Below are positions 1-53,267 of a stretch of DNA of 53,267 nt, piece by piece; the stretch's first letter is position 1; each line of letters starts with the position of its first letter. The notes beneath the pieces were generated by a model that searched no databases, was not told where the DNA came from, and saw nothing but the letters and a program-made list of their open reading frames with translations. The DNA comes from Bacteroidia bacterium. GTDB taxonomy: Bacteria > Bacteroidota > Bacteroidia > UKL13-3. A program made the translations under genes and the position numbers. Location of the stretch: contig JAKLJI010000022.1 in the NCBI GenBank assembly GCA_023151275.1, positions 1-53,267 on the forward strand, read 5' to 3'.

Positions 1-584
1 ACCGGGATACCATTTAAAGTAGCCAAACGGGTCAAAGGAATCATGGTTGTATCACCATGACCACCAATTACTGTTCCGTGAATATCAGCAGTTGGGGCAT
101 TAAGCGCTAAACCCAAATAACCTTTGAAGCGGGCGCTATCCAACAAACCACCCATACCAATAACACGGTTCATTGGAAGTCCTGTAGCTTTAAGCGCCAG
201 GTAAGTCATTGTATCCATAGGGTTTGAAACCACTACGATAATGGCATTTGGAGAATGCTTCAATACATTTTCAGCAACCTGTTTTACGATTGTTGCATTG
301 GTACCAATAAGTTCCTCGCGGGTCATGCCCGGTTTGCGCGGAATACCTGAAGTAATAACAACAACATCCGAATTAGCGGTTTTGCTGTAATCGTTCGTGG
401 TTCCACTGATACGTGTTTTGATGCCCAACAAAGAAGTTGTCTGATAAATGTCGAGCGCTTTGCCTTCAGCAAAACCTTCTTTCACGTCAAGCAACACTAC
501 TTCATCGGCCAGTTCACGGTACGCAATAACATCGGCTGTTGTAGCTCCTACTGCTCCGGCTCCGATAACTGAAACTTTGGTCAT
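1..584 (-). CDS. mdh: malate dehydrogenase, 5' part (runs off the window edge)
   Basis: NAD-dependent oxidation of malate to oxaloacetate in the TCA cycle, cytoplasmic. About 194 N-terminal residues are visible. The protein opens with the Rossmann motif GAGAVGAT, followed by the LDH/MDH-type active-site segment RKPGMTREEL. Further on come the VVVSNPMDTMT strand and the catalytic-histidine motif GGHGDT close to the window edge. The ATG at 584 gives a standard N-terminus (MTKVSVIGAGAVG). The C-terminal third lies outside the window. It is divergent from gldA with about 220 nt between them. The sequence shows an LDH-like MDH; lactate dehydrogenase is the main alternative and is less likely given the active-site segment. 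Confidence 0.93.
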   Translation of the reverse strand, partial: MTKVSVIGAGAVGATTADVIAYRELADEVVLLDVKEGFAEGKALDIYQTTSLLGIKTRISGTTNDYSKTANSDVVVITSGIPRKPGMTREELIGTNATIVKQVAENVLKHSPNAIIVVVSNPMDTMTYLALKATGLPMNRVIGMGGLLDSARFKGYLGLALNAPTADIHGTVIGGHGDTTMIPLTRLATLNGIP

Positions 585-628
585 TTGTTTATAATTTTAG
601 TTGAGTTGATAATGAGATAAATCGCCGG

Positions 629-657
629 CGAAAATAACAACTCGAAGGCGAATCAAA
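629..657 (-). promoter_or_regulatory. candidate promoter of mdh
   Basis: Read on the minus strand: TTTG (657-654), 17 nt, TATTTTCG (636-629). This is one mismatch from the Bacteroidota -7 consensus TAnnTTTG, and the spacing is slightly short. It would give a leader of about 40 nt before the ATG at 584. Confidence 0.35.
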
Positions 658-767
658 CAATGATTTGACTCATCCCCTCCATCAAAATAGCTAAATGACA
701 GAATTTCAACAATTTGCCAAACGGTGGCATTTCCATTGCCTTCTGGCGCTTATCCCAACCTTTTTGC

Positions 768-775
768 TACTTTTG
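768..775 (+). promoter_or_regulatory. candidate -7 promoter box of the gldA operon
   Basis: TACTTTTG is an exact match to the Bacteroidota -7 element TAnnTTTG, 29 nt upstream of the gldA ATG. No convincing TTTG lies at the usual 19-21 nt upstream, so only half of the promoter is supported. Confidence 0.4.
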
Positions 776-804
776 CTGACTTTTAACAAAAGCAAAATTT
801 CCGT

Positions 805-1707
805 ATGTCGGTTAGTGTTCAGGATTTAGTAAAAATTTACGGTACGCAAAAAGCATTGGGAGGAATCAGCTTTGAGGCCAAACCCGGTGAAATTCTCGGC
901 TTTCTTGGACCAAATGGTGCAGGGAAATCAACCACCATGAAAATCCTTACCGGATTTATTCCTCAAAGTTCAGGTTCGGCCATGGTTTGCGGAATGGAGG
1001 TTTCCCAGAATTTAAAAGCTGTACGGGCTAAAATTGGATATTTGCCAGAATTAAATCCTCTTTACACGGATATGTATATCCGGGAATACCTCCTGTTTGC
1101 AGCTGCTACAATGGGAATTCAGGGAAAAGAAGGCAAACAACGGGTTGAAGAAATGATGGAAAAAACCGGTCTCAACAAGGAAGGTCACAAACAAATTTCT
1201 CAACTTTCAAAAGGATATAAACAACGCGTAGGACTAGCTTCTGCTTTACTCCACAAACCTGAAGTATTAATCTTGGATGAACCTACCTCCGGCCTTGACC
1301 CCAACCAGGTTATTGAAATAAGGCAATTGATTCGTGAGGTTGGAAAAGATAAAACAGTTATCTTCTCCACCCATATTATGCAGGAAGTTGAAGCCCTTTG
1401 CTCGCGTGTGGTTATCATCAACAAAGGAGTTTTGGTTGCAAACGATTCGGTAGATAAACTCAAGCAATCCCTAGATGCCGTTCATGAAATTCGCGTTGAA
1501 TTCAAATCGCCAATGCCTCTTGAAAAACTAAAATCACTTCCTCATGTGCTGGAAGTACAGGTGCAAAGTCCAGGATATACAATCACTGCCAAAGAAGACA
1601 TTCGCGAACAGTTATCTCAACTGGCCTCCAATGAAAACAACCTGGTTTTAAGCATGAGTAGAACCCGTGTTTCACTAGAATCTGTATTCCAAAATCTGAC
1701 TAAATAA
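805..1707 (+). CDS. gldA: gliding motility ABC transporter ATPase GldA
   Basis: Cytoplasmic ATP-binding subunit that would pair with the GldF/GldG membrane components. The 300-residue protein has Walker A GPNGAGKST at residues 35-43, the ABC signature LSKGYKQR near 134, Walker B LILDEPTSGLD near 155 and a switch histidine in FSTHIM. The N-terminal stretch closely resembles GldA from gliding flavobacteria as I remember it. The stop is directly followed by gldF (start 1709), so the genes are probably co-transcribed. In Flavobacterium johnsoniae gldA is unlinked to gldFG; here all three sit together, which supports one complete transporter. A generic ABC-2 export ATPase would look similar; the neighbours decide the call. 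Confidence 0.9.
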   Translation: MSVSVQDLVKIYGTQKALGGISFEAKPGEILGFLGPNGAGKSTTMKILTGFIPQSSGSAMVCGMEVSQNLKAVRAKIGYLPELNPLYTDMYIREYLLFAAATMGIQGKEGKQRVEEMMEKTGLNKEGHKQISQLSKGYKQRVGLASALLHKPEVLILDEPTSGLDPNQVIEIRQLIREVGKDKTVIFSTHIMQEVEALCSRVVIINKGVLVANDSVDKLKQSLDAVHEIRVEFKSPMPLEKLKSLPHVLEVQVQSPGYTITAKEDIREQLSQLASNENNLVLSMSRTRVSLESVFQNLTK

Positions 1708-1708
1708 T

Positions 1709-2437
1709 ATGCTCGTTATCGTTCAGAAAGAAGTTAGGGCCTTTCTAAGCAGCCTTATCGCCTATGTGGTAATGTTGGTTTTCCTGCTGGCCACCGGACT
1801 TTTCACTTGGGTATTACCCGACATTAATGTTTTCGACATGGGCTATTCCAACCTCGACCCACTTTTTCAAATGGCTCCCTGGTTATTCATTTTTCTGATC
1901 TCAGCTATTACCATGCGTAGTTTTAGCGAAGAGAAAAAATCAGGTACCATAGAAATCCTCACCACCAGGCCATTTACCGATATGGAAATCATTATGGGCA
2001 AGTACGTTGCAGGCCTCATTTTGGTAGCCTTTACGCTGATCCCTACCTTGATTTATGTTTATACCATTCATCACCTGGGAGCACCTGCCGGAAATGCAGA
2101 TACAGGAGCAATTGCAGGTTCATACCTGGGTTTATTCTTCTTGAGTTCATGCTTTGTGGCAATTGGTTTATTTGCTTCCCTTATTAGCGACAATCAAATT
2201 GTATCTTTTGTTGTAAGCCTTTTCCTCTGCTATCTTTTTTACAATTTGTTTGATTTGATTGCCGACTTCAAACTTCTGGGCTCATTGGATTCAGTGGTTT
2301 CGGCATTGGGTATTAACAGCCACTATTTATCTATTTCACGAGGTGTAATTGACTCACGTGATTTACTCTATTTTTTAGGATTTGATATAGTTTTTCTTTT
2401 TGCATGTAAGCTGATTTTCGGCAGTAGAAAATGGTAA
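1709..2437 (+). CDS. gldF: gliding motility ABC transporter permease GldF
   Basis: ABC-2-type integral membrane permease of 242 residues with about six hydrophobic segments. It starts with the short cytoplasmic stretch MLVIVQKEVRAFL, then a first helix at about residues 15-34. The conserved cytoplasmic motif FSEEKKSGTIEILTTRPF lies near residues 72-90 and is typical of GldF-like permeases. Its gene begins one base after the gldA stop and its last codons overlap the ATG of gldG, so translation is probably coupled. It would form the channel of the GldAFG transporter, which affects gliding in flavobacteria through an unknown substrate. Confidence 0.88.
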   Translation: MLVIVQKEVRAFLSSLIAYVVMLVFLLATGLFTWVLPDINVFDMGYSNLDPLFQMAPWLFIFLISAITMRSFSEEKKSGTIEILTTRPFTDMEIIMGKYVAGLILVAFTLIPTLIYVYTIHHLGAPAGNADTGAIAGSYLGLFFLSSCFVAIGLFASLISDNQIVSFVVSLFLCYLFYNLFDLIADFKLLGSLDSVVSALGINSHYLSISRGVIDSRDLLYFLGFDIVFLFACKLIFGSRKW

Positions 2438-4158
2438 GGAAGATGGAAGCAAAAAAGAACACAAAACGCAGTTTAAAATTCCAGTCCTTGCTGGAGTTCG
2501 TGCTTGTTTTAGTATTGGTTTTTCTGGTAAATATCCTTCTCTCCGGCTGGTTTTTCCGGATTGATTTATCAAAAGAAAAACGATACAGCCTTTCTGAATC
2601 AAGTAAAAAACTAGCATCACGGATAAGCTCTCCTTTGTACATCAAGGTGTATTTGGAAGGTGAATTCCCGGCAGGTTTTAGACGACTTGGAAGATCAGTA
2701 AAAGAAATTCTGGATGAATACAGGGTGTACTCCAACAACCAGATTCAATATGAGTTTATTGATCCTTTTGAAAATGCGGATGCCAAGAAAACTTCGGATA
2801 TCATTGAAGAATTGGGAAGCAAAGGTCTACAGCCTACAAATGTTCAGATAAAAAAAGAGGATGAATTCGCTCAAAAAATCCTGATTCCCGGTGCAATAGC
2901 CTACTTCAAAGGCAGGGAAATACCAATGAATTTTCTCAAAAGTCAGTTTGGTGAAAATCCCGAAGAAGTAATAAACAGCTCCATTGAATTGCTTGAGTAC
3001 GAAGTGAGCAATATGCTTAGAAAAGCATTGGTTGAAAAGACTCGCAAAATTGCCATTATTGAAGACCATGGCGAGCTGGGGCGTTGGGATATGGCAGAGG
3101 CACAGGCGATGCTGGATGAATATTATAAAGTTGACCGGCTTCCTCTAAGTCTACAAGTACCTGAAAAATTGAATGAATATGCAGGCATAATAATAGCCAA
3201 GCCTACCAAAGAGATTCCTGAATTTGATAAATTCAAAATCGACCAATACATCATGAATGGGGGTAAGGTGATTTGGTTGGTTGAATCTCAATTGGCCGAT
3301 ATGGATAGCCTTCGGACCGAGAATTTATTTGTGAGCACCTCCTACCCATTGCACATTGAGGACATGCTTTTCAGGTATGGCGTGCGCATCAATCCAAACA
3401 TAGTCCAGGATTTGCAGAGCTCTGCCATTCCTGTATTGAGTGGAATGCGTGATGGAGTACCTCAACAAAAACTCCTGCAATGGCCATTTTATCCGGTTGC
3501 CGCCCCCCTTATTGAGCACCCTATAGTGAAAGGAATAGAACCTGTTTGGTTCCAGTTCGCTGCAGCAATTGATACCATTCCCAATCCTCAAATCAAGAAA
3601 ACAGTTCTTCTTCAAACCTCTCCTTATTCTCGTGTTCTAACTGCTCCGGTTCGCGTTGATTTGAATATTTCGCGATTAGACCTTCAACCCGAAATGTTTG
3701 TTCGAAAAAGCAAAGGAAACTTTCCATTGGCCGTTTTACTGGAAGGGAAATTCAGCTCTGTATTTCAATACCGCTTTGACGCACAACGCAACCCTGAAAT
3801 TAAGTTCAAAGACCATATCGATAATGGCCAAATGATTGTAATTTCTGATGGTGACGTAATCCGCAACCAGGTAAAAAAATCAACAGGAGAAGTCTTCCCA
3901 TTGGGCTACGACCGGTACACCAATGAACAATTTGGAAATAAAAAATTCATTCAAAACTGTGTAGATTACCTTTGCGACGATAGTGGCATCATTGAGGTAA
4001 GGGCAAAAGAAATTTCATTACGCATGTTGGACAAAGCCAAAATCAAGAAAGAAAAACAGTTTTGGATTGCTATCAACATTGGTCTTCCTACTTTATTAAT
4101 TCTGCTGTTTGGTTTCACTAATCAGCAACTTAGAAAAAGAAAATACACGCGCGCATGA
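2431..4158 (+). CDS. gldG: gliding motility ABC transporter substrate-binding-like subunit GldG
   Basis: A 575-residue protein with one N-terminal membrane helix (about residues 20-40), a large extracytoplasmic region and a C-terminal helix (about 545-565), as expected for the GldG family (ABC-type uncharacterised transport domain). Motifs include SLSESSKKLA just after the first helix and WLVESQLADMDSL in the central domain. The ATG at 2431 overlaps the gldF stop; an in-frame ATG at 2443 (MEAKKN) is an equally possible start. The gene ends in an ATGA overlap with the following DUF4340 gene. Role inferred: extracytoplasmic partner of GldA/GldF. Confidence 0.88.
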   Translation: MVRKMEAKKNTKRSLKFQSLLEFVLVLVLVFLVNILLSGWFFRIDLSKEKRYSLSESSKKLASRISSPLYIKVYLEGEFPAGFRRLGRSVKEILDEYRVYSNNQIQYEFIDPFENADAKKTSDIIEELGSKGLQPTNVQIKKEDEFAQKILIPGAIAYFKGREIPMNFLKSQFGENPEEVINSSIELLEYEVSNMLRKALVEKTRKIAIIEDHGELGRWDMAEAQAMLDEYYKVDRLPLSLQVPEKLNEYAGIIIAKPTKEIPEFDKFKIDQYIMNGGKVIWLVESQLADMDSLRTENLFVSTSYPLHIEDMLFRYGVRINPNIVQDLQSSAIPVLSGMRDGVPQQKLLQWPFYPVAAPLIEHPIVKGIEPVWFQFAAAIDTIPNPQIKKTVLLQTSPYSRVLTAPVRVDLNISRLDLQPEMFVRKSKGNFPLAVLLEGKFSSVFQYRFDAQRNPEIKFKDHIDNGQMIVISDGDVIRNQVKKSTGEVFPLGYDRYTNEQFGNKKFIQNCVDYLCDDSGIIEVRAKEISLRMLDKAKIKKEKQFWIAINIGLPTLLILLFGFTNQQLRKRKYTRA

Positions 4159-5144
4159 GCACAAAAAGGATTATCATTTTAAGCATATTGGTTATTGGAT
4201 TGGCATTAGCCTTGTACTTCTTCCAAAAGCCATGGAACACTTCATCTATCAAGGGAAACGAGGTGTCTGTAAAAGACACTTCACGCATCAACAAGTTGTT
4301 TTTAGCCAATAAAAATGGCATTAAAATTTTACTCGAAAAACAGAGCGATGGAAGCTGGAAATGCAATAATAAATTCAAAGTAGACCCTCCAAAAATTAAT
4401 CTGCTTCTTGCAACTTTACACGATATGCAATTGCAGCATCCCATTGATCCTGCTGCCAGAAATACAGCAATTACAGATTTGGCAATCCGTGGAAGGAAAC
4501 TTGAAATTTATATGGATAATGAGCTGGAAAGAACAATTTACATCGGCTCTGAAACACCTGAGAAAACTGGCACCTATTTTATGAATGAGGCTACTAAAGA
4601 GCCCTTAGCTATTCATATCCCGGGATTTGTGGGATATTTAACTCCGCGGTTTATTATGGATGAAATTGCATGGAAAGACAAACTTGTTTTCAACGAAGAC
4701 CCAAAAAACTTAGACCAGTTAAAGGTAACTTATCCCGATAATCCCAAAGCTTCATTTGTTATTCATAGCAATCAGTTGTTTGATGCAGATGGTGCTCAAT
4801 TGCCATTCGATCCGTTAAAATTAAAAACCTATTTGCACTCTTTTCAAAACCTTTATCTGGAAGGATACCTAAGCTTCGCAACAACTGCACAGGCCGACTC
4901 CATTAGCAAAACTGTTCCCTTTGTGAGTATTGAATGGCAGAACAAAGACGAGCGTCATATTCGTCTCGACTTGTTCAGAAAAAAGGTGGGTAAACGCACC
5001 AAATTGCAACTAACCGAACAAGACGAAGGCCTTGAATTTGATTCTGAAACTTATTTTGCCATTGTGAACAATCAGCCGGAATTAGCCAGCGTGCAGCAGT
5101 ACAATTTTGGAAAAATCCTGATTAAAGCGGATCAGCTTCGATAG
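4155..5144 (+). CDS. DUF4340 domain-containing membrane-anchored protein
   Basis: A 329-residue protein with an N-terminal signal-anchor (about residues 6-22, IIILSILVIGLALALYFF) and a soluble extracytoplasmic remainder. Length, the early Trp-Lys pattern (DGSWKCNNKFKVDPPKIN) and position match DUF4340 proteins, which commonly follow GldG/ABC auxiliary genes. Its ATG overlaps the gldG stop (ATGA), so it belongs to the same operon and probably works with the GldAFG complex. No enzymatic motif is visible. Function unknown. Confidence 0.75.
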   Translation: MSTKRIIILSILVIGLALALYFFQKPWNTSSIKGNEVSVKDTSRINKLFLANKNGIKILLEKQSDGSWKCNNKFKVDPPKINLLLATLHDMQLQHPIDPAARNTAITDLAIRGRKLEIYMDNELERTIYIGSETPEKTGTYFMNEATKEPLAIHIPGFVGYLTPRFIMDEIAWKDKLVFNEDPKNLDQLKVTYPDNPKASFVIHSNQLFDADGAQLPFDPLKLKTYLHSFQNLYLEGYLSFATTAQADSISKTVPFVSIEWQNKDERHIRLDLFRKKVGKRTKLQLTEQDEGLEFDSETYFAIVNNQPELASVQQYNFGKILIKADQLR

Positions 5145-5252
5145 CCCGGCCTTGGCTGTTTAGTTGAGTCAATCTCCTAAGCAATACACCTGCTTTTTGC
5201 TTGATTTCAAAGCCTTAAGCAGCAGAAGTTAGGGAAAAGAATGCCATTCCCC

Positions 5253-5260
5253 TATTTTTG
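5253..5260 (+). promoter_or_regulatory. candidate -7 box upstream of the CNNM/CBS gene
   Basis: TATTTTTG matches TAnnTTTG exactly and ends 6 nt before the ATG at 5267. A TTAG lies 20 nt upstream as a weak -33. The box overlaps the TTG at 5258 that would otherwise extend the reading frame, which favours the ATG at 5267 and an almost leaderless mRNA. Confidence 0.4.
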
Positions 5261-5266
5261 AAAACC

Positions 5267-6538
5267 ATGGAAAATTTTCCTGTTATCATTCTTGGCTCTG
5301 TTCTGTTTTCTGCATTTTTCGCCGGAATGGAAATCGCATTTATTTCAGCCAATAAACTTCTTATTGAACTTAAGAGTAAGCAAGGAAGTTTATATGCACG
5401 AATCTTATCTCCATTTGTAGCCAACCCTTCCAGATTTATTAGCACCACACTGGTTGGTAATAATATTGGTTTGGTAGTTTATGGAATTTACATGGCCAGA
5501 GTACTTAATCCTGTATTGATTTCCTGGTGGCCGGGATTTGAAGAAAGTAAATTGCTGCTACTGGTTAGTCAAACGCTAATTTCAACTCTGATTGTTTTAG
5601 TTACTGCTGAATTTATTCCCAAGGTGCTGTTTCGGATAAATCCCGATTCACTTTTAAAAGCACTTGCCGTTCCATTCTTGTTATTTTATTACTTATTCTG
5701 GCCCATTGTACATTTCATCAACTGGCTTGCTCATGTTATTTTGAACAAGCTCTTAAAAATGGAATTCAGTGAATCTAGTCCAGCCTTTTCAAAACTCGAT
5801 TTGGACGAGTATATCTCACAAGTGAATGAAGACGACCTCAACGAAGATGCAGAGGTAGATACAGAGATGTTTAAAAATGCATTGGACTTCTCTGAAGTGC
5901 AAGTTCGTGATTGTATGACACCACGTACTGAATTGGTTAGTATTAACCAGGATGCGAGCATTGATGAACTGTATCAAAAATTCAAAGAAACCGGACTTTC
6001 AAAAATACTTGTATACGAAAAAGACCCAGACCAGATTATTGGTTATGTGCATCAAAAGGAAATGTTCAAAAAGCCTTTAAGCCTCCGCAATCTTGTTATC
6101 CCTATTGAAATTGCAACAGAAACTATGGCCGTTATGGATCTCCTGAATAAGTTCTCAAAATCGAGAAAAAGTCTTGCCCTGGTTGTGGACGAACTGGGAG
6201 GAACTGCCGGAATTGTTACGATTGAAGACATCATGGAGGAGGTTTTTGGAGAGATTGAAGATGAGCACGATGTTGAAGATTTAACCGAGGAGAAACTAGC
6301 CGAAAATCAATTCCGCTTAAATGCCCGGTTGGAGGTAAATTACCTCAACGAAAAATACAACCTGGACATTCCGGAGGGAGATTATTCAACATTAGGGGGC
6401 TTCATTCTTGCCTACCACGAGAGTTTACCCCAAGCAGGAGAAGTAATTGAAATTCCTCCATTTACCTTCTTAATTGAGTCGGTTTCAATTGCAAGAATCA
6501 ATGTATTGTTACTTACTCTAAATAAAGTACAAGACTAG
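5267..6538 (+). CDS. CNNM/CBS-pair membrane protein (hemolysin C/CorC family, GldE-like)
   Basis: A 423-residue protein in three parts: an N-terminal CNNM (DUF21) membrane domain with four hydrophobic segments in about residues 1-190, a pair of CBS domains (about 205-325, with MTPRTELV and the ELGGTAGIVTIEDI segment) and a C-terminal CorC_HlyC domain (about 340-420). Family members are linked to divalent metal efflux or homeostasis in the cytoplasmic membrane. In flavobacteria one member is GldE, a gliding/T9SS-associated protein; proximity to gldAFG makes that attractive, but true gldE is usually next to gldD, which is not seen here. The start is the ATG at 5267, because the upstream TTG sits inside the candidate promoter. 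Confidence 0.85.
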   Translation: MENFPVIILGSVLFSAFFAGMEIAFISANKLLIELKSKQGSLYARILSPFVANPSRFISTTLVGNNIGLVVYGIYMARVLNPVLISWWPGFEESKLLLLVSQTLISTLIVLVTAEFIPKVLFRINPDSLLKALAVPFLLFYYLFWPIVHFINWLAHVILNKLLKMEFSESSPAFSKLDLDEYISQVNEDDLNEDAEVDTEMFKNALDFSEVQVRDCMTPRTELVSINQDASIDELYQKFKETGLSKILVYEKDPDQIIGYVHQKEMFKKPLSLRNLVIPIEIATETMAVMDLLNKFSKSRKSLALVVDELGGTAGIVTIEDIMEEVFGEIEDEHDVEDLTEEKLAENQFRLNARLEVNYLNEKYNLDIPEGDYSTLGGFILAYHESLPQAGEVIEIPPFTFLIESVSIARINVLLLTLNKVQD

Positions 6539-6580
6539 GTTTACTTTTAAACCCCGGCGGTCAATCACAATCCCATCCTA

Positions 6581-7171
6581 TCAATTGAACATGAACAAAT
6601 CTCTGTTGCCCGTTTTTCCAGGTTCACGATTCCGCTTTTTCTCAATCAATAAAATATCACTTTCTGCATGAAAGGGAAAAGTGCTCACAAGCAAATCTTT
6701 CTTAGGTGTAAAAAACATACGTAGCTTTTCAAACTGGTTCAATCCTGAAAGATTACCTGAATCAAATCGAATCATTAGTTTTCCATGTTCCAGCCGATTT
6801 AACAACTCTTCTGCCATTTCAAAATCAGCGATTCGATAAGAATGAACCAAAATTAAAGTGTACCTATTCGCAGGTATCAGGTCTCCGGGTTGAATCGAAT
6901 ACCTCCGGAATATTCCTGCAAGTTGTTTTAGATTCCAGCTATCAGTTTCTACAACATCCATTGGAAATTGCTTCCTGCTGCTTTGTCTGTAATCAATTAC
7001 AGGACTTAACATATCAGCTCCACAAACTAAAACACGCTGTAAATCTTCAGATTCAACATACCTTTCCATCAAATCAGCATACACCTTTCTTTCCAATTTC
7101 ACCAAAGAAAAAGAGGGTCTTGAAACCAGGCTAAATCTTCCCTTTCGTAAAAATAAGTATCGATTCAACAT
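6581..7171 (-). CDS. conserved hypothetical protein, possible Rossmann-like fold
   Basis: Product not recognised. With the ATG at 7171 it is 196 residues (MLNRYLFLRKGRFSLVS). A beta-strand-like RVLVCGAD near residue 48 and later hydrophobic strands (YTLILVHSY, LMIRFDSG) resemble a Rossmann fold, possibly a degenerate methyltransferase; this is weak inference. The same frame stays open to an ATG at 7303, but that start would leave 8 nt before the divergent HiPIP gene and swallow its promoter region, and the extra residues come from AT-rich DNA, so I prefer 7171. The C-terminus is basic. It converges on the CNNM gene. Confidence 0.6.
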   Translation of the reverse strand: MLNRYLFLRKGRFSLVSRPSFSLVKLERKVYADLMERYVESEDLQRVLVCGADMLSPVIDYRQSSRKQFPMDVVETDSWNLKQLAGIFRRYSIQPGDLIPANRYTLILVHSYRIADFEMAEELLNRLEHGKLMIRFDSGNLSGLNQFEKLRMFFTPKKDLLVSTFPFHAESDILLIEKKRNREPGKTGNRDLFMFN

Positions 7172-7311
7172 GGGGTTTCTTCGGATGGGCGAAAAACCCC
7201 GTAGAAGCGCGAGAATATTAACTAAATAGACCAATTCTAAATTAATTTTTTGATGCACAACATATAGATACAGGCGGTAATTTCGAGCAACGAAATAAAC
7301 CATATACCTCT

Positions 7312-7695
7312 ATGAAAAGAAAAGATTTTTTGAAATCAATCGCTTTTACAGCCGCTTCAAGTAGTATTTTCCTGGCAGCATGCGGAGGTGAAACCAAAAC
7401 TGAAGAAAAACCAGCAGAATCTGCTGCACCTGCTACAGAATCAACTCCTGCTCCTACAACAGAAACTCCAGCTGCAACAGCGTCTGCTGATTGCAATGAT
7501 TTAAGTGGTCTTTCTGAAGCAGATATCAAGCAGCGTGAATCGGTTCAGTATGTTGTTAAATCTACCGAAGCCGACAAAAATTGTTCAAATTGCCGCTTCT
7601 TCCAACCTGGTGATCCTTGTGGAGCTTGCCAATTGTTTAAAGGTCCTATTGCATCAGAAGGCTACTGCAAAAGCTGGTTCAAAAAAGACGCTTAG
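7312..7695 (+). CDS. high-potential iron-sulfur protein (HiPIP), lipoprotein type
   Basis: A small [4Fe-4S] electron carrier acting outside the cytoplasm, 127 residues. The N-terminus MKRKDFLKS resembles a Tat signal with Arg-Lys in place of the twin Arg, followed by a hydrophobic segment and a lipobox ending at Cys24 (FLAACGG). A low-complexity Glu/Pro/Thr/Ala linker spans about residues 25-60. The C-terminal HiPIP fold has Cys91-x2-Cys94, Cys106 and Cys119 as the likely cluster ligands, with Cys103 extra; CSNCRFFQ, CQLFKG and GYCKSW are typical of the family. A bidirectional terminator follows. It probably carries electrons at the membrane surface; the partner is unknown. Confidence 0.87.
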   Translation: MKRKDFLKSIAFTAASSSIFLAACGGETKTEEKPAESAAPATESTPAPTTETPAATASADCNDLSGLSEADIKQRESVQYVVKSTEADKNCSNCRFFQPGDPCGACQLFKGPIASEGYCKSWFKKDA

Positions 7696-7708
7696 TTTCT
7701 GGTTTAAA

Positions 7709-7748
7709 CCAATAAAAAAGGCAACCCGAGGGTTGCCTTTTTTATTGG
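7709..7748. terminator. bidirectional intrinsic terminator
   Basis: A 19-bp inverted repeat: CCAATAAAAAAGGCAACCC at 7709-7727 and its complement at 7730-7748. It contains a GC-rich core flanked by A and T runs, so it works on both strands. It sits between the convergent HiPIP gene and the DUF2911 gene. Confidence 0.9.
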
Positions 7749-7759
7749 AATACAATTAA

Positions 7760-8635
7760 TTACTTCTTCTTTTTTGGAGCTACATAATCTGGCATGGCTT
7801 TGATTTCAGCCTGCAATGCTTCGTTGTGACGAATATAGGCTTCATCGTTATCCGCTTTCGCCAATTCAAGCGATTTTGCTGATGACTCCATAGCACCGGC
7901 ATAATCTTTCAGACCTTTCTGGATTTTGGCTTTCAACAACCATACCCAATAGGCTTTAGGGTTTGCTTCCAAACTCTTGTTAATCCAAGCAAGCGCTTGC
8001 TTCAAATCTTTACCATTTTCATAATAATAATTTGCAGCTCCGTAGTATGGACGTGTGTCTTTTGCCATTACGGTTTCAATCTGCTTCATCAAACGCTCAT
8101 CATAGCTGGCCGCAATCTCAACTGCAACTGCTGTCTGCTCCCATTTGATTATCAAACGGCACTCTGCTGGACGAATATTGCTCAGTTCAATGGTAAAGGT
8201 TTCAACATAATCTTTCAAACTGGTAGGTTTAACCGAAACACGAGCAACATCATTCTCTTTTTTGTAAGCATCCGGACTGGTAACATCCAAATCTTTGCTA
8301 AGAATTACTGTCCATTCTGTCTCAGTTGGTATGCTAAGCAACCCATATTTTCCAGCCTTAACTGCTGTACCACCAAAATTCACATCTTCATAAAACTGAA
8401 TGGTTGTGGCACCATTGGCACCGGTTCTCCATACTTTTCCAAAGGGAACTACATTGCCAAAAACCTTACGTCCTTTTGCACTTGGACGAGAATAACTCCA
8501 CTCAATTTTTGAGGTAGCAAACGCTTGAGTGTTGGTGGCCAATGGACTAGGCTGAGGAAATGGAATGCTTTGCGCTTCGGCTGCAAGCAATCCCAAGGAA
8601 AGAATACCACTTAATAATAACTTACGCATATTCAT
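7760..8635 (-). CDS. exported DUF2911 domain protein with C-terminal TPR-like helices
   Basis: A 291-residue protein with a signal peptide (cleavage after about residue 21, LAAEAQS). A DUF2911 beta domain spans about residues 35-170: the segments SRPSAKGRKVFG, FGKVWRTGANGATTI and AGKYGLLSIP are characteristic. The C-terminal helical portion (about 180-280) has a TPR-like pattern (ALAWINKSLEANPKAYWVW). It ends in a Lys-rich tail. DUF2911 has no established biochemical function. Two ATGs 6 nt apart (8635 and 8629) could both serve. Monocistronic: it ends at the shared terminator. Confidence 0.85.
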   Translation of the reverse strand: MNMRKLLLSGILSLGLLAAEAQSIPFPQPSPLATNTQAFATSKIEWSYSRPSAKGRKVFGNVVPFGKVWRTGANGATTIQFYEDVNFGGTAVKAGKYGLLSIPTETEWTVILSKDLDVTSPDAYKKENDVARVSVKPTSLKDYVETFTIELSNIRPAECRLIIKWEQTAVAVEIAASYDERLMKQIETVMAKDTRPYYGAANYYYENGKDLKQALAWINKSLEANPKAYWVWLLKAKIQKGLKDYAGAMESSAKSLELAKADNDEAYIRHNEALQAEIKAMPDYVAPKKKK

Positions 8636-8833
8636 TTAATTTGGGTTTGAGCTGCAATTTGCGTCATCGGCAGCAAAAAATCCCGATGGATGACAATTTT
8701 TTAACAGTCCGAAAACTCTTTTCAACTTTTTTGATTAAGCAGGATTGCTGAATTCAATGCATTTTTCCTAAATCCACCACAGGATGTAACAAAAATAAGC
8801 CTACATGCGTCTAAGCATCCAATCGAACAACGC

Positions 8834-9778
8834 ATGAAAGCATTTATCAAAAAATCCTATGGGGGACCAGAAGTCCTAAAGCTGGAAGAAACCCAACTCC
8901 CAACCTTGCAGCCAAATGAAATCAAAGTACGTATAAATGCCAATTCTGTTAATCCAGCTGACTGGCATATCCTTCGAGGAAAGCCTTATTTCTCGCGACT
9001 CATCTATGGTTTGTTTAAGCCCAAATACCCCATTCCAGGAGCTGATTTCGCCGGAATAGTTGAAGAAACCGGAAGCGCTTGCAAACGATTCAAAACTGGT
9101 GACAATGTAATTGGAGCCAACCTGCTTGGAGGTGCTTTTGCCGAGTACATCCATGTTGACGAAAACAACTGCACCCTTGTGCCTGATGGTCTTTCCCTCA
9201 CAGAATTGGCTTGCCTTCCCATTGCGGGTTTAACAGCTTTTCAAGCTACCCATACCTATGGGAACATCCAGGAAGGTGAGCGTGTACTCATCAATGGCTC
9301 ATCAGGCGGAGTTGGACATTTCTGCGTTCAATTGGCCAAAAATAGAGGAGCATCTGTAACAGCAATTTGTTCTTCTAAAAACAAACACTTTGTTGAATCG
9401 CTTGGGGCAGATGAAGTTCTGGCCTACGATAAAACCAATATTCATGCACATGCCGGAAAATATGATTTAATAATCGATACCCACGGCAACCTTAATTTTT
9501 CAGACTTCAGGAGAATGGGAAAACGCGGCGTGCTTACCGGCTTTACCGGTGTAAGCCATCTAATGGCGGTAATCCTTCAAAGTAAATTAAAAGGATTCCC
9601 TATTGCTCAGTTTACAGCAGAAATAAATGCATCAGACCTGGCAAGCCTTGCATTACAATGCAGCAAGGGTCAATTGAAAGTTCACCTGGAGAAAGTTTAT
9701 TCATTTGATGAAATTCCCAATGCAATTGAACGTCTGGAGCAAATGCATACCCGAGGAAAGCTCGCAATTGCTTGGTAA
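8834..9778 (+). CDS. zinc-free MDR-family NAD(P)-dependent quinone oxidoreductase
   Basis: A 314-residue cytoplasmic medium-chain dehydrogenase/reductase. The N-terminal GroES-like domain carries NSVNPADWH (near residue 37) and GADFAGIVEETG. The nucleotide-binding domain has INGSSGGVGHFCVQLAK near residue 153. The cysteine/histidine cluster of zinc alcohol dehydrogenases is missing, so this is the quinone-oxidoreductase/enoyl-reductase branch (zeta-crystallin-like), using NADPH. The substrate cannot be read from sequence. It stands alone and converges with the response-regulator gene 35 nt downstream. Confidence 0.85.
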   Translation: MKAFIKKSYGGPEVLKLEETQLPTLQPNEIKVRINANSVNPADWHILRGKPYFSRLIYGLFKPKYPIPGADFAGIVEETGSACKRFKTGDNVIGANLLGGAFAEYIHVDENNCTLVPDGLSLTELACLPIAGLTAFQATHTYGNIQEGERVLINGSSGGVGHFCVQLAKNRGASVTAICSSKNKHFVESLGADEVLAYDKTNIHAHAGKYDLIIDTHGNLNFSDFRRMGKRGVLTGFTGVSHLMAVILQSKLKGFPIAQFTAEINASDLASLALQCSKGQLKVHLEKVYSFDEIPNAIERLEQMHTRGKLAIAW

Positions 9779-9812
9779 ATTCGGCAAACACATCCATTCT
9801 AAATTGCCCAAG

Positions 9813-9841
9813 CTTAAAAAACAAACCACCTGTTTTTTAAG
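9813..9841. terminator. AT-rich inverted repeat at the convergent gene ends
   Basis: CTTAAAAAACA (9813-9823) pairs perfectly with TGTTTTTTAAG (9831-9841) around a 7-nt loop. It overlaps the final codons and stop of the response regulator and lies just past the MDR gene. The stem is A/T-only apart from two pairs, so terminator strength is doubtful, but position and symmetry fit a bidirectional terminator. Confidence 0.5.
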
Positions 9842-10476
9842 GCCATATTCACGGCTTGAACTTTATTGTTCACCCTTAATTTTTTATAGATTTTGGTGAT
9901 ATGCGTTCGCACAGTTAACGGGCTAATAAAGAGTTTCTCGGCTACGGCTTTATAATCCAATCCATCAACCAAACCCTTTAGAATTTCAAGCTCACGGTCA
10001 CTCAATCCCGAATCGGTTTTGCTACCATCAACAAACTTACCCTGCACCATAATTTGCAAGGCTTTTCTGGCAATTCGAGGACTCATGGGAGCTCCTCCCG
10101 AAACCATAATCTCTTGAATTGCGCTCACTATTCTATCCGCACTTTCATCTTTCAACAAATAGCCTACGGCACCCGCACGAATGGCGTCAAAGATTTTCTC
10201 ATCATCATCGAAAACCGTAAGCATTACAAACTTGGTGTTAGGGTACAATTCAGATGCACTATCTACTGCTTTTATTCCATCCAATACCGGCATATCAATG
10301 TCCATCAATACCACATCAACCCGTTCTTTGTTCTCAGCCATCTTATCCAAAAACTCTTCTCCATTGGCCGCCATAAACACCACCTTCACACCACTAAAGA
10401 AAGTTAGCCGCTCTTTCAAGGAGGTGCGATTGGGCTGTTTATCATCAACAATAACAAGATTAATTTCTTCTATCAT
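9814..10476 (-). CDS. NarL/FixJ-type response regulator
   Basis: A 220-residue DNA-binding response regulator. The receiver domain (about 5-125) has the acidic pair Asp11-Asp12, phospho-acceptor Asp59 in LMDIDMP and Lys in YLLKDESADR. The C-terminal LuxR/GerE helix-turn-helix (about 150-215) includes SDRELEILKGLVDGLDYK and SPLTVRTHITKIYKKL. It lies 172 nt downstream of the large sensor kinase on the same strand and is its obvious partner. The targets are unknown; the adjacent divergent block of exported-protein genes is a reasonable candidate. Confidence 0.92.
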   Translation of the reverse strand: MIEEINLVIVDDKQPNRTSLKERLTFFSGVKVVFMAANGEEFLDKMAENKERVDVVLMDIDMPVLDGIKAVDSASELYPNTKFVMLTVFDDDEKIFDAIRAGAVGYLLKDESADRIVSAIQEIMVSGGAPMSPRIARKALQIMVQGKFVDGSKTDSGLSDRELEILKGLVDGLDYKAVAEKLFISPLTVRTHITKIYKKLRVNNKVQAVNMALKNRWFVF

Positions 10477-10648
10477 AGCTTAGGCAAATTGGACGAAAGC
10501 TGCACGAAATCCTATACCGCATATGCATTAATTCCGACCTGAGATTATTTACAAAAGGCAAAAAAAAGTTAGCCAAATTGGATGAACTTGCAAAAACAAA
10601 GATTTCAGAATAATGCCAGCAAAAGAAAAGGCTGCCAATCTTGCCCTG

Positions 10649-13600
10649 TTAAGCTTTAATAATCAGGCTTACCTGCGTACCTTCACCCGGATTAGATTCA
10701 ATCAGCAACTCTGCCCCCATTTCAGATGCACGTGACTGCATATTTTTCAATCCATAATGCCCCTTGCTCTGCCCTTCCTTCCAATCAAACCCATCGCCAT
10801 TGTCCACAATGCGAATCTGAAAAAGCAATTGATTATTGCTTATAAACTCAATTCTCAACTTCGTTGCATTGGAATGCCTAAGGGCATTGCTAAATGCTTC
10901 CTGAGCAATACGAAAAGCATTTAGGGCCAATGCAGGAGATAGCGATCTTGATTCGCTAAAGTCTTCGTAAAACTCAACCCCAACAGCAGCATTAAATTCA
11001 AGCAGTTTCAGAGTAAACTGTTTAAACCTATCGGAAAAATCATCCACCGATAAACTGGAATTACTGATTGCCCAAATGGTTTGCCTTAAGGTAAGAATAG
11101 CATTTCTACCCGCTTCACTCAATGCTTCCAATCGTTTCCGTTCCTCAGCTTGATCGAGCTGGTCCGGATGATTCAACATCCAATCTACATTGGTAATCAA
11201 ATAGCTTAACTGGGCGCCTACATTGTCGTGTAAATCGCGTGAAATACGCAAGCGCTCTGCCTCGAGGTTTCGTTGAACTTCATAGGCTCGTTCAAGTTTT
11301 CTACGTTGAAACCTCAGGAAAACATACATCGCCAATCCTATTAAACCTACTCCCAAAAGAACACATAAACCATAAAACCAACTTGTTTCCCAAAAAGGCG
11401 GTGTAATAGAAATAAAAAGGGCTCGAGGAGTTTTACACCAAAATCCATCACCATTAGCCGCCACCACTTTAAACACGTAATCTCCAGGAGGCAAATTGGC
11501 ATAACGAGCGAAGTGAAGCTTACCACTTTCAATCCAATTTTTATCATAGCCTTCCAAAATATACTTATAGGTGTTTTCTTCTGGCTGACTAAACTCAAGT
11601 GCAGCGAAATCAAAGGAAAGTGTGTTTTGTTTGTACGGTAAAACTAGACTTGATAGTTCATTGTAAGCAGAATCTGTAGCCATGGGCAAATCACCCACCA
11701 AGATTTGATTAATGGCAATTCGAGGCTCACTCTTATTGATAGGAACAGCATCAGGATCGATTACATTTACCCCATTAACACCCCCAAAATACAACAACCC
11801 TTTTTCATCTTTGTAATATGCACCTGTATTGAACTCATTGCTTTGAAGGCCGTCTTTAACCGAATAATTCGTAAAGGTGTTTGTTTGGCTATTGAATAAT
11901 GATAGGCCTTTATTGGTGCTTAACCACAATGCACCGTGTTTATCTTCAAGAATGCCATATACAAAATCATCAGGAAACCCGGGTTGGGTTTCAAATTGCT
12001 TGATTTGCTTGCCATTCAAATCAAATAAAAACAATCCTGTATTGCATCCAACCCAAATTCGCTTTTGGCTCTTTTGGTAATAAATGGTTTTAACAAAATA
12101 CCTGCCGGGTAGCTGCCTCAACTTACCGGTTCTAAGGTTGGCAATAAAAAGTTCCTTATTGCTTCCCACCCACCAAATACTATCGTTTACTTTTTCAACT
12201 GCAGTAATTTGATTCTGGAATAGTTTATAAGGCAAAATGGGCTGAAGTTGATAGGATTTATTCAGCTTGAAAATTTGGAAATCACTAGAATAATAAATCT
12301 GCGAATCTATCTTTCTCAAACAAGGAGCATACATGTACTCGCCATTCTTCTGCGTGTAGCTCGCCGGATAATGCAAGGTGCGATTTTGTCGGGTTACCTG
12401 GTTGTAAACTTGAAGAAGCCCTTGCTTTACATAAAACAAATTCGGTCCATCTGCAAGAACCGCAAGAACATGATTCAAATTGGGCGACCAATGGCTCCAG
12501 GGCAAAACTTGAACATCACCATTTCGGTTAAACTTAACAATTCCTTCCCCAAACACTCCTGTATAAATATCCCCTTCCGAATCAACTGCAATAGAACGTA
12601 TAAGTGAGAATCTGCTTTGAGCAGTTGAATAATGAAGAAATTTATTTCGATAAGGAGAATAAGAAAAAACACCTGCCCCATTGGTGCATATCCATAAATT
12701 CCCGGAAAGGTCTGTCTTTAAATTTTCAATATAATGAAAGCCTACTTCCTCCTTAGGATTGAATGAGAGGATACGCTCTTTAATTCGTGTTAAGGCTGAA
12801 TCAAAAACAAACAACCCGTGATTATTTCCTAACCAATAGCGTCCTTGCCAAAACAGCATCCTACTGTAAGAACAACGCTTGGGAAATGGAAAAGCACCTG
12901 GAATTAATAGGCGCTCGCTAAATCGATTTTGTTTAACATGATAAAAGAGAAGTTTACCAGGATCGTAATGGCAATACAGGCTATCGTTAATTCGGTTATA
13001 CGAAATCAATTCCTGATGAACCTTCTGCTGCAAATCTATCCGCTTGCTTGAAATCGAATAGCGAAAAAAGGTTTGAAAACCATCATCCAAGGAACCAAAA
13101 ATAAAATCACCACTAAGCACTGCATTGAGAATACCAGCAGGTTGATGTTTCAAATTGCGGATAGCTACGGTATCTATGATAGTTCCCGCTGGTGAAATGC
13201 AATACAATCCTGCTCCCATTTCCCAACACCAGATATTCCCTTTTGCATCCTCTCCTAACAAGCGTGTATGAGATTCACTTCTGAGTTGATTCCTGGAATG
13301 AATATGGATATTGAAAAAGCAATCCCGATGCCTATTATATAAGCTAATTCCCTTGTTGTGTGAAATCCAGAGTTGCTTTCTTGAATCTTCAAAAAAATAA
13401 AGACTTGTACTACCTGCCAATGAACTTGAATCCTTAATATTTGGCCGGTATTGCTTTATCTTATCACCGTCAAGACGTGTTATTCCGTCTGCAGTTCCAA
13501 GCCACATAAAACCTTTATAGTCCTGAAAGGCATCCCATACTGAGTTTTGTGCTAAACCATTATCAACTGTATAAGAGGTGTAGTTCCGCTGCAATTGAGC

Positions 13601-13651
13601 GGAAAGCAATTTAACACATAAAAGCAGTAATAAGGTGAGGGGATGTTTCAT
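10649..13651 (-). CDS. two-component sensor histidine kinase with periplasmic propeller (Reg_prop/Y_Y_Y)
   Basis: A 1000-residue inner-membrane sensor. A signal peptide (about 1-18, ending LLSAQ) precedes a two-bladed propeller region built from Reg_prop-type repeats (about 25-620; examples FMWLGTADGITRLDG, LWICTNGAGVFSY, ALWLSTNKGLSLF). A Y_Y_Y domain (about 690-740) and one membrane helix (about 757-780) follow. The cytoplasmic kinase is HisKA_3/HATPase_c: His808 in RDLHDNVGAQ is the phosphorylation site, the N box is EAFSNALRH, and the G boxes are DNGDGFDW and GHYGLKNM. There is no fused receiver, so it is not a one-protein hybrid; the receiver is the separate gene downstream. In gut Bacteroides such sensors read glycans; the ligand here is unknown. 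Confidence 0.92.
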   Translation of the reverse strand: MKHPLTLLLLLCVKLLSAQLQRNYTSYTVDNGLAQNSVWDAFQDYKGFMWLGTADGITRLDGDKIKQYRPNIKDSSSLAGSTSLYFFEDSRKQLWISHNKGISLYNRHRDCFFNIHIHSRNQLRSESHTRLLGEDAKGNIWCWEMGAGLYCISPAGTIIDTVAIRNLKHQPAGILNAVLSGDFIFGSLDDGFQTFFRYSISSKRIDLQQKVHQELISYNRINDSLYCHYDPGKLLFYHVKQNRFSERLLIPGAFPFPKRCSYSRMLFWQGRYWLGNNHGLFVFDSALTRIKERILSFNPKEEVGFHYIENLKTDLSGNLWICTNGAGVFSYSPYRNKFLHYSTAQSRFSLIRSIAVDSEGDIYTGVFGEGIVKFNRNGDVQVLPWSHWSPNLNHVLAVLADGPNLFYVKQGLLQVYNQVTRQNRTLHYPASYTQKNGEYMYAPCLRKIDSQIYYSSDFQIFKLNKSYQLQPILPYKLFQNQITAVEKVNDSIWWVGSNKELFIANLRTGKLRQLPGRYFVKTIYYQKSQKRIWVGCNTGLFLFDLNGKQIKQFETQPGFPDDFVYGILEDKHGALWLSTNKGLSLFNSQTNTFTNYSVKDGLQSNEFNTGAYYKDEKGLLYFGGVNGVNVIDPDAVPINKSEPRIAINQILVGDLPMATDSAYNELSSLVLPYKQNTLSFDFAALEFSQPEENTYKYILEGYDKNWIESGKLHFARYANLPPGDYVFKVVAANGDGFWCKTPRALFISITPPFWETSWFYGLCVLLGVGLIGLAMYVFLRFQRRKLERAYEVQRNLEAERLRISRDLHDNVGAQLSYLITNVDWMLNHPDQLDQAEERKRLEALSEAGRNAILTLRQTIWAISNSSLSVDDFSDRFKQFTLKLLEFNAAVGVEFYEDFSESRSLSPALALNAFRIAQEAFSNALRHSNATKLRIEFISNNQLLFQIRIVDNGDGFDWKEGQSKGHYGLKNMQSRASEMGAELLIESNPGEGTQVSLIIKA

Positions 13652-13739
13652 AAACTCATTAAAAATACTGCATCTGCTGTATTTGGCAAGATTTCTTTTA
13701 AAAAGTCATTTGTATGTAGAAACAATTCACCTGTGAACT

Positions 13740-14660
13740 ATGAAAAAACTTCTACTTATTCTGCTATCCGCTAGCATGGCATTTCAGGTAATGGCGCAAA
13801 TTGAACTGAGCAAAACTTTACCTCCAATTGGCTCAACACTTGCAATTCTTCAAGCAGCCAACACCAGCTTAATCAGGCCTGCTTCCGGAATCAATCAAAC
13901 ATGGGACTATAGCTCTATCAGCTTTACTCCACAATTTACTATTGAGATAAAAGCCTTATCAGCTGTTGCAAAAAGATACCAGGACTCTTGTCCGAGTGCA
14001 AAGTATGTTGAACAGATTGAAGTTCCAGGAGCTCCTTCACCGGATTACCTCCCTATGGAATTTTTTGAAGATAAAGGAAACTATATGGTTCGGGTTGGAC
14101 AAAAAGGCTCAAACTTGAATCTGGAGAAAAAGAACGACACCGTTTTTGTATTCAACCTCGGATTTGAAACTGCTGAAATTTACTCCGGAGCCAGACGCAG
14201 CTACAGTGGCTCAGGAACCTTGAAAATAGGCAATGAAACCTATACCAATGTGGTATTGATTAAAGGGAAAAGTGTGGTTAATGAAAACCAAGACACCGGA
14301 TATACATTTTTTCAAATTGCACCCTATTGGACAAGAATAGCTTCAGTCATGTTTTCCAATGGACAATCCATTGGCATAAGCTATTGGAAACCTGGCCAAA
14401 ACAGCACCTACATAAAGGAACAATATCAAAGTCTTGAATTTAGTGTATTCCCCAATCCTTCTCAAGGTAGTATCTGCATACAAAGCAACTCTACGAATAA
14501 ACAACTTCAATTCTCTTTAACAGACTTAAGCGGTAAGCTTATTCATTCGGGTAATTTAAGTGCAGGTCCAATCAGCTTAAGTGGACTTGAAAAAGGAATT
14601 TACCTGCTAGACGTAAAAAGCGACAAGGAAAGAGGATACAAAAAAATAATTGTTGAATAA
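13740..14660 (+). CDS. T9SS-exported protein with type A sorting domain
   Basis: A 306-residue secreted protein. A signal peptide (about 1-19, FQVMAQ) opens the chain. The central 200 residues are beta-rich without a family I recognise; MEFFEDKGNYMVRVG and the NQTWDYSSI pattern recall Bacteroidota exported proteins of unknown role. The C-terminal domain (about 235-306) is a type A T9SS signal: VFPNPSQGSI, then SLTDLSGKLIHSG, then LEKGIYLLDVKSDK and a final basic KKIIVE. It is therefore expected to cross the outer membrane via T9SS and be cleaved or surface-anchored. Divergent from the sensor kinase (88 nt between starts). Confidence 0.85.
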   Translation: MKKLLLILLSASMAFQVMAQIELSKTLPPIGSTLAILQAANTSLIRPASGINQTWDYSSISFTPQFTIEIKALSAVAKRYQDSCPSAKYVEQIEVPGAPSPDYLPMEFFEDKGNYMVRVGQKGSNLNLEKKNDTVFVFNLGFETAEIYSGARRSYSGSGTLKIGNETYTNVVLIKGKSVVNENQDTGYTFFQIAPYWTRIASVMFSNGQSIGISYWKPGQNSTYIKEQYQSLEFSVFPNPSQGSICIQSNSTNKQLQFSLTDLSGKLIHSGNLSAGPISLSGLEKGIYLLDVKSDKERGYKKIIVE

Positions 14661-14749
14661 TCCTTATCCGAAATCTGCTCAAAGAAAAAAATTTAGGTCT
14701 TAACCTACTCGGTTTAATCCATAGTAACAAAAAACAAATCAGAACCACC

Positions 14750-16426
14750 ATGAAAAATATTTTAACCATAACGTTTGGATTGTTATTTTCTCAAGCCTTG
14801 CTTGCACAGGTAGAAGTAAGCACAAAAAGCTTCGAACTTGAATCTCAAAACAAACAAAAAGGTTGGTATGTGCTTGAAGCAGGAAAAGAAGGCAATTCCG
14901 GCGATGTCTTTGTAAAACTTGGCAAACCCAAATGCGACGTCAGCGCTTCAAGCTCGGGTAATATTGTCTACACCACTTTTCACGGACTCGGATGGACCAT
15001 TGATAAGCTAATCTTCAGCCCGGCCTTTGAATTCAAAAGCACAAGTTCTAAAAGCTATTCCAATACTCGTGAGGCCTTGGCTGCCGATGAAAATGTATTT
15101 GGCAAAAGTTACAAAGCAGTTCCAGGTAGCAGTGTGGCTGATGTTCTAGCAGGAATGGCCATGCCAACCAATGCCATAAATAACTCGTTTATGTTTACCA
15201 AAATTGTGGTAGGAACAGCTGGTATTACCGGATTCAAGGTTGGAACTTCTTACATTAGCACCAGGGTAACAGGGCAGGTTACTCGTAAAGGGGACTTTTG
15301 TGGAGAAAATCCAAGTGTCTTTAAAATAAGTGCAGTAGATGCCAAAGAAGAAAAAGGACAAAAATGGATTCCCGTCTACAACAACCCAGTTCCCAATGGT
15401 GGCAATATCCTTTTCAATACGGTAGGTGTAAGTGCAGACCCCAATGTTCAATACTATGTATTTCGCAAATACGACGAAAATGGCAGTGTAATCAAAGAGC
15501 GCGTCTTATCCTTCAATTATCAATGCTTACCCAGTGTGAAAGAGATTGAAAAAGCTCCAGGCAAATACGACTATGTCCTAATTATGTCGCCTATCAATTA
15601 CAAAAAATCAAAACTTAGCGTTTCCCCTGCCAATGAATATGAATACATAATGATTGATGGAGAAAGTTTTGAAATCAAAGATCAATTTAAGTTTAGCATG
15701 ACCTACTCCTTGTGGAGAATGACCCATGCCATTGAATCAAATGGAGCCATTTATTTGGCTGGAGTTGCAGGCGTAAAGAACTCAGTTTATCCCGATTTCT
15801 CGATGCCCAAACTAGCAGATTTCCCCAATTTCCAAGTGGTGAAAATTGCAGGTGGCAAACTGGCTTATGCAACAGCATTAAATGAAAATCAAATGGAACT
15901 TGCTGCAAAAAGTATTGAAGGATTAAAAAGCAAAACCGATTACAATCTCCACCTGAAAGATGTTCAGTTAGTTGTAAAGGATGGACGCCTTATTATTTCA
16001 GGACAACAGGAAACAACCTCAAAAAGAAGCAGCTTAATTGCAGCTGTTTTCAATAGTTTCGGACAATTGGATGCCTATTTAGCCAAAAGCACCAATGAAT
16101 TTGGACGAAGCTCAATCAGTTTCAATGCAGACGGAAGTCGCTTATACTGGCTTCTTGAAGACTTGGGTGAATACAACGAGATACTTCCGGGCAATGCACT
16201 TTTGGCCAAAAAGGCCAAAGAAATTATCAGCGCAGTTGAAGTAGTTACCTACGACTTGACCAAGAAACAGCTCATTCATTATCAATCCTTGAAAAATGAA
16301 GAATGGGCGATGAACTACCAAAATCCCATTCTATTTGAGAACGAAAACGAGCTACTGCTTTTGGGAAATAAAATCACCAAAAAGGCCAAGGAAAGCGAAG
16401 TGGTTTTTATCAAAGTAAAAAAGTAA
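14750..16426 (+). CDS. exported protein of unknown function (558 aa)
   Basis: Not recognised. A signal peptide (about 1-20, SQALLAQ) is followed by about 540 residues dominated by short beta strands and Gly/Asn turns, with recurring strand patterns such as GAIYLAGVAG, VKDGRLIISGQQE and NADGSRLYWLLED. This suggests a propeller-like architecture; that is inference only. There is no T9SS C-terminal domain and no lipobox, so it should be periplasmic. It ends with Lys-rich strands. It starts 89 nt after the T9SS cargo gene on the same strand, and no terminator is visible between them, so co-transcription is possible. Confidence 0.7.
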   Translation: MKNILTITFGLLFSQALLAQVEVSTKSFELESQNKQKGWYVLEAGKEGNSGDVFVKLGKPKCDVSASSSGNIVYTTFHGLGWTIDKLIFSPAFEFKSTSSKSYSNTREALAADENVFGKSYKAVPGSSVADVLAGMAMPTNAINNSFMFTKIVVGTAGITGFKVGTSYISTRVTGQVTRKGDFCGENPSVFKISAVDAKEEKGQKWIPVYNNPVPNGGNILFNTVGVSADPNVQYYVFRKYDENGSVIKERVLSFNYQCLPSVKEIEKAPGKYDYVLIMSPINYKKSKLSVSPANEYEYIMIDGESFEIKDQFKFSMTYSLWRMTHAIESNGAIYLAGVAGVKNSVYPDFSMPKLADFPNFQVVKIAGGKLAYATALNENQMELAAKSIEGLKSKTDYNLHLKDVQLVVKDGRLIISGQQETTSKRSSLIAAVFNSFGQLDAYLAKSTNEFGRSSISFNADGSRLYWLLEDLGEYNEILPGNALLAKKAKEIISAVEVVTYDLTKKQLIHYQSLKNEEWAMNYQNPILFENENELLLLGNKITKKAKESEVVFIKVKK

Positions 16427-16579
16427 AAATCTGTCTTATCCACCCGCAAATGTAAAGCTCAATTATAGGCTGCAAGTATTCAATTCATTTAGCAACTGTG
16501 GCACATGCTGTAAAGATTTCAGTTGGAAATAATAGGCAATTCAACCTGTAAATAATCGGAATACAAAACAAAAAAATGA

Positions 16580-16605
16580 GGCATGCTTAACACGTTAAGC
16601 ATGCC
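16580..16605. repeat. perfect 12-bp inverted repeat with 2-nt centre
   Basis: GGCATGCTTAAC at 16580-16591 and GTTAAGCATGCC at 16594-16605 are perfect reverse complements separated by AC. It lies in the 231-nt gap before the 16658 gene, 52 nt upstream of the preferred start. There is no T-run on the plus side; an A-run precedes it, so a minus-strand terminator is formally possible but no minus-strand gene needs one. A dimeric repressor or activator site is the other reading. Confidence 0.7.
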
Positions 16606-16657
16606 CATGTCCTATACATACCCAATACAATTCAAACCCAACCTCTTTGCAAGACAA

Positions 16658-17389
16658 ATGAAAAAGACACTACTCTACCTGGTGGTAATCGCTCTATTTA
16701 TCGACCAGGCTTTTGCACAAAAAAAAGACAAAAAAAGAGACTATCATTTAGACCGTGATATTTATGCCTTCAACGTTTCACATACCGGAAATCTATCCTA
16801 CTCCCCTATTGGTGAACCTGCGATAAGTTCCAGTGGGGGCCTAATGATTTGTCCGGGACGATTTGATTGGATTATGCCCGATGAAGGTCAATATGGCTAT
16901 TCGGAAGGTAGTGGTTTACTTTCTTCCGTCCTTGGCGTTCCTATTCCTACTGCCGGTTTCCTAGAAATGGGTTATGGCTGGATGTTCAACAACAACAAAA
17001 CAAAAAGTAAATCCAGATATGTAAGTATCCAATATGGAATGGGAATTGGTTTTGGTTTCAGACAATTTTGGGTTGAACCCCAAAATACCGGAACCCTCTA
17101 TGGTGTATTGTGGCCTGAATTTTCAGGGATTATCAGCATTGGCAACCGGTTAGAAATTGTTCCAAAATTCATTTTCAACCCGCTTTATTCCGGAAAAGAA
17201 TGGGGATTACGAACAGGTACTGAAGCCATGTTCATTTACCGAGCCGCTGGTCCACTTTCTGTTACATGTCGTCTTGTTCGTGAGCGAATCAATTTCAACG
17301 AAAAATGGGAAACCGATGGAAAAGGTTTCAGTGGCATAGCAAAAACCGGCTCCATGCAACTTGGCATCGCTATCAATGTTGCCAATTGA
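16658..17389 (+). CDS. exported beta-barrel-like protein of unknown function
   Basis: A 243-residue protein beginning at the ATG at 16658, chosen because it opens a normal signal peptide (MKKTLLYLVVIALF, cleavage after about AQA or FAQ). The frame remains open to 16583, but that would add a non-signal stretch and run through the 26-bp palindrome. After a Lys/Asp-rich segment (QKKDKKRDYHLDRDI) the chain has alternating aromatic beta strands (YVSIQYGMGIGFGFRQFWVE, EWGLRTGTEAMFIYRAAG), typical of a small outer-membrane barrel. The last residues LGIAINVAN lack the usual terminal Phe. Function unknown. Confidence 0.65.
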   Translation: MKKTLLYLVVIALFIDQAFAQKKDKKRDYHLDRDIYAFNVSHTGNLSYSPIGEPAISSSGGLMICPGRFDWIMPDEGQYGYSEGSGLLSSVLGVPIPTAGFLEMGYGWMFNNNKTKSKSRYVSIQYGMGIGFGFRQFWVEPQNTGTLYGVLWPEFSGIISIGNRLEIVPKFIFNPLYSGKEWGLRTGTEAMFIYRAAGPLSVTCRLVRERINFNEKWETDGKGFSGIAKTGSMQLGIAINVAN

Positions 17390-17466
17390 GTTAGCAAATC
17401 AACTAGAAATTTAACATCCCTTCACCTAAAAACCTTTCTAAATTGAAGAATAAACGTCCATTAGCC

Positions 17467-17994
17467 ATGAAGAATATCATCCTATGCCTGAGTATCATCT
17501 TCCTTTTTGTGTCCTGCAAAAAAGAAACAGATGACAGTTCTGTAAAAGGAAACTTCTTTAGTTCCGGAGGTAAAAGCTATGCTTTCCAGGACTTTTACAA
17601 GAACTGCAAATTTCAAGTTTTTGACTGTTTTACATTCAGCGAAAACGGTGGAATCATTTACAACAAAGTACCTGGGATGCAATTGGTCCTATTAACCGAT
17701 AGGAACAACCCCTTTGGCGCTGAAATTTCGGTAACCTTAAGTCTATTTGGTGAAGAGAAAGGAACCTATTCAGGCATATCAAACCTATGCGGAAACAATC
17801 GCATTAGAAACTCAAGCATGGTTCAAACCAGTGATGGAAAACATGCCTCTATTTTCGGAGATGGAACTGTAACGATAACTGAGAAAAAGGGAAATCTGGT
17901 TTCAGGAAAATTCAGCATGAAGATGGCCGTCAATAAGGAATTTCTGAACGACAGCCTTATTAGTGGGGAGTTTACAAACATTCCATTGCAATAA
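17467..17994 (+). CDS. small lipoprotein of unknown function
   Basis: A 175-residue lipoprotein with a signal segment and lipobox ending at Cys17 (FLFVSCKKE). The ATG at 17467 is preferred over the in-frame TTG at 17443, because the longer form adds polar residues before the signal. The mature part is beta-rich with several cysteines (NCKFQVFDCF, SNLCGNN) and no family I can name. The next gene starts 5 nt after its stop, so it is the first member of a three-gene operon with the 405-aa lipoprotein and a T9SS cargo protein. Confidence 0.75.
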   Translation: MKNIILCLSIIFLFVSCKKETDDSSVKGNFFSSGGKSYAFQDFYKNCKFQVFDCFTFSENGGIIYNKVPGMQLVLLTDRNNPFGAEISVTLSLFGEEKGTYSGISNLCGNNRIRNSSMVQTSDGKHASIFGDGTVTITEKKGNLVSGKFSMKMAVNKEFLNDSLISGEFTNIPLQ

Positions 17995-17999
17995 CATCT

Positions 18000-19217
18000 A
18001 TGCGTAATTTAACACTATTGCTTTGTGCAATTTTGGGGCTATTTGCTTGCAAAAAAAACAGTTCCAACTCAGGTGAGCTAGAGGTTGCAAATCCCATCAC
18101 AGAAAAAAAAGGCTGGAGCCTCGTTAAGTATTCCCCAGAATTTTTCACTTATGCCAATGACCCTATCGTAATCAATAAACTTGAATTAGTAAAGGAACAC
18201 AGCACCGGTATTGATATTCTATACAGTTCCATGATGGAATTTCAGCGTGATGCACAATTCATCAATGTGCGCTGGCGGGCTTATTCAGATGGATTGAATG
18301 AAGTGAAGAAAGTTGACCTGACCCAAATAGCCAGCTTTGATGAGTTTAACAGACCCATTCTAAGTAGATTGGTCAATGCTTATTCTGCCGGCATGGGCGA
18401 AAGTCAACTATTTGTTTTGAATGAATTACCCCTTCGCCTTCAAGGCTCAGCTACGGAATTTGATCACAGTTACCAACATTTCAATGCAAAGTCAAGCAAA
18501 GTAGTCTTGAATGAAAGAAAATTCAGCTTGCGAAGTACACAAGTTCTAAAAGGAGGTATAGGCAGTGCAAATCCGAATGCTCCGTTTGTAGTGAATGGCA
18601 TGAATTCCTGGAGAGTTGGTGAAAAACTTGGCACACTTGCTACAGGCTATGCAGGCAGCTTGGGTGCTGCACCCAAAGGAAATGGACTTGTAATACTGGC
18701 CTTAAAAGATACCCTGCTTTATATTCTTGAAACCCAAGAGAAAACCCACATGTATATCAGTGGCACCTATTCGGAAATTGTAAAATCAGCTGTCATTAAA
18801 AATGTTTACAACCTCAATGCACTAACCAAATCAGGTATTGGCGAATATTATAGCACTTCAAGATTCATGTTCAACCAAGAATACCTGTTTGTATTTATTG
18901 GCATGACAAATGGCCACCATCGCTACTTTAAAATCAACCTAAACACCTACCAACTAAAGAGTGAAAATGAAGCCTTGTATGAACAAATAAAATTAGATGG
19001 AATTAAAAATATTATTCTACCCGAAGACCGACCGGGCGAGGTAATTGCCATGGAAATGGATGGAATTTACCACCTGTCTGGAAGCACCAAAACACCAATT
19101 CCTTCTGTATCGGTACTGCCTGGAACATCGGGCACAACGGTGAATTACTCAAATGGAAAAATTTGGCAGGTTCTGTTTGACAAAAACGGTTCGTATTTAA
19201 TCAACAGAGCACTATGA
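18000..19217 (+). CDS. lipoprotein of unknown function (405 aa)
   Basis: Signal segment with lipobox ending at Cys17 (ILGLFACKKNSS). The mature chain of about 390 residues is beta-rich, with several strand-turn units (VIALKDTLLYILE-like strands, GIYHLSGSTK, GKIWQVLFDKNG) that could form propeller blades; no catalytic motif is seen. It sits 5 nt after the preceding lipoprotein gene and its stop overlaps the ATG of the following T9SS cargo gene by 4 nt, implying coupled translation. The three products may act together at the outer membrane; this is inferred from gene order only. Confidence 0.75.
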   Translation: MRNLTLLLCAILGLFACKKNSSNSGELEVANPITEKKGWSLVKYSPEFFTYANDPIVINKLELVKEHSTGIDILYSSMMEFQRDAQFINVRWRAYSDGLNEVKKVDLTQIASFDEFNRPILSRLVNAYSAGMGESQLFVLNELPLRLQGSATEFDHSYQHFNAKSSKVVLNERKFSLRSTQVLKGGIGSANPNAPFVVNGMNSWRVGEKLGTLATGYAGSLGAAPKGNGLVILALKDTLLYILETQEKTHMYISGTYSEIVKSAVIKNVYNLNALTKSGIGEYYSTSRFMFNQEYLFVFIGMTNGHHRYFKINLNTYQLKSENEALYEQIKLDGIKNIILPEDRPGEVIAMEMDGIYHLSGSTKTPIPSVSVLPGTSGTTVNYSNGKIWQVLFDKNGSYLINRAL

Positions 19218-20788
19218 GAAACGCACTACTTGTTCTATTCACGCTGCTTAATTTATCAGCGATTGCGCAAGACTACCATTGGGATTTTGCTATGAGTGCC
19301 GGCACTTGTCGTCTTCAACCAGGAGCTCTGTATGAAAATCTAGCTATACCATTTGAATTGGAATCAGACAATGCCGGTAATGTTTATGTCCTGGGAAATT
19401 TCCCAACGGCTAATTTCGACAAGCAATTCAGGATAACGCCAGAGCTTTCGGTTTTCGCCCGGTCAGGTTCCCAACAAAATCAACTATACCTCTATAAAGT
19501 CAATCCAACCAACCAGGTTGAATGGGGCATGTGTATTGAAGCGGAGAACAATAGCCTTGAAAAAATCAGCTCTTCACTAGCTTTAAGTGTTAATCCATAC
19601 TCGGGAAAGGTTTACCTGATTATGGAACCTTATTCAACCTTACACATCAACGGAAATCCCATTTACCCCCAGCTAAGTTCAGATACTCGTAAACTCATGC
19701 TGTGTTTTGAATCGGATGGAAGCTTCAATAAAATCATTTACTCCAAAGGCATCTTATCAAAACCCATCTTCTCTTCTTCAGAAACCGGTGTATTTAAGGC
19801 CTCCAGGTTTGATTTGGCAAGGCCTGACTTTGATTCTGTTTCCTTTTTCCTTTTTGATGCCCGCAAGGACAGCATTTTATTTCATGCCTTTTCCAATTAT
19901 GACAACCTGATGTATTTTGATCCTGAAAAACAGGTGTACATCTCGGAATTCCTGGGAGAATATGATTCACATTTAATCCGGATTAAGGGATCTGTTTACC
20001 AGCATAGCCATAACTTTTTCAGCTATACCAAAATTCAGCACAAAAAAGACAAAGCAGGGAATCACTACTTCCATTACAAAAACAATGTCAATCCCGGCAA
20101 TCCTGCTACCTATATGTTATTCAAATTGAATGCTGCTTTTCAGGAACAGTGGAGAACACAAAACGCTAGCGGTTTTCAGATGGACACCAGTGGAAATTTG
20201 TGGCTTTTCAAACATGGAGACTTCAATCCCACCAAAGACAATACGCGCCTAAACCCGGCAGATGTTATGCTTGTTCAATTGAATCCGGAAACGGGTCAGG
20301 AAAATGGAACGCGAATTGTTCCAACCAATTTAATTGGCCAAAGCTGGGTTCCGGATGAAGCCCTGGAACTCTTTAAAATAACCTCGGCTAATGAATTTTG
20401 GATTAGTGGAAACCTGATTAATGAAGCCGAATTTGGCAATAATAAAATCACAGGAAACTGTTCAAACGCCTCAATTCCTTACCAGCATTACCTGGCCAAA
20501 GCACAATCAGGCTGGAGCCAAGACCGGAAAAATCTGAGTCTTTCAAAAATCGAAAAAAAACAAGAGATTAATCTATATCCCAACCCGGCAAGCACGTACA
20601 TACAACTGCCGGGAAACCTGCATTCCGAAATCATGTCCATAGAGGTTTTCAGCCTCCAGGGCCAATTTGTTTCAAGGTACTCCGAACAGGCACACAAACT
20701 TGATATCAGCAACCTGAACCAAGGCTTTTATGTATTGCGAATCAAAACAGATAAAGGAATTTATTGTGCGCGTTTTATGAAGCAGTGA
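19214..20788 (+). CDS. T9SS-exported protein with type A sorting domain (524 aa)
   Basis: A signal peptide (about 1-18, LSAIAQD) is followed by about 430 residues of beta-rich sequence resembling SBBP/propeller-type repeats (NAGNVYVLGNFP, PYSGKVYLIMEPY, DTSGNLWLFKHG). The C-terminal T9SS type A domain begins at about residue 450: INLYPNPASTYIQLPG, then IEVFSLQGQFVSRY, then LNQGFYVLRIKTDKG and the terminal ARFMKQ. It should be secreted through T9SS. The start codon overlaps the stop of the upstream lipoprotein gene (ATGA). It may be presented beside those lipoproteins on the cell surface. The substrate or ligand is unknown. Confidence 0.85.
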   Translation: MRNALLVLFTLLNLSAIAQDYHWDFAMSAGTCRLQPGALYENLAIPFELESDNAGNVYVLGNFPTANFDKQFRITPELSVFARSGSQQNQLYLYKVNPTNQVEWGMCIEAENNSLEKISSSLALSVNPYSGKVYLIMEPYSTLHINGNPIYPQLSSDTRKLMLCFESDGSFNKIIYSKGILSKPIFSSSETGVFKASRFDLARPDFDSVSFFLFDARKDSILFHAFSNYDNLMYFDPEKQVYISEFLGEYDSHLIRIKGSVYQHSHNFFSYTKIQHKKDKAGNHYFHYKNNVNPGNPATYMLFKLNAAFQEQWRTQNASGFQMDTSGNLWLFKHGDFNPTKDNTRLNPADVMLVQLNPETGQENGTRIVPTNLIGQSWVPDEALELFKITSANEFWISGNLINEAEFGNNKITGNCSNASIPYQHYLAKAQSGWSQDRKNLSLSKIEKKQEINLYPNPASTYIQLPGNLHSEIMSIEVFSLQGQFVSRYSEQAHKLDISNLNQGFYVLRIKTDKGIYCARFMKQ

Positions 20789-20918
20789 CCCATTCATGAT
20801 CCTAAGCTACAACTAACCAGGTTTATCTTCTGGCCAAGAACCAGCAATGCAAAAAAGACTTGCCCATGGTAAGTTGCAGCCCCATGTCGAAGTTGAATTG
20901 ACTAACCCTTCAACCCGT

Positions 20919-21212
20919 TTATTTCCGGTACTGAATACGAGTAATAGCCTTCTGCTCCAGGCGCTCAAGAATCATACGTGCCAGCTGAGGAGCTATCTCG
21001 ATAGGCTTTCCATGCGTAAACAACTGTTTTACATTTTGTTCGTTCACATCAATACGGTATAAAATATTCCAAAGCCGTTCTGAATCATGCAACATCAATC
21101 GAACCAACTCCTGCTGGAGAAGCTCTAGCAATTTTTGAGTTTCCACTCCTTCCTCAAAATCGAAATGCTGAACAACAAGCTTATTGCGTATGTCATCAAT
21201 CTCGGTGCTCAT
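20919..21212 (-). CDS. small conserved hypothetical protein (97 aa)
   Basis: A 97-residue soluble, mainly helical, charged protein. The C-terminal half has a Leu/Glu pattern (LARMILERLEQKAITRIQY) and a central segment with ERLWNILYRIDVNEQ. No family recognised with confidence. It starts 11 nt after the NDH-2 stop and is the third gene of the gamma-carbonic anhydrase/NDH-2 operon, so it may be functionally linked to respiration. No membrane segment or metal-binding motif is visible. Confidence 0.7.
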   Translation of the reverse strand: MSTEIDDIRNKLVVQHFDFEEGVETQKLLELLQQELVRLMLHDSERLWNILYRIDVNEQNVKQLFTHGKPIEIAPQLARMILERLEQKAITRIQYRK

Positions 21213-21223
21213 CCTGTTCTTCT

Positions 21224-22525
21224 TTATTTGCCTTTTGATTGCTTACCTGTGTATGGCCGGGTAATTAACCGAATAGCACGTTGGTAGCTCAAATAATTCC
21301 ACAACCAGTTTACAAAAACGACTAAGCGATTTCGATATCCAACCAATAACATCAAGTGTAAAAACATCCATCCCAACCACGCCAAATAGCCCTGCATCTT
21401 AATTCCAAACGATTCCAAAACAGCCTTATGCCTGCCTACAGTGGCCATGCTTCCTTTATCAAAATAACGGAAGGCCACTAAATCCTGACCTGCTAGTTTC
21501 CGTTGCAGATTCTTGGCAAACAGGCTTGCTTGTTGAACTGCTACCGGCGCAACCATGGGATGTCCATTCGGATACTTTTCATCAGCACTCATAAAGGCTA
21601 CATCTCCAACTGCGAAAGCATTCTCATAGCCATTGATTTGATTGAATCCATTCACCAAAATGCGGTTTCCTCTTCCCAAATTTGAAGCCTCAATTCCGGC
21701 AGGGACTTCCCCTTTTACGCCTGCCGCCCAAATCAAGGTATTGGTTTCCATTGTACGTCCATCCGAGAGTTTGAGCAACTGTCCGTCGTAACTTTGAACG
21801 GCAGTTTTGAGATGTACCTTCACCCCCAATTGTTCAAGAAATTCTTTGGCTTTTTGGGAGGAGTTCTCCGACATCGCAGCCAATACACGCTCTGAAGCTT
21901 CAACCAAATGAACCTGCATAAGTGTTTTATCAAGTTCAGTATAATCGGAAGGCAATACATGCTTGCGGATTTCGGCAAGGGCACCGGCAGTTTCAACTCC
22001 GGTTGGACCTCCTCCTACCACCACAAAATTTAATATGCGCTCTAGCTTTCCACTTTCGGTTCCGGATACGGCCTTCTCAAACTCTTGCAGGATTTTACTT
22101 CGCAAGTCCAAGGCTTGTGGAATGCTTTTCAACTCCATGGAATTTTCTTGAAGCTCTTTGTTGCCAAAGAAATTGGTAGCCGACCCACTGGCAATACAAA
22201 GGTAATCGTAACTGAAATCCCCAATATCTGTTCGAACCAATTGATTCTCTAATTGGATTTCTTCAACCTTAGCCATTCTGAAGGCAATATTGGGAATACG
22301 ACCAATCAACTTCCTTAAGGGATAAGCAATGGCATCAGGTCCAAGTCCACCTGATGCTACTTGATACAACAAGGGTTGAAAGGTATGGTAATTGTTTTTG
22401 TCGATAAGGGTTACCTTGATGGGTTTCCCGCTCAACTGTTTTACAAGTTCAATCCCGGCAAATCCACCACCAATGATAATCAAATGGGGAGATTTCAATT
22501 GCTGGTAGTTGATTGATGTGGTCAT
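21224..22525 (-). CDS. ndh: type II NADH dehydrogenase (NDH-2), FAD-dependent
   Basis: A 433-residue peripheral membrane flavoenzyme passing electrons from NADH to quinone without proton pumping. The FAD-binding motif GGGFAGIEL is at residues 19-27, and the second nucleotide motif VVGGGPTGVETAGALAE lies near 165-185. WAAGVKG and the AVGDVAF flavin-contact motif follow. The C-terminal 50 residues (LAWLGWMFLHLMLLVGYRN) are hydrophobic and probably anchor it. It begins 4 nt after the carbonic anhydrase stop. A ferredoxin-type pyridine nucleotide-disulfide oxidoreductase is the alternative, but the C-terminal anchor favours NDH-2. Confidence 0.88.
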   Translation of the reverse strand: MTTSINYQQLKSPHLIIIGGGFAGIELVKQLSGKPIKVTLIDKNNYHTFQPLLYQVASGGLGPDAIAYPLRKLIGRIPNIAFRMAKVEEIQLENQLVRTDIGDFSYDYLCIASGSATNFFGNKELQENSMELKSIPQALDLRSKILQEFEKAVSGTESGKLERILNFVVVGGGPTGVETAGALAEIRKHVLPSDYTELDKTLMQVHLVEASERVLAAMSENSSQKAKEFLEQLGVKVHLKTAVQSYDGQLLKLSDGRTMETNTLIWAAGVKGEVPAGIEASNLGRGNRILVNGFNQINGYENAFAVGDVAFMSADEKYPNGHPMVAPVAVQQASLFAKNLQRKLAGQDLVAFRYFDKGSMATVGRHKAVLESFGIKMQGYLAWLGWMFLHLMLLVGYRNRLVVFVNWLWNYLSYQRAIRLITRPYTGKQSKGK

Positions 22526-22529
22526 GGTA

Positions 22530-23060
22530 TTAGCGATAATGGGTTAAATACGCCTTGCTCAATTCAATATAACTCAAGGCATTCTTTCTGATTTTCTCCA
22601 TGTGCATTTCAGTCACTTGTTTCACAACCTTTCCTGGCGCTCCCATCACAATGCTGTAATCAGGAATAAGGGTTCCCTCGGTAACCAACGCATTTGCACC
22701 AATGATGCAGTATTTACCAATCTTGGCTCCATTTAATATGGTTGCATGCATTCCTACCAGCACATGATCATCAAGCTGGGCTCCATGTACAATGGCTCCA
22801 TGACCAATGATGCAATGTTTACCAATATGCACAGGAAAGCCCGGATCTACATGGACTACAGCCGATTCCTGGATATTGCTTCCTTCACCAATTTGTATTT
22901 CATCCCCATCACCACGAACCGTTGCTGAAAACCAAACCGAACTGTTATCACCTAAACTTACTCTTCCAAATACGCGGGCATTATCTGCTATCCAAACCTC
23001 TTTGCCTTTCTGTATTGGTGTTGAAAGAATCGTTTCTAAATCAAAAGGGAGCGTGGCCAT
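22530..23060 (-). CDS. gamma-carbonic anhydrase-family hexapeptide protein
   Basis: A 176-residue left-handed beta-helix protein of the YrdA/gamma-carbonic anhydrase group. Hexapeptide repeats fill about residues 20-150. The three metal-ligand histidine regions are visible in AVVHVDPG, IGHGAIVHG and VGMHA. A C-terminal helix (IRKNALSYIELSKAYL) matches the family. It might hydrate CO2 with a bound Zn or Fe, but many members are inactive on CO2. It is the first gene of the operon with NDH-2. Confidence 0.88.
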   Translation of the reverse strand: MATLPFDLETILSTPIQKGKEVWIADNARVFGRVSLGDNSSVWFSATVRGDGDEIQIGEGSNIQESAVVHVDPGFPVHIGKHCIIGHGAIVHGAQLDDHVLVGMHATILNGAKIGKYCIIGANALVTEGTLIPDYSIVMGAPGKVVKQVTEMHMEKIRKNALSYIELSKAYLTHYR

Positions 23061-23316
23061 GCTTGTTATTTTGAGGGCAAAGTAAACAGGAAAGTATCAA
23101 ATATTTTAAGTGGTTTAAGGGTTCAAGCAAAAAGCCAAATTCGTTCGTCTTGCAAGCTTTTTCTAAAAAACAAAAACAAAAACTCGAATCAACCTGCATA
23201 CGAGAGCAAATACCGCCCTAGCAAAGCTGAATAATACCAGGCTCATCTGCATACTTCTTCAAGAAAACATTCAGGAAAATTGACCAAAAAGGGAGAATAC
23301 TTGAGACAAAATCTTT

Positions 23317-23345
23317 TTTGAAAAAACCAATTCTCCTTACATTCG
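23317..23345 (+). promoter_or_regulatory. candidate promoter of the desaturase gene
   Basis: TTTG (23317-23320), 17 nt, TACATTCG (23338-23345; one mismatch from TAnnTTTG). It ends 8 nt before the ATG at 23354, and it overlaps the TTG at 23318 that would otherwise lengthen the protein. This argues for the shorter start. Confidence 0.4.
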
Positions 23346-23353
23346 TCGGTTTA

Positions 23354-24106
23354 ATGTTCACTATGGTTATTTTTCTTTTTCTTGTTCTCCACTGGTATCT
23401 TTCCCTATTTGGTCAGACTTTTTTCCTACACCGTTATGCAGCCCACAAAATGTTCACCATGAATCCCTTTTGGGAAAAATTCTGGTACACCTATACCTGG
23501 GTCATGCAGGGTTCATCGTATCTCAACGCCCGGGCCTATGCAATTCTTCACCGCATGCACCATGCCTATTCAGACACCAAAGAAGACCCGCATACACCTC
23601 ACTTTTTCAAAGAGGTTTTTAGTATGATGTGGCATACTCGTAAGGTGTACAATGGCGTATTGGAAGGCACTTGGAAAGTGGAAGAAAAATTCAACAAAAA
23701 CTATCCGGTTTATCCCAAAATCGATAAGCTTGCAGATTCCTGGACTATGCGTATTCTGTTTGGCCTTAGCTATGTAGCATTCTACTATTTCTTTGCCACA
23801 GCATGGTGGATGTACCTGTTTCTTCCTATCCATTTTCTGATGGGTCCCATCCAGGGTGCTGTAGTAAATTGGGCTGGTCACAAATACGGTTACCGCAATT
23901 TTGACGAAAAGGATCATTCTAAAAATACACTGATTATTGATTTTCTGATGTTGGGCGAATTGTTTCAAAACAACCATCACCATGCAGGTGCCAGACCTAA
24001 TTTTGCAGTTAAATGGTGGGAGTTTGATCCCGTTTATCCGGTTATCAGGCTATTGCATGCCCTTCATATCATTCGTTTGGTTCCGTTGGCATCAAGCAAC
24101 AGGTAA
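23354..24106 (+). CDS. acyl-CoA/acyl-lipid desaturase (membrane fatty-acid desaturase)
   Basis: A di-iron membrane enzyme introducing a double bond into fatty acyl chains, about 250 residues. The three histidine boxes are present: HRYAAH, HRMHHAYSD and NNHHH. Hydrophobic helices flank them. The segment YLSLFGQTFFLHRYAAH before box 1 and EDPHTP after box 2 are typical of delta-9-like bacterial desaturases. The start is uncertain among TTG 23318, ATG 23354 and ATG 23363; the candidate promoter favours one of the ATGs. A strong terminator follows, so it is probably monocistronic. Confidence 0.88.
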   Translation: MFTMVIFLFLVLHWYLSLFGQTFFLHRYAAHKMFTMNPFWEKFWYTYTWVMQGSSYLNARAYAILHRMHHAYSDTKEDPHTPHFFKEVFSMMWHTRKVYNGVLEGTWKVEEKFNKNYPVYPKIDKLADSWTMRILFGLSYVAFYYFFATAWWMYLFLPIHFLMGPIQGAVVNWAGHKYGYRNFDEKDHSKNTLIIDFLMLGELFQNNHHHAGARPNFAVKWWEFDPVYPVIRLLHALHIIRLVPLASSNR

Positions 24107-24127
24107 TAATTTTTCAAAGTCTTTTCA

Positions 24128-24163
24128 AAGCCCGAATTCAAAGCGATTCGGGCTTTTTGTTTT
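24128..24163 (+). terminator. intrinsic terminator after the desaturase gene
   Basis: AAGCCCGAAT (24128-24137) pairs with ATTCGGGCTT (24146-24155) around an 8-nt loop, followed by a T-rich tail. The 10-bp stem is perfect. Confidence 0.93.
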
Positions 24164-24349
24164 GATAGACTTACATCAACTTGATATTGATAAACGGATT
24201 GCAGCTGTAAGCTTAGATTGGAATAACGTTGTGCTTCATACTTAAAACCTGAACAAAGCTATTTGCATAACCATCCCAAAATGCCCCATATTGTAGCGCC
24301 TGTAACTTTTAACTTCTCAAATCGTTAGAGCTAATTAAATTCGTAATCT

Positions 24350-25336
24350 ATGAAAAAACTACTGCTACTTTTTGCGCTGTTAATTGGTCTTTCAGGAACA
24401 AGCTTCTCCCAACGCATGTATTCAAGTATGAGCTATGGGGCTCTCTATCATGAGGCAGGAAAGCCACACCCCCAAATAGCCGAGGCTGGCTATACCGGAG
24501 AGAACTGGCAAAGAAAGGATATCAAAAAGGGCCTATTCTACTCCCATCAACAAAAACAATACAACCCTGAAGGCTTTTTGATTTCAGAAATCTCTTACCG
24601 AAATAAAGGCAAAAAAATAAGAAGCTCGAGGTATTATGTTTATACAAATGGCAAGCTCAGTGCTCACTGCACCCTCAATGAAGATGGAGATAGCCTTAGC
24701 TGGGCAACCTATACCTACAAGAACGGCAAACAAACAGGATACAAGCAATTCTCAAAAAAAAATCCAAGCACGCCATACTATTCCTATGAAACGATTCTCG
24801 ATGAAAAGGACAGAACTTTAGAAACAAGATACCTGAGAAAGGGCAAGCAATTCTCGCGCTACGTAAACAGCTATTCCGAGGACGGAAAACGTGTTGAGTC
24901 AAAATACTACAATAACAAAAACAAACTGGTTGCTATTACCAGTTACGCCTGCGATGCAAAAGGTGAAACTGTAGAAAAGGAAGTAAAGCAACGAAATTTT
25001 TGCACCCGTAAAGAGTCGCTTCCTAATGGGAACTACGTTGAAATAAACGAATACACCAACCACAAAGGAAAGGTATTTCGTAGCGTTACTACCTACAACA
25101 AAGACTCATTACTTATTGAACGCGTCAGCTATACACCCAAAGGCAAGGAGAGCTACAAACAAGTGAATACCTATTCGACAGGTAAATTGCTTAGTAGAAC
25201 AGAAAGCTTTGACCAAGGAAAACCAAGCTGGGCCTATGAACTGGATTACACAGATAAAGGTTTTGCAAAGGCTTCAAGAACCTTTAATTCCAAAGGTAAA
25301 CTGGTTGATGAATTTAAGATTGATTGGTCGAAATAA
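24350..25336 (+). CDS. exported protein with YD/hairpin-like repeats, function unknown
   Basis: A 328-residue protein with a clear signal peptide (about 1-20, LSGTSFSQ). The mature chain is built of repeated beta-hairpin units with the pattern aromatic-x-Asn/Asp-x-Gly-Lys (YVYTNGKLSAH, YTYKNGKQTGY, YSEDGKRVESKY, VNTYSTGKLLSR, AKASRTFNSKGKLVDEF). It is strongly basic, with many Lys and Tyr. The pattern recalls YD/Rhs-type or YwqK-like repeats, but the units are irregular and no toxin tip is present. No lipobox and no T9SS domain, so probably periplasmic. Confidence 0.72.
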   Translation: MKKLLLLFALLIGLSGTSFSQRMYSSMSYGALYHEAGKPHPQIAEAGYTGENWQRKDIKKGLFYSHQQKQYNPEGFLISEISYRNKGKKIRSSRYYVYTNGKLSAHCTLNEDGDSLSWATYTYKNGKQTGYKQFSKKNPSTPYYSYETILDEKDRTLETRYLRKGKQFSRYVNSYSEDGKRVESKYYNNKNKLVAITSYACDAKGETVEKEVKQRNFCTRKESLPNGNYVEINEYTNHKGKVFRSVTTYNKDSLLIERVSYTPKGKESYKQVNTYSTGKLLSRTESFDQGKPSWAYELDYTDKGFAKASRTFNSKGKLVDEFKIDWSK

Positions 25337-25379
25337 GCAATTGCTTCCCTCTTCATTCCGAGTAGTTTTGGGATTTGAA

Positions 25380-25411
25380 TTGTAAAAGGCCAATTAGGGG
25401 ATGTATATTGG
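25380..25411 (+). promoter_or_regulatory. candidate promoter of the serine hydrolase gene
   Basis: TTG (25380-25382), 21 nt, TATATTGG (25404-25411; one mismatch from TAnnTTTG). It ends 4 nt before the ATG at 25416. It overlaps the in-frame ATG at 25401, which therefore would not be on the mRNA. Confidence 0.45.
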
Positions 25412-25415
25412 GACC

Positions 25416-26579
25416 ATGAAATGGCTCAAAACCACATTCGCTGTCCTGCTCCTACTCTTCATTACGGTTGAGATATACTTGGCAGCATCCGATAAACTTT
25501 TCGTAAACTACGTGATTGCCGGCACCTTGTTAAAAGGGAAAACAGGCCCTGATATTGATGAGCTAAACGATTTCCCTTCCCGCAAGCTGGAAAGTCATAA
25601 GCCTACTCCATGGCCCAAGCATACTGCTTATGGAAAAGTGGCTCCTGCTCCAGAACTCCTTGCAAAAGCAATGGAATTTGAAACAACAGCACTCGTTCTT
25701 ATCAAGAATGACAGTCTGTTATTTGAAGATTATCGGGGATTTGGAGAGGTTCATCAAGTGAGCAATTCCTTCAGCATGGCCAAATCCATCACCGCTGCTT
25801 TAATTGGAATAGCCTTAAAGGATGGCCTAATTAACAGCTTGGATGATGCTTTAGGTAAGTATATTCCTGAATTCAACACCGAAAAGTACAGCAAAATTAC
25901 CTTGAAACATTTACTCTGGATGGGCTCCGGGTTGGACTTTCACGAGAGCTATGGAGACCCCTTTGGCTGGCCAGCAAAAGCCTATTATGGAAAGGATGTA
26001 AATGCAACCGTAATCAATCCGGATATCAGCCTTGAACCTGGAATTCAATACGTGTACAAAGGAGGTGATACACAACTATTGGGCATAGTGCTTAATAAAG
26101 TTAGCGGTAAATCTGTTGCTGAATTTGCCACAGAAAAATTATGGAAACCACTGAATGCAGAGGATGCTGCCTATTGGAGCCTGGATACCGAAAACGGAAT
26201 GGAAAAAGTTAGCTGCTGTTTTTATGCAACAGCCCGCGACTTTGCACGCTTGGGAAGCCTATACCTCCACAAGGGAAATTGGAATGGCAATCAGCTGATA
26301 GATACCAGTTTTATTGAAGCATCCCTGAAGGCGGCCCCGCTTCAAAACTTAGATGGCAATGCAGTAACCAATTACGGCTACCAATGGTGGTTAACTCAAC
26401 ACAAAGGACTTGATGTGTTCTATGCCCGCGGAATACGAGGTCAATACATCTTTTGCATTCCGGAGAAAAATTTGGTACTTGTTAGGCTGGGCCATCGCAG
26501 GGCTTCTAAAACAGGAGATGAACTGCCCGAAGATGGGAAGGTTTACCTGGATATGGCTCTTGAAATGGGCAAAAATTAA
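25416..26579 (+). CDS. serine hydrolase of the beta-lactamase class C/PBP4-like family
   Basis: A 387-residue exported or membrane-anchored hydrolase. An N-terminal hydrophobic segment (about 5-24) is followed by the beta-lactamase-related domain. The nucleophile Ser120 and Lys123 form the SxxK motif (SMAKS), and the second Tyr motif is in YVYKGGDTQLLG. A late HKGL/ARGIRGQYI segment stands in for the KTG-type box. It could act on peptidoglycan peptides, esters or D-amino acid peptides; the substrate cannot be read. The preferred start is the ATG at 25416 (MKWLKTTF), because the upstream ATG at 25401 overlaps the promoter. Confidence 0.85.
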   Translation: MKWLKTTFAVLLLLFITVEIYLAASDKLFVNYVIAGTLLKGKTGPDIDELNDFPSRKLESHKPTPWPKHTAYGKVAPAPELLAKAMEFETTALVLIKNDSLLFEDYRGFGEVHQVSNSFSMAKSITAALIGIALKDGLINSLDDALGKYIPEFNTEKYSKITLKHLLWMGSGLDFHESYGDPFGWPAKAYYGKDVNATVINPDISLEPGIQYVYKGGDTQLLGIVLNKVSGKSVAEFATEKLWKPLNAEDAAYWSLDTENGMEKVSCCFYATARDFARLGSLYLHKGNWNGNQLIDTSFIEASLKAAPLQNLDGNAVTNYGYQWWLTQHKGLDVFYARGIRGQYIFCIPEKNLVLVRLGHRRASKTGDELPEDGKVYLDMALEMGKN

Positions 26580-26601
26580 AAATTACATTAGGTAAGCAAA
26601 G

Positions 26602-26616
26602 TTTACCCTTTGTAAA
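26602..26616. promoter_or_regulatory. possible operator upstream of the XRE regulator
   Basis: TTTAC-CCTTT-GTAAA: a perfect 5-bp inverted repeat with a 5-bp spacer, 24 nt before the ATG of the XRE gene. Position and symmetry fit an autoregulatory site, but a 5-bp half-site can occur by chance. Confidence 0.35.
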
Positions 26617-26640
26617 TTTTTAATTACGCAATCTTGAGCC

Positions 26641-27018
26641 ATGAATATTGGTTTGAGATTAAAGCTCGCACGCATTGAGAAAGGTTTGACTCAGGACCAA
26701 TTGGCTGCACGAATTAACAAAACCAGACCTCTTATTTCCCTTATCGAAAAGACAGGAAAAGTAAATTTCTATACCCTAAAAGCGCTTTGTGATGCGCTAA
26801 ACCTAAATCCGGAAGAATTCACGGATATGGCTTATGGGGAAAGCCCTGTTGCTAGCGAACGAGAGATAAGTGCAGCGAAAATCCGCATCCGTGACCTAGA
26901 AAACCAACTGGCTGATTACCGAAAACTCGTTGATTCCCTGACAGAACAAATTGATTTACTGAAAAACCTGTTACAGGAATCAAGAACAGAGCGCTTAAAC
27001 AAAAAAGACAAAAAATAG
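26641..27018 (+). CDS. XRE-family transcriptional regulator with coiled-coil tail
   Basis: A 125-residue regulator. The Cro/CI-type helix-turn-helix spans about residues 5-60 (GLRLKLARIEKGLTQDQLA, then INKTRPLISLIEKTGKVNF, then ALCDALNLNPEEF). The C-terminal half is a predicted coiled coil with heptads of Leu/Ile (IRIRDLENQLADYRKLVDSL) ending in a Lys-rich tail, likely for dimerisation. It stands alone between the serine hydrolase and the HAD gene, and has a small inverted repeat in its promoter region that may be its own binding site. Confidence 0.88.
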   Translation: MNIGLRLKLARIEKGLTQDQLAARINKTRPLISLIEKTGKVNFYTLKALCDALNLNPEEFTDMAYGESPVASEREISAAKIRIRDLENQLADYRKLVDSLTEQIDLLKNLLQESRTERLNKKDKK

Positions 27019-27075
27019 TTTTCACTCAAACAACTTGTGACTTGGGCTGTTAACTTTAGTTACAGAAACAAGAAC

Positions 27076-27702
27076 ATGGTAAAAAATATCATTTTTGATT
27101 TGGGTGGTGTATTGCTCAACCTCGACCAGGAGAGAACCTTGAGGCGTTTTAGAAAACTCGGTTTGGATTTGGACGAAATCAATATTCAATCTCCCGTATT
27201 CAAGGATTTTGAAACCGGAAAAATGCGGGAAGAGGAATTCATACATTTTCTCAAATCGGAATTAAAAGGTACTGCAAACGATGAGGATGTATTGGATGCC
27301 TGGAATGCCATGTTATTGGATATGCCAAAAGAACGGGTTGATTTGGTGTACGCACTTCAAGCTAAATTCAATATCTATTTGTTTAGCAATACCAATACCC
27401 TTCACATGAAAGAAATTTTCAGGTACACAGACAATCAACTGGGACCCGGAAGATTTAGTGGCATGTTTAAAAAAATGTACCTTTCTTATGAATTAGGTAT
27501 GCGTAAGCCAAGTCCTGACGCCTTTCACAAAGTTATGCAGGATGCCAATTTAAAAGGGTTTGAAACTGTTTTCATCGACGATAGCAAAATTAACCTTAAG
27601 GGTGCTCAGGAGGCAGGCCTGCATACCATCTATGCCGCACAGCCTTTCGACAAATGGGCCTTGAAAGAAATTCAAGCCATTCGAACTTTACAAATGAACT
27701 AA
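27076..27702 (+). CDS. HAD-superfamily hydrolase (subfamily IA)
   Basis: A 208-residue phosphatase. HAD motif I is IFDLGGVLLNLD (residues 5-16; nucleophile Asp near 7), motif II is LFSNTN, motif III Lys is in GMRKPSPDAF, and motif IV is FIDDSKINLKGA. The alpha-helical cap between motifs I and II fits subfamily IA. The start is the ATG at 27076 (MVKNIIFDLGG); an in-frame TTG at 27037 adds residues with no family match. The substrate is unknown, perhaps a nucleotide or sugar phosphate. Its last 15 nt overlap the 3' end of the convergent caspase-like gene. Confidence 0.9.
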   Translation: MVKNIIFDLGGVLLNLDQERTLRRFRKLGLDLDEINIQSPVFKDFETGKMREEEFIHFLKSELKGTANDEDVLDAWNAMLLDMPKERVDLVYALQAKFNIYLFSNTNTLHMKEIFRYTDNQLGPGRFSGMFKKMYLSYELGMRKPSPDAFHKVMQDANLKGFETVFIDDSKINLKGAQEAGLHTIYAAQPFDKWALKEIQAIRTLQMN

Positions 27703-28257
27703 GCGAAAACGCAACTTTCTGGCAAGTGAACCATAATCTGTTTTTAGTCGCTGTGCCACTTTTCGAACGTCCTTGAATTCCTGAAACGCATCCAGCAAGA
27801 GGATATCAAACACAGAACTTTCAACAAAAGGCAACTCCATCCCAAAGCCGCAAACACAGAGCGCATTGGTCTTTCGAAGAAAGCGCTTGATATGTCTCAA
27901 ATCGGTATTCAAAGTTTGACATGAACCAAAGTGAATAATTCGATCACGGCAATTATCCCCAACAATTTCAGCCAACTCATCCAGGCTGATTGGTGTTTTA
28001 TGGATAAGAATTTGTCCGGGTTTGCCATGAAAAGCAAGGTAAAGAATGGAATATTGGTTGTAGCGCTTAAGTCGCCATTGCTCCAAGTAATGCCTGAAAT
28101 TCTCAGGGGTTCCGCAATGCCGGTGAATGAAATTGATGTTTCGGTTTTGCTTTAAAAACAAGAGTGCAGCCTCTATGCTGTTGTTTTTCTTTAAATCCCG
28201 AGTCCAGTCTCCTTCAAGACAAAACACATCCTTTTGGTAGGCTTTGGCAATTTTCAT
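27688..28257 (-). CDS. stand-alone protein with a caspase/CHAT-like His-Cys dyad
   Basis: A 189-residue cytoplasmic protein I cannot assign to a named family with certainty. The arrangement resembles clan CD peptidases: a strand ending in His-Gly (LYLAFHG, His77) and, 36 residues later, a strand ending in a Cys (IIHFGSCQT, Cys113), compare HFACHG and LSACET of CHAT domains. Between them, PISLDELAEIV resembles the segment before the CHAT cysteine strand. The N-terminal 60 residues are helix-rich. There is no signal peptide, repeat or effector domain attached. It may be a protease or an inactive scaffold; see the findings. The 3' end overlaps the HAD gene by 15 nt. Confidence 0.7.
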   Translation of the reverse strand: MKIAKAYQKDVFCLEGDWTRDLKKNNSIEAALLFLKQNRNINFIHRHCGTPENFRHYLEQWRLKRYNQYSILYLAFHGKPGQILIHKTPISLDELAEIVGDNCRDRIIHFGSCQTLNTDLRHIKRFLRKTNALCVCGFGMELPFVESSVFDILLLDAFQEFKDVRKVAQRLKTDYGSLARKLRFRLVHL

Positions 28258-28317
28258 AGTATTCCCGAAGGTACAGCTTGAAAGCTTAGAAATGAACCAA
28301 CTGCAACTGAATTCGCA

Positions 28318-28339
28318 AATTTCTGAACAATCAGAAATT
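28318..28339. repeat. 9-bp inverted repeat upstream of the caspase-like gene
   Basis: AATTTCTGA (28318-28326) and TCAGAAATT (28331-28339) with a 4-nt loop (ACAA). It lies about 60 nt upstream of the caspase-like gene start and before the pnt terminator. There is no T-run, so an operator or mRNA hairpin is more likely than a terminator. Confidence 0.5.
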
Positions 28340-28360
28340 CAATTCCAAAACAGTAGGCAT

Positions 28361-28394
28361 AAAAAAGAGGCTGCCTCTTTAAGACAGCCTCTTT
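28361..28394 (-). terminator. intrinsic terminator of the pnt operon
   Basis: Stem AAAGAGGCTG (28364-28373) paired with CAGCCTCTTT (28385-28394), 11-nt loop, then an A-run on the plus strand that reads as a T-run on the minus strand. It lies 21 nt beyond the pntB stop. Confidence 0.9.
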
Positions 28395-28414
28395 AAGAAG
28401 GACGGTAGTAACAA

Positions 28415-29809
28415 CTACCCTAAACTTTTTATCTCACTTACCAAATCGGTAAGAGCCTTCTTGGCATCCCCAAACAACATGCTGGTTTTAGGACGGAAGA
28501 ACAATTCATTCTCAATACCGGCATAACCGGCTTTCATGCTTCGTTTGTTCACAATAACATGCTGTGCATTTTCAACATCCAAAATAGGCATACCATAAAT
28601 GGGAGATGCAGGATCTGTTTTTGCAGCCGGATTCACCACATCATTTGCTCCTACAACCAACACCACATCTGTGGTTGTAAATTCAGGATTGATTTCCTCC
28701 ATTTCAACCAATTTATCGTAAGACACATTGGATTCGGCTAGCAATACATTCATGTGTCCGGGCATACGACCAGCCACCGGGTGAATGGCATACTTAACTA
28801 CAACACCTTCGCTTTCGAGCAGATGCTCCAACTCGTGAACAACGTGCTGGGCCTGGGCTACAGCCAGTCCATAGCCGGGAACAATTACTACCTTCTTGGC
28901 ATATTTCATCAGAATGGCAGCATCACTGGTGCTCACTTCTTTCACCGAGCCTGTAACCGATCTGGCTTCTCCAGATGCAGCTGCTCCTCCACCAAAGTTT
29001 CCAATAAGTACATTGAGCAATGAACGATTCATGGCATTGCACATAACAATGGTAAGCAATGTACCTGCTGAACCTACCAAAATACCACCTACTAACATCA
29101 CTTTATTATCGTACAAGAAGCCACCAAATGCAGCAGCCACACCGGTAAAGGAGTTTAACAAGGATATTACTACCGGCATATCGGCACCACCAATCGGCAT
29201 TACAAAAAGAACACCATACAGAAGCGCAAGGCTTAATACCAAATAAAACCAAAGTGGCTCCTGAGTGCTAGCGGCCATATACCCCAATACCAAAATAACA
29301 AGCAGCAATCCGATATTGATTACCTGCTGCATGCCAAAGGAATGGTCCTTGAAATTGCCGCTGAGTTTTCCCCAAGCAACAATACTTCCTGAAAAAGAGA
29401 TTGAACCAATAATCATTCCTAGGATAATGATGATAAGGTGACCAAGTGAAGATGCGGCAGCCGGATTGTGCTGTATATGCTGAAACTCAATAACAGAAAT
29501 CAGCATGGCACAGGCACCGCCCATTCCATTAAACAGACTCACCATTTCGGGCATGGCTGTCATTTGTACTTTTTTAGCGGCAAACCAGCCAACAACGGTT
29601 CCTACTACTAGTCCGCCAAAAATGAATGGCAGGTTTTTGAGGTGATTGCCATCTACATCGGTATAGAGAAAAATGGTTCCAAAAATGGCAATGGTCATGC
29701 CAAATGCGGCAATCAAATTACCCTTGCGCGCAGTTGCAGGGTTACCCAGAAATTTTAATCCTATAATAAAGGTTACCGAAGCAACCAGATAAATGAGTTG
29801 TAAAAGCAT
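28415..29809 (-). CDS. pntB: NAD(P) transhydrogenase subunit beta
   Basis: Membrane subunit of the proton-translocating transhydrogenase (NADH + NADP+ to NAD+ + NADPH), 464 residues. The N-terminal two thirds hold about nine hydrophobic helices. The C-terminal domain III binds NADP(H): VPGYGLAVAQAQH, AIHPVAGRMPGHMNVLLAE, VLVVGANDVVNPAA and VNKRSMKAGYAG are all recognisable. The ATG at 29809 (MLLQLIYLVASV) is chosen because the upstream ATG at 29866 would overlap the preceding gene and add a Cys/Lys-rich stretch unlike the family. It begins 4 nt after the stop of the small alpha subunit. Confidence 0.93.
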   Translation of the reverse strand: MLLQLIYLVASVTFIIGLKFLGNPATARKGNLIAAFGMTIAIFGTIFLYTDVDGNHLKNLPFIFGGLVVGTVVGWFAAKKVQMTAMPEMVSLFNGMGGACAMLISVIEFQHIQHNPAAASSLGHLIIIILGMIIGSISFSGSIVAWGKLSGNFKDHSFGMQQVINIGLLLVILVLGYMAASTQEPLWFYLVLSLALLYGVLFVMPIGGADMPVVISLLNSFTGVAAAFGGFLYDNKVMLVGGILVGSAGTLLTIVMCNAMNRSLLNVLIGNFGGGAAASGEARSVTGSVKEVSTSDAAILMKYAKKVVIVPGYGLAVAQAQHVVHELEHLLESEGVVVKYAIHPVAGRMPGHMNVLLAESNVSYDKLVEMEEINPEFTTTDVVLVVGANDVVNPAAKTDPASPIYGMPILDVENAQHVIVNKRSMKAGYAGIENELFFRPKTSMLFGDAKKALTDLVSEIKSLG

Positions 29810-29813
29810 ACGA

Positions 29814-30104
29814 TTACTTTTTCTTTTTAAACATTTCAAGCATACGGTCGGTAACCACAAAGCCACCTACCACATTCAGGGTTCCCAAAACAACGGCTAA
29901 AAAGCCTAAAATAAGCGAGGCAATCTGATCGGCCTGGCCCATAACAATGATAGAGCCAATGATTACAACACCATGAATGGCATTGGCACCGCTCATTAAG
30001 GGTGTATGCAATACGGAAGGAACGTGACCTATGAGTTCAATCCCTACAAAAATCATCAGAATGATGAGATAAATAAGTTCCAAATTTTGCGTTATAAATT
30101 CCAT
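29814..30104 (-). CDS. pntAB: NAD(P) transhydrogenase subunit alpha part 2 (membrane segment)
   Basis: A 96-residue protein with three hydrophobic helices (about 8-27, 35-57 and 63-85). It corresponds to the membrane part that is fused to the alpha subunit in E. coli but is separate here, as in Rhodospirillum-type enzymes. Motifs PLMSGANAIHGVVIIGS and VGGFVVTDRML are diagnostic. It is flanked by the other two subunits with gaps of 2 and 4 nt, so the three genes form one operon. Confidence 0.93.
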   Translation of the reverse strand: MEFITQNLELIYLIILMIFVGIELIGHVPSVLHTPLMSGANAIHGVVIIGSIIVMGQADQIASLILGFLAVVLGTLNVVGGFVVTDRMLEMFKKKK

Positions 30105-30106
30105 AA

Positions 30107-31207
30107 TTAGATGCGCTTTGTACCCTGATGGGTGATTAATGTTCCTTTTGTAATATCTTCTTCCAACTCAAACTTAAATCCATCCTTGGTGGCCAGATGA
30201 TTTAGCAGGTTCTGGATATTCTTAGCATAAAGTTCACTCGCATTTTGAGGCAAGGTAGATGGCAAATTGCTCACGCCTACAAGTGTAACCCCATGTTGTT
30301 GAACAACCTGTTCCTTCACACTGAGCTCGCAATTCCCTCCCTGTTCTACCGCCATATCCACAATAACAGCACCGAGTTTCATTTTGCTAACTTGCTCTGC
30401 CGTAATTAGCAAAGGAGCTTTTCGTCCCATAACCAAGGCTGTGGTTATTACCAGATCTGCTTGAAAGAGACTTTTATCAACCGCTTCTTTTTGCTTTTGC
30501 AAGTAATCTGCAGAAACTTCTTTGGCATAACCTCCTTCTACTTTTGCAGCCTCAACTCCTTTTACTTCAATAAATTTGCCTCCCAGTGATTCAACTTGTT
30601 CCTTGGTTTCGGGACGAACATCTGTACATTCAACAATGGCCCCAAGGCGCTTGGCTGTTGCAATGGCTTGTAGTCCGGCAACACCAGCACCATAAACAAG
30701 TACACGGGCCGGACTAACCGTTCCGGCTGCTGTCATCAATAATGGAAAAATTTTGCCCAGGTGATTGGCACCCAGAATTACCGCTTTATATCCGGCAAGA
30801 TTGGCTTGCGAACTCAGGGCATCCATGTTTTGCGCACGCGAAATGCGCGGAATGGCATCCATTGAAAATGCAGATAATTTTCGTGCAGTTAACTGCTCAA
30901 CCAATTCTGGATTTAAGGTAGCATACAGGTATGAAATGGTTGCAGCCGATTCGGGCAAGGCTTGAATCTCATCCGCATCGGGGGCATTTACCTTCACCAA
31001 AACCTGCGCCGTTTGAAGCACCGTCTTCTTATCGGCAAGGGTACATCCGGACGCAACGTACATCTCATCGCTGAAATTGGATGCATAACCTGCCCCCTTT
31101 TCCACGCTGATTTCATGTCCTGCCTTAATCAGCTGTGCACAAACCTGCGGACTTAAAGCCACACGGTTTTCGCCTTTTCGGCTTTCTTTTACTATACAGA
31201 GTTTCAA
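30107..31207 (-). CDS. pntAA: NAD(P) transhydrogenase subunit alpha part 1 (NAD-binding)
   Basis: A 366-residue soluble NAD(H)-binding domain I, related to alanine dehydrogenase. The N-terminal segment KESRKGENRVALSPQVC and the RISRAQNMDALSSQANLAGY region (the RQD-type loop that contacts the beta subunit) are visible. The Rossmann motif is VYGAGVAGLQAIATAKRLGA, and TALVMGRKAPLLI follows. It is the first gene of pntAA-pntAB-pntB, running to the terminator near 28361. The enzyme uses proton motive force to supply NADPH for biosynthesis and antioxidant defence. Confidence 0.93.
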   Translation of the reverse strand: MKLCIVKESRKGENRVALSPQVCAQLIKAGHEISVEKGAGYASNFSDEMYVASGCTLADKKTVLQTAQVLVKVNAPDADEIQALPESAATISYLYATLNPELVEQLTARKLSAFSMDAIPRISRAQNMDALSSQANLAGYKAVILGANHLGKIFPLLMTAAGTVSPARVLVYGAGVAGLQAIATAKRLGAIVECTDVRPETKEQVESLGGKFIEVKGVEAAKVEGGYAKEVSADYLQKQKEAVDKSLFQADLVITTALVMGRKAPLLITAEQVSKMKLGAVIVDMAVEQGGNCELSVKEQVVQQHGVTLVGVSNLPSTLPQNASELYAKNIQNLLNHLATKDGFKFELEEDITKGTLITHQGTKRI

Positions 31208-31355
31208 TTTGATTTGAATTTTAGCAATCCAAGTTTACGGAAAAGGCAGGAATTAGCAGCCAATCTCAGACAGGTTTAACCATTGAAACAGGTCATCATG
31301 AAAAATAAGATAGGTCTTATCAATTGAAAAATCAAGAGAAGCGGGCTAGTTCCCT

Positions 31356-31363
31356 TAGTTTTG
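31356..31363 (+). promoter_or_regulatory. candidate -7 box of the deacetylase-family gene
   Basis: TAGTTTTG matches TAnnTTTG exactly and lies 26 nt before the ATG at 31390. No clear -33 element. It lies inside the upstream extension of the reading frame (TTG at 31324), so that extension is probably not translated. Confidence 0.4.
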
Positions 31364-31389
31364 CATCAGCCTTTGCATTGACAAAAATC

Positions 31390-32292
31390 ATGTTAAAAAT
31401 TGCCTGGACTCCTGCATATGCGCACCCTTTACCGGAGGGTCACCGATTCCCCATGATGAAATATGAATTGATTCCTCAGCAATTGTTGCGACTCGGAGTC
31501 ATTCAACCCGAAAACCTATTTGAACCCAAACCTGCAAGTAGAGAATTGCTTGAATTAACACATCATCAAGCTTATCTTAATGAGCTGGAACTGCTAAGTC
31601 TGGATAAAGCCCATATCCGACGAATCGGATTTCCATTAAGTAAAGAATTGGTTGACCGCGAATACCGTATCACCCAGGGAACAGTTGATTGTAGCTTATA
31701 TGCATTGGAATTTGGCCTCTCGATGAACATTGCCGGCGGAACCCATCATGCTTTTGCAAACCGCGGAGAGGGCTTTTGTTTACTGAACGATATGGCCGTG
31801 GCTGCGAATTTTCTACTAAACAAAAAGTTGGCAAAACAGGTCTTAATCATTGATTTGGACGTTCACCAGGGCAATGGGACTGCTTCCTTGTTTGCAAACG
31901 AACCCAGGGTATTTACATTCAGCATGCATGGCAAAAACAACTTCCCCTTCCATAAAGAAAAATCAGACCTGGATTGTGAATTGCCGGATGGCATGGAAGA
32001 TGAAGCTTATTTGAAAGTTTTGAAGGATTCGCTGGAAAAAATTACTCAACAAATCAAACCCGATTTTATTTACTACCTCTGTGGAGTTGATGTATTGGAA
32101 ACCGATAAACTTGGCAAACTTAAACTAAGCTTGGATGCTTGCGCCAAACGCGATGAACTTGTTTTTGAGTTTGCAAAGGCAAAAAAATGCCCGGTTGTAT
32201 GTGCCATGGGAGGTGGCTATTCCGAAAAACTTTCCGTAATTGTAGATGCCCACTGCAAAACCTTTGAAAAAGCAAGCGAAATATTTTTTTAG
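31390..32292 (+). CDS. histone deacetylase-family (arginase/deacetylase fold) hydrolase
   Basis: A 300-residue zinc-dependent deacetylase-like enzyme. Active-site signs: the His pair His119-His120 in AGGTHHAF, zinc ligands Asp157 and His159 in DLDVHQGNGTA, the third ligand region YLCGVDVLETDKLG, and the terminal MGGGYS loop. The chosen N-terminus (MLKIAWTPAYAHPLPEGHRF) matches bacterial members; the frame is open to 31324, but that region contains the promoter box. Bacterial substrates are unknown, probably acetylated polyamines, acetoin-related compounds or small amides. The neighbouring gene codes for a basic/acidic protein. Confidence 0.9.
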   Translation: MLKIAWTPAYAHPLPEGHRFPMMKYELIPQQLLRLGVIQPENLFEPKPASRELLELTHHQAYLNELELLSLDKAHIRRIGFPLSKELVDREYRITQGTVDCSLYALEFGLSMNIAGGTHHAFANRGEGFCLLNDMAVAANFLLNKKLAKQVLIIDLDVHQGNGTASLFANEPRVFTFSMHGKNNFPFHKEKSDLDCELPDGMEDEAYLKVLKDSLEKITQQIKPDFIYYLCGVDVLETDKLGKLKLSLDACAKRDELVFEFAKAKKCPVVCAMGGGYSEKLSVIVDAHCKTFEKASEIFF

Positions 32293-32365
32293 TTTTTTAC
32301 TTGGGTCCTTGATTTTGTTGGGACTCACAATTTATTTCACGCCCTGAAAAAGGAAAGCCTTTCGC

Positions 32366-32397
32366 TTGCCTTAACCAACCAAGAAAACATAAATTTG
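32366..32397 (+). promoter_or_regulatory. promoter of the 81-residue protein gene
   Basis: TTG (32366-32368), 21 nt, TAAATTTG (32390-32397), an exact -7 match. It ends 21 nt before the ATG at 32419. Confidence 0.6.
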
Positions 32398-32418
32398 TAT
32401 AAGCAATAATACCGCAAC

Positions 32419-32664
32419 ATGACTAAAGCTATCAAACCGGCACCCCCGAAGGCTGCAGCAAAGAGAAGTGCAGCAAGCTCGTCTTCAAAAGTGACGGCTG
32501 CCAAAGAAGCCACCAAGAAGCCAATCTTAGATGATGAGGATGAAGACGAAGTTGAAGAAGACGATCTTGATCTTGAATTGGATGAGCTTGAGATTGATGA
32601 ACCTAAAACCTTCGAAAGCTTTGACGACGAAGAGGATGATTTTGACGACGACGACGACTTTTAA
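32419..32664 (+). CDS. small bipolar protein: basic Ala/Lys/Pro N-half, Asp/Glu C-half
   Basis: An 81-residue low-complexity protein. Residues 1-35 hold nine Lys/Arg among Ala, Pro and Ser, like a histone H1 tail. Residues 36-81 hold about 30 Asp/Glu of 46 and end in a run of Asp plus Phe. No fold, signal or catalytic motif; probably disordered. It has its own clear promoter and an ATG with normal spacing, and the frame stays open, so it is a real gene. It could bind nucleic acid or basic proteins, or act like a chaperone; this is inference from composition. The stop directly abuts the stop of the convergent lipoprotein gene. Confidence 0.8.
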   Translation: MTKAIKPAPPKAAAKRSAASSSSKVTAAKEATKKPILDDEDEDEVEEDDLDLELDELEIDEPKTFESFDDEEDDFDDDDDF

Positions 32665-33225
32665 TTAACGGCGTATCCAAACTATCGGCGGGGTCTCTGC
32701 AATATTGCTTTTGTGGAGAGCCCTGTCGTAAATATAAAACCGGTAAATGGTTGTATCCTTTGCATTGGGATAATAACTTGGTCCTATACTCACTTCCACA
32801 TCCCCACGGATGGCCTTATGTCTTCCATCCGGCGTTATGCTCTCAAACCGGTAAGCATACGTTAAGGTATCAAACACATTGAAGGGATTGGTTACAAAAT
32901 TGAAAACTCCTAGGTACTTTTCGCGGTATTCAATGTGTATGTTGTTGTAATACGGATTGATGGATTTTCCGGTTGAATCAATTACCGGATTAAACGGAGC
33001 CAGGGTATCGGCCTGACTCAATCCCAAATCCCCATCACCATCCTTGAATGAAAACTGAAGAATCAACAAAGAATCCAATCCGGATTGATCACTTAAAAAA
33101 CGATAGGATTTGTATTCAATACTCGGTGTTTCAGGGTAAATTTCCTTTTTTTTGCAGGCAAACACGGTCGTTACCAACAGCCCGATAATTCCCAAATGAT
33201 AGAAAGCCCTGATTCTTGGTCTCAT
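32665..33225 (-). CDS. lipoprotein of unknown function (186 aa)
   Basis: A signal segment ends in a lipobox at Cys24 (TTVFACKKK). The mature part is beta-rich, with an acidic SFKDGDGDLGLSQADT segment near residue 58 and a later cluster of Tyr-rich strands. This matches a Bacteroidota lipoprotein type with a calcium-binding-like DGDGDLG loop; no function assigned. The first 30 nt overlap the 5' end of the divergent LuxE-like gene as annotated. A -7 box on the minus strand lies 14-21 nt upstream. Confidence 0.8.
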   Translation of the reverse strand: MRPRIRAFYHLGIIGLLVTTVFACKKKEIYPETPSIEYKSYRFLSDQSGLDSLLILQFSFKDGDGDLGLSQADTLAPFNPVIDSTGKSINPYYNNIHIEYREKYLGVFNFVTNPFNVFDTLTYAYRFESITPDGRHKAIRGDVEVSIGPSYYPNAKDTTIYRFYIYDRALHKSNIAETPPIVWIRR

Positions 33226-34194
33226 AACGTTGTTCGTTCAAATCTAACAAATTTTAACGAAATCTGCTTGCAGGCCTTTGGCTGGCAATGGGCAAATAAC
33301 CCGGTTTACCGCCAGTTTTGCTTACACTTGGGAATAACCCAAATCGAACAAATTACTTCCAACAAACAGATTCCATACCTTCCGGTTGAACTCTTCAAAA
33401 CGCAAAAGGTTTATGCAGCGCATCAAAATCCGGAAAAAGTTTTTGAAAGCAGTGGAACCAGCCAATCGGGGAATAGCCGTCATTGGGTGCGCAGTTTAAA
33501 ACTGTATGAAGATGTATTCATTAGCATTTTTGAATCCAATTTCGGCAGCTTAAAAGGCCATTGCGTGCTTGGCCTCCTTCCCTCCTACCTTGAGCGCGAG
33601 AACTCTTCTCTCATTTACATGGTAAAGGGACTCATGAAGGCTTCGGGTCATGGCTTGAATGGCTTCTTCCTCTATGAACAAGAGGCTTTGGCCGAACGTA
33701 TCCGAGAGCTAGAAAAGAAAGAAAAAAAATACTTCCTCTTTGGAGTGAGCTTTGCCTTATATGATTTTGCCAGCCGCTTTGCCTTGGAAATGCCTCATGC
33801 CGTCCTCATTGAAACAGGTGGCATGAAAGGACGCAGGAAAGAGATTACGCGCGATGAACTTCATGCGCATATACGGGCCGGACTTCATCCCGGAAAATTG
33901 GTATCCGAATACGGCATGAGTGAATTGCTCAGCCAAGCTTATTCCGATGAATCTGGCTTGTATGCGACGCCACCCTGGATGAAAATTTCACTGGCCGAAA
34001 TCAACGACCCATTCAGCCAACCAAAACCCGGAAAAAGCGGATTGATTCAGGTAATCGACCTGGCAAATATTTACAGCTGCCCTTTTATTCGAAGCTCAGA
34101 TTTGGGCAAAATCCACCCCGATGGACGCTTTGAAGTACTGGGTCGTGTTGACCATTCAGATACAAGAGGTTGCAGCCTGTTGCTTGCTGAATGA
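33196..34194 (+). CDS. LuxE/acyl-protein synthetase-like protein
   Basis: A 332-residue member of the acyl-adenylate family related to LuxE. The nucleotide-binding loop is FESSGTSQSGNSRHW near residue 83; other blocks are LGLLPSYLERENSSLIYMV, IETGGMKGRRKEITRDEL, VSEYGMSELLSQAY and DLANIYSCPFIRSSDLGKI. It could activate a fatty acid or aromatic acid and transfer it to a protein or CoA. Such genes often accompany acyl-CoA reductase or CoA-ligase genes, which are absent here. The only in-frame ATG near the 5' end is at 33196, inside the divergent lipoprotein gene; residues 1-16 look unlike coding sequence, so a non-ATG start near 33230 is possible. Confidence 0.8.
   Translation: MIESPDSWSHNVVRSNLTNFNEICLQAFGWQWANNPVYRQFCLHLGITQIEQITSNKQIPYLPVELFKTQKVYAAHQNPEKVFESSGTSQSGNSRHWVRSLKLYEDVFISIFESNFGSLKGHCVLGLLPSYLERENSSLIYMVKGLMKASGHGLNGFFLYEQEALAERIRELEKKEKKYFLFGVSFALYDFASRFALEMPHAVLIETGGMKGRRKEITRDELHAHIRAGLHPGKLVSEYGMSELLSQAYSDESGLYATPPWMKISLAEINDPFSQPKPGKSGLIQVIDLANIYSCPFIRSSDLGKIHPDGRFEVLGRVDHSDTRGCSLLLAE
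33239..33246 (-). promoter_or_regulatory. candidate -7 box of the divergent lipoprotein gene
   Basis: On the minus strand this reads TAGATTTG, an exact TAnnTTTG match, 13 nt upstream of the lipoprotein ATG. No clear TTTG upstream. It lies within the annotated 5' coding region of the LuxE-like gene. Confidence 0.35.
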
Positions 34195-34239
34195 GAATTG
34201 ATATCCATTCCTATCTAGGTATTGTACTGGCTTTTTTTC

Positions 34240-34247
34240 TATGTTTG
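34240..34247 (+). promoter_or_regulatory. candidate -7 box of aspA
   Basis: TATGTTTG matches TAnnTTTG exactly and ends 19 nt before the aspA ATG at 34267. The upstream TTG is at 15 nt instead of about 19, so the -33 box is weak. Confidence 0.4.
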
Positions 34248-34266
34248 AAGCCAAACCTACCAAATT

Positions 34267-35673
34267 ATGACAACCCGTAAGGAACACGATTTTCTTGGTG
34301 AACTGGAAATTCCCAACCACTTGTATTATGGTATCCAGACTTACCGGGCCAAAGAAAACTTTCACATTACCGGAATTCCAATTTCCAAAGAACCGTATTT
34401 TATTCGTGCATTGGGCTATGTTAAAAAAGCTGCTGCTCTTGCCAACCGCGACTGTGGCGTGTTGGATACTAAAATTGCCGAAGCCATTTGCGTGGGCTCC
34501 GATGCCATAGTTACCGGCAAGTACGACGACCAATTTGTTTCCGATTTAATTCAAGGCGGTGCAGGTACATCCTGCAACATGAATGCCAATGAGGTTATTG
34601 CCAATATCGGCTTAGAATACCTGGGCTACAAAAAAGGACAATACGATTTCCTGCATCCCAATAACCATGTCAATTGCTCCCAGTCAACCAACGATGCCTA
34701 CCCTACGGCTTTCCGGATTGCACTGTACATGAAAATGGGCGACTTCATTGCCAAACTTCAACTGCTTGAAAAAGCATTTGCCGATAAAGGCAAGGAATTC
34801 AATCGCGTATTGAAAATGGGAAGAACTCAGCTTCAAGATGCCGTGCCTATGACGCTGGGCCAGGAGTTTCAAGCCTTTGCAACAACCATTGGCGAAGACA
34901 TTAACCGACTTCAGGAAGCCCGGCAGCTGGTGCTTGAGGTAAATATGGGCGCCACCGCCATTGGAACTCGTGTAAATGCTCCCGATGGATATGCCGAAAA
35001 ATGTGTGGAGTACTTGGCCAAAGAAAGCGGAATTCCCGTTGTGCTTGCACCCGATTTAATTGAAGCAACCGGTGATACCGGAGCCTATGTGCAAATCATG
35101 GGCACCTTAAAACGAAATGCCATCAAGCTTTCTAAAATCTGCAACGACCTTCGCCTTTTGAGTTCCGGCCCAAGAACCGGATTCAATGAAATCAATCTCC
35201 CGCCCAGACAGCCCGGTTCATCCATTATGCCAGGTAAGGTTAATCCTGTAATTCCGGAAGTAGTGAATCAAACCTGCTTTTACGTAATTGGACAAGATTT
35301 AACCGTAACCATGGCCGCAGAAGCAGGACAATTGCAACTGAATGTAATGGAACCTGTCATTGCATTCAGCATGTTTACATCGTTGGAATATCTGGGCAAT
35401 GCCATTGAAACTTTAATTGACAAATGCATTACAGGTATTACTGCGAACGAAGACAGAGCGCGTGAAATGGTGATGAACAGCATCGGCATTGTTACCCAAC
35501 TCAACCCAATTTTGGGCTATGAAGAAAGTGCAAGCATTGCCGGAGAAGCACTAAAAACAGGCAAAAGTGTACACGATATTGTGGTAAATGAGCGCAAACT
35601 CATCAGCCAGGAAAAATGGGACGAAGTATTTTCCATAGAAAACCTGATTAACCCGCGCTTCATCAACAAATAA
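34267..35673 (+). CDS. aspA: aspartate ammonia-lyase
   Basis: A 468-residue enzyme reversibly converting aspartate to fumarate and ammonia. Signature features: YYGIQTYRAKENFHITG near the N-terminus, GGAGTSCNMNANEV near 98, HPNNHVNCSQSTNDAYPTA around 130, and the flexible catalytic loop GSSIMPGKVNPVIPEV. The C-terminal GYEESASIAGEALKTGKS also fits. Fumarase of class II is the nearest relative; YYGIQTYRA and IPISKEP favour aspartase. It feeds fumarate into the TCA cycle together with mdh. A terminator follows at once. Confidence 0.92.
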   Translation: MTTRKEHDFLGELEIPNHLYYGIQTYRAKENFHITGIPISKEPYFIRALGYVKKAAALANRDCGVLDTKIAEAICVGSDAIVTGKYDDQFVSDLIQGGAGTSCNMNANEVIANIGLEYLGYKKGQYDFLHPNNHVNCSQSTNDAYPTAFRIALYMKMGDFIAKLQLLEKAFADKGKEFNRVLKMGRTQLQDAVPMTLGQEFQAFATTIGEDINRLQEARQLVLEVNMGATAIGTRVNAPDGYAEKCVEYLAKESGIPVVLAPDLIEATGDTGAYVQIMGTLKRNAIKLSKICNDLRLLSSGPRTGFNEINLPPRQPGSSIMPGKVNPVIPEVVNQTCFYVIGQDLTVTMAAEAGQLQLNVMEPVIAFSMFTSLEYLGNAIETLIDKCITGITANEDRAREMVMNSIGIVTQLNPILGYEESASIAGEALKTGKSVHDIVVNERKLISQEKWDEVFSIENLINPRFINK

Positions 35674-35679
35674 TAAAAG

Positions 35680-35720
35680 AAAATCCCCAATCCGGCTTAA
35701 AGCTAGATTGGGGATTTTTT
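35680..35720. terminator. bidirectional intrinsic terminator after aspA
   Basis: AAATCCCCAATC (35681-35692) pairs with GATTGGGGATTT (35706-35717), a perfect 12-bp stem with a 13-nt loop, followed by T on the plus strand and by an A-rich flank that gives T on the minus strand. The loop is CGGCTTAAAGCTA. Confidence 0.93.
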
Positions 35721-35825
35721 CAAAACTTTAATAGCATCAAGCCTATTCTAAATTAAAGAAAGGCTTGTTCACTTCTGTGGTTGTTTTCCTACAAGACAAG
35801 AAATACATAAGGATTCTATTTCAAA

Positions 35826-36158
35826 CTACTTTAATCCCAAATACAAAAAGTAAGCCAAGCCTATTACCAAAGCCAGCCAAACCAAACGTATCAAGGCTTT
35901 AACCAACATGGCAACATAACTCAAAACCGCAATGCCGGTAAAAACCAAAGCAATACTCAACATTTGCTGCTCATACCCTGATAACATATCTACTCCTTTT
36001 ATTTGAGTCATATTCATCAAAGCCTTTCCAAACGGATAAGTTGGTTGCGCTTCCAAAAATTTCACCTGAATCCATTCATAGCCTGCCTTAATTGCAATTA
36101 AGGGTGCGGCTATCATCAAGGCAATTCCAAGCAATTTCTGAATAAGTTTCCAGGTCAT
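35826..36158 (-). CDS. small membrane protein of unknown function (110 aa)
   Basis: A 110-residue protein with three or four hydrophobic segments: about residues 8-27, 64-84 and 88-108, with a polar middle (QVKFLEAQPTYPFGKALMNM). No family recognised. It begins directly after the formiminotransferase-cyclodeaminase stop (1 nt gap), so the two are co-transcribed, but a functional link to folate metabolism is only suggested by the position. Confidence 0.7.
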   Translation of the reverse strand: MTWKLIQKLLGIALMIAAPLIAIKAGYEWIQVKFLEAQPTYPFGKALMNMTQIKGVDMLSGYEQQMLSIALVFTGIAVLSYVAMLVKALIRLVWLALVIGLAYFLYLGLK

Positions 36159-36159
36159 A

Positions 36160-37845
36160 TTAACGAATTGCTTTTTCTACCAAGGCAACAAGCTCATCAG
36201 CTTTCTTGTGATTGGCATCCAATACAGCCTGTGCTTCAGCAATAATTGCATCAGCCCAAGACCTGTCTTTTAAACCTTTGGCATTTACCAACACATTAAA
36301 ATATGCGCCTCTTACGGCGGTTTTCACACACAAAACGCCTACACCTGCATCGGTTACCGAATTCTGATTGCCCTTGATAATCATTGCTTCAAGCATTTCA
36401 AGCGAAGAATAGGCCGTTTTCATCACCTTCAACGGAACTTCACAGGCATATTTTGTTGCATCTTCAATCGCAGCAGCCCTGGCTTTCTTCTCTTCTTCTG
36501 TTCCTTTTGGCAATCCAAATGCATCCATAATGGTATTAAATGCACGTGTATCCTCATCAACAGATTTTAACAAAGCATCCTTAATCTCCTGGCCCTTTGC
36601 AGCCCAATCGCTGAAATAGCCAACCTGATCTTCCCAACCTCGTTTACCTGCAGAAAGGTTTGCAACCATTGTTCCAAGTGCAACACCTAAACTTCCGCAA
36701 TAGGCAGAAATGGAACCTCCTCCCGGAGCAGGACTTTCACTAGCTGTTTCATTGGCAAATGCAGTAAGCGTCATACCAATCAGTTTTTCATCGGCCTTGT
36801 TACGCAGCTTGTATTCAATAATTTTCTGCTCCGGATCAAAGGGTGCTAATTCATCAAGACCCATGGATTTAACAGCAATCTGAATCAACTCGCTTTCAGA
36901 AACTCCAATTGAACGACCTTGTTTCTGAAGATAATGCTTTCCTGCATCCAACATAGCTTTCAAGGGAATCAAACCCACCAACTCACTACCCGTTACACGC
37001 ATACCTCTGCGTTCGGCGCTTTTGCATACTTCATCAAAAGCCTGATGCACGGAGGTAATGTTGTAATTGATAAGATTCATGCTGATTTGCGCGATTCCGT
37101 ACTCTTCAATATACCAACCAATAGCCTTTACAGCTTTTAAGGTTCCAGGAATACGTACATCATTTCCATCAGCATCTTTCACCACTTTACCGGTAATTGG
37201 ATTTCCTTCCCGTTTTACACGTCCGGCTTCGCGTACATCAAAAGCCACGGAGTTAGCCAAACGCACCGATTTGGTATTCAGGTTTACATTGTATGCAATT
37301 AGAAAATCTCGTGCTCCAATAACCGTCGCACCGGATTTTGCAGGGAATTCCGCCGGACCAAAATCAGGCTTCCATTCCGGTAATTTTATCTTATCAAAAA
37401 AGCCTTCGTACTCACCTGCACGAATAACGGATAAATTGTTGCGGTTCTTGTTGGCTTGTGCATACTCATATAAATAAACAGGAATAGCAAGTTCCTCTCC
37501 TACCCGCTTTGCTAATTTAATGGCCCATTCCGCGGTTTCTTCCATACTAATTCCACTAACCGGAATAAGTGGACAAACATCGGTAGCTCCCATGCGAGGA
37601 TGCTCCCCTTGGTGCTTGCTCATATCAATCAACTCAGCTGCCTTGCGAATGGCTCTGAATGCAGCTTCAACAACGGGTGCAGGTTCTCCTACAAATGTAA
37701 CAACGGTGCGGTTGGTGGCTTTTCCTGGATCTGTATCCAATAGCATTACACCTTCAACCGATTCTATTTCTGCGGTAATTTGACGGATTACCTGAAGATT
37801 CACGCCCTCACTAAAATTTGGAACGCATTCGATGAGCTTTCTCAT
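36160..37845 (-). CDS. bifunctional glutamate formimidoyltransferase / formimidoyl-THF cyclodeaminase
   Basis: A 561-residue fusion. Residues about 1-330 form the formiminotransferase: LIECVPNFSEG at the N-terminus, MLLDTDPGKATNRTVVTFVG, HQGEHPRMGATDVCPLIPV (catalytic His region) and ISMNLINYNITSVHQAF. Residues about 350-561 form the cyclodeaminase: FANETASESPAPGGGSISA and VGVLCVKTAVRGAYFNV. The enzyme moves the formimino group of formiminoglutamate (from histidine breakdown) to tetrahydrofolate and releases ammonia. The ATG at 37845 is chosen: it restores the usual start (MRKLIECVPNFSEG), and a promoter lies just upstream. Confidence 0.92.
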   Translation of the reverse strand: MRKLIECVPNFSEGVNLQVIRQITAEIESVEGVMLLDTDPGKATNRTVVTFVGEPAPVVEAAFRAIRKAAELIDMSKHQGEHPRMGATDVCPLIPVSGISMEETAEWAIKLAKRVGEELAIPVYLYEYAQANKNRNNLSVIRAGEYEGFFDKIKLPEWKPDFGPAEFPAKSGATVIGARDFLIAYNVNLNTKSVRLANSVAFDVREAGRVKREGNPITGKVVKDADGNDVRIPGTLKAVKAIGWYIEEYGIAQISMNLINYNITSVHQAFDEVCKSAERRGMRVTGSELVGLIPLKAMLDAGKHYLQKQGRSIGVSESELIQIAVKSMGLDELAPFDPEQKIIEYKLRNKADEKLIGMTLTAFANETASESPAPGGGSISAYCGSLGVALGTMVANLSAGKRGWEDQVGYFSDWAAKGQEIKDALLKSVDEDTRAFNTIMDAFGLPKGTEEEKKARAAAIEDATKYACEVPLKVMKTAYSSLEMLEAMIIKGNQNSVTDAGVGVLCVKTAVRGAYFNVLVNAKGLKDRSWADAIIAEAQAVLDANHKKADELVALVEKAIR

Positions 37846-37863
37846 GTTTATGGGATTTACTTG

Positions 37864-37894
37864 CAAGATTAGCGCCAATTAGGCACTTGCGCAA
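37864..37894 (-). promoter_or_regulatory. candidate promoter of the formiminotransferase gene
   Basis: On the minus strand: TTG (37894-37892), 20 nt, TAATCTTG (37871-37864), one mismatch from TAnnTTTG. It ends 18 nt before the ATG at 37845 and overlaps the upstream in-frame ATG at 37878, which supports the shorter start. Confidence 0.45.
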
Positions 37895-38036
37895 GCCTTA
37901 AAGCCCTTAAGGACTTCCCTCAATTTTACATCGCCCAAGCCTAAAAATCAACCAATATGTTAATTTATCAACCTGCCTTACAGCAACTTAAATTCAAGAC
38001 TAGAGCCTAAAAAACTTTTCACCCATCTTTGAAGTG

Positions 38037-40178
38037 ATGAGCAATCCACGATTAGAACTGGCAAGAACCTTAATTGAAGAAACAGGGTGTAACCTTTTTC
38101 TTACTGGTAAAGCCGGTACCGGGAAAACAACACTCTTGCGCGACTTGGTTCAGCGAAAATCAAAGCAAATGGTAGTGTTGGCACCTACCGGAGTTGCAGC
38201 AGTAAATGCGGGTGGACAAACCATGCATTCCTTTTTCCAGCTGCCCTTTCAACCCTACGTAAAAATGGGAGCTCCAGGAGCTGCCTCGCGAAATTCAATG
38301 CTAAAAGAATTGCGTTTCTCGCGCGAAAAACGGGATATCATACGAAATCTTGAACTATTGGTAATTGATGAGGTGAGCATGGTTCGCGCTGATATGCTGG
38401 ACGCCATCGACGATATTTTACGTTACGTTTGCCAAGATAATACCAAACCCTTTGGAGGAATTCAAGTACTCCTTATCGGTGATTTGTACCAGTTGCCGCC
38501 GGTTTGCAAAGAAGATGAACTTCCACTCATTGAAAGACACTACGGAAGTCCCTATTTTTTCAATTCGGCTGCATTTCGTTTATCATCCTTCCGCTCAATT
38601 GAACTGGAACAAATTTACAGACAGGAAGACCCCTTGTTTATCGACCTCCTCAACCAAATCAGAAACAACCGCCTCGACAATACTTCACGAGAAATCCTTG
38701 ATCTGCTTTCCCATCCGCAGAAAGAAATTAATCTCAAACATCCTATCCGCCTTTGTACCCATAACTATCAAGCCGATCAAATTAACCAAAGGGAGTTCAA
38801 TAACCTCAATTACGAAAGTAGAGCTTACCATGCCGAATTTAGTGGCGTATTTAATGAGCGCAATTGTCCGGGAGAACCAATTCTTGTATTGAAACCCAAT
38901 TGCAGGGTTATGATAACCCGTAACGACAATCAGCTGAGTCCAAGATTTTACAACGGAAAATCGGGAATTGTAAAAGAATTGAAACCAGATACCGTTACCC
39001 TACTTTTGGACGATGGCCTTCAAATTGAATTGGAACGCTTTGAGTGGATAAGCTACGAATACCGTTTTGATGAGGATACCGGAGAGGTAATAAAAGAAGA
39101 AAATGGCATGTTCAAACAATTTCCACTGCGGCTCGCCTGGGCAATTACCATCCATAAAAGTCAAGGATTAACCTTTGATGAAGTGGTAGTTGATGCCGGA
39201 AAAGCGTTCGCCCCCGGACAAGTATATGTTGCATTAAGTCGTTGCAAAACCTTAACAGGCCTCGCACTTTCAAGCAAAATAGATGAAAATGGAATCTTTT
39301 GCGACCCTACTGTTTTGAAATTCATGAACTCACGAGAACCAGTTGAAGCCTGGCTTCCGGAAATTGAAATCGACAAACAGCTTTACCTACTTCGCCAAAG
39401 CGCCCGCTGCTTTAAAGTTCCTGAACTAAGCAAACAGGAAGAAGAACTTCAAACATCGTTACGCATTGCTGGTCTGATGAACTCAACGGAAAATGCTGAT
39501 GCCTGGGAACTTGTCCTCAAAACCCATAGGGAAATTGACGACACCGCCTCACGCTTCTCGGAGGTTCTAAATTCAAAAAACGGACTCAGTGTGGATGAAA
39601 GACAATGGCTGGAATCCAAATTAAATGGAGCTAAAAAGTATTTCCTTGAAAAAATGAATCTGGGAATCTTTGAAGCCCTGGATATTTTGAGGCATGCCAT
39701 CAAAGAGAAAAAACAGGTTAAAGGACTTAAAAAGGCTTATGAATCCTACCTCAAACCTTGGCAGGTGTATAGAACTAAAATTAGCAATTTCAATTTGCCC
39801 GGATTTGAAATTGAAAAACATCAACCCAAAGAACTCCCAAAAATTAGCAGTAAACCCGTAAAAGGTGAAAGCCAAATGCTAACACTTGAACTTGTTCAAA
39901 CAGGCAAGACAATTGAGGAAATAGCAACTGCTCGGAATATGGCAACCTCAACCATTGAAGGACATATCATTTCACTCATTGTTGAAGGAGCTTTGGAAAA
40001 ATCTTACCTATTAAGCGAAGAGGCATTTGCAGAAATTGAGAAAGCCATTGAGAACCAAACCGAACCCGGGCTTGGTCCTGTTTTTAATTCCTTGAAAGGA
40101 AATTATTCCTATGGGCAAATAATTTTAGTAAATCGCTTGAAGAAGAAGGCTGCTGAACAAGAAAACGAAAATCGCTAA
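38037..40178 (+). CDS. PIF1/RecD-like helicase with C-terminal HTH domain
   Basis: A 713-residue SF1B helicase. Walker A is TGKAGTGKTT (residues 23-32), motif Ia is LAPTGVAAVNAGGQTMHSF, and Walker B is LLVIDEVSM. Later motifs include GDLYQLPPV, ELEQIYRQ and the C-terminal helicase block AWAITIHKSQGLTF and VYVALSRCKTL. An additional C-terminal region (about 570-700) ends in a helix-turn-helix of the HTH_40 type (GKTIEEIATARNMATSTIEGHI), possibly for DNA binding. It probably unwinds 5'-3' and resolves structured DNA. The GTG at 38034 and the ATG at 38037 are both in frame; ATG preferred. Confidence 0.9.
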   Translation: MSNPRLELARTLIEETGCNLFLTGKAGTGKTTLLRDLVQRKSKQMVVLAPTGVAAVNAGGQTMHSFFQLPFQPYVKMGAPGAASRNSMLKELRFSREKRDIIRNLELLVIDEVSMVRADMLDAIDDILRYVCQDNTKPFGGIQVLLIGDLYQLPPVCKEDELPLIERHYGSPYFFNSAAFRLSSFRSIELEQIYRQEDPLFIDLLNQIRNNRLDNTSREILDLLSHPQKEINLKHPIRLCTHNYQADQINQREFNNLNYESRAYHAEFSGVFNERNCPGEPILVLKPNCRVMITRNDNQLSPRFYNGKSGIVKELKPDTVTLLLDDGLQIELERFEWISYEYRFDEDTGEVIKEENGMFKQFPLRLAWAITIHKSQGLTFDEVVVDAGKAFAPGQVYVALSRCKTLTGLALSSKIDENGIFCDPTVLKFMNSREPVEAWLPEIEIDKQLYLLRQSARCFKVPELSKQEEELQTSLRIAGLMNSTENADAWELVLKTHREIDDTASRFSEVLNSKNGLSVDERQWLESKLNGAKKYFLEKMNLGIFEALDILRHAIKEKKQVKGLKKAYESYLKPWQVYRTKISNFNLPGFEIEKHQPKELPKISSKPVKGESQMLTLELVQTGKTIEEIATARNMATSTIEGHIISLIVEGALEKSYLLSEEAFAEIEKAIENQTEPGLGPVFNSLKGNYSYGQIILVNRLKKKAAEQENENR

Positions 40179-40469
40179 TCAACGAACGATTACTTCATCA
40201 ACATAAGCATCGCCAAAATACTCGTTCACCAACGACAACAATTGGCTGCGTTGATAATGCAATTCTTGTTTTAGAGGTGCTGAATCCATATACAAATAAA
40301 GCTTACCTTGGTTAACATACATTTTACGGGTATGGCGTGAAATGAGTGGACCTGCAATTTTTTCCCAATCCGAAATTAAATTGGCTTCCTTAAGCTGCTT
40401 CCCTAATTTATTGTCTTTTAAAAATCCCTGTATCAAATCTTTCAGGGGTTGCTCATTGTTCTGCCGCAT
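40179..40469 (-). CDS. DUF721 (DciA-like) protein
   Basis: A 96-residue protein of the DUF721 family. The core LISDWEKIAGPLISRHTRKM and the strand GKLYLYMDSAPLKQEL are typical. Relatives include DciA, a loader of the replicative helicase in bacteria without DnaC, and members found next to recF or gyrB. It directly follows recF on the minus strand (24 nt gap). Its stop abuts the helicase gene stop. Role inferred from family and neighbour. Confidence 0.85.
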   Translation of the reverse strand: MRQNNEQPLKDLIQGFLKDNKLGKQLKEANLISDWEKIAGPLISRHTRKMYVNQGKLYLYMDSAPLKQELHYQRSQLLSLVNEYFGDAYVDEVIVR

Positions 40470-40473
40470 TACA

Positions 40474-40481
40474 CAAAGTTA
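40474..40481 (-). promoter_or_regulatory. candidate -7 box of the DUF721 gene
   Basis: Reads TAACTTTG on the minus strand (exact TAnnTTTG), 4 nt upstream of the DUF721 ATG at 40469. No -33 match at standard spacing. It may allow expression apart from recF. Confidence 0.3.
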
Positions 40482-40493
40482 GGCTGGGATTTA

Positions 40494-41582
40494 TCAATTC
40501 GTTCTTAATTCATGAAAGCGAACTTCAACAGGCAGATTTTCAAAGGCCTCCTTTAATCGCTCAATATGAGTATCGGTTATAAAAATTTGTCCAAACTGTT
40601 TACTTGAAATCTTTTCCATCAAATGACTTAGTCTTCCTGCATCCAGCTTTTCAAAAATATCGTCCAAAAGCAATAAGGGCATTTTGCCGCTGCGTTGCTT
40701 CAACACATCAAAAAAGGCCAACTTCAAGGCAATAATGAATGTTTTCTGTTGACCTTGGGAACCAAAATTCTTTATTGATTGCTGATTTATACGGAACAAA
40801 AAATCATCCCGGTGAATTCCTCGGGTAGTTCGTTCCGCCGCCATATCAGCGCGTCGTTGAATCGACAACCAATCTGATGCGCTATGCTCATTTAGGTCGG
40901 ATTCGTACTCCACATCAACTTGCTCAGTACCTGATGAAAGTTCGGTGTAATGCTGCTGCAAACCAAGCATTAATTGTTCAATAAAAGACTTTCGCAACTG
41001 ATAAATGGCTTGACCATTGCTGGAAATCCCATCCTCGTAAATGGCCAACAAGCCTGAATCAACAGAATAACCTTGAGCCATATCCTTTAGCAGCTTGTTG
41101 CGGGAGTCCAAATTCTTACGGTAAGCAATTAGCAAACTGAGAAAAGTTTTTTCTGAAGAAGAAAGAATCAAATCAAACATCCGACGACGATCTTCCGCCG
41201 CGTCCCGAATCAAACTGATATCACCGGGAACAATCATGACCAATGGAATCTCCCCAAAATGGTCAGAAAAACGGGCAGGCTCGTTGTTGTTCACAAACAG
41301 TTTTTTGCCATGAGCCTTAGAATAATACAAGCGGATATCGCTACAAATCTGGTTTGTAATTAACCGGGTTTCAAGGGAGAACCAGTCTTCACCGTTTTTT
41401 ATTGCAAAAACTTCTTGGTTAAAAAAATAACTTTTAGTGAAAGCCAGATAATGAATAGCATCTAGCAGGCTTGTTTTTCCTACCCCGTTTGGACCTGTAA
41501 TGCAGTTCACCTGCTTGCTGAATTCCAGCATTTTAGAACCATGGTTTCTGAACTGCTGCACATGCAGGTTTTCCAAATACAT
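40494..41582 (-). CDS. recF: DNA replication/repair protein RecF
   Basis: A 362-residue SMC-like ATPase loading RecA/RecFOR at gaps. Walker A is TGPNGVGKTSLLDAI near residues 29-43, the family segment IRDAAEDRRRMFDLILS follows, then NFGSQGQQKTFIIALKLAFF (signature) and LLLLDDIFEKLDAGRL (Walker B/D loop). Typical length. Divergent from pdhA with a 120-nt gap; followed by the DUF721 gene. In many bacteria recF sits with dnaN/gyrB; here it is elsewhere. Confidence 0.93.
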   Translation of the reverse strand: MYLENLHVQQFRNHGSKMLEFSKQVNCITGPNGVGKTSLLDAIHYLAFTKSYFFNQEVFAIKNGEDWFSLETRLITNQICSDIRLYYSKAHGKKLFVNNNEPARFSDHFGEIPLVMIVPGDISLIRDAAEDRRRMFDLILSSSEKTFLSLLIAYRKNLDSRNKLLKDMAQGYSVDSGLLAIYEDGISSNGQAIYQLRKSFIEQLMLGLQQHYTELSSGTEQVDVEYESDLNEHSASDWLSIQRRADMAAERTTRGIHRDDFLFRINQQSIKNFGSQGQQKTFIIALKLAFFDVLKQRSGKMPLLLLDDIFEKLDAGRLSHLMEKISSKQFGQIFITDTHIERLKEAFENLPVEVRFHELRTN

Positions 41583-41658
41583 GGTTGCAAATTAAGAAAA
41601 AGCCATTTGCAGGAAGCCTAAAAATTGATACGCACTGATAATGAGCGAGAAAGCTAGA

Positions 41659-41689
41659 TTTGGCAAAAAGATGATTTTGGTTACTTTTG
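41659..41689 (+). promoter_or_regulatory. promoter of pdhA
   Basis: TTTG (41659-41662), exactly 19 nt, TACTTTTG (41682-41689): perfect matches to both Bacteroidota promoter elements at the canonical spacing. The -7 box ends 13 nt before the ATG, so the mRNA leader is only a few bases long. Confidence 0.75.
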
Positions 41690-41702
41690 CACTTCCCGAA
41701 AA

Positions 41703-42698
41703 ATGGCAAAACAAACATTTACCAAAGAAACTTACCTGAATTGGTATGAATCGATGCTTTTGATGCGTCGCTTTGAGGAGAAGTCTGCTCAACTCTACGG
41801 ACAGCAGAAAATCAAAGGATTCTGTCACCTGTACATTGGACAGGAGGCTGTTGTTGCAGGTACTATGAGTGCCTTGCGCAAGGATGATCGTATTATTACT
41901 GCTTACCGCGACCATGCGCATGCCTTGGCCTGCGGAATACCAGCCCGCGAGGTTATGGCTGAATTGTATGGAAAAGTTACCGGATGCTCTAAAGGCAAAG
42001 GTGGCTCTATGCACATGTTCTCAAAGGAACACAATTTCTTTGGTGGACATGGTATTGTAGGTGGCCAAATTCCATTGGGTGCAGGCATTGCTTTTGCAGA
42101 CATGTACCGCGGTGGAGAGCAAGTAACCGTTTGCTACTTTGGAGATGGTGCTGTTCGTCAGGGTGCTTTGCATGAAACCTTCAACATGGCTATGCTGTGG
42201 AAATTGCCTTGCATTTTCGTTATTGAAAACAATGGCTACGCCATGGGAACCTCTGTTGAACGAACCTCAAACGTTGAAGAACTTTATAAAATTGGTTTGG
42301 CTTACGACATGCCTTCTGAATCAGTTGATGGCATGAAAGCCGAAGCCGTTCACGAAGCCATTGCCCGCGCTGCCGAAAGAGGTCGTAAAGGCGAAGGTCC
42401 TTCCTTGCTCGAAATTAGAACTTACCGCTACCGTGGACATAGCATGAGTGATCCAGCCAAATACCGCACAAAAGAAGAGGTAGAAGAATACAAAAAGCAA
42501 GACCCGATCGAGCAGGTAAAAGCTGTCCTGGTTGCTAAAAAATGGGCATCTGAGGCCGATCTAGAAAAAATTGAAGAAAAGGTAAATGAAATTGTTGCCG
42601 ATTCGGTGGAATTCAGCGAAAACTCGCCGTTCCCTGATGAATCGGAATTATTTACCGATGTTTACATGGAAGAAAACTATCCTTTTATAAGAGAATAA
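41703..42698 (+). CDS. pdhA: pyruvate dehydrogenase E1 component subunit alpha
   Basis: A 331-residue thiamine diphosphate-binding subunit of the pyruvate dehydrogenase complex. GHGIVGGQIPLGAGIAFA and the TPP/Mg motif FGDGAVRQGALHETFNMA with IENNGYAMGTS are present. The phosphorylation-loop-like YRYRGHSMSDP follows. The E1 beta subunit is not adjacent, so it must be encoded elsewhere. It starts at the ATG at 41703, which has the strong promoter. The next gene (TPR protein) starts 20 nt after the stop, so the two may share a transcript. Confidence 0.92.
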   Translation: MAKQTFTKETYLNWYESMLLMRRFEEKSAQLYGQQKIKGFCHLYIGQEAVVAGTMSALRKDDRIITAYRDHAHALACGIPAREVMAELYGKVTGCSKGKGGSMHMFSKEHNFFGGHGIVGGQIPLGAGIAFADMYRGGEQVTVCYFGDGAVRQGALHETFNMAMLWKLPCIFVIENNGYAMGTSVERTSNVEELYKIGLAYDMPSESVDGMKAEAVHEAIARAAERGRKGEGPSLLEIRTYRYRGHSMSDPAKYRTKEEVEEYKKQDPIEQVKAVLVAKKWASEADLEKIEEKVNEIVADSVEFSENSPFPDESELFTDVYMEENYPFIRE

Positions 42699-42718
42699 CA
42701 CGTTGAACCGCTAAGGAA

Positions 42719-43417
42719 ATGGAGAATACGGAAGAAAAAAACCAGTTGGATCTGGATGCAACACTGGTAGAAACCAGTCACAAAATTGAAAGCTTTTACG
42801 AAAACAATAAAAAAGCCATCAACTATGGCATTATTGGAATAGTTGTGGCAATCGTTCTGTATGTAGGCTTTAAACAATACTACTTAGAGCCAAAAGAAAA
42901 AGAAGCCCAAGCTGCCATGTTTAGAGCACAAAGCTGGTTTGAGCAAGACAGTTTCAACCTTGCTCTCAATGGCAAAGGGGATGCAGAAGGATTTAATGCC
43001 ATTGCCGAAAACTATGGCATGACTAAAGCTGCAAATCTTGCTCACTACTATGCTGGAGTTTGCTGCATGCGCACCGGCGACTTCAACGGAGCAATTGACC
43101 ATTTAGATGATTTCTCAACAGATAATGAATTGATTGGCCCACTTGCAACAGGTTTACTTGGCGATGCTTACGTAGAAACTGGCGATATTGAAAAAGGTGC
43201 TGGTTTGTACATGAAAGCCGCTAATCAGGGCAAAAACAAACTAACTGCTCCTTACTTCCTGAAAAAAGCCGGTACTGCCTTTGAAGAATTGAAACAGTAC
43301 GGAAAAGCGGCTGATGCTTATTCAAAAATCAAAAAAGAATATGCAGAAAGCCAAGAAGCCGGTGATATTGACAAATACATTGCTAGGGCCGAAGCTTTGG
43401 AAGCAAACAACAACTAA
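42719..43417 (+). CDS. membrane-anchored TPR protein (YfgM-like)
   Basis: A 232-residue protein with a short acidic cytoplasmic N-terminus and one transmembrane helix at about residues 39-58 (GIIGIVVAIVLYVGFKQYY). The rest is extracytoplasmic and made of TPR-like helical repeats (LAHYYAGVCCMRTGDFNGAI, GLLGDAYVETGDIEKGAGLY, AFEELKQYGKAADAYSKI). The layout matches YfgM/BamD-like Bacteroidota proteins often found beside ribH. It may assist envelope protein folding. An intrinsic terminator follows its stop. Confidence 0.82.
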   Translation: MENTEEKNQLDLDATLVETSHKIESFYENNKKAINYGIIGIVVAIVLYVGFKQYYLEPKEKEAQAAMFRAQSWFEQDSFNLALNGKGDAEGFNAIAENYGMTKAANLAHYYAGVCCMRTGDFNGAIDHLDDFSTDNELIGPLATGLLGDAYVETGDIEKGAGLYMKAANQGKNKLTAPYFLKKAGTAFEELKQYGKAADAYSKIKKEYAESQEAGDIDKYIARAEALEANNN

Positions 43418-43435
43418 TTAATACTCCTGAATGAT

Positions 43436-43472
43436 TAAGGCTGCAAGCAAAATCTTGCAGCCTTATTTTTTT
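43436..43472 (+). terminator. intrinsic terminator abutting the ribH start
   Basis: TAAGGCTGCAAG (43436-43447) pairs perfectly with CTTGCAGCCTTA (43454-43465), 6-nt loop, followed by seven T (43466-43472). The ATG of ribH is only 5 nt after the T-run. Confidence 0.93.
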
Positions 43473-43476
43473 GAAT

Positions 43477-43977
43477 ATGGCTACACACTTAAAAAACTTA
43501 TCAATCACAAGCCTCGAATCACAAGATTGGTTTTCAGGCTTGAATATTGCCATCGTGGTTGCAGATTGGAACCCGCGCGTTACCTATTCCATGCGGGATG
43601 CAGCTATCAACTTCCTGGTCGAAAAAGGAGTACCTGAATCGCAAATTTTTATTCATCCGGTTCCGGGCACATTTGAATTACCCCTTGGTGCGCAATGGGC
43701 AGCTCAACTTCCAACGATTCATGCAGTCATTGCAATTGGATGTGTAATTCAGGGTGAAACCAGGCACTTTGATTTCATTTGTGATGCCTGTGCCAATGGA
43801 ATTAAAGATGTTTCATTGAAATTTAACAAACCGGTAATTTTTGGGGTCTTAACTACCCAAAATCTTGAACAGGCGCTAGATAGAAGCGGAGGAAAACATG
43901 GCAACAAAGGAATTGAAGCCGCTGAAACTGCCCTTTCCATGTGCTTACTCTACAAATCATTGAACGAGACCGTTTGA
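43477..43977 (+). CDS. ribH: 6,7-dimethyl-8-ribityllumazine synthase
   Basis: A 166-residue enzyme of the next-to-last riboflavin step, joining 5-amino-6-ribitylaminouracil and 3,4-dihydroxybutanone phosphate; usually a pentamer or 60-mer. Features: ADWNPRVTYSM near the N-terminus, VPGTFELPLGA, IGCVIQGETRHFDFIC with the catalytic His, FGVLTTQNLEQALDR and GNKGIEAAETAL. The ATG at 43477 is preferred; a TTG six bases upstream lies against the T-run of the terminator. No FMN riboswitch seen. Expression depends on read-through or on a promoter inside the hairpin region. Confidence 0.93.
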   Translation: MATHLKNLSITSLESQDWFSGLNIAIVVADWNPRVTYSMRDAAINFLVEKGVPESQIFIHPVPGTFELPLGAQWAAQLPTIHAVIAIGCVIQGETRHFDFICDACANGIKDVSLKFNKPVIFGVLTTQNLEQALDRSGGKHGNKGIEAAETALSMCLLYKSLNETV

Positions 43978-44003
43978 GGTCCACACCAATTTGGTTAAGT
44001 TTG
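43973..44003 (+). promoter_or_regulatory. promoter of the 44025 lipoprotein gene
   Basis: TTTG (43973-43976, overlapping the ribH stop), exactly 19 nt, TAAGTTTG (43996-44003): both elements perfect. It ends 21 nt before the ATG at 44025 and lies inside the upstream open frame, so the shorter start is favoured. Confidence 0.75.
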
Positions 44004-44024
44004 AAACCTATTCTATTCTCCGGC

Positions 44025-45524
44025 ATGAGAAATCTGTTAACATTATTTGCATTGTCTGTTCTGCTTCTTGCAGGAGCCTGTAAAAAAGGATTTGAAGGTG
44101 AACGAAATCCACTCTCACCACCAGAAACTTTTATGGCCATTGATACCATATTCAGAACCGGCGAAAATAGACTTACTACAACAGTTACAGCCAATTGGTG
44201 GGCAACCTCAAAAGGTGGATTCATCAAAGGTTATGAGGTTTCCGTTGACAATGGCAGCTCGTGGAAATACACCACAGCTCAAGACAGTACGTTCTTGCTG
44301 GATATACCACCCGGAAAAGACACTGCTGATGTAATCATCCTGGTTCGGGCAATTGATAATTTAGGACAATCAGACCCTACTCCTGCCTCAAGCCTATTCC
44401 CGGTAAAGAATTCAGCTCCTACCGTTTCATTTGTTTTTTCCCAAATAATTGCGGGAATTCCATCCAGCAACCCAACCAATGTGTTTCCGGTTCTTCGGTA
44501 CTCAATTACAGGTATAGACCCTGATGGCGAAACCCTTCAGAACTATGAACTATTCATAAACGATACCAACGGAACTCCTTTTATTTTACCCGGCTCTACA
44601 ACTTCGTTCATGCTAGTTTCCGAAAATCCGAAATCAGATTCATCTACCTGCTCGGTTTTTGTTGGTAATGCTAGTAAAGCCTTAGATGAAAAAATTAGTT
44701 ACCTTCGCCAGGGAACCTTCAATACCATTTATATTCGGGCTGTTGACAAGGCTTTATCCAAATCCAAATTCAGTGCAGCGCCTCGCATTTGGGTAAAAAA
44801 ACAAAGCTCGGATGTACTCTTTATTAATGCCTACAATACCAGCAAAAACTTTGTTCAGAATTTCTACCTTCAACGCCTTGCAGCCCTAGGAGTTAACAAG
44901 GTTGATACCATGCAGGCCACCGAGGTTATCAATAGCAATTACACCCAATTGCAACCTGATGTTCTAACTCAAACCAGAACCTTTGCGCTTTTCAAAAAAA
45001 TTATTTGGGTTGGCGATGATGCCAGTTTCACCCTGAGCCTTGGCCAAAGAAGTACAGCTTCCTTTTTTGATGCAGGTGGTAAAATGTATTTAGCAGTTTC
45101 TATCAATTCGAGCTTCGATCCCCTTAGTAACTTTTTAGATTGGACCCCAATTCGCAATTTGGTAAATCCACCCTCAGGTTCAGTATTTCGGGTTGATAAC
45201 AACGCCATTGTAAATCCTGTGAACCCGAATTGGCCCAAAATAAAATCAAGCCAGATTATTCCATCTGCCAGACCATTTGAATTACCTGAAGCCACGCCGA
45301 CAGTAGGTTTTGATTCGCTCTATGCCGGCGGAATCATCGAAAGTAAAGCCGGTCAAAGTCCGGCACCTTGGACAGGAAAATCAACCGTAATCGCTAAACG
45401 CTGGTCAAAATCGAACAATCAAACCAATTTTGTAATCAGTTCCATTCCGCTTGAACGCTTCAATGCAAACAACAATATGGACTCGGTTTTCAAAGAGATT
45501 TTCATCAATCAGCTTGGCTTTTGA
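44025..45524 (+). CDS. large lipoprotein of unknown function with Ig/fibronectin-like repeats
   Basis: A 499-residue lipoprotein. A signal segment with lipobox ends at Cys19 (LLLAGACKKG). The next 280 residues contain two beta-sandwich-like parts (WWATSKGGFIKGYEVSVDNG, IILVRAIDNLG; LRYSITGIDPDGE, YIRAVDKALSKSKFS) resembling fibronectin type III modules. The C-terminal 220 residues look like a Rossmann-like domain (DVLFINAYNTSKNFVQNFYL, KIIWVGDDASFTLS). No catalytic motif known. The ATG at 44025 is preferred to 43941 because of the promoter between them. purN follows after 2 nt. Confidence 0.75.
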   Translation: MRNLLTLFALSVLLLAGACKKGFEGERNPLSPPETFMAIDTIFRTGENRLTTTVTANWWATSKGGFIKGYEVSVDNGSSWKYTTAQDSTFLLDIPPGKDTADVIILVRAIDNLGQSDPTPASSLFPVKNSAPTVSFVFSQIIAGIPSSNPTNVFPVLRYSITGIDPDGETLQNYELFINDTNGTPFILPGSTTSFMLVSENPKSDSSTCSVFVGNASKALDEKISYLRQGTFNTIYIRAVDKALSKSKFSAAPRIWVKKQSSDVLFINAYNTSKNFVQNFYLQRLAALGVNKVDTMQATEVINSNYTQLQPDVLTQTRTFALFKKIIWVGDDASFTLSLGQRSTASFFDAGGKMYLAVSINSSFDPLSNFLDWTPIRNLVNPPSGSVFRVDNNAIVNPVNPNWPKIKSSQIIPSARPFELPEATPTVGFDSLYAGGIIESKAGQSPAPWTGKSTVIAKRWSKSNNQTNFVISSIPLERFNANNNMDSVFKEIFINQLGF

Positions 45525-45526
45525 GC

Positions 45527-46099
45527 ATGAAGAACATCGTGGTTTTTGCAAGTGGAAGCGGCTCTAATGCATTAAAACTTGCTCAAAGTTTAGAAGGAAA
45601 TTCCTCTATAAAGATTGTAGCCTGTTTTTGCAACAACAAAAATGCTGGCGTGATTGAAAAAATGAAAAACAGAAATATTCCTGTTGAACTTTTCAATCGT
45701 CAGGAATTTAACAACCCAGAAGAATTTCTTACCCGTTTGCAAGCCTATCAACCCGAACTTATTGCCCTGCTTGGCTTTTTGTGGTTAATTCCAACCTGGA
45801 TGGTACAAGCCTATCCTTCAAAAATTGTCAACCTGCATCCCGCACTCCTACCCAAATTTGGAGGTAAAGGTATGTATGGCATGCATGTGCATGAAGCAGT
45901 TAAGGAAGCAGGCGAAGTTGAATCCGGCATTACTTTGCATTGGGTTAACGAAAAATACGATGAAGGAGGAATTATCGCCCAGTTTAAGGTGGCACTTACC
46001 GCTTCGGACACGGTAGAAAGCATTGCTGGAAAAATCCATGAACTGGAACAAAATCACGTAAGTCAGGTACTCATTTCACTCCTTTTGCAGAATTCCTGA
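45527..46099 (+). CDS. purN: phosphoribosylglycinamide formyltransferase
   Basis: A 190-residue enzyme for the third purine step: transfers formyl from 10-formyl-THF to GAR. N-terminal VFASGSGSNALKL binds phosphate. The catalytic loop VNLHPALLPKFGGKGMYG and the conserved TLHWVNEKYDEGGII with the essential Asp are present. The ATG at 45527 follows the lipoprotein stop by 2 nt; the TTG at 45521 is a poorer start. purH follows with its own promoter motif. Confidence 0.92.
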   Translation: MKNIVVFASGSGSNALKLAQSLEGNSSIKIVACFCNNKNAGVIEKMKNRNIPVELFNRQEFNNPEEFLTRLQAYQPELIALLGFLWLIPTWMVQAYPSKIVNLHPALLPKFGGKGMYGMHVHEAVKEAGEVESGITLHWVNEKYDEGGIIAQFKVALTASDTVESIAGKIHELEQNHVSQVLISLLLQNS

Positions 46100-46151
46100 G
46101 ATTTCGCGAAATTTTCTTTGCTTCTGGAAACAGATTGCCATCGCTTTCTCC

Positions 46152-46159
46152 TACTTTTG
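46152..46159 (+). promoter_or_regulatory. candidate -7 box of purH
   Basis: TACTTTTG, an exact TAnnTTTG match, ends 21 nt before the ATG at 46181. The nearest TTTG upstream is at 31 nt, too far, so only the -7 half is supported. It lies inside an upstream open frame beginning at TTG 46118. Confidence 0.42.
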
Positions 46160-46180
46160 CAGGCTCAAAATTGTTCCGGA

Positions 46181-47707
46181 ATGTCTGCCGAAATTCAAAT
46201 CAAAAACGCCTTAATTTCAGTTTATTACAAAGATGGCTTGGAGCCAGTGGTAAAAGAACTTCACCAACTAGGTGTAACAATCTTCTCAACAGGTGGTACC
46301 CAAAGCTTTATCGAGTCATGCGGAGTTCCGGTAGTTCCAGTTGAATCCCTAACCGGGTACCCTTCCATCTTAGGTGGAAGAGTAAAAACACTTCATCCCA
46401 AAATTTTTGGTGGCATCCTGGCCCGAAGGGATGAAGCAAACGATTTGAAAGAACTGAATGAATTTGAAATTCCACAATTGGATTTAGTTATGGTTGACCT
46501 CTACCCATTTGAGGAAACTCTTGCCAAAACCAGCGACGAAAGCAGCATCATTGAAAAAATTGATATTGGTGGAATTTCGCTGATTCGCGCTACAGCAAAG
46601 AATTTCAAGCATACTGCCATTGTTGCCGACAAACAAGATTATCAAGGCCTGCTCGAATTGCTGAAAAACCAACAAGGCAAAACAACCCTTGAACAACGTA
46701 AAGCCTTTGCTGCAAAAGCATTCCATATCAGCTCGCATTACGACGCTGCCATATTTGGTTATTTCAATCAAGCCGAACAATTACCCGTTCTAAAGCTGAG
46801 TTCACAAGAAGCAACTCCATTACGGTATGGAGAAAACCCGCACCAAAAAGGCACATTCTTCGGAAATCTCAACAACCTGCTTGAGAAATTGCATGGCAAG
46901 GAACTTTCATACAATAACCTGCTGGATGTAGACGCAGCTACCGGTTTAATTGAAGATTTTGAAGAACCTACTGTTGCCATTATCAAACACAATAACCCTT
47001 GCGGAGTAGCATCAAGAAGCACATTATTGGAAGCTTGGACAGATGCCCTTGCCGGCGATCCGGTTTCTGCTTTTGGTGGTGTGATTGTCTTGAATAGAGC
47101 ATTGGATGTGGAAACAGCTAAAGAAATTGATAAAATTTTCCTTGAGGTACTCATTGCACCTGACTATTCAGCAGAAGCCCTGGAGATATTAAAAAGCAAA
47201 AAGAACAGAATCATCCTAAAAAAGAAGGCGGATCTGCCCAAGCATCAAACAGTGAGGAGCGCGCTAAATGGCGTTTTGGTTCAAGATAAAAACCTCGTTG
47301 TTCTGGAGGCATCAAACCTGAAACCCGTTACCAGCAAAACCGCCGATGAGGCAGCAATTGCCGATTTACTCTTTGCTGATAAAATAGTAAAACATACAAA
47401 ATCCAACACCATTGTATTGGCTAAAAACAAGCAATTGCTAGGTATTGGATGCGGCCAAACCAGCCGAGTAGATGCCCTGAAACAGGCCATTGAAAAAGCT
47501 AATGCGTTTAATTTTAATTTGGACGGAGCAGTAATGAGTTCGGATGCTTTTTTCCCTTTCCCGGATTGCGTTGAGATTGCCCATCAGGCTGGAATTACCA
47601 CCGTAATTCAACCTGGTGGCTCCATAAAAGATGATGCATCAATCTCCTACTGCGAAAACAATGGATTGGTGATGTATTTCTCAGGTGTAAGACATTTTAA
47701 ACACTAA
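46181..47707 (+). CDS. purH: bifunctional AICAR formyltransferase / IMP cyclohydrolase
   Basis: A 508-residue enzyme for the last two purine steps. The N-terminal MGS-like cyclohydrolase domain (about 1-190) contains ALISVYYKDGLEPVVKEL, TIFSTGGTQSFIE and GGRVKTLHPKIFGGIL. The C-terminal formyltransferase (about 195-508) contains LRYGENPHQKGTFFG, the active-site motif IIKHNNPCGVASRS, and SSDAFFPFPD with VIQPGGSIKDDASI. The start is the ATG at 46181 (MSAEIQIKNALISVY). Confidence 0.94.
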   Translation: MSAEIQIKNALISVYYKDGLEPVVKELHQLGVTIFSTGGTQSFIESCGVPVVPVESLTGYPSILGGRVKTLHPKIFGGILARRDEANDLKELNEFEIPQLDLVMVDLYPFEETLAKTSDESSIIEKIDIGGISLIRATAKNFKHTAIVADKQDYQGLLELLKNQQGKTTLEQRKAFAAKAFHISSHYDAAIFGYFNQAEQLPVLKLSSQEATPLRYGENPHQKGTFFGNLNNLLEKLHGKELSYNNLLDVDAATGLIEDFEEPTVAIIKHNNPCGVASRSTLLEAWTDALAGDPVSAFGGVIVLNRALDVETAKEIDKIFLEVLIAPDYSAEALEILKSKKNRIILKKKADLPKHQTVRSALNGVLVQDKNLVVLEASNLKPVTSKTADEAAIADLLFADKIVKHTKSNTIVLAKNKQLLGIGCGQTSRVDALKQAIEKANAFNFNLDGAVMSSDAFFPFPDCVEIAHQAGITTVIQPGGSIKDDASISYCENNGLVMYFSGVRHFKH

Positions 47708-47777
47708 GGGGAAAAAACTCGGTTTATATTGACTTCAATTGTTATAATTTGCAATTTCCTAACCCTATAAGCGGCAA

Positions 47778-48800
47778 ATGAGTGTTTTCAGTTTTTTAAC
47801 GCAGGATTTGGCCATCGACCTTGGTACTGCGAATACATTAATCATCCACAAAGACCAGGTTGTGGTGGATGAACCTTCTATTATTGCGGTGAATCGCCGC
47901 ACAGGGAATGTGATTGCCGTTGGTAGTCAGGCCCAACAAATGCACGGAAAAGTGCATGAGGATATCAAAACCATTCGTCCGCTAAAGGATGGTGTGATAG
48001 CAGATTTCCAGGCTGCCGAACACATGATTCGCGGAATGATTAACATGATTCCGCAAAACAGCAAAATCATCAAGCCGCAGCAACGCATGGTGATTTGTAT
48101 TCCTTCTGGAATTACTGAAGTTGAAAAACGTGCCGTAAAGGATAGTGCAGAACGCGCAGGTGCTAAGGAAGTTTACCTCATTCATGAACCTATGGCTGCG
48201 GCAATTGGTATTGGCATTGACGTGTTTGAACCCATGGGAAATATGATTATTGATATCGGTGGTGGTACTACAGAAATTGCTGTTATCGCTCTTGCCGGTA
48301 TTGTTTGTGATCAGTCCATTCGTGTTGCCGGTGATGAATTTACCGAAGATATTCTTGATTATATGCGTCGCCAACACAACTTATTGGTGGGTGAACGTAC
48401 CGCAGAAAAAATCAAAATTGAGGTTGGTGCAGCGCTTCCGGAACTGGACAATCCGCCACCGGATTTTGCCGTAAATGGTCGCGATTTAATGACGGGTATT
48501 CCTAAACAAATCACAGTTAGCTATAGCGAGATTGCTTCTGCATTAGACAAGTCTATCTCCAAAATTGAAGAGGCTGTTTTACGGGCTCTTGAACTTACTC
48601 CTCCTGAACTTTCGGCTGATATTTATTCAACCGGACTTTACCTTACCGGTGGTGGTGCATTGCTTCGCGGACTCGATAAACGAATTGCAACCAAAACCAA
48701 ACTTCCTGTACACGTTGCCGAAGATCCACTTCGCGCCGTTGTGCGTGGAACCGGTATGGCGCTCAAAAATCTGAAGAATCATAAATTTCTCATGACCTGA
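47778..48800 (+). CDS. mreB: rod shape-determining protein MreB
   Basis: Actin-like cytoskeletal ATPase organising cell-wall elongation, 340 residues. The phosphate-1 motif IDLGTANTLI is at about 13-22, IPSGITEVEKRAVKDSAERAGA follows, then phosphate-2 MIIDIGGGTTEIAVIALAGIV and adenosine-binding TGGGALLRGLD. All typical. It is the first gene of mreB-mreC-mreD-mrdA-rodA; a TATAATTTG at 47742-47750, one base off the -7 pattern, may be part of its promoter. 70 nt separate it from purH. Confidence 0.95.
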   Translation: MSVFSFLTQDLAIDLGTANTLIIHKDQVVVDEPSIIAVNRRTGNVIAVGSQAQQMHGKVHEDIKTIRPLKDGVIADFQAAEHMIRGMINMIPQNSKIIKPQQRMVICIPSGITEVEKRAVKDSAERAGAKEVYLIHEPMAAAIGIGIDVFEPMGNMIIDIGGGTTEIAVIALAGIVCDQSIRVAGDEFTEDILDYMRRQHNLLVGERTAEKIKIEVGAALPELDNPPPDFAVNGRDLMTGIPKQITVSYSEIASALDKSISKIEEAVLRALELTPPELSADIYSTGLYLTGGGALLRGLDKRIATKTKLPVHVAEDPLRAVVRGTGMALKNLKNHKFLMT

Positions 48801-48815
48801 TAGGAACTCCGAGAA

Positions 48816-49649
48816 ATGAGGAACCTGCTATTCTTTCTGTACAAGTATTATACATTTCTCCTGTTCTTCTCCCTCGAGTTGTTTTCCCTTATTATACTTT
48901 ATCAGTACAATACCTATCAACGGGCAAGCTTTCTGAATACTACTGGTGCGATTGCTGCTTCTTTCTACGAAAAAGTTAACAATACCACCAGCTATTTCAG
49001 CCTAAGAAGAATTAACGATAGCTTACTTACCGAAAACGCCCGTTTGCGCACTTTGCAACTGAATGCCTATTACCAAAATGGATTCACGTTGAGCACGCTG
49101 AACGATACTAATTACAAGCAGCAATACAGTTATATTTCTGCCAACGTGGTTAACAATTCTGTTATCCGAAGAAACAACTACATTACCATCGACAAGGGAC
49201 GTCTGCATGGTATAGAGCCTAATATGGGCGTTATTAGTAGCAATGGGGTTGTGGGAATTGTCACAGCTGTTTCAGAACATTTTTCTACCATTCGATCAGC
49301 CTTAAACAAAGACACTAAAATCTCGGCGATGCTCAAAAAGAATGGTGCGTTTGGTTCGCTGGAATGGAAAGGCGATAATCCCAAATACACAAATTTGGTT
49401 GATGTAAACAAACATGTTCAAGTGAAAGTTGGCGATGAAGTAATCACAAACAATTTCTCTACCATATTTCCAGTTGGGATTCCGGTTGGCGTTATCAGCG
49501 AACAATCTTTGGATGCAGGTGATAATTTCCATACCCTCAAAGTGGAACTTTATACTGATTTCAGTACCCTCAGAAATGTTTATGTTATTCGAAATAAATT
49601 CAGGGACGAACAAGTAGAATTAGAAAGGCAGGTGAAAGGTGATCATTGA
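48816..49649 (+). CDS. mreC: rod shape-determining protein MreC
   Basis: A 277-residue protein with one N-terminal transmembrane helix (about 10-30, YYTFLLFFSLELFSLIILY), a coiled coil (about 65-90) and a periplasmic beta-domain pair: NNYITIDKGRLHGIEPNMGV, NGVVGIVTAVSEHFSTI and GDEVITNNFSTIFPVGIPVG. It links MreB to PBP2/RodA. It begins 15 nt after mreB, and the last 11 nt overlap the mreD GTG start. Confidence 0.92.
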   Translation: MRNLLFFLYKYYTFLLFFSLELFSLIILYQYNTYQRASFLNTTGAIAASFYEKVNNTTSYFSLRRINDSLLTENARLRTLQLNAYYQNGFTLSTLNDTNYKQQYSYISANVVNNSVIRRNNYITIDKGRLHGIEPNMGVISSNGVVGIVTAVSEHFSTIRSALNKDTKISAMLKKNGAFGSLEWKGDNPKYTNLVDVNKHVQVKVGDEVITNNFSTIFPVGIPVGVISEQSLDAGDNFHTLKVELYTDFSTLRNVYVIRNKFRDEQVELERQVKGDH

Positions 49650-50157
49650 GTTATTGACATACCTAGGAAGGTTCATTCTCCTGCTACTGCTTCAATTGCT
49701 TGTTATCAAAAACATTGAGCTCAGCACATTTATCAATCCCTATATTTACCCGCTGTTTATTTTAACATTACCGGTTTCAACCAAACCCTGGCAAGTGGTT
49801 TTAATTTCTTTTATTACAGGTTTTATTGTTGATAGCTTCTATATCCCATTTGGACTGCACATGGCAGCAACCACCTTTATGGGTTATCTCCGAATTTTCT
49901 ACTTAAAATTCGCAGCCAACAAAGAAGACTTTGATGCCAAATTGGCTCCCAACCTTTCCCGAAAAGGTCCAGTTTGGTTCGTGCTATATTGCTTAGTTCT
50001 TATCTTCGCACATCATACGGTTTTGTTCTATCTCGAAGTATATAGCTTTAGTGAGTTCTTCAGAACCTTTTCCCGAGTTTTTGCTAGTTCTATAGCCTCT
50101 GTTGCACTAATAACTCTGGGGCAGGTTCTTTTCTACAAAGCCGCTCAACGGAAATAA
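49639..50157 (+). CDS. mreD: rod shape-determining protein MreD
   Basis: A 172-residue polytopic membrane protein with about five helices. A GTG start at 49639 overlaps the end of mreC; no ATG lies close by. VLISFITGFIVDSFYIPFGLHMAATTFMG is the best conserved part of the family (written here only by its ends: VLISFITG and HMAATTF). It interacts with MreC. The mrdA ATG follows 1 nt after the stop. Confidence 0.85.
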   Translation: MIIELLTYLGRFILLLLLQLLVIKNIELSTFINPYIYPLFILTLPVSTKPWQVVLISFITGFIVDSFYIPFGLHMAATTFMGYLRIFYLKFAANKEDFDAKLAPNLSRKGPVWFVLYCLVLIFAHHTVLFYLEVYSFSEFFRTFSRVFASSIASVALITLGQVLFYKAAQRK

Positions 50158-50158
50158 C

Positions 50159-52003
50159 ATGGATAAAACCTTCAAACAGAAAACGCTCCTGCTTATTTTC
50201 CTCAGTGTGGCGCTGATTTACATTGCGCGACTGTTCTACCTTCAATTGGTTGATGAAAGCTATTTTTTGAGTGCACAAAACAACGTATTGCAAGAACAAA
50301 CGATCTATCCTGCTCGTGGACTTATATACGACCGTAATGGAGAACTGCTGGTTTACAACGATGCTATTTATGATTTATCTGTAATGCCGGAACAGGTGAA
50401 AGACCTAGATACAGCTGCCTTTTGCCAAATCTTGAATATCACCAAAGAAGATTTCATCCGGAAGTTTGAAAAAATGAAAAAGCAGAAAGGGTATGCTCCT
50501 TGGAAACCTGCAGTTTTCGAACGTCAGATCACCATTCCTACCTACGCTGCATTTCAAGAACGCTTATACGATTTCAATGGATTTTTTGTTGAAGTGCGAA
50601 CCGACAGAAAATACCAACACAACAATGCTGCCCACGTAATGGGTTATATCAGTGAGGTAACAGAAAAGGATATCGAGAAAAGTGATGGCTATTACCGCAT
50701 GGGCGATTTCATTGGCAAATCGGGTGTAGAAAGAACCTACGAAAAAGAATTGGGAGGTCGAAAAGGGATGCGCTATGTTTTGGTAGATTCAAAAAGCAGA
50801 ACCCAAGGCCGCTACAAAAATGGTGAATTTGACACCCCTGCAGTTGCAGGAAAAAACATCGACCTTAGCATCGACTACAAGCTACAAGAATTGGGAGAAC
50901 AACTTTTAACCAATAAAACCGGAAGCGTAGTGGCCATCGAACCAAAAACAGGTGAAATACTTGCCTTGGTTTCAAGTCCCACCTACAATCCAAACTTGCT
51001 TATTGGTCGCGAACGAGGAAAACATTTCATGGAATTGCTGCGCGATCCGATGAAGCCCCTCTTCAACCGCCCACTTGCTGCACCCTATCCACCGGGCTCT
51101 ATCTTCAAAATCCTGATGGGCCTCACGGGTCAACAAGAAAAAGTACTTTTCCCCGAAACGGCTTATGGATGTCACGGTGGATATATGTTTGTAGGTTGTC
51201 ACCCACATGGTTCACCATTGGCGCTAAAAGGAGCTATCGCTGTAAGTTGCAACGCCTATTTTTGTCAAGTTTACCGCTCGGTAGTAAACAATCCAAGATA
51301 CCCACATGCAGAAGACGCATACAATAGCTTTTACAAACACATTTCAAGTTTTGGATTAGGCCGTAAACTGGGTGTAGATTTATTTGGTGAAGGCAAAGGC
51401 TTGCTTCCCAAGTCAACCTATTACGACAAAATTTATGGGCGCTACCGTTGGCAGGCAACAACCACAATCTCATTGGGAATTGGTCAGGGAGAATTAGGGA
51501 TTACGCCCCTTCAAATGGCCAATGCAACTGCTGCTGTTGCAAACAAAGGCTACTACATTGTACCTCACATAGTAAAACGCATTGGCGGAAAACCGAATCC
51601 AAATCCATTGTATCAAACCAAAAACTGGACCAGCATAGACACCTCCTATTTCCAGGTAATGATTGAAGGCATGGAAGAAGTGGTTAAACATGGTACTGCT
51701 TATGTAGCACAAATACCTGGAATCAGCATAGCCGGAAAAACAGGAACTGCACAAAACCCACATGGTAAAGACCATTCGGTTTTCTTTGCATTTGCACCTG
51801 TTGAAAATCCCAAAATAGCCATTGCTGTAGTGGTAGAAAATGCAGGTTTTGGCGCAACTTGGGCCGCACCAATTGCTTCCCTCATGATTGAACAATACCT
51901 CACCGGAAAACACGATACCCGAAAACACTTGCTCGAACGAATGCTGAAAGGAAACCTGAATCACCGCAATGACACCACATCAACCCAAACCAAGCCGAAT
52001 TGA
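50159..52003 (+). CDS. mrdA: penicillin-binding protein 2 (elongation transpeptidase)
   Basis: A 614-residue class B PBP crosslinking peptidoglycan during elongation. One N-terminal transmembrane helix (about 9-25) is followed by the dimerisation/pedestal region with ARGLIYDRNGELLVYN, then the transpeptidase domain. The nucleophile Ser314 is in GSIFK (SxxK), the second motif is SCNAYF (SxN), and the third is GKTGTAQ (KTG). It works with RodA as polymerase partner. The coding end overlaps the rodA start by 35 nt. Confidence 0.94.
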   Translation: MDKTFKQKTLLLIFLSVALIYIARLFYLQLVDESYFLSAQNNVLQEQTIYPARGLIYDRNGELLVYNDAIYDLSVMPEQVKDLDTAAFCQILNITKEDFIRKFEKMKKQKGYAPWKPAVFERQITIPTYAAFQERLYDFNGFFVEVRTDRKYQHNNAAHVMGYISEVTEKDIEKSDGYYRMGDFIGKSGVERTYEKELGGRKGMRYVLVDSKSRTQGRYKNGEFDTPAVAGKNIDLSIDYKLQELGEQLLTNKTGSVVAIEPKTGEILALVSSPTYNPNLLIGRERGKHFMELLRDPMKPLFNRPLAAPYPPGSIFKILMGLTGQQEKVLFPETAYGCHGGYMFVGCHPHGSPLALKGAIAVSCNAYFCQVYRSVVNNPRYPHAEDAYNSFYKHISSFGLGRKLGVDLFGEGKGLLPKSTYYDKIYGRYRWQATTTISLGIGQGELGITPLQMANATAAVANKGYYIVPHIVKRIGGKPNPNPLYQTKNWTSIDTSYFQVMIEGMEEVVKHGTAYVAQIPGISIAGKTGTAQNPHGKDHSVFFAFAPVENPKIAIAVVVENAGFGATWAAPIASLMIEQYLTGKHDTRKHLLERMLKGNLNHRNDTTSTQTKPN

Positions 52004-53243
52004 TTGGAGCGTCATTCTCCTTTACCTGTTGCTAACCGGCATCGGGTTAATAAGTGTGTACGCTTCCGTTTACAAAGAAACCAATCCTCATATCTGGGAC
52101 CAAGGAATGAACTATGGCAAACAGCTGCTTTGGATTGGTATTTCACTCTTTGTAGCCACCATGATAATGGTAATCGACGAAAAATTTTTCTACGCATTTG
52201 CCTACCCCATTTATGGTCTCACCATTATCATGCTTTTGCTTGTACTAGTAGCAGGTACAACTGTAAAAGGCTCATCTTCGTGGATTGAAATTGGCGGTTT
52301 CCGTATGCAGCCCGCAGAATTTGCCAAGTTTGGAACGGCACTTGCACTTGCCAAATACTTAAGTGGATACAACAAAGACTTTGCACGCCGAGCAATAGAC
52401 CAATACATTTCAGCAGGAATTATTTTGTTGCCAATGGCCATTATCCTGCTTCAAAACGAAACAGGCTCAACCCTGGTATTCTTCTCATTTGTACTCGTTT
52501 TGTATCGCGAAGGCTTACCCGGTTGGATTCTATTCGCAGGATTGATACTAGCAATACTTGCTGTTCTGGCCTTGCTAATTCCACCTTTGTATTTAATCAT
52601 TGGCTTGGTAGTTCTAGCAGGAATTTTTCTGATGCTGGTAAGGCGAACCAAAACCCTCGTGCTAATTACGGCTGCAGTAGTTATTGCAGCATCCTTAATG
52701 GCAAGCAGTATTGATTATGTATTTCAAAATGTATTGCAGGCCCACCAACGTACTCGTATCAATGTATTATTGGGCAAGGAAGTTGATATCAAAGGGGCAG
52801 GCTACAACGTGCAACAATCGAAAATTGCCATTGGCTCCGGAGGTTTACTTGGAAAAGGATTTCTTCAAGGCACCCAAAACAAATTCCGTTTTGTACCCGA
52901 ACAAAGTACCGACTTTATTTTCTGCACCATTGGCGAAGAATATGGCTTTGCGGGTTCAGTTACTTTTATTGGACTCTATATGCTTCTGCTGTGGCGACTC
53001 CTTGTTATGGCAGAGCGACAACGCCAAAAATTCAACAGGATTTATGGCTATAGTGTGGTAAGCATTCTGTTTTTCCATTTCCTTATCAATGTAGGAATGA
53101 CACTTGGTTTGATGCCCGTAATCGGAATTCCTTTACCATTTATCAGTTACGGGGGCTCAGCACTATTAAGTTTTACAGTATTGCTCTTTATTTTTATTCG
53201 ACTGGATGCCAACCGCGTAAACGAACTCAAGAGCTTTGAATAG
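51969..53243 (+). CDS. rodA: rod shape-determining protein RodA (SEDS glycosyltransferase)
   Basis: A 424-residue SEDS-family peptidoglycan polymerase with about ten membrane helices. WIEIGGFRMQPAEFAKFG (with the conserved Gln-Pro-Glu-Phe), QQSKIAIGSGGLLGKGFLQG and VPEQSTDFIFCTIGEEYGF (catalytic Glu/Asp region) are diagnostic. The C-terminal PLPFISYGGSALLSF is the usual end signature. It overlaps the 3' end of mrdA by 35 nt (out of frame), so translation is coupled. Partner of PBP2. Confidence 0.94.
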   Translation: MTPHQPKPSRIDWSVILLYLLLTGIGLISVYASVYKETNPHIWDQGMNYGKQLLWIGISLFVATMIMVIDEKFFYAFAYPIYGLTIIMLLLVLVAGTTVKGSSSWIEIGGFRMQPAEFAKFGTALALAKYLSGYNKDFARRAIDQYISAGIILLPMAIILLQNETGSTLVFFSFVLVLYREGLPGWILFAGLILAILAVLALLIPPLYLIIGLVVLAGIFLMLVRRTKTLVLITAAVVIAASLMASSIDYVFQNVLQAHQRTRINVLLGKEVDIKGAGYNVQQSKIAIGSGGLLGKGFLQGTQNKFRFVPEQSTDFIFCTIGEEYGFAGSVTFIGLYMLLLWRLLVMAERQRQKFNRIYGYSVVSILFFHFLINVGMTLGLMPVIGIPLPFISYGGSALLSFTVLLFIFIRLDANRVNELKSFE

Positions 53244-53253
53244 AAATACGGCT

Positions 53254-53267
53254 ATGGCTGGAAAACA
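53254..53267 (+). CDS. possible start of a further gene (cut by the window end)
   Basis: An ATG at 53254 follows rodA by 10 nt and reads MAGK to the end of the window. Spacing fits an operon continuation, but four codons cannot establish a gene. Confidence 0.2.

What the first reader, a model, noticed from the sequence alone, without database searches (positions are those of the whole stretch)
32419..32664. Bipolar 81-residue protein, histone-tail-like plus Asp/Glu tail
Seen: nine Lys/Arg in residues 1-35 among Ala, Pro and Ser; about 30 acidic residues in 36-81. Strong promoter, ATG-started. Its upstream neighbour is a histone-deacetylase-family enzyme. Inference: a disordered nucleic acid or basic-protein binding chaperone; the Lys tail might be a substrate for an acetylase/deacetylase. 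The link to the neighbouring deacetylase is speculation.
Basis: partly seen in the sequence, partly recalled or inferred. Interest (0 to 1): 0.5.

Follow-up and report, generated by a model that had tools for sequence, protein, structure and literature searches.

The report
Conserved disordered plus-minus-charged small protein
A tiny bacterial protein with a lysine-rich front half and an aspartate-rich back half that ends in phenylalanine is a real, conserved gene; it usually sits beside a deacetylase-like enzyme but survives where that enzyme is lost, so it most likely works on its own as a disordered helper that binds nucleic acids or their partner proteins.

Summary
The 81-residue ORF is as described (9 Lys/Arg in residues 1-35, 30 Asp/Glu in 36-81) and the most charge-asymmetric of 115 window ORFs. 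It is a real gene: homologues lie at the same locus in 51 of 64 genomes of its taxonomic family, under purifying selection, 35 of 49 with a TTG-N-TAnnTTTG promoter. No Pfam/NCBIfam family matched it; AlphaFold2 gave no fold. But the deacetylase is the dispensable partner: ten of the 51 genomes lack an intact one, with no fall in lysine number. The enzyme is class IV (HDAC11-like) with the Thr gatekeeper of published clade A, whose members show little or no activity on acyl-peptides. Best reading (45%): a stand-alone disordered polyampholyte whose aromatic-capped acidic tail mimics nucleic acid. The deacetylase-substrate idea is disfavoured, not excluded. The molecular target is unknown.

The parts
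32419..32664 (+). Bipolar small protein gene (81 aa plus stop), called BIP here
32419..32523 (+). Lys-rich basic half, residues 1-35 (8 Lys, 1 Arg, 1 Glu)
   Evidence: across 49 homologues Lys is 434 of 462 basic residues in this half
32524..32661 (+). Asp/Glu tail, residues 36-81 (30 acidic), with the K-T/S-F-x-x-F-D-D...D-D-F end; terminal Phe or Tyr
   Evidence: 30 of 30 HDAC-adjacent homologues end in F or Y with no end filter applied
32366..32397 (+). Bacteroidota-type promoter match TTG-N21-TAAATTTG, 21 nt before the ATG
   Evidence: consensus in PMC2483708
31390..32292 (+). Class IV (HDAC11-like) deacetylase-family enzyme; neighbour, not needed for BIP to persist
32665..33225 (-). c1: lipoprotein-like gene of unknown family, convergent with BIP (stop codons abut); conserved neighbour
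   Evidence: lipoprotein call by eye
33196..34194 (+). c3: LuxE-like acyl-protein-synthetase-domain protein (start codon uncertain), found in 268 of 296 class genomes; conserved neighbour

Best explanation
BIP is a stand-alone, intrinsically disordered polyampholyte with its own promoter. SHOWN (by sequence): conserved gene, Lys-not-Arg basic half, Asp-rich tail capped by a terminal Phe/Tyr, purifying selection on both halves, persistence without the neighbouring deacetylase. INFERRED: disorder, and that the acidic, aromatic-capped tail acts as a nucleic-acid mimic that docks on basic, nucleic-acid-binding surfaces (for example RNA polymerase, an SSB-tail-binding repair protein, HU or a ribosome factor), while the Lys-rich half holds nucleic acid or folds back on the tail. 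The net effect would be to exchange or release nucleic acid, as the acidic tails of the RNA polymerase delta subunit and of Hfq do. The physical target is not identified.
For: Gene at the same locus in 51 of 64 genomes of the family. dN/dS 0.23 or less in 13 of 14 comparisons, both halves. 30 of 30 HDAC-adjacent copies end in F/Y although no end filter was applied; an internal aromatic lies in the last 22 residues of 49 of 49 copies, and F followed by at least two acidic residues in 47 of 49 (this set was selected for an F/Y end). Lys is 434 of 462 basic residues of the basic part against 64% in 31 long window ORFs, and Asp 76% of the tail's acids against 41%. AlphaFold2 single sequence: mean pLDDT 63, pTM 0.18, no helix of 4 or strand of 3. 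The organism's main SSB ends DDDLPF, so acid-plus-terminal-Phe tails are in use there. Precedents: delta's disordered acidic tail displaces nucleic acid from RNA polymerase (PMC7749165, passages); Hfq's acidic tip mimics nucleic acid (PMC5606850, passages). Small bipolar ORFs ending DDDDF also occur in other contexts of the class (16 of 30 loci, after taking two loci of this kind, a c3-linked one and a probable fragment out of the 20 that pass the score).
Against: No binding partner, fold or phenotype is known; the mechanism rests on composition and analogy. The window copy lacks the published PUN nucleic-acid-binding pattern (27 of 49 homologues have it). Single-sequence AlphaFold2 is weak evidence of disorder. 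The basic half is not universal: it is weak in G009 and in the HDAC-linked G137 of f38, and four family genomes have only an acidic ORF without a clear Lys-rich half at the spot. One copy (G013) has its start region out of frame. In four genomes of 99-100% completeness no acidic ORF was seen beside c3, so the gene is not needed everywhere.
Confidence: 0.45

Rival explanations
1. BIP is the substrate of the neighbouring deacetylase: its lysines are acylated and the class IV enzyme removes the groups, tuning nucleic-acid binding.
For: Adjacency in 42 of 42 HDAC-bearing genomes of the family and in 3 of 4 f38 loci seen. Lys preferred over Arg 434:28. VcHdaH, placed in clade A, has reported de-decanoylase activity (PMC11532494; called very weak in PMC13325672). 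PMC11662656 (passages) notes that Lys acetylation may weaken such disordered motifs.
Against: Ten of 51 BIP genomes lack an intact HDAC; nine have no HDAC match genome-wide at E<=1e-20 (four of the nine are 70-89% complete) and G039 has a broken copy. Lysine count unchanged without HDAC. Thr gatekeeper 30 of 30 looked at and best PDB match chrHDAC11-1/A, whose clade showed no activity on the peptides tested and has a neutral-to-positive entrance. c1 and c3 are equally constant neighbours, so position may only be inherited order.
Confidence: 0.08
2. BIP is a polyphosphate-binding (PASK-type) protein, resembling E. coli YihI in having a Lys-rich N end and an acidic C end, and links polyphosphate or stress to ribosome or GTPase control.
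For: The published PASK definition (20 aa, at least 75% D/E/S/K, one Lys) is just met (0.75, residues 61-80) and is met by 39 of 49 homologues. PASK proteins are reported rare in the bacteria surveyed, and Lys-to-Arg change abolishes the polyP shift (PMC12345225, passages). Lys 94% of basic residues.
Against: In YihI the formal PASK stretch was not the main binding site. Any Asp-rich tail beside one Lys passes the test. No Pfam family at E<=0.1. I did not look for polyphosphate genes.
Confidence: 0.15
3. The tail is specifically an SSB-C-terminus mimic that competes with SSB for its partner proteins.
For: Acidic run plus free terminal Phe/Tyr in 30 of 30; own SSB ends DDDLPF. [quoted passage not shown]
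Against: Lacks the Pro before Phe; acid run far longer; some copies end in Tyr; the conserved internal F-x-x-F-D-D is not an SSB feature (recalled).
Confidence: 0.12
4. BIP has no specific partner: it is a bulk cation/metal-binding or solubility protein.
For: Extreme Asp content (18 Asp of 81); length of the acid run varies freely.
Against: The conserved aromatic end and K-x-F-x-x-F-D-D step and the Lys-rich half are unexplained.
Confidence: 0.05

Closest known systems
RNA polymerase delta subunit, C-terminal region, Bacillus
   Same: Disordered, strongly acidic tail that displaces nucleic acid (PMC7749165, passages)
   Different: Delta has a folded N-terminal domain that anchors it to RNA polymerase; BIP has a Lys-rich half instead and an aromatic end
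Hfq acidic C-terminal tip
   Same: Disordered acidic tip acting as nucleic-acid mimic (PMC5606850, passages)
   Different: The tip is part of the RNA chaperone itself; BIP is a separate protein
SSB C-terminal tail
   Same: Acidic tail with terminal Phe; own SSB ends DDDLPF
   Different: No OB domain, no Pro-Phe, much longer acid run
YihI and PASK/polyphosphate-binding proteins
   Same: Lys-rich disordered N end and acidic C end; formal PASK definition just met
   Different: YihI is a 169-aa regulator of the GTPase Der; no Pfam match of BIP at E<=0.1
Class IV HDACs (HDAC11, clade A; VcHdaH) - the neighbour
   Same: Best PDB relatives 9rje, 9gkv/9gky, 9gz5/9rjd; Thr gatekeeper
   Different: The Glu of clade A's Arg-Glu pair is Ile in the window enzyme by the printed alignment (counted by eye); VcHdaH has Tyr at the gatekeeper; substrate unknown

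Membership tests
Known protein family of BIP (Pfam, NCBIfam) | Score over a curated cut-off | tested here: not met
   P0001: 0 families at E<=0.1 in both libraries. Of 21 members scanned against Pfam at E<=1, best is 60S acidic ribosomal protein, E 0.009, in 2 members, whose cut-off the table did not show; I read it as compositional
RNA polymerase delta subunit | Folded N-terminal domain | tested here: not met
   No Pfam match; no fold in the single-sequence AF2 model
RNA polymerase delta subunit | Acidic disordered C-terminal region | tested here: met
   30 acidic, 1 basic in residues 36-81; disorder only predicted
SSB | OB-fold ssDNA-binding domain | tested here: not met
   81 aa, no Pfam match; the genome's two SSB-family matches lie elsewhere
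SSB | C-terminal acidic tip ending Pro-Phe | tested here: not met
   Ends DDDDDF; own SSB ends DDDLPF
PASK-motif proteins | 20 aa with at least 75% D/E/S/K and one Lys | tested here: met
   0.75 at residues 61-80; 39 of 49 homologues; definition from PMC12345225
PASK-motif proteins | Binds polyphosphate | not testable with these tools
   needs a gel-shift experiment
PUN-motif nucleic-acid binders | Published [RK] spacing pattern | tested here: not met
   absent in the window copy, present in 27 of 49 homologues (definition)
Substrate of the neighbouring deacetylase | Gene pair obligately linked | tested here: not met
   HDAC absent or broken in 10 of 51 BIP genomes
Substrate of the neighbouring deacetylase | Acyl-lysine on BIP removed by the enzyme | not testable with these tools
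   needs mass spectrometry and enzyme assay
Class IV HDAC, clade A (the neighbour) | Hist_deacetyl domain with small polar gatekeeper | tested here: met
   PF00850 E 1.9e-57; Thr in 30 of 30 family loci and in 73 of 80 loci of the species collection, the other 7 not matched by the pattern; signature from PMC13325672
Class IV HDAC, clade A (the neighbour) | Arg-Glu salt bridge in the foot pocket | tested here: inconclusive
   Arg present, Glu replaced by Ile, counted by eye on the alignment
Class IV HDAC, clade A (the neighbour) | Placement in clade A by tree | not tested
   only three PDB relatives compared by score: 214.7 (A), 191.9 (A), 189.7 (B) bits

The most novel reading that the evidence does not exclude
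A bacterial acylation cassette: the LuxE-like acyl-protein synthetase (c3) activates a fatty or other acyl group, the Lys-rich tail of BIP carries it as acyl-lysine, and the class IV HDAC11-like enzyme removes it, giving a natural protein substrate for this enzyme lineage and a histone-tail-like switch in Bacteroidota. The order HDAC-BIP-c1-c3 is kept in two taxonomic families.
Probability: 0.05. Interest if true: 0.85.

Novelty: new variant of a known kind. Interest (0 to 1): 0.42.

Why it matters
Stand-alone disordered charged proteins are hard to find by homology. This one is kept at one locus in most of a family, is under purifying selection and has a specific tail, so it is a clean test case for whether bacteria use free polyampholytes as nucleic-acid chaperones. 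It also shows why conserved adjacency is not enough: the deacetylase beside it is repeatedly missing while the small gene stays.

Tried and rejected
Rejected: 'HDAC adjacency proves function'. c1 (25 of 26 loci) and c3 (23 of 26; two of the missing at contig ends) are equally constant, and HDAC is missing or broken at ten BIP loci. Rejected: 'noise ORF', because of conservation and dN/dS. Left open: homology of BIP to the bipolar ORFs beside AnmK-like, ScpB-like and PurA-like genes (neighbour names by eye). The sequences are too low in complexity to call, and I do not claim it. Tried without result: Pfam/NCBIfam on BIP, PDB sequence search (one hit, LARP1, E 0.21), literature on small acidic Bacteroidota proteins and on HDAC gene neighbourhoods: nothing on this protein was seen in those two listings; no other search for it was made. 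A general BIP-c3 link was considered: outside the family an acidic small ORF was seen upstream of c3 in 3 of 55 loci (G137 and G166 of f38, which also have HDAC, and G237 of f28; one of the 55 loci had almost no upstream sequence), plus G189 of f28, while c3 is in 268 of 296 genomes. So there is no general link. The four family genomes with only an acidic ORF beside c3 (G019, G014, G007, G006) were not counted as BIP. The 49-sequence set was selected for a terminal F/Y, so terminal conservation is cited. That set also leaves out G013 (start region out of frame), G043 (locus not fetched) and the f38/f28 copies. The species-collection search kept the best 80 of 107 HDAC loci.

Full report
OBSERVATION. 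The ORF at 32419-32664 (+) starts with ATG and encodes 81 residues. Residues 1-35 hold 8 Lys and 1 Arg with one Glu; residues 36-81 hold 30 Asp/Glu and one Lys. Scored for the largest difference of net charge between two parts, it is first of 115 window ORFs of at least 60 aa (0.88; next 0.30). No Pfam or NCBIfam family matches it at E<=0.1. Among 21 relatives scanned at E<=1 the best Pfam hit is the 60S acidic ribosomal protein (E 0.009, 2 members), which I read as compositional. AlphaFold2 on the single sequence gives mean pLDDT 63, pTM 0.18 and no helix of four or strand of three residues, compatible with disorder but weak because no alignment was used.

IT IS A REAL GENE. A protein search of 97 genomes and a profile of 21 sequences (A1) found it; the profile matched 45 of 64 genomes of the same family at E<=1. 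All 45 lie at the HDAC or c1 locus: 40 by the HDAC coordinates, five by gene order. Two more, G024 and G031, were found by reading ORFs, and four more, G009, G030, G012 and G015, by fetching c3 in the 17 genomes then without a hit (13 of 17 had c3). That makes 51 of 64, including G013 with its start region out of frame and G009 with a weak basic half. Of the other 13: four have an acidic ORF beside c3 without a clear Lys-rich half (G019, G014, G007, G006), four showed no acidic ORF there (G016, G025, G032, G036), one is at a contig end (G040), and four gave no c3 match (G101, G102, G021, G028). In seven groups of close relatives dN/dS of each half is 0.23 or less in 13 of 14 comparisons (one with saturated dS, one with only two changes); one N half is 1.28 (3 synonymous and 15 non-synonymous differences summed over pairs). 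In a class sample of 346 genomes the profile matched 15 at E<=0.01, ten of this family and five outside (G094, G195, G256, G242, G363).

ANATOMY OF THE PROTEIN. All 30 HDAC-adjacent copies read end in F (29) or Y (1), with no filter on the end residue. Alignment A1 shows M-T-K at the start of most rows, a K-K step before the acidic run, and K-T/S-F-x-x-F-D-D in many tails. In 49 copies Lys is 434 of 462 basic residues of the basic part (94%), against 64% in 31 long window ORFs, and Asp is 76% of the acidic residues of the tail against 41%. So Lys and Asp are preferred, not merely charge. The same genome's main SSB ends DDDLPF.

EXPRESSION. TTG-N21-TAAATTTG lies 21 nt before the ATG. In the window alone such a match is expected by chance (2 found, 1.6 expected), but 35 of 49 homologues, including 8 of 10 without an intact HDAC, have TTG-N17-23-TAnnTTTG within 150 bp upstream, against 23 of 1049 windows of the same loci. 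The consensus for this phylum is in PMC2483708 (passages). A sigma-70 scan of the region found no excess (5 found, 4.3 expected) and no terminator in the 126-bp gap after the HDAC stop. I infer its own transcript from the promoter.

NEIGHBOURS. Gene order was compared in 26 loci, one of which (G085) is not at this locus. The usual block is three minus-strand genes that look like transhydrogenase subunits (by eye), HDAC (+), BIP (+), c1 (-), c3 (+). BIP and c1 are convergent, 0-112 bp apart in 31 loci, 0 in the window. HDAC matches occur in 42 of 64 genomes, and each has BIP directly downstream: 40 by coordinates, two by ORF reading. BIP stands without an intact HDAC in ten genomes: G098, G099, G034, G056, G010, G009, G030, G012, G015, and G039, whose HDAC has four stops. 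They belong to six genera, three of which also hold members with HDAC, so several losses are likely; no tree was made, and four of the ten are 70-89% complete. In a second family (f38) three loci have HDAC-BIP-c1-c3 (G094, G137, G166) and one BIP-c1-c3 without HDAC in the 3.2 kb seen (G195). c3 is in 268 of 296 genomes of the class, and an acidic small ORF was seen upstream of it in 3 of 55 loci outside the family.

THE DEACETYLASE. It is a Hist_deacetyl protein. The closest solved relatives are 9rje (214.7 bits), 9gkv (191.9) and 9gz5/9rjd (189.7). PMC13325672 (passages) names 9RJE as chrHDAC11-1/A and 9RJD as liHDAC11/B, groups VcHdaH (9GKY) with clade A, gives Thr/Ser as the typical clade A gatekeeper, and reports no activity of the clade A enzymes tested on its peptides. 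PMC11532494 (passages) does report lysine de-decanoylase activity for VcHdaH, which PMC13325672 calls very weak; this tells against a simple 'not a deacylase'. The window enzyme has Thr (GGTHHAF), as do 30 of 30 family loci looked at; the Arg of the clade A Arg-Glu pair is present, the Glu is not (counted by eye). This argues against, but does not exclude, a Lys tail as substrate. Lysines are not fewer where HDAC is missing (8.7 against 8.9 per basic part); recent losses could hide a trend.

HOW IT MOST LIKELY WORKS. The most constant element is the aspartate-rich tail with inner and terminal aromatic residues, joined to a Lys-rich half. Known acidic disordered tails displace nucleic acid from its binding proteins: the delta subunit on RNA polymerase (PMC7749165, passages) and Hfq's tip (PMC5606850, passages). 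I therefore think BIP is a free version of such a tail, an exchange factor for some nucleic-acid-binding protein (45%). The main rival is a polyphosphate-binding PASK-type role like YihI (PMC12345225, passages; 15%). The target cannot be named from sequence.

WIDER PICTURE. DDDDF-stop occurs in 36 of 296 class genomes, against 4 with the reversed control pattern as I read the table. Of 30 fetched loci, 20 pass a small-bipolar score; two of these are loci of the present kind (G094, G027), one is c3-linked (G189) and one looks like a fragment of a larger protein (L194), leaving 16 in other contexts. Several sit beside genes that look like AnmK, ScpB or PurA. Whether these are homologous to BIP is open.

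VERDICT. A real, conserved, uncharacterised small-protein family; the deacetylase pairing is a conserved but dispensable adjacency.

Noticed in passing
window 32662-32667: The stop codons of BIP and of the convergent lipoprotein-like gene abut with no base between; in 31 related loci the gap is 0-112 bp, leaving little room for a terminator.
   Followed up: partly
window 33196-34194; A LuxE-like acyl-protein-synthetase-domain gene (c3) is present in 268 of 296 genomes of the class, often divergent from a fast-evolving lipoprotein-like gene (c1); its role is not named by the family searches.
   Followed up: partly
L157 (G039): The HDAC gene beside BIP is broken by four stops while BIP is intact, a case of deacetylase loss.
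   Followed up: partly
L178-L207: Small bipolar ORFs ending DDDDF recur beside genes that look like AnmK, ScpB and PurA/PabB in other families of the class; possibly a wider, unnamed class of proteins.
   Followed up: partly
L193 (G291): A protein with an RRM-like start (by eye) ends in an acidic tail DDDEDDDDF, the same tail type fused to an apparent RNA-binding domain.
   Followed up: no
L183-L187 (G316, G284, G301, G220, G197): Large proteins with Lys-rich C-termini also end in DDDDF.
   Followed up: no
L222 (G000:C22): The genome has a second SSB-family gene whose product lacks the acidic DDDLPF tail.
   Followed up: no
L150/L015 (G013): The BIP copy has its start region out of frame with the acidic half; a recent break or an assembly error.
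   Followed up: no
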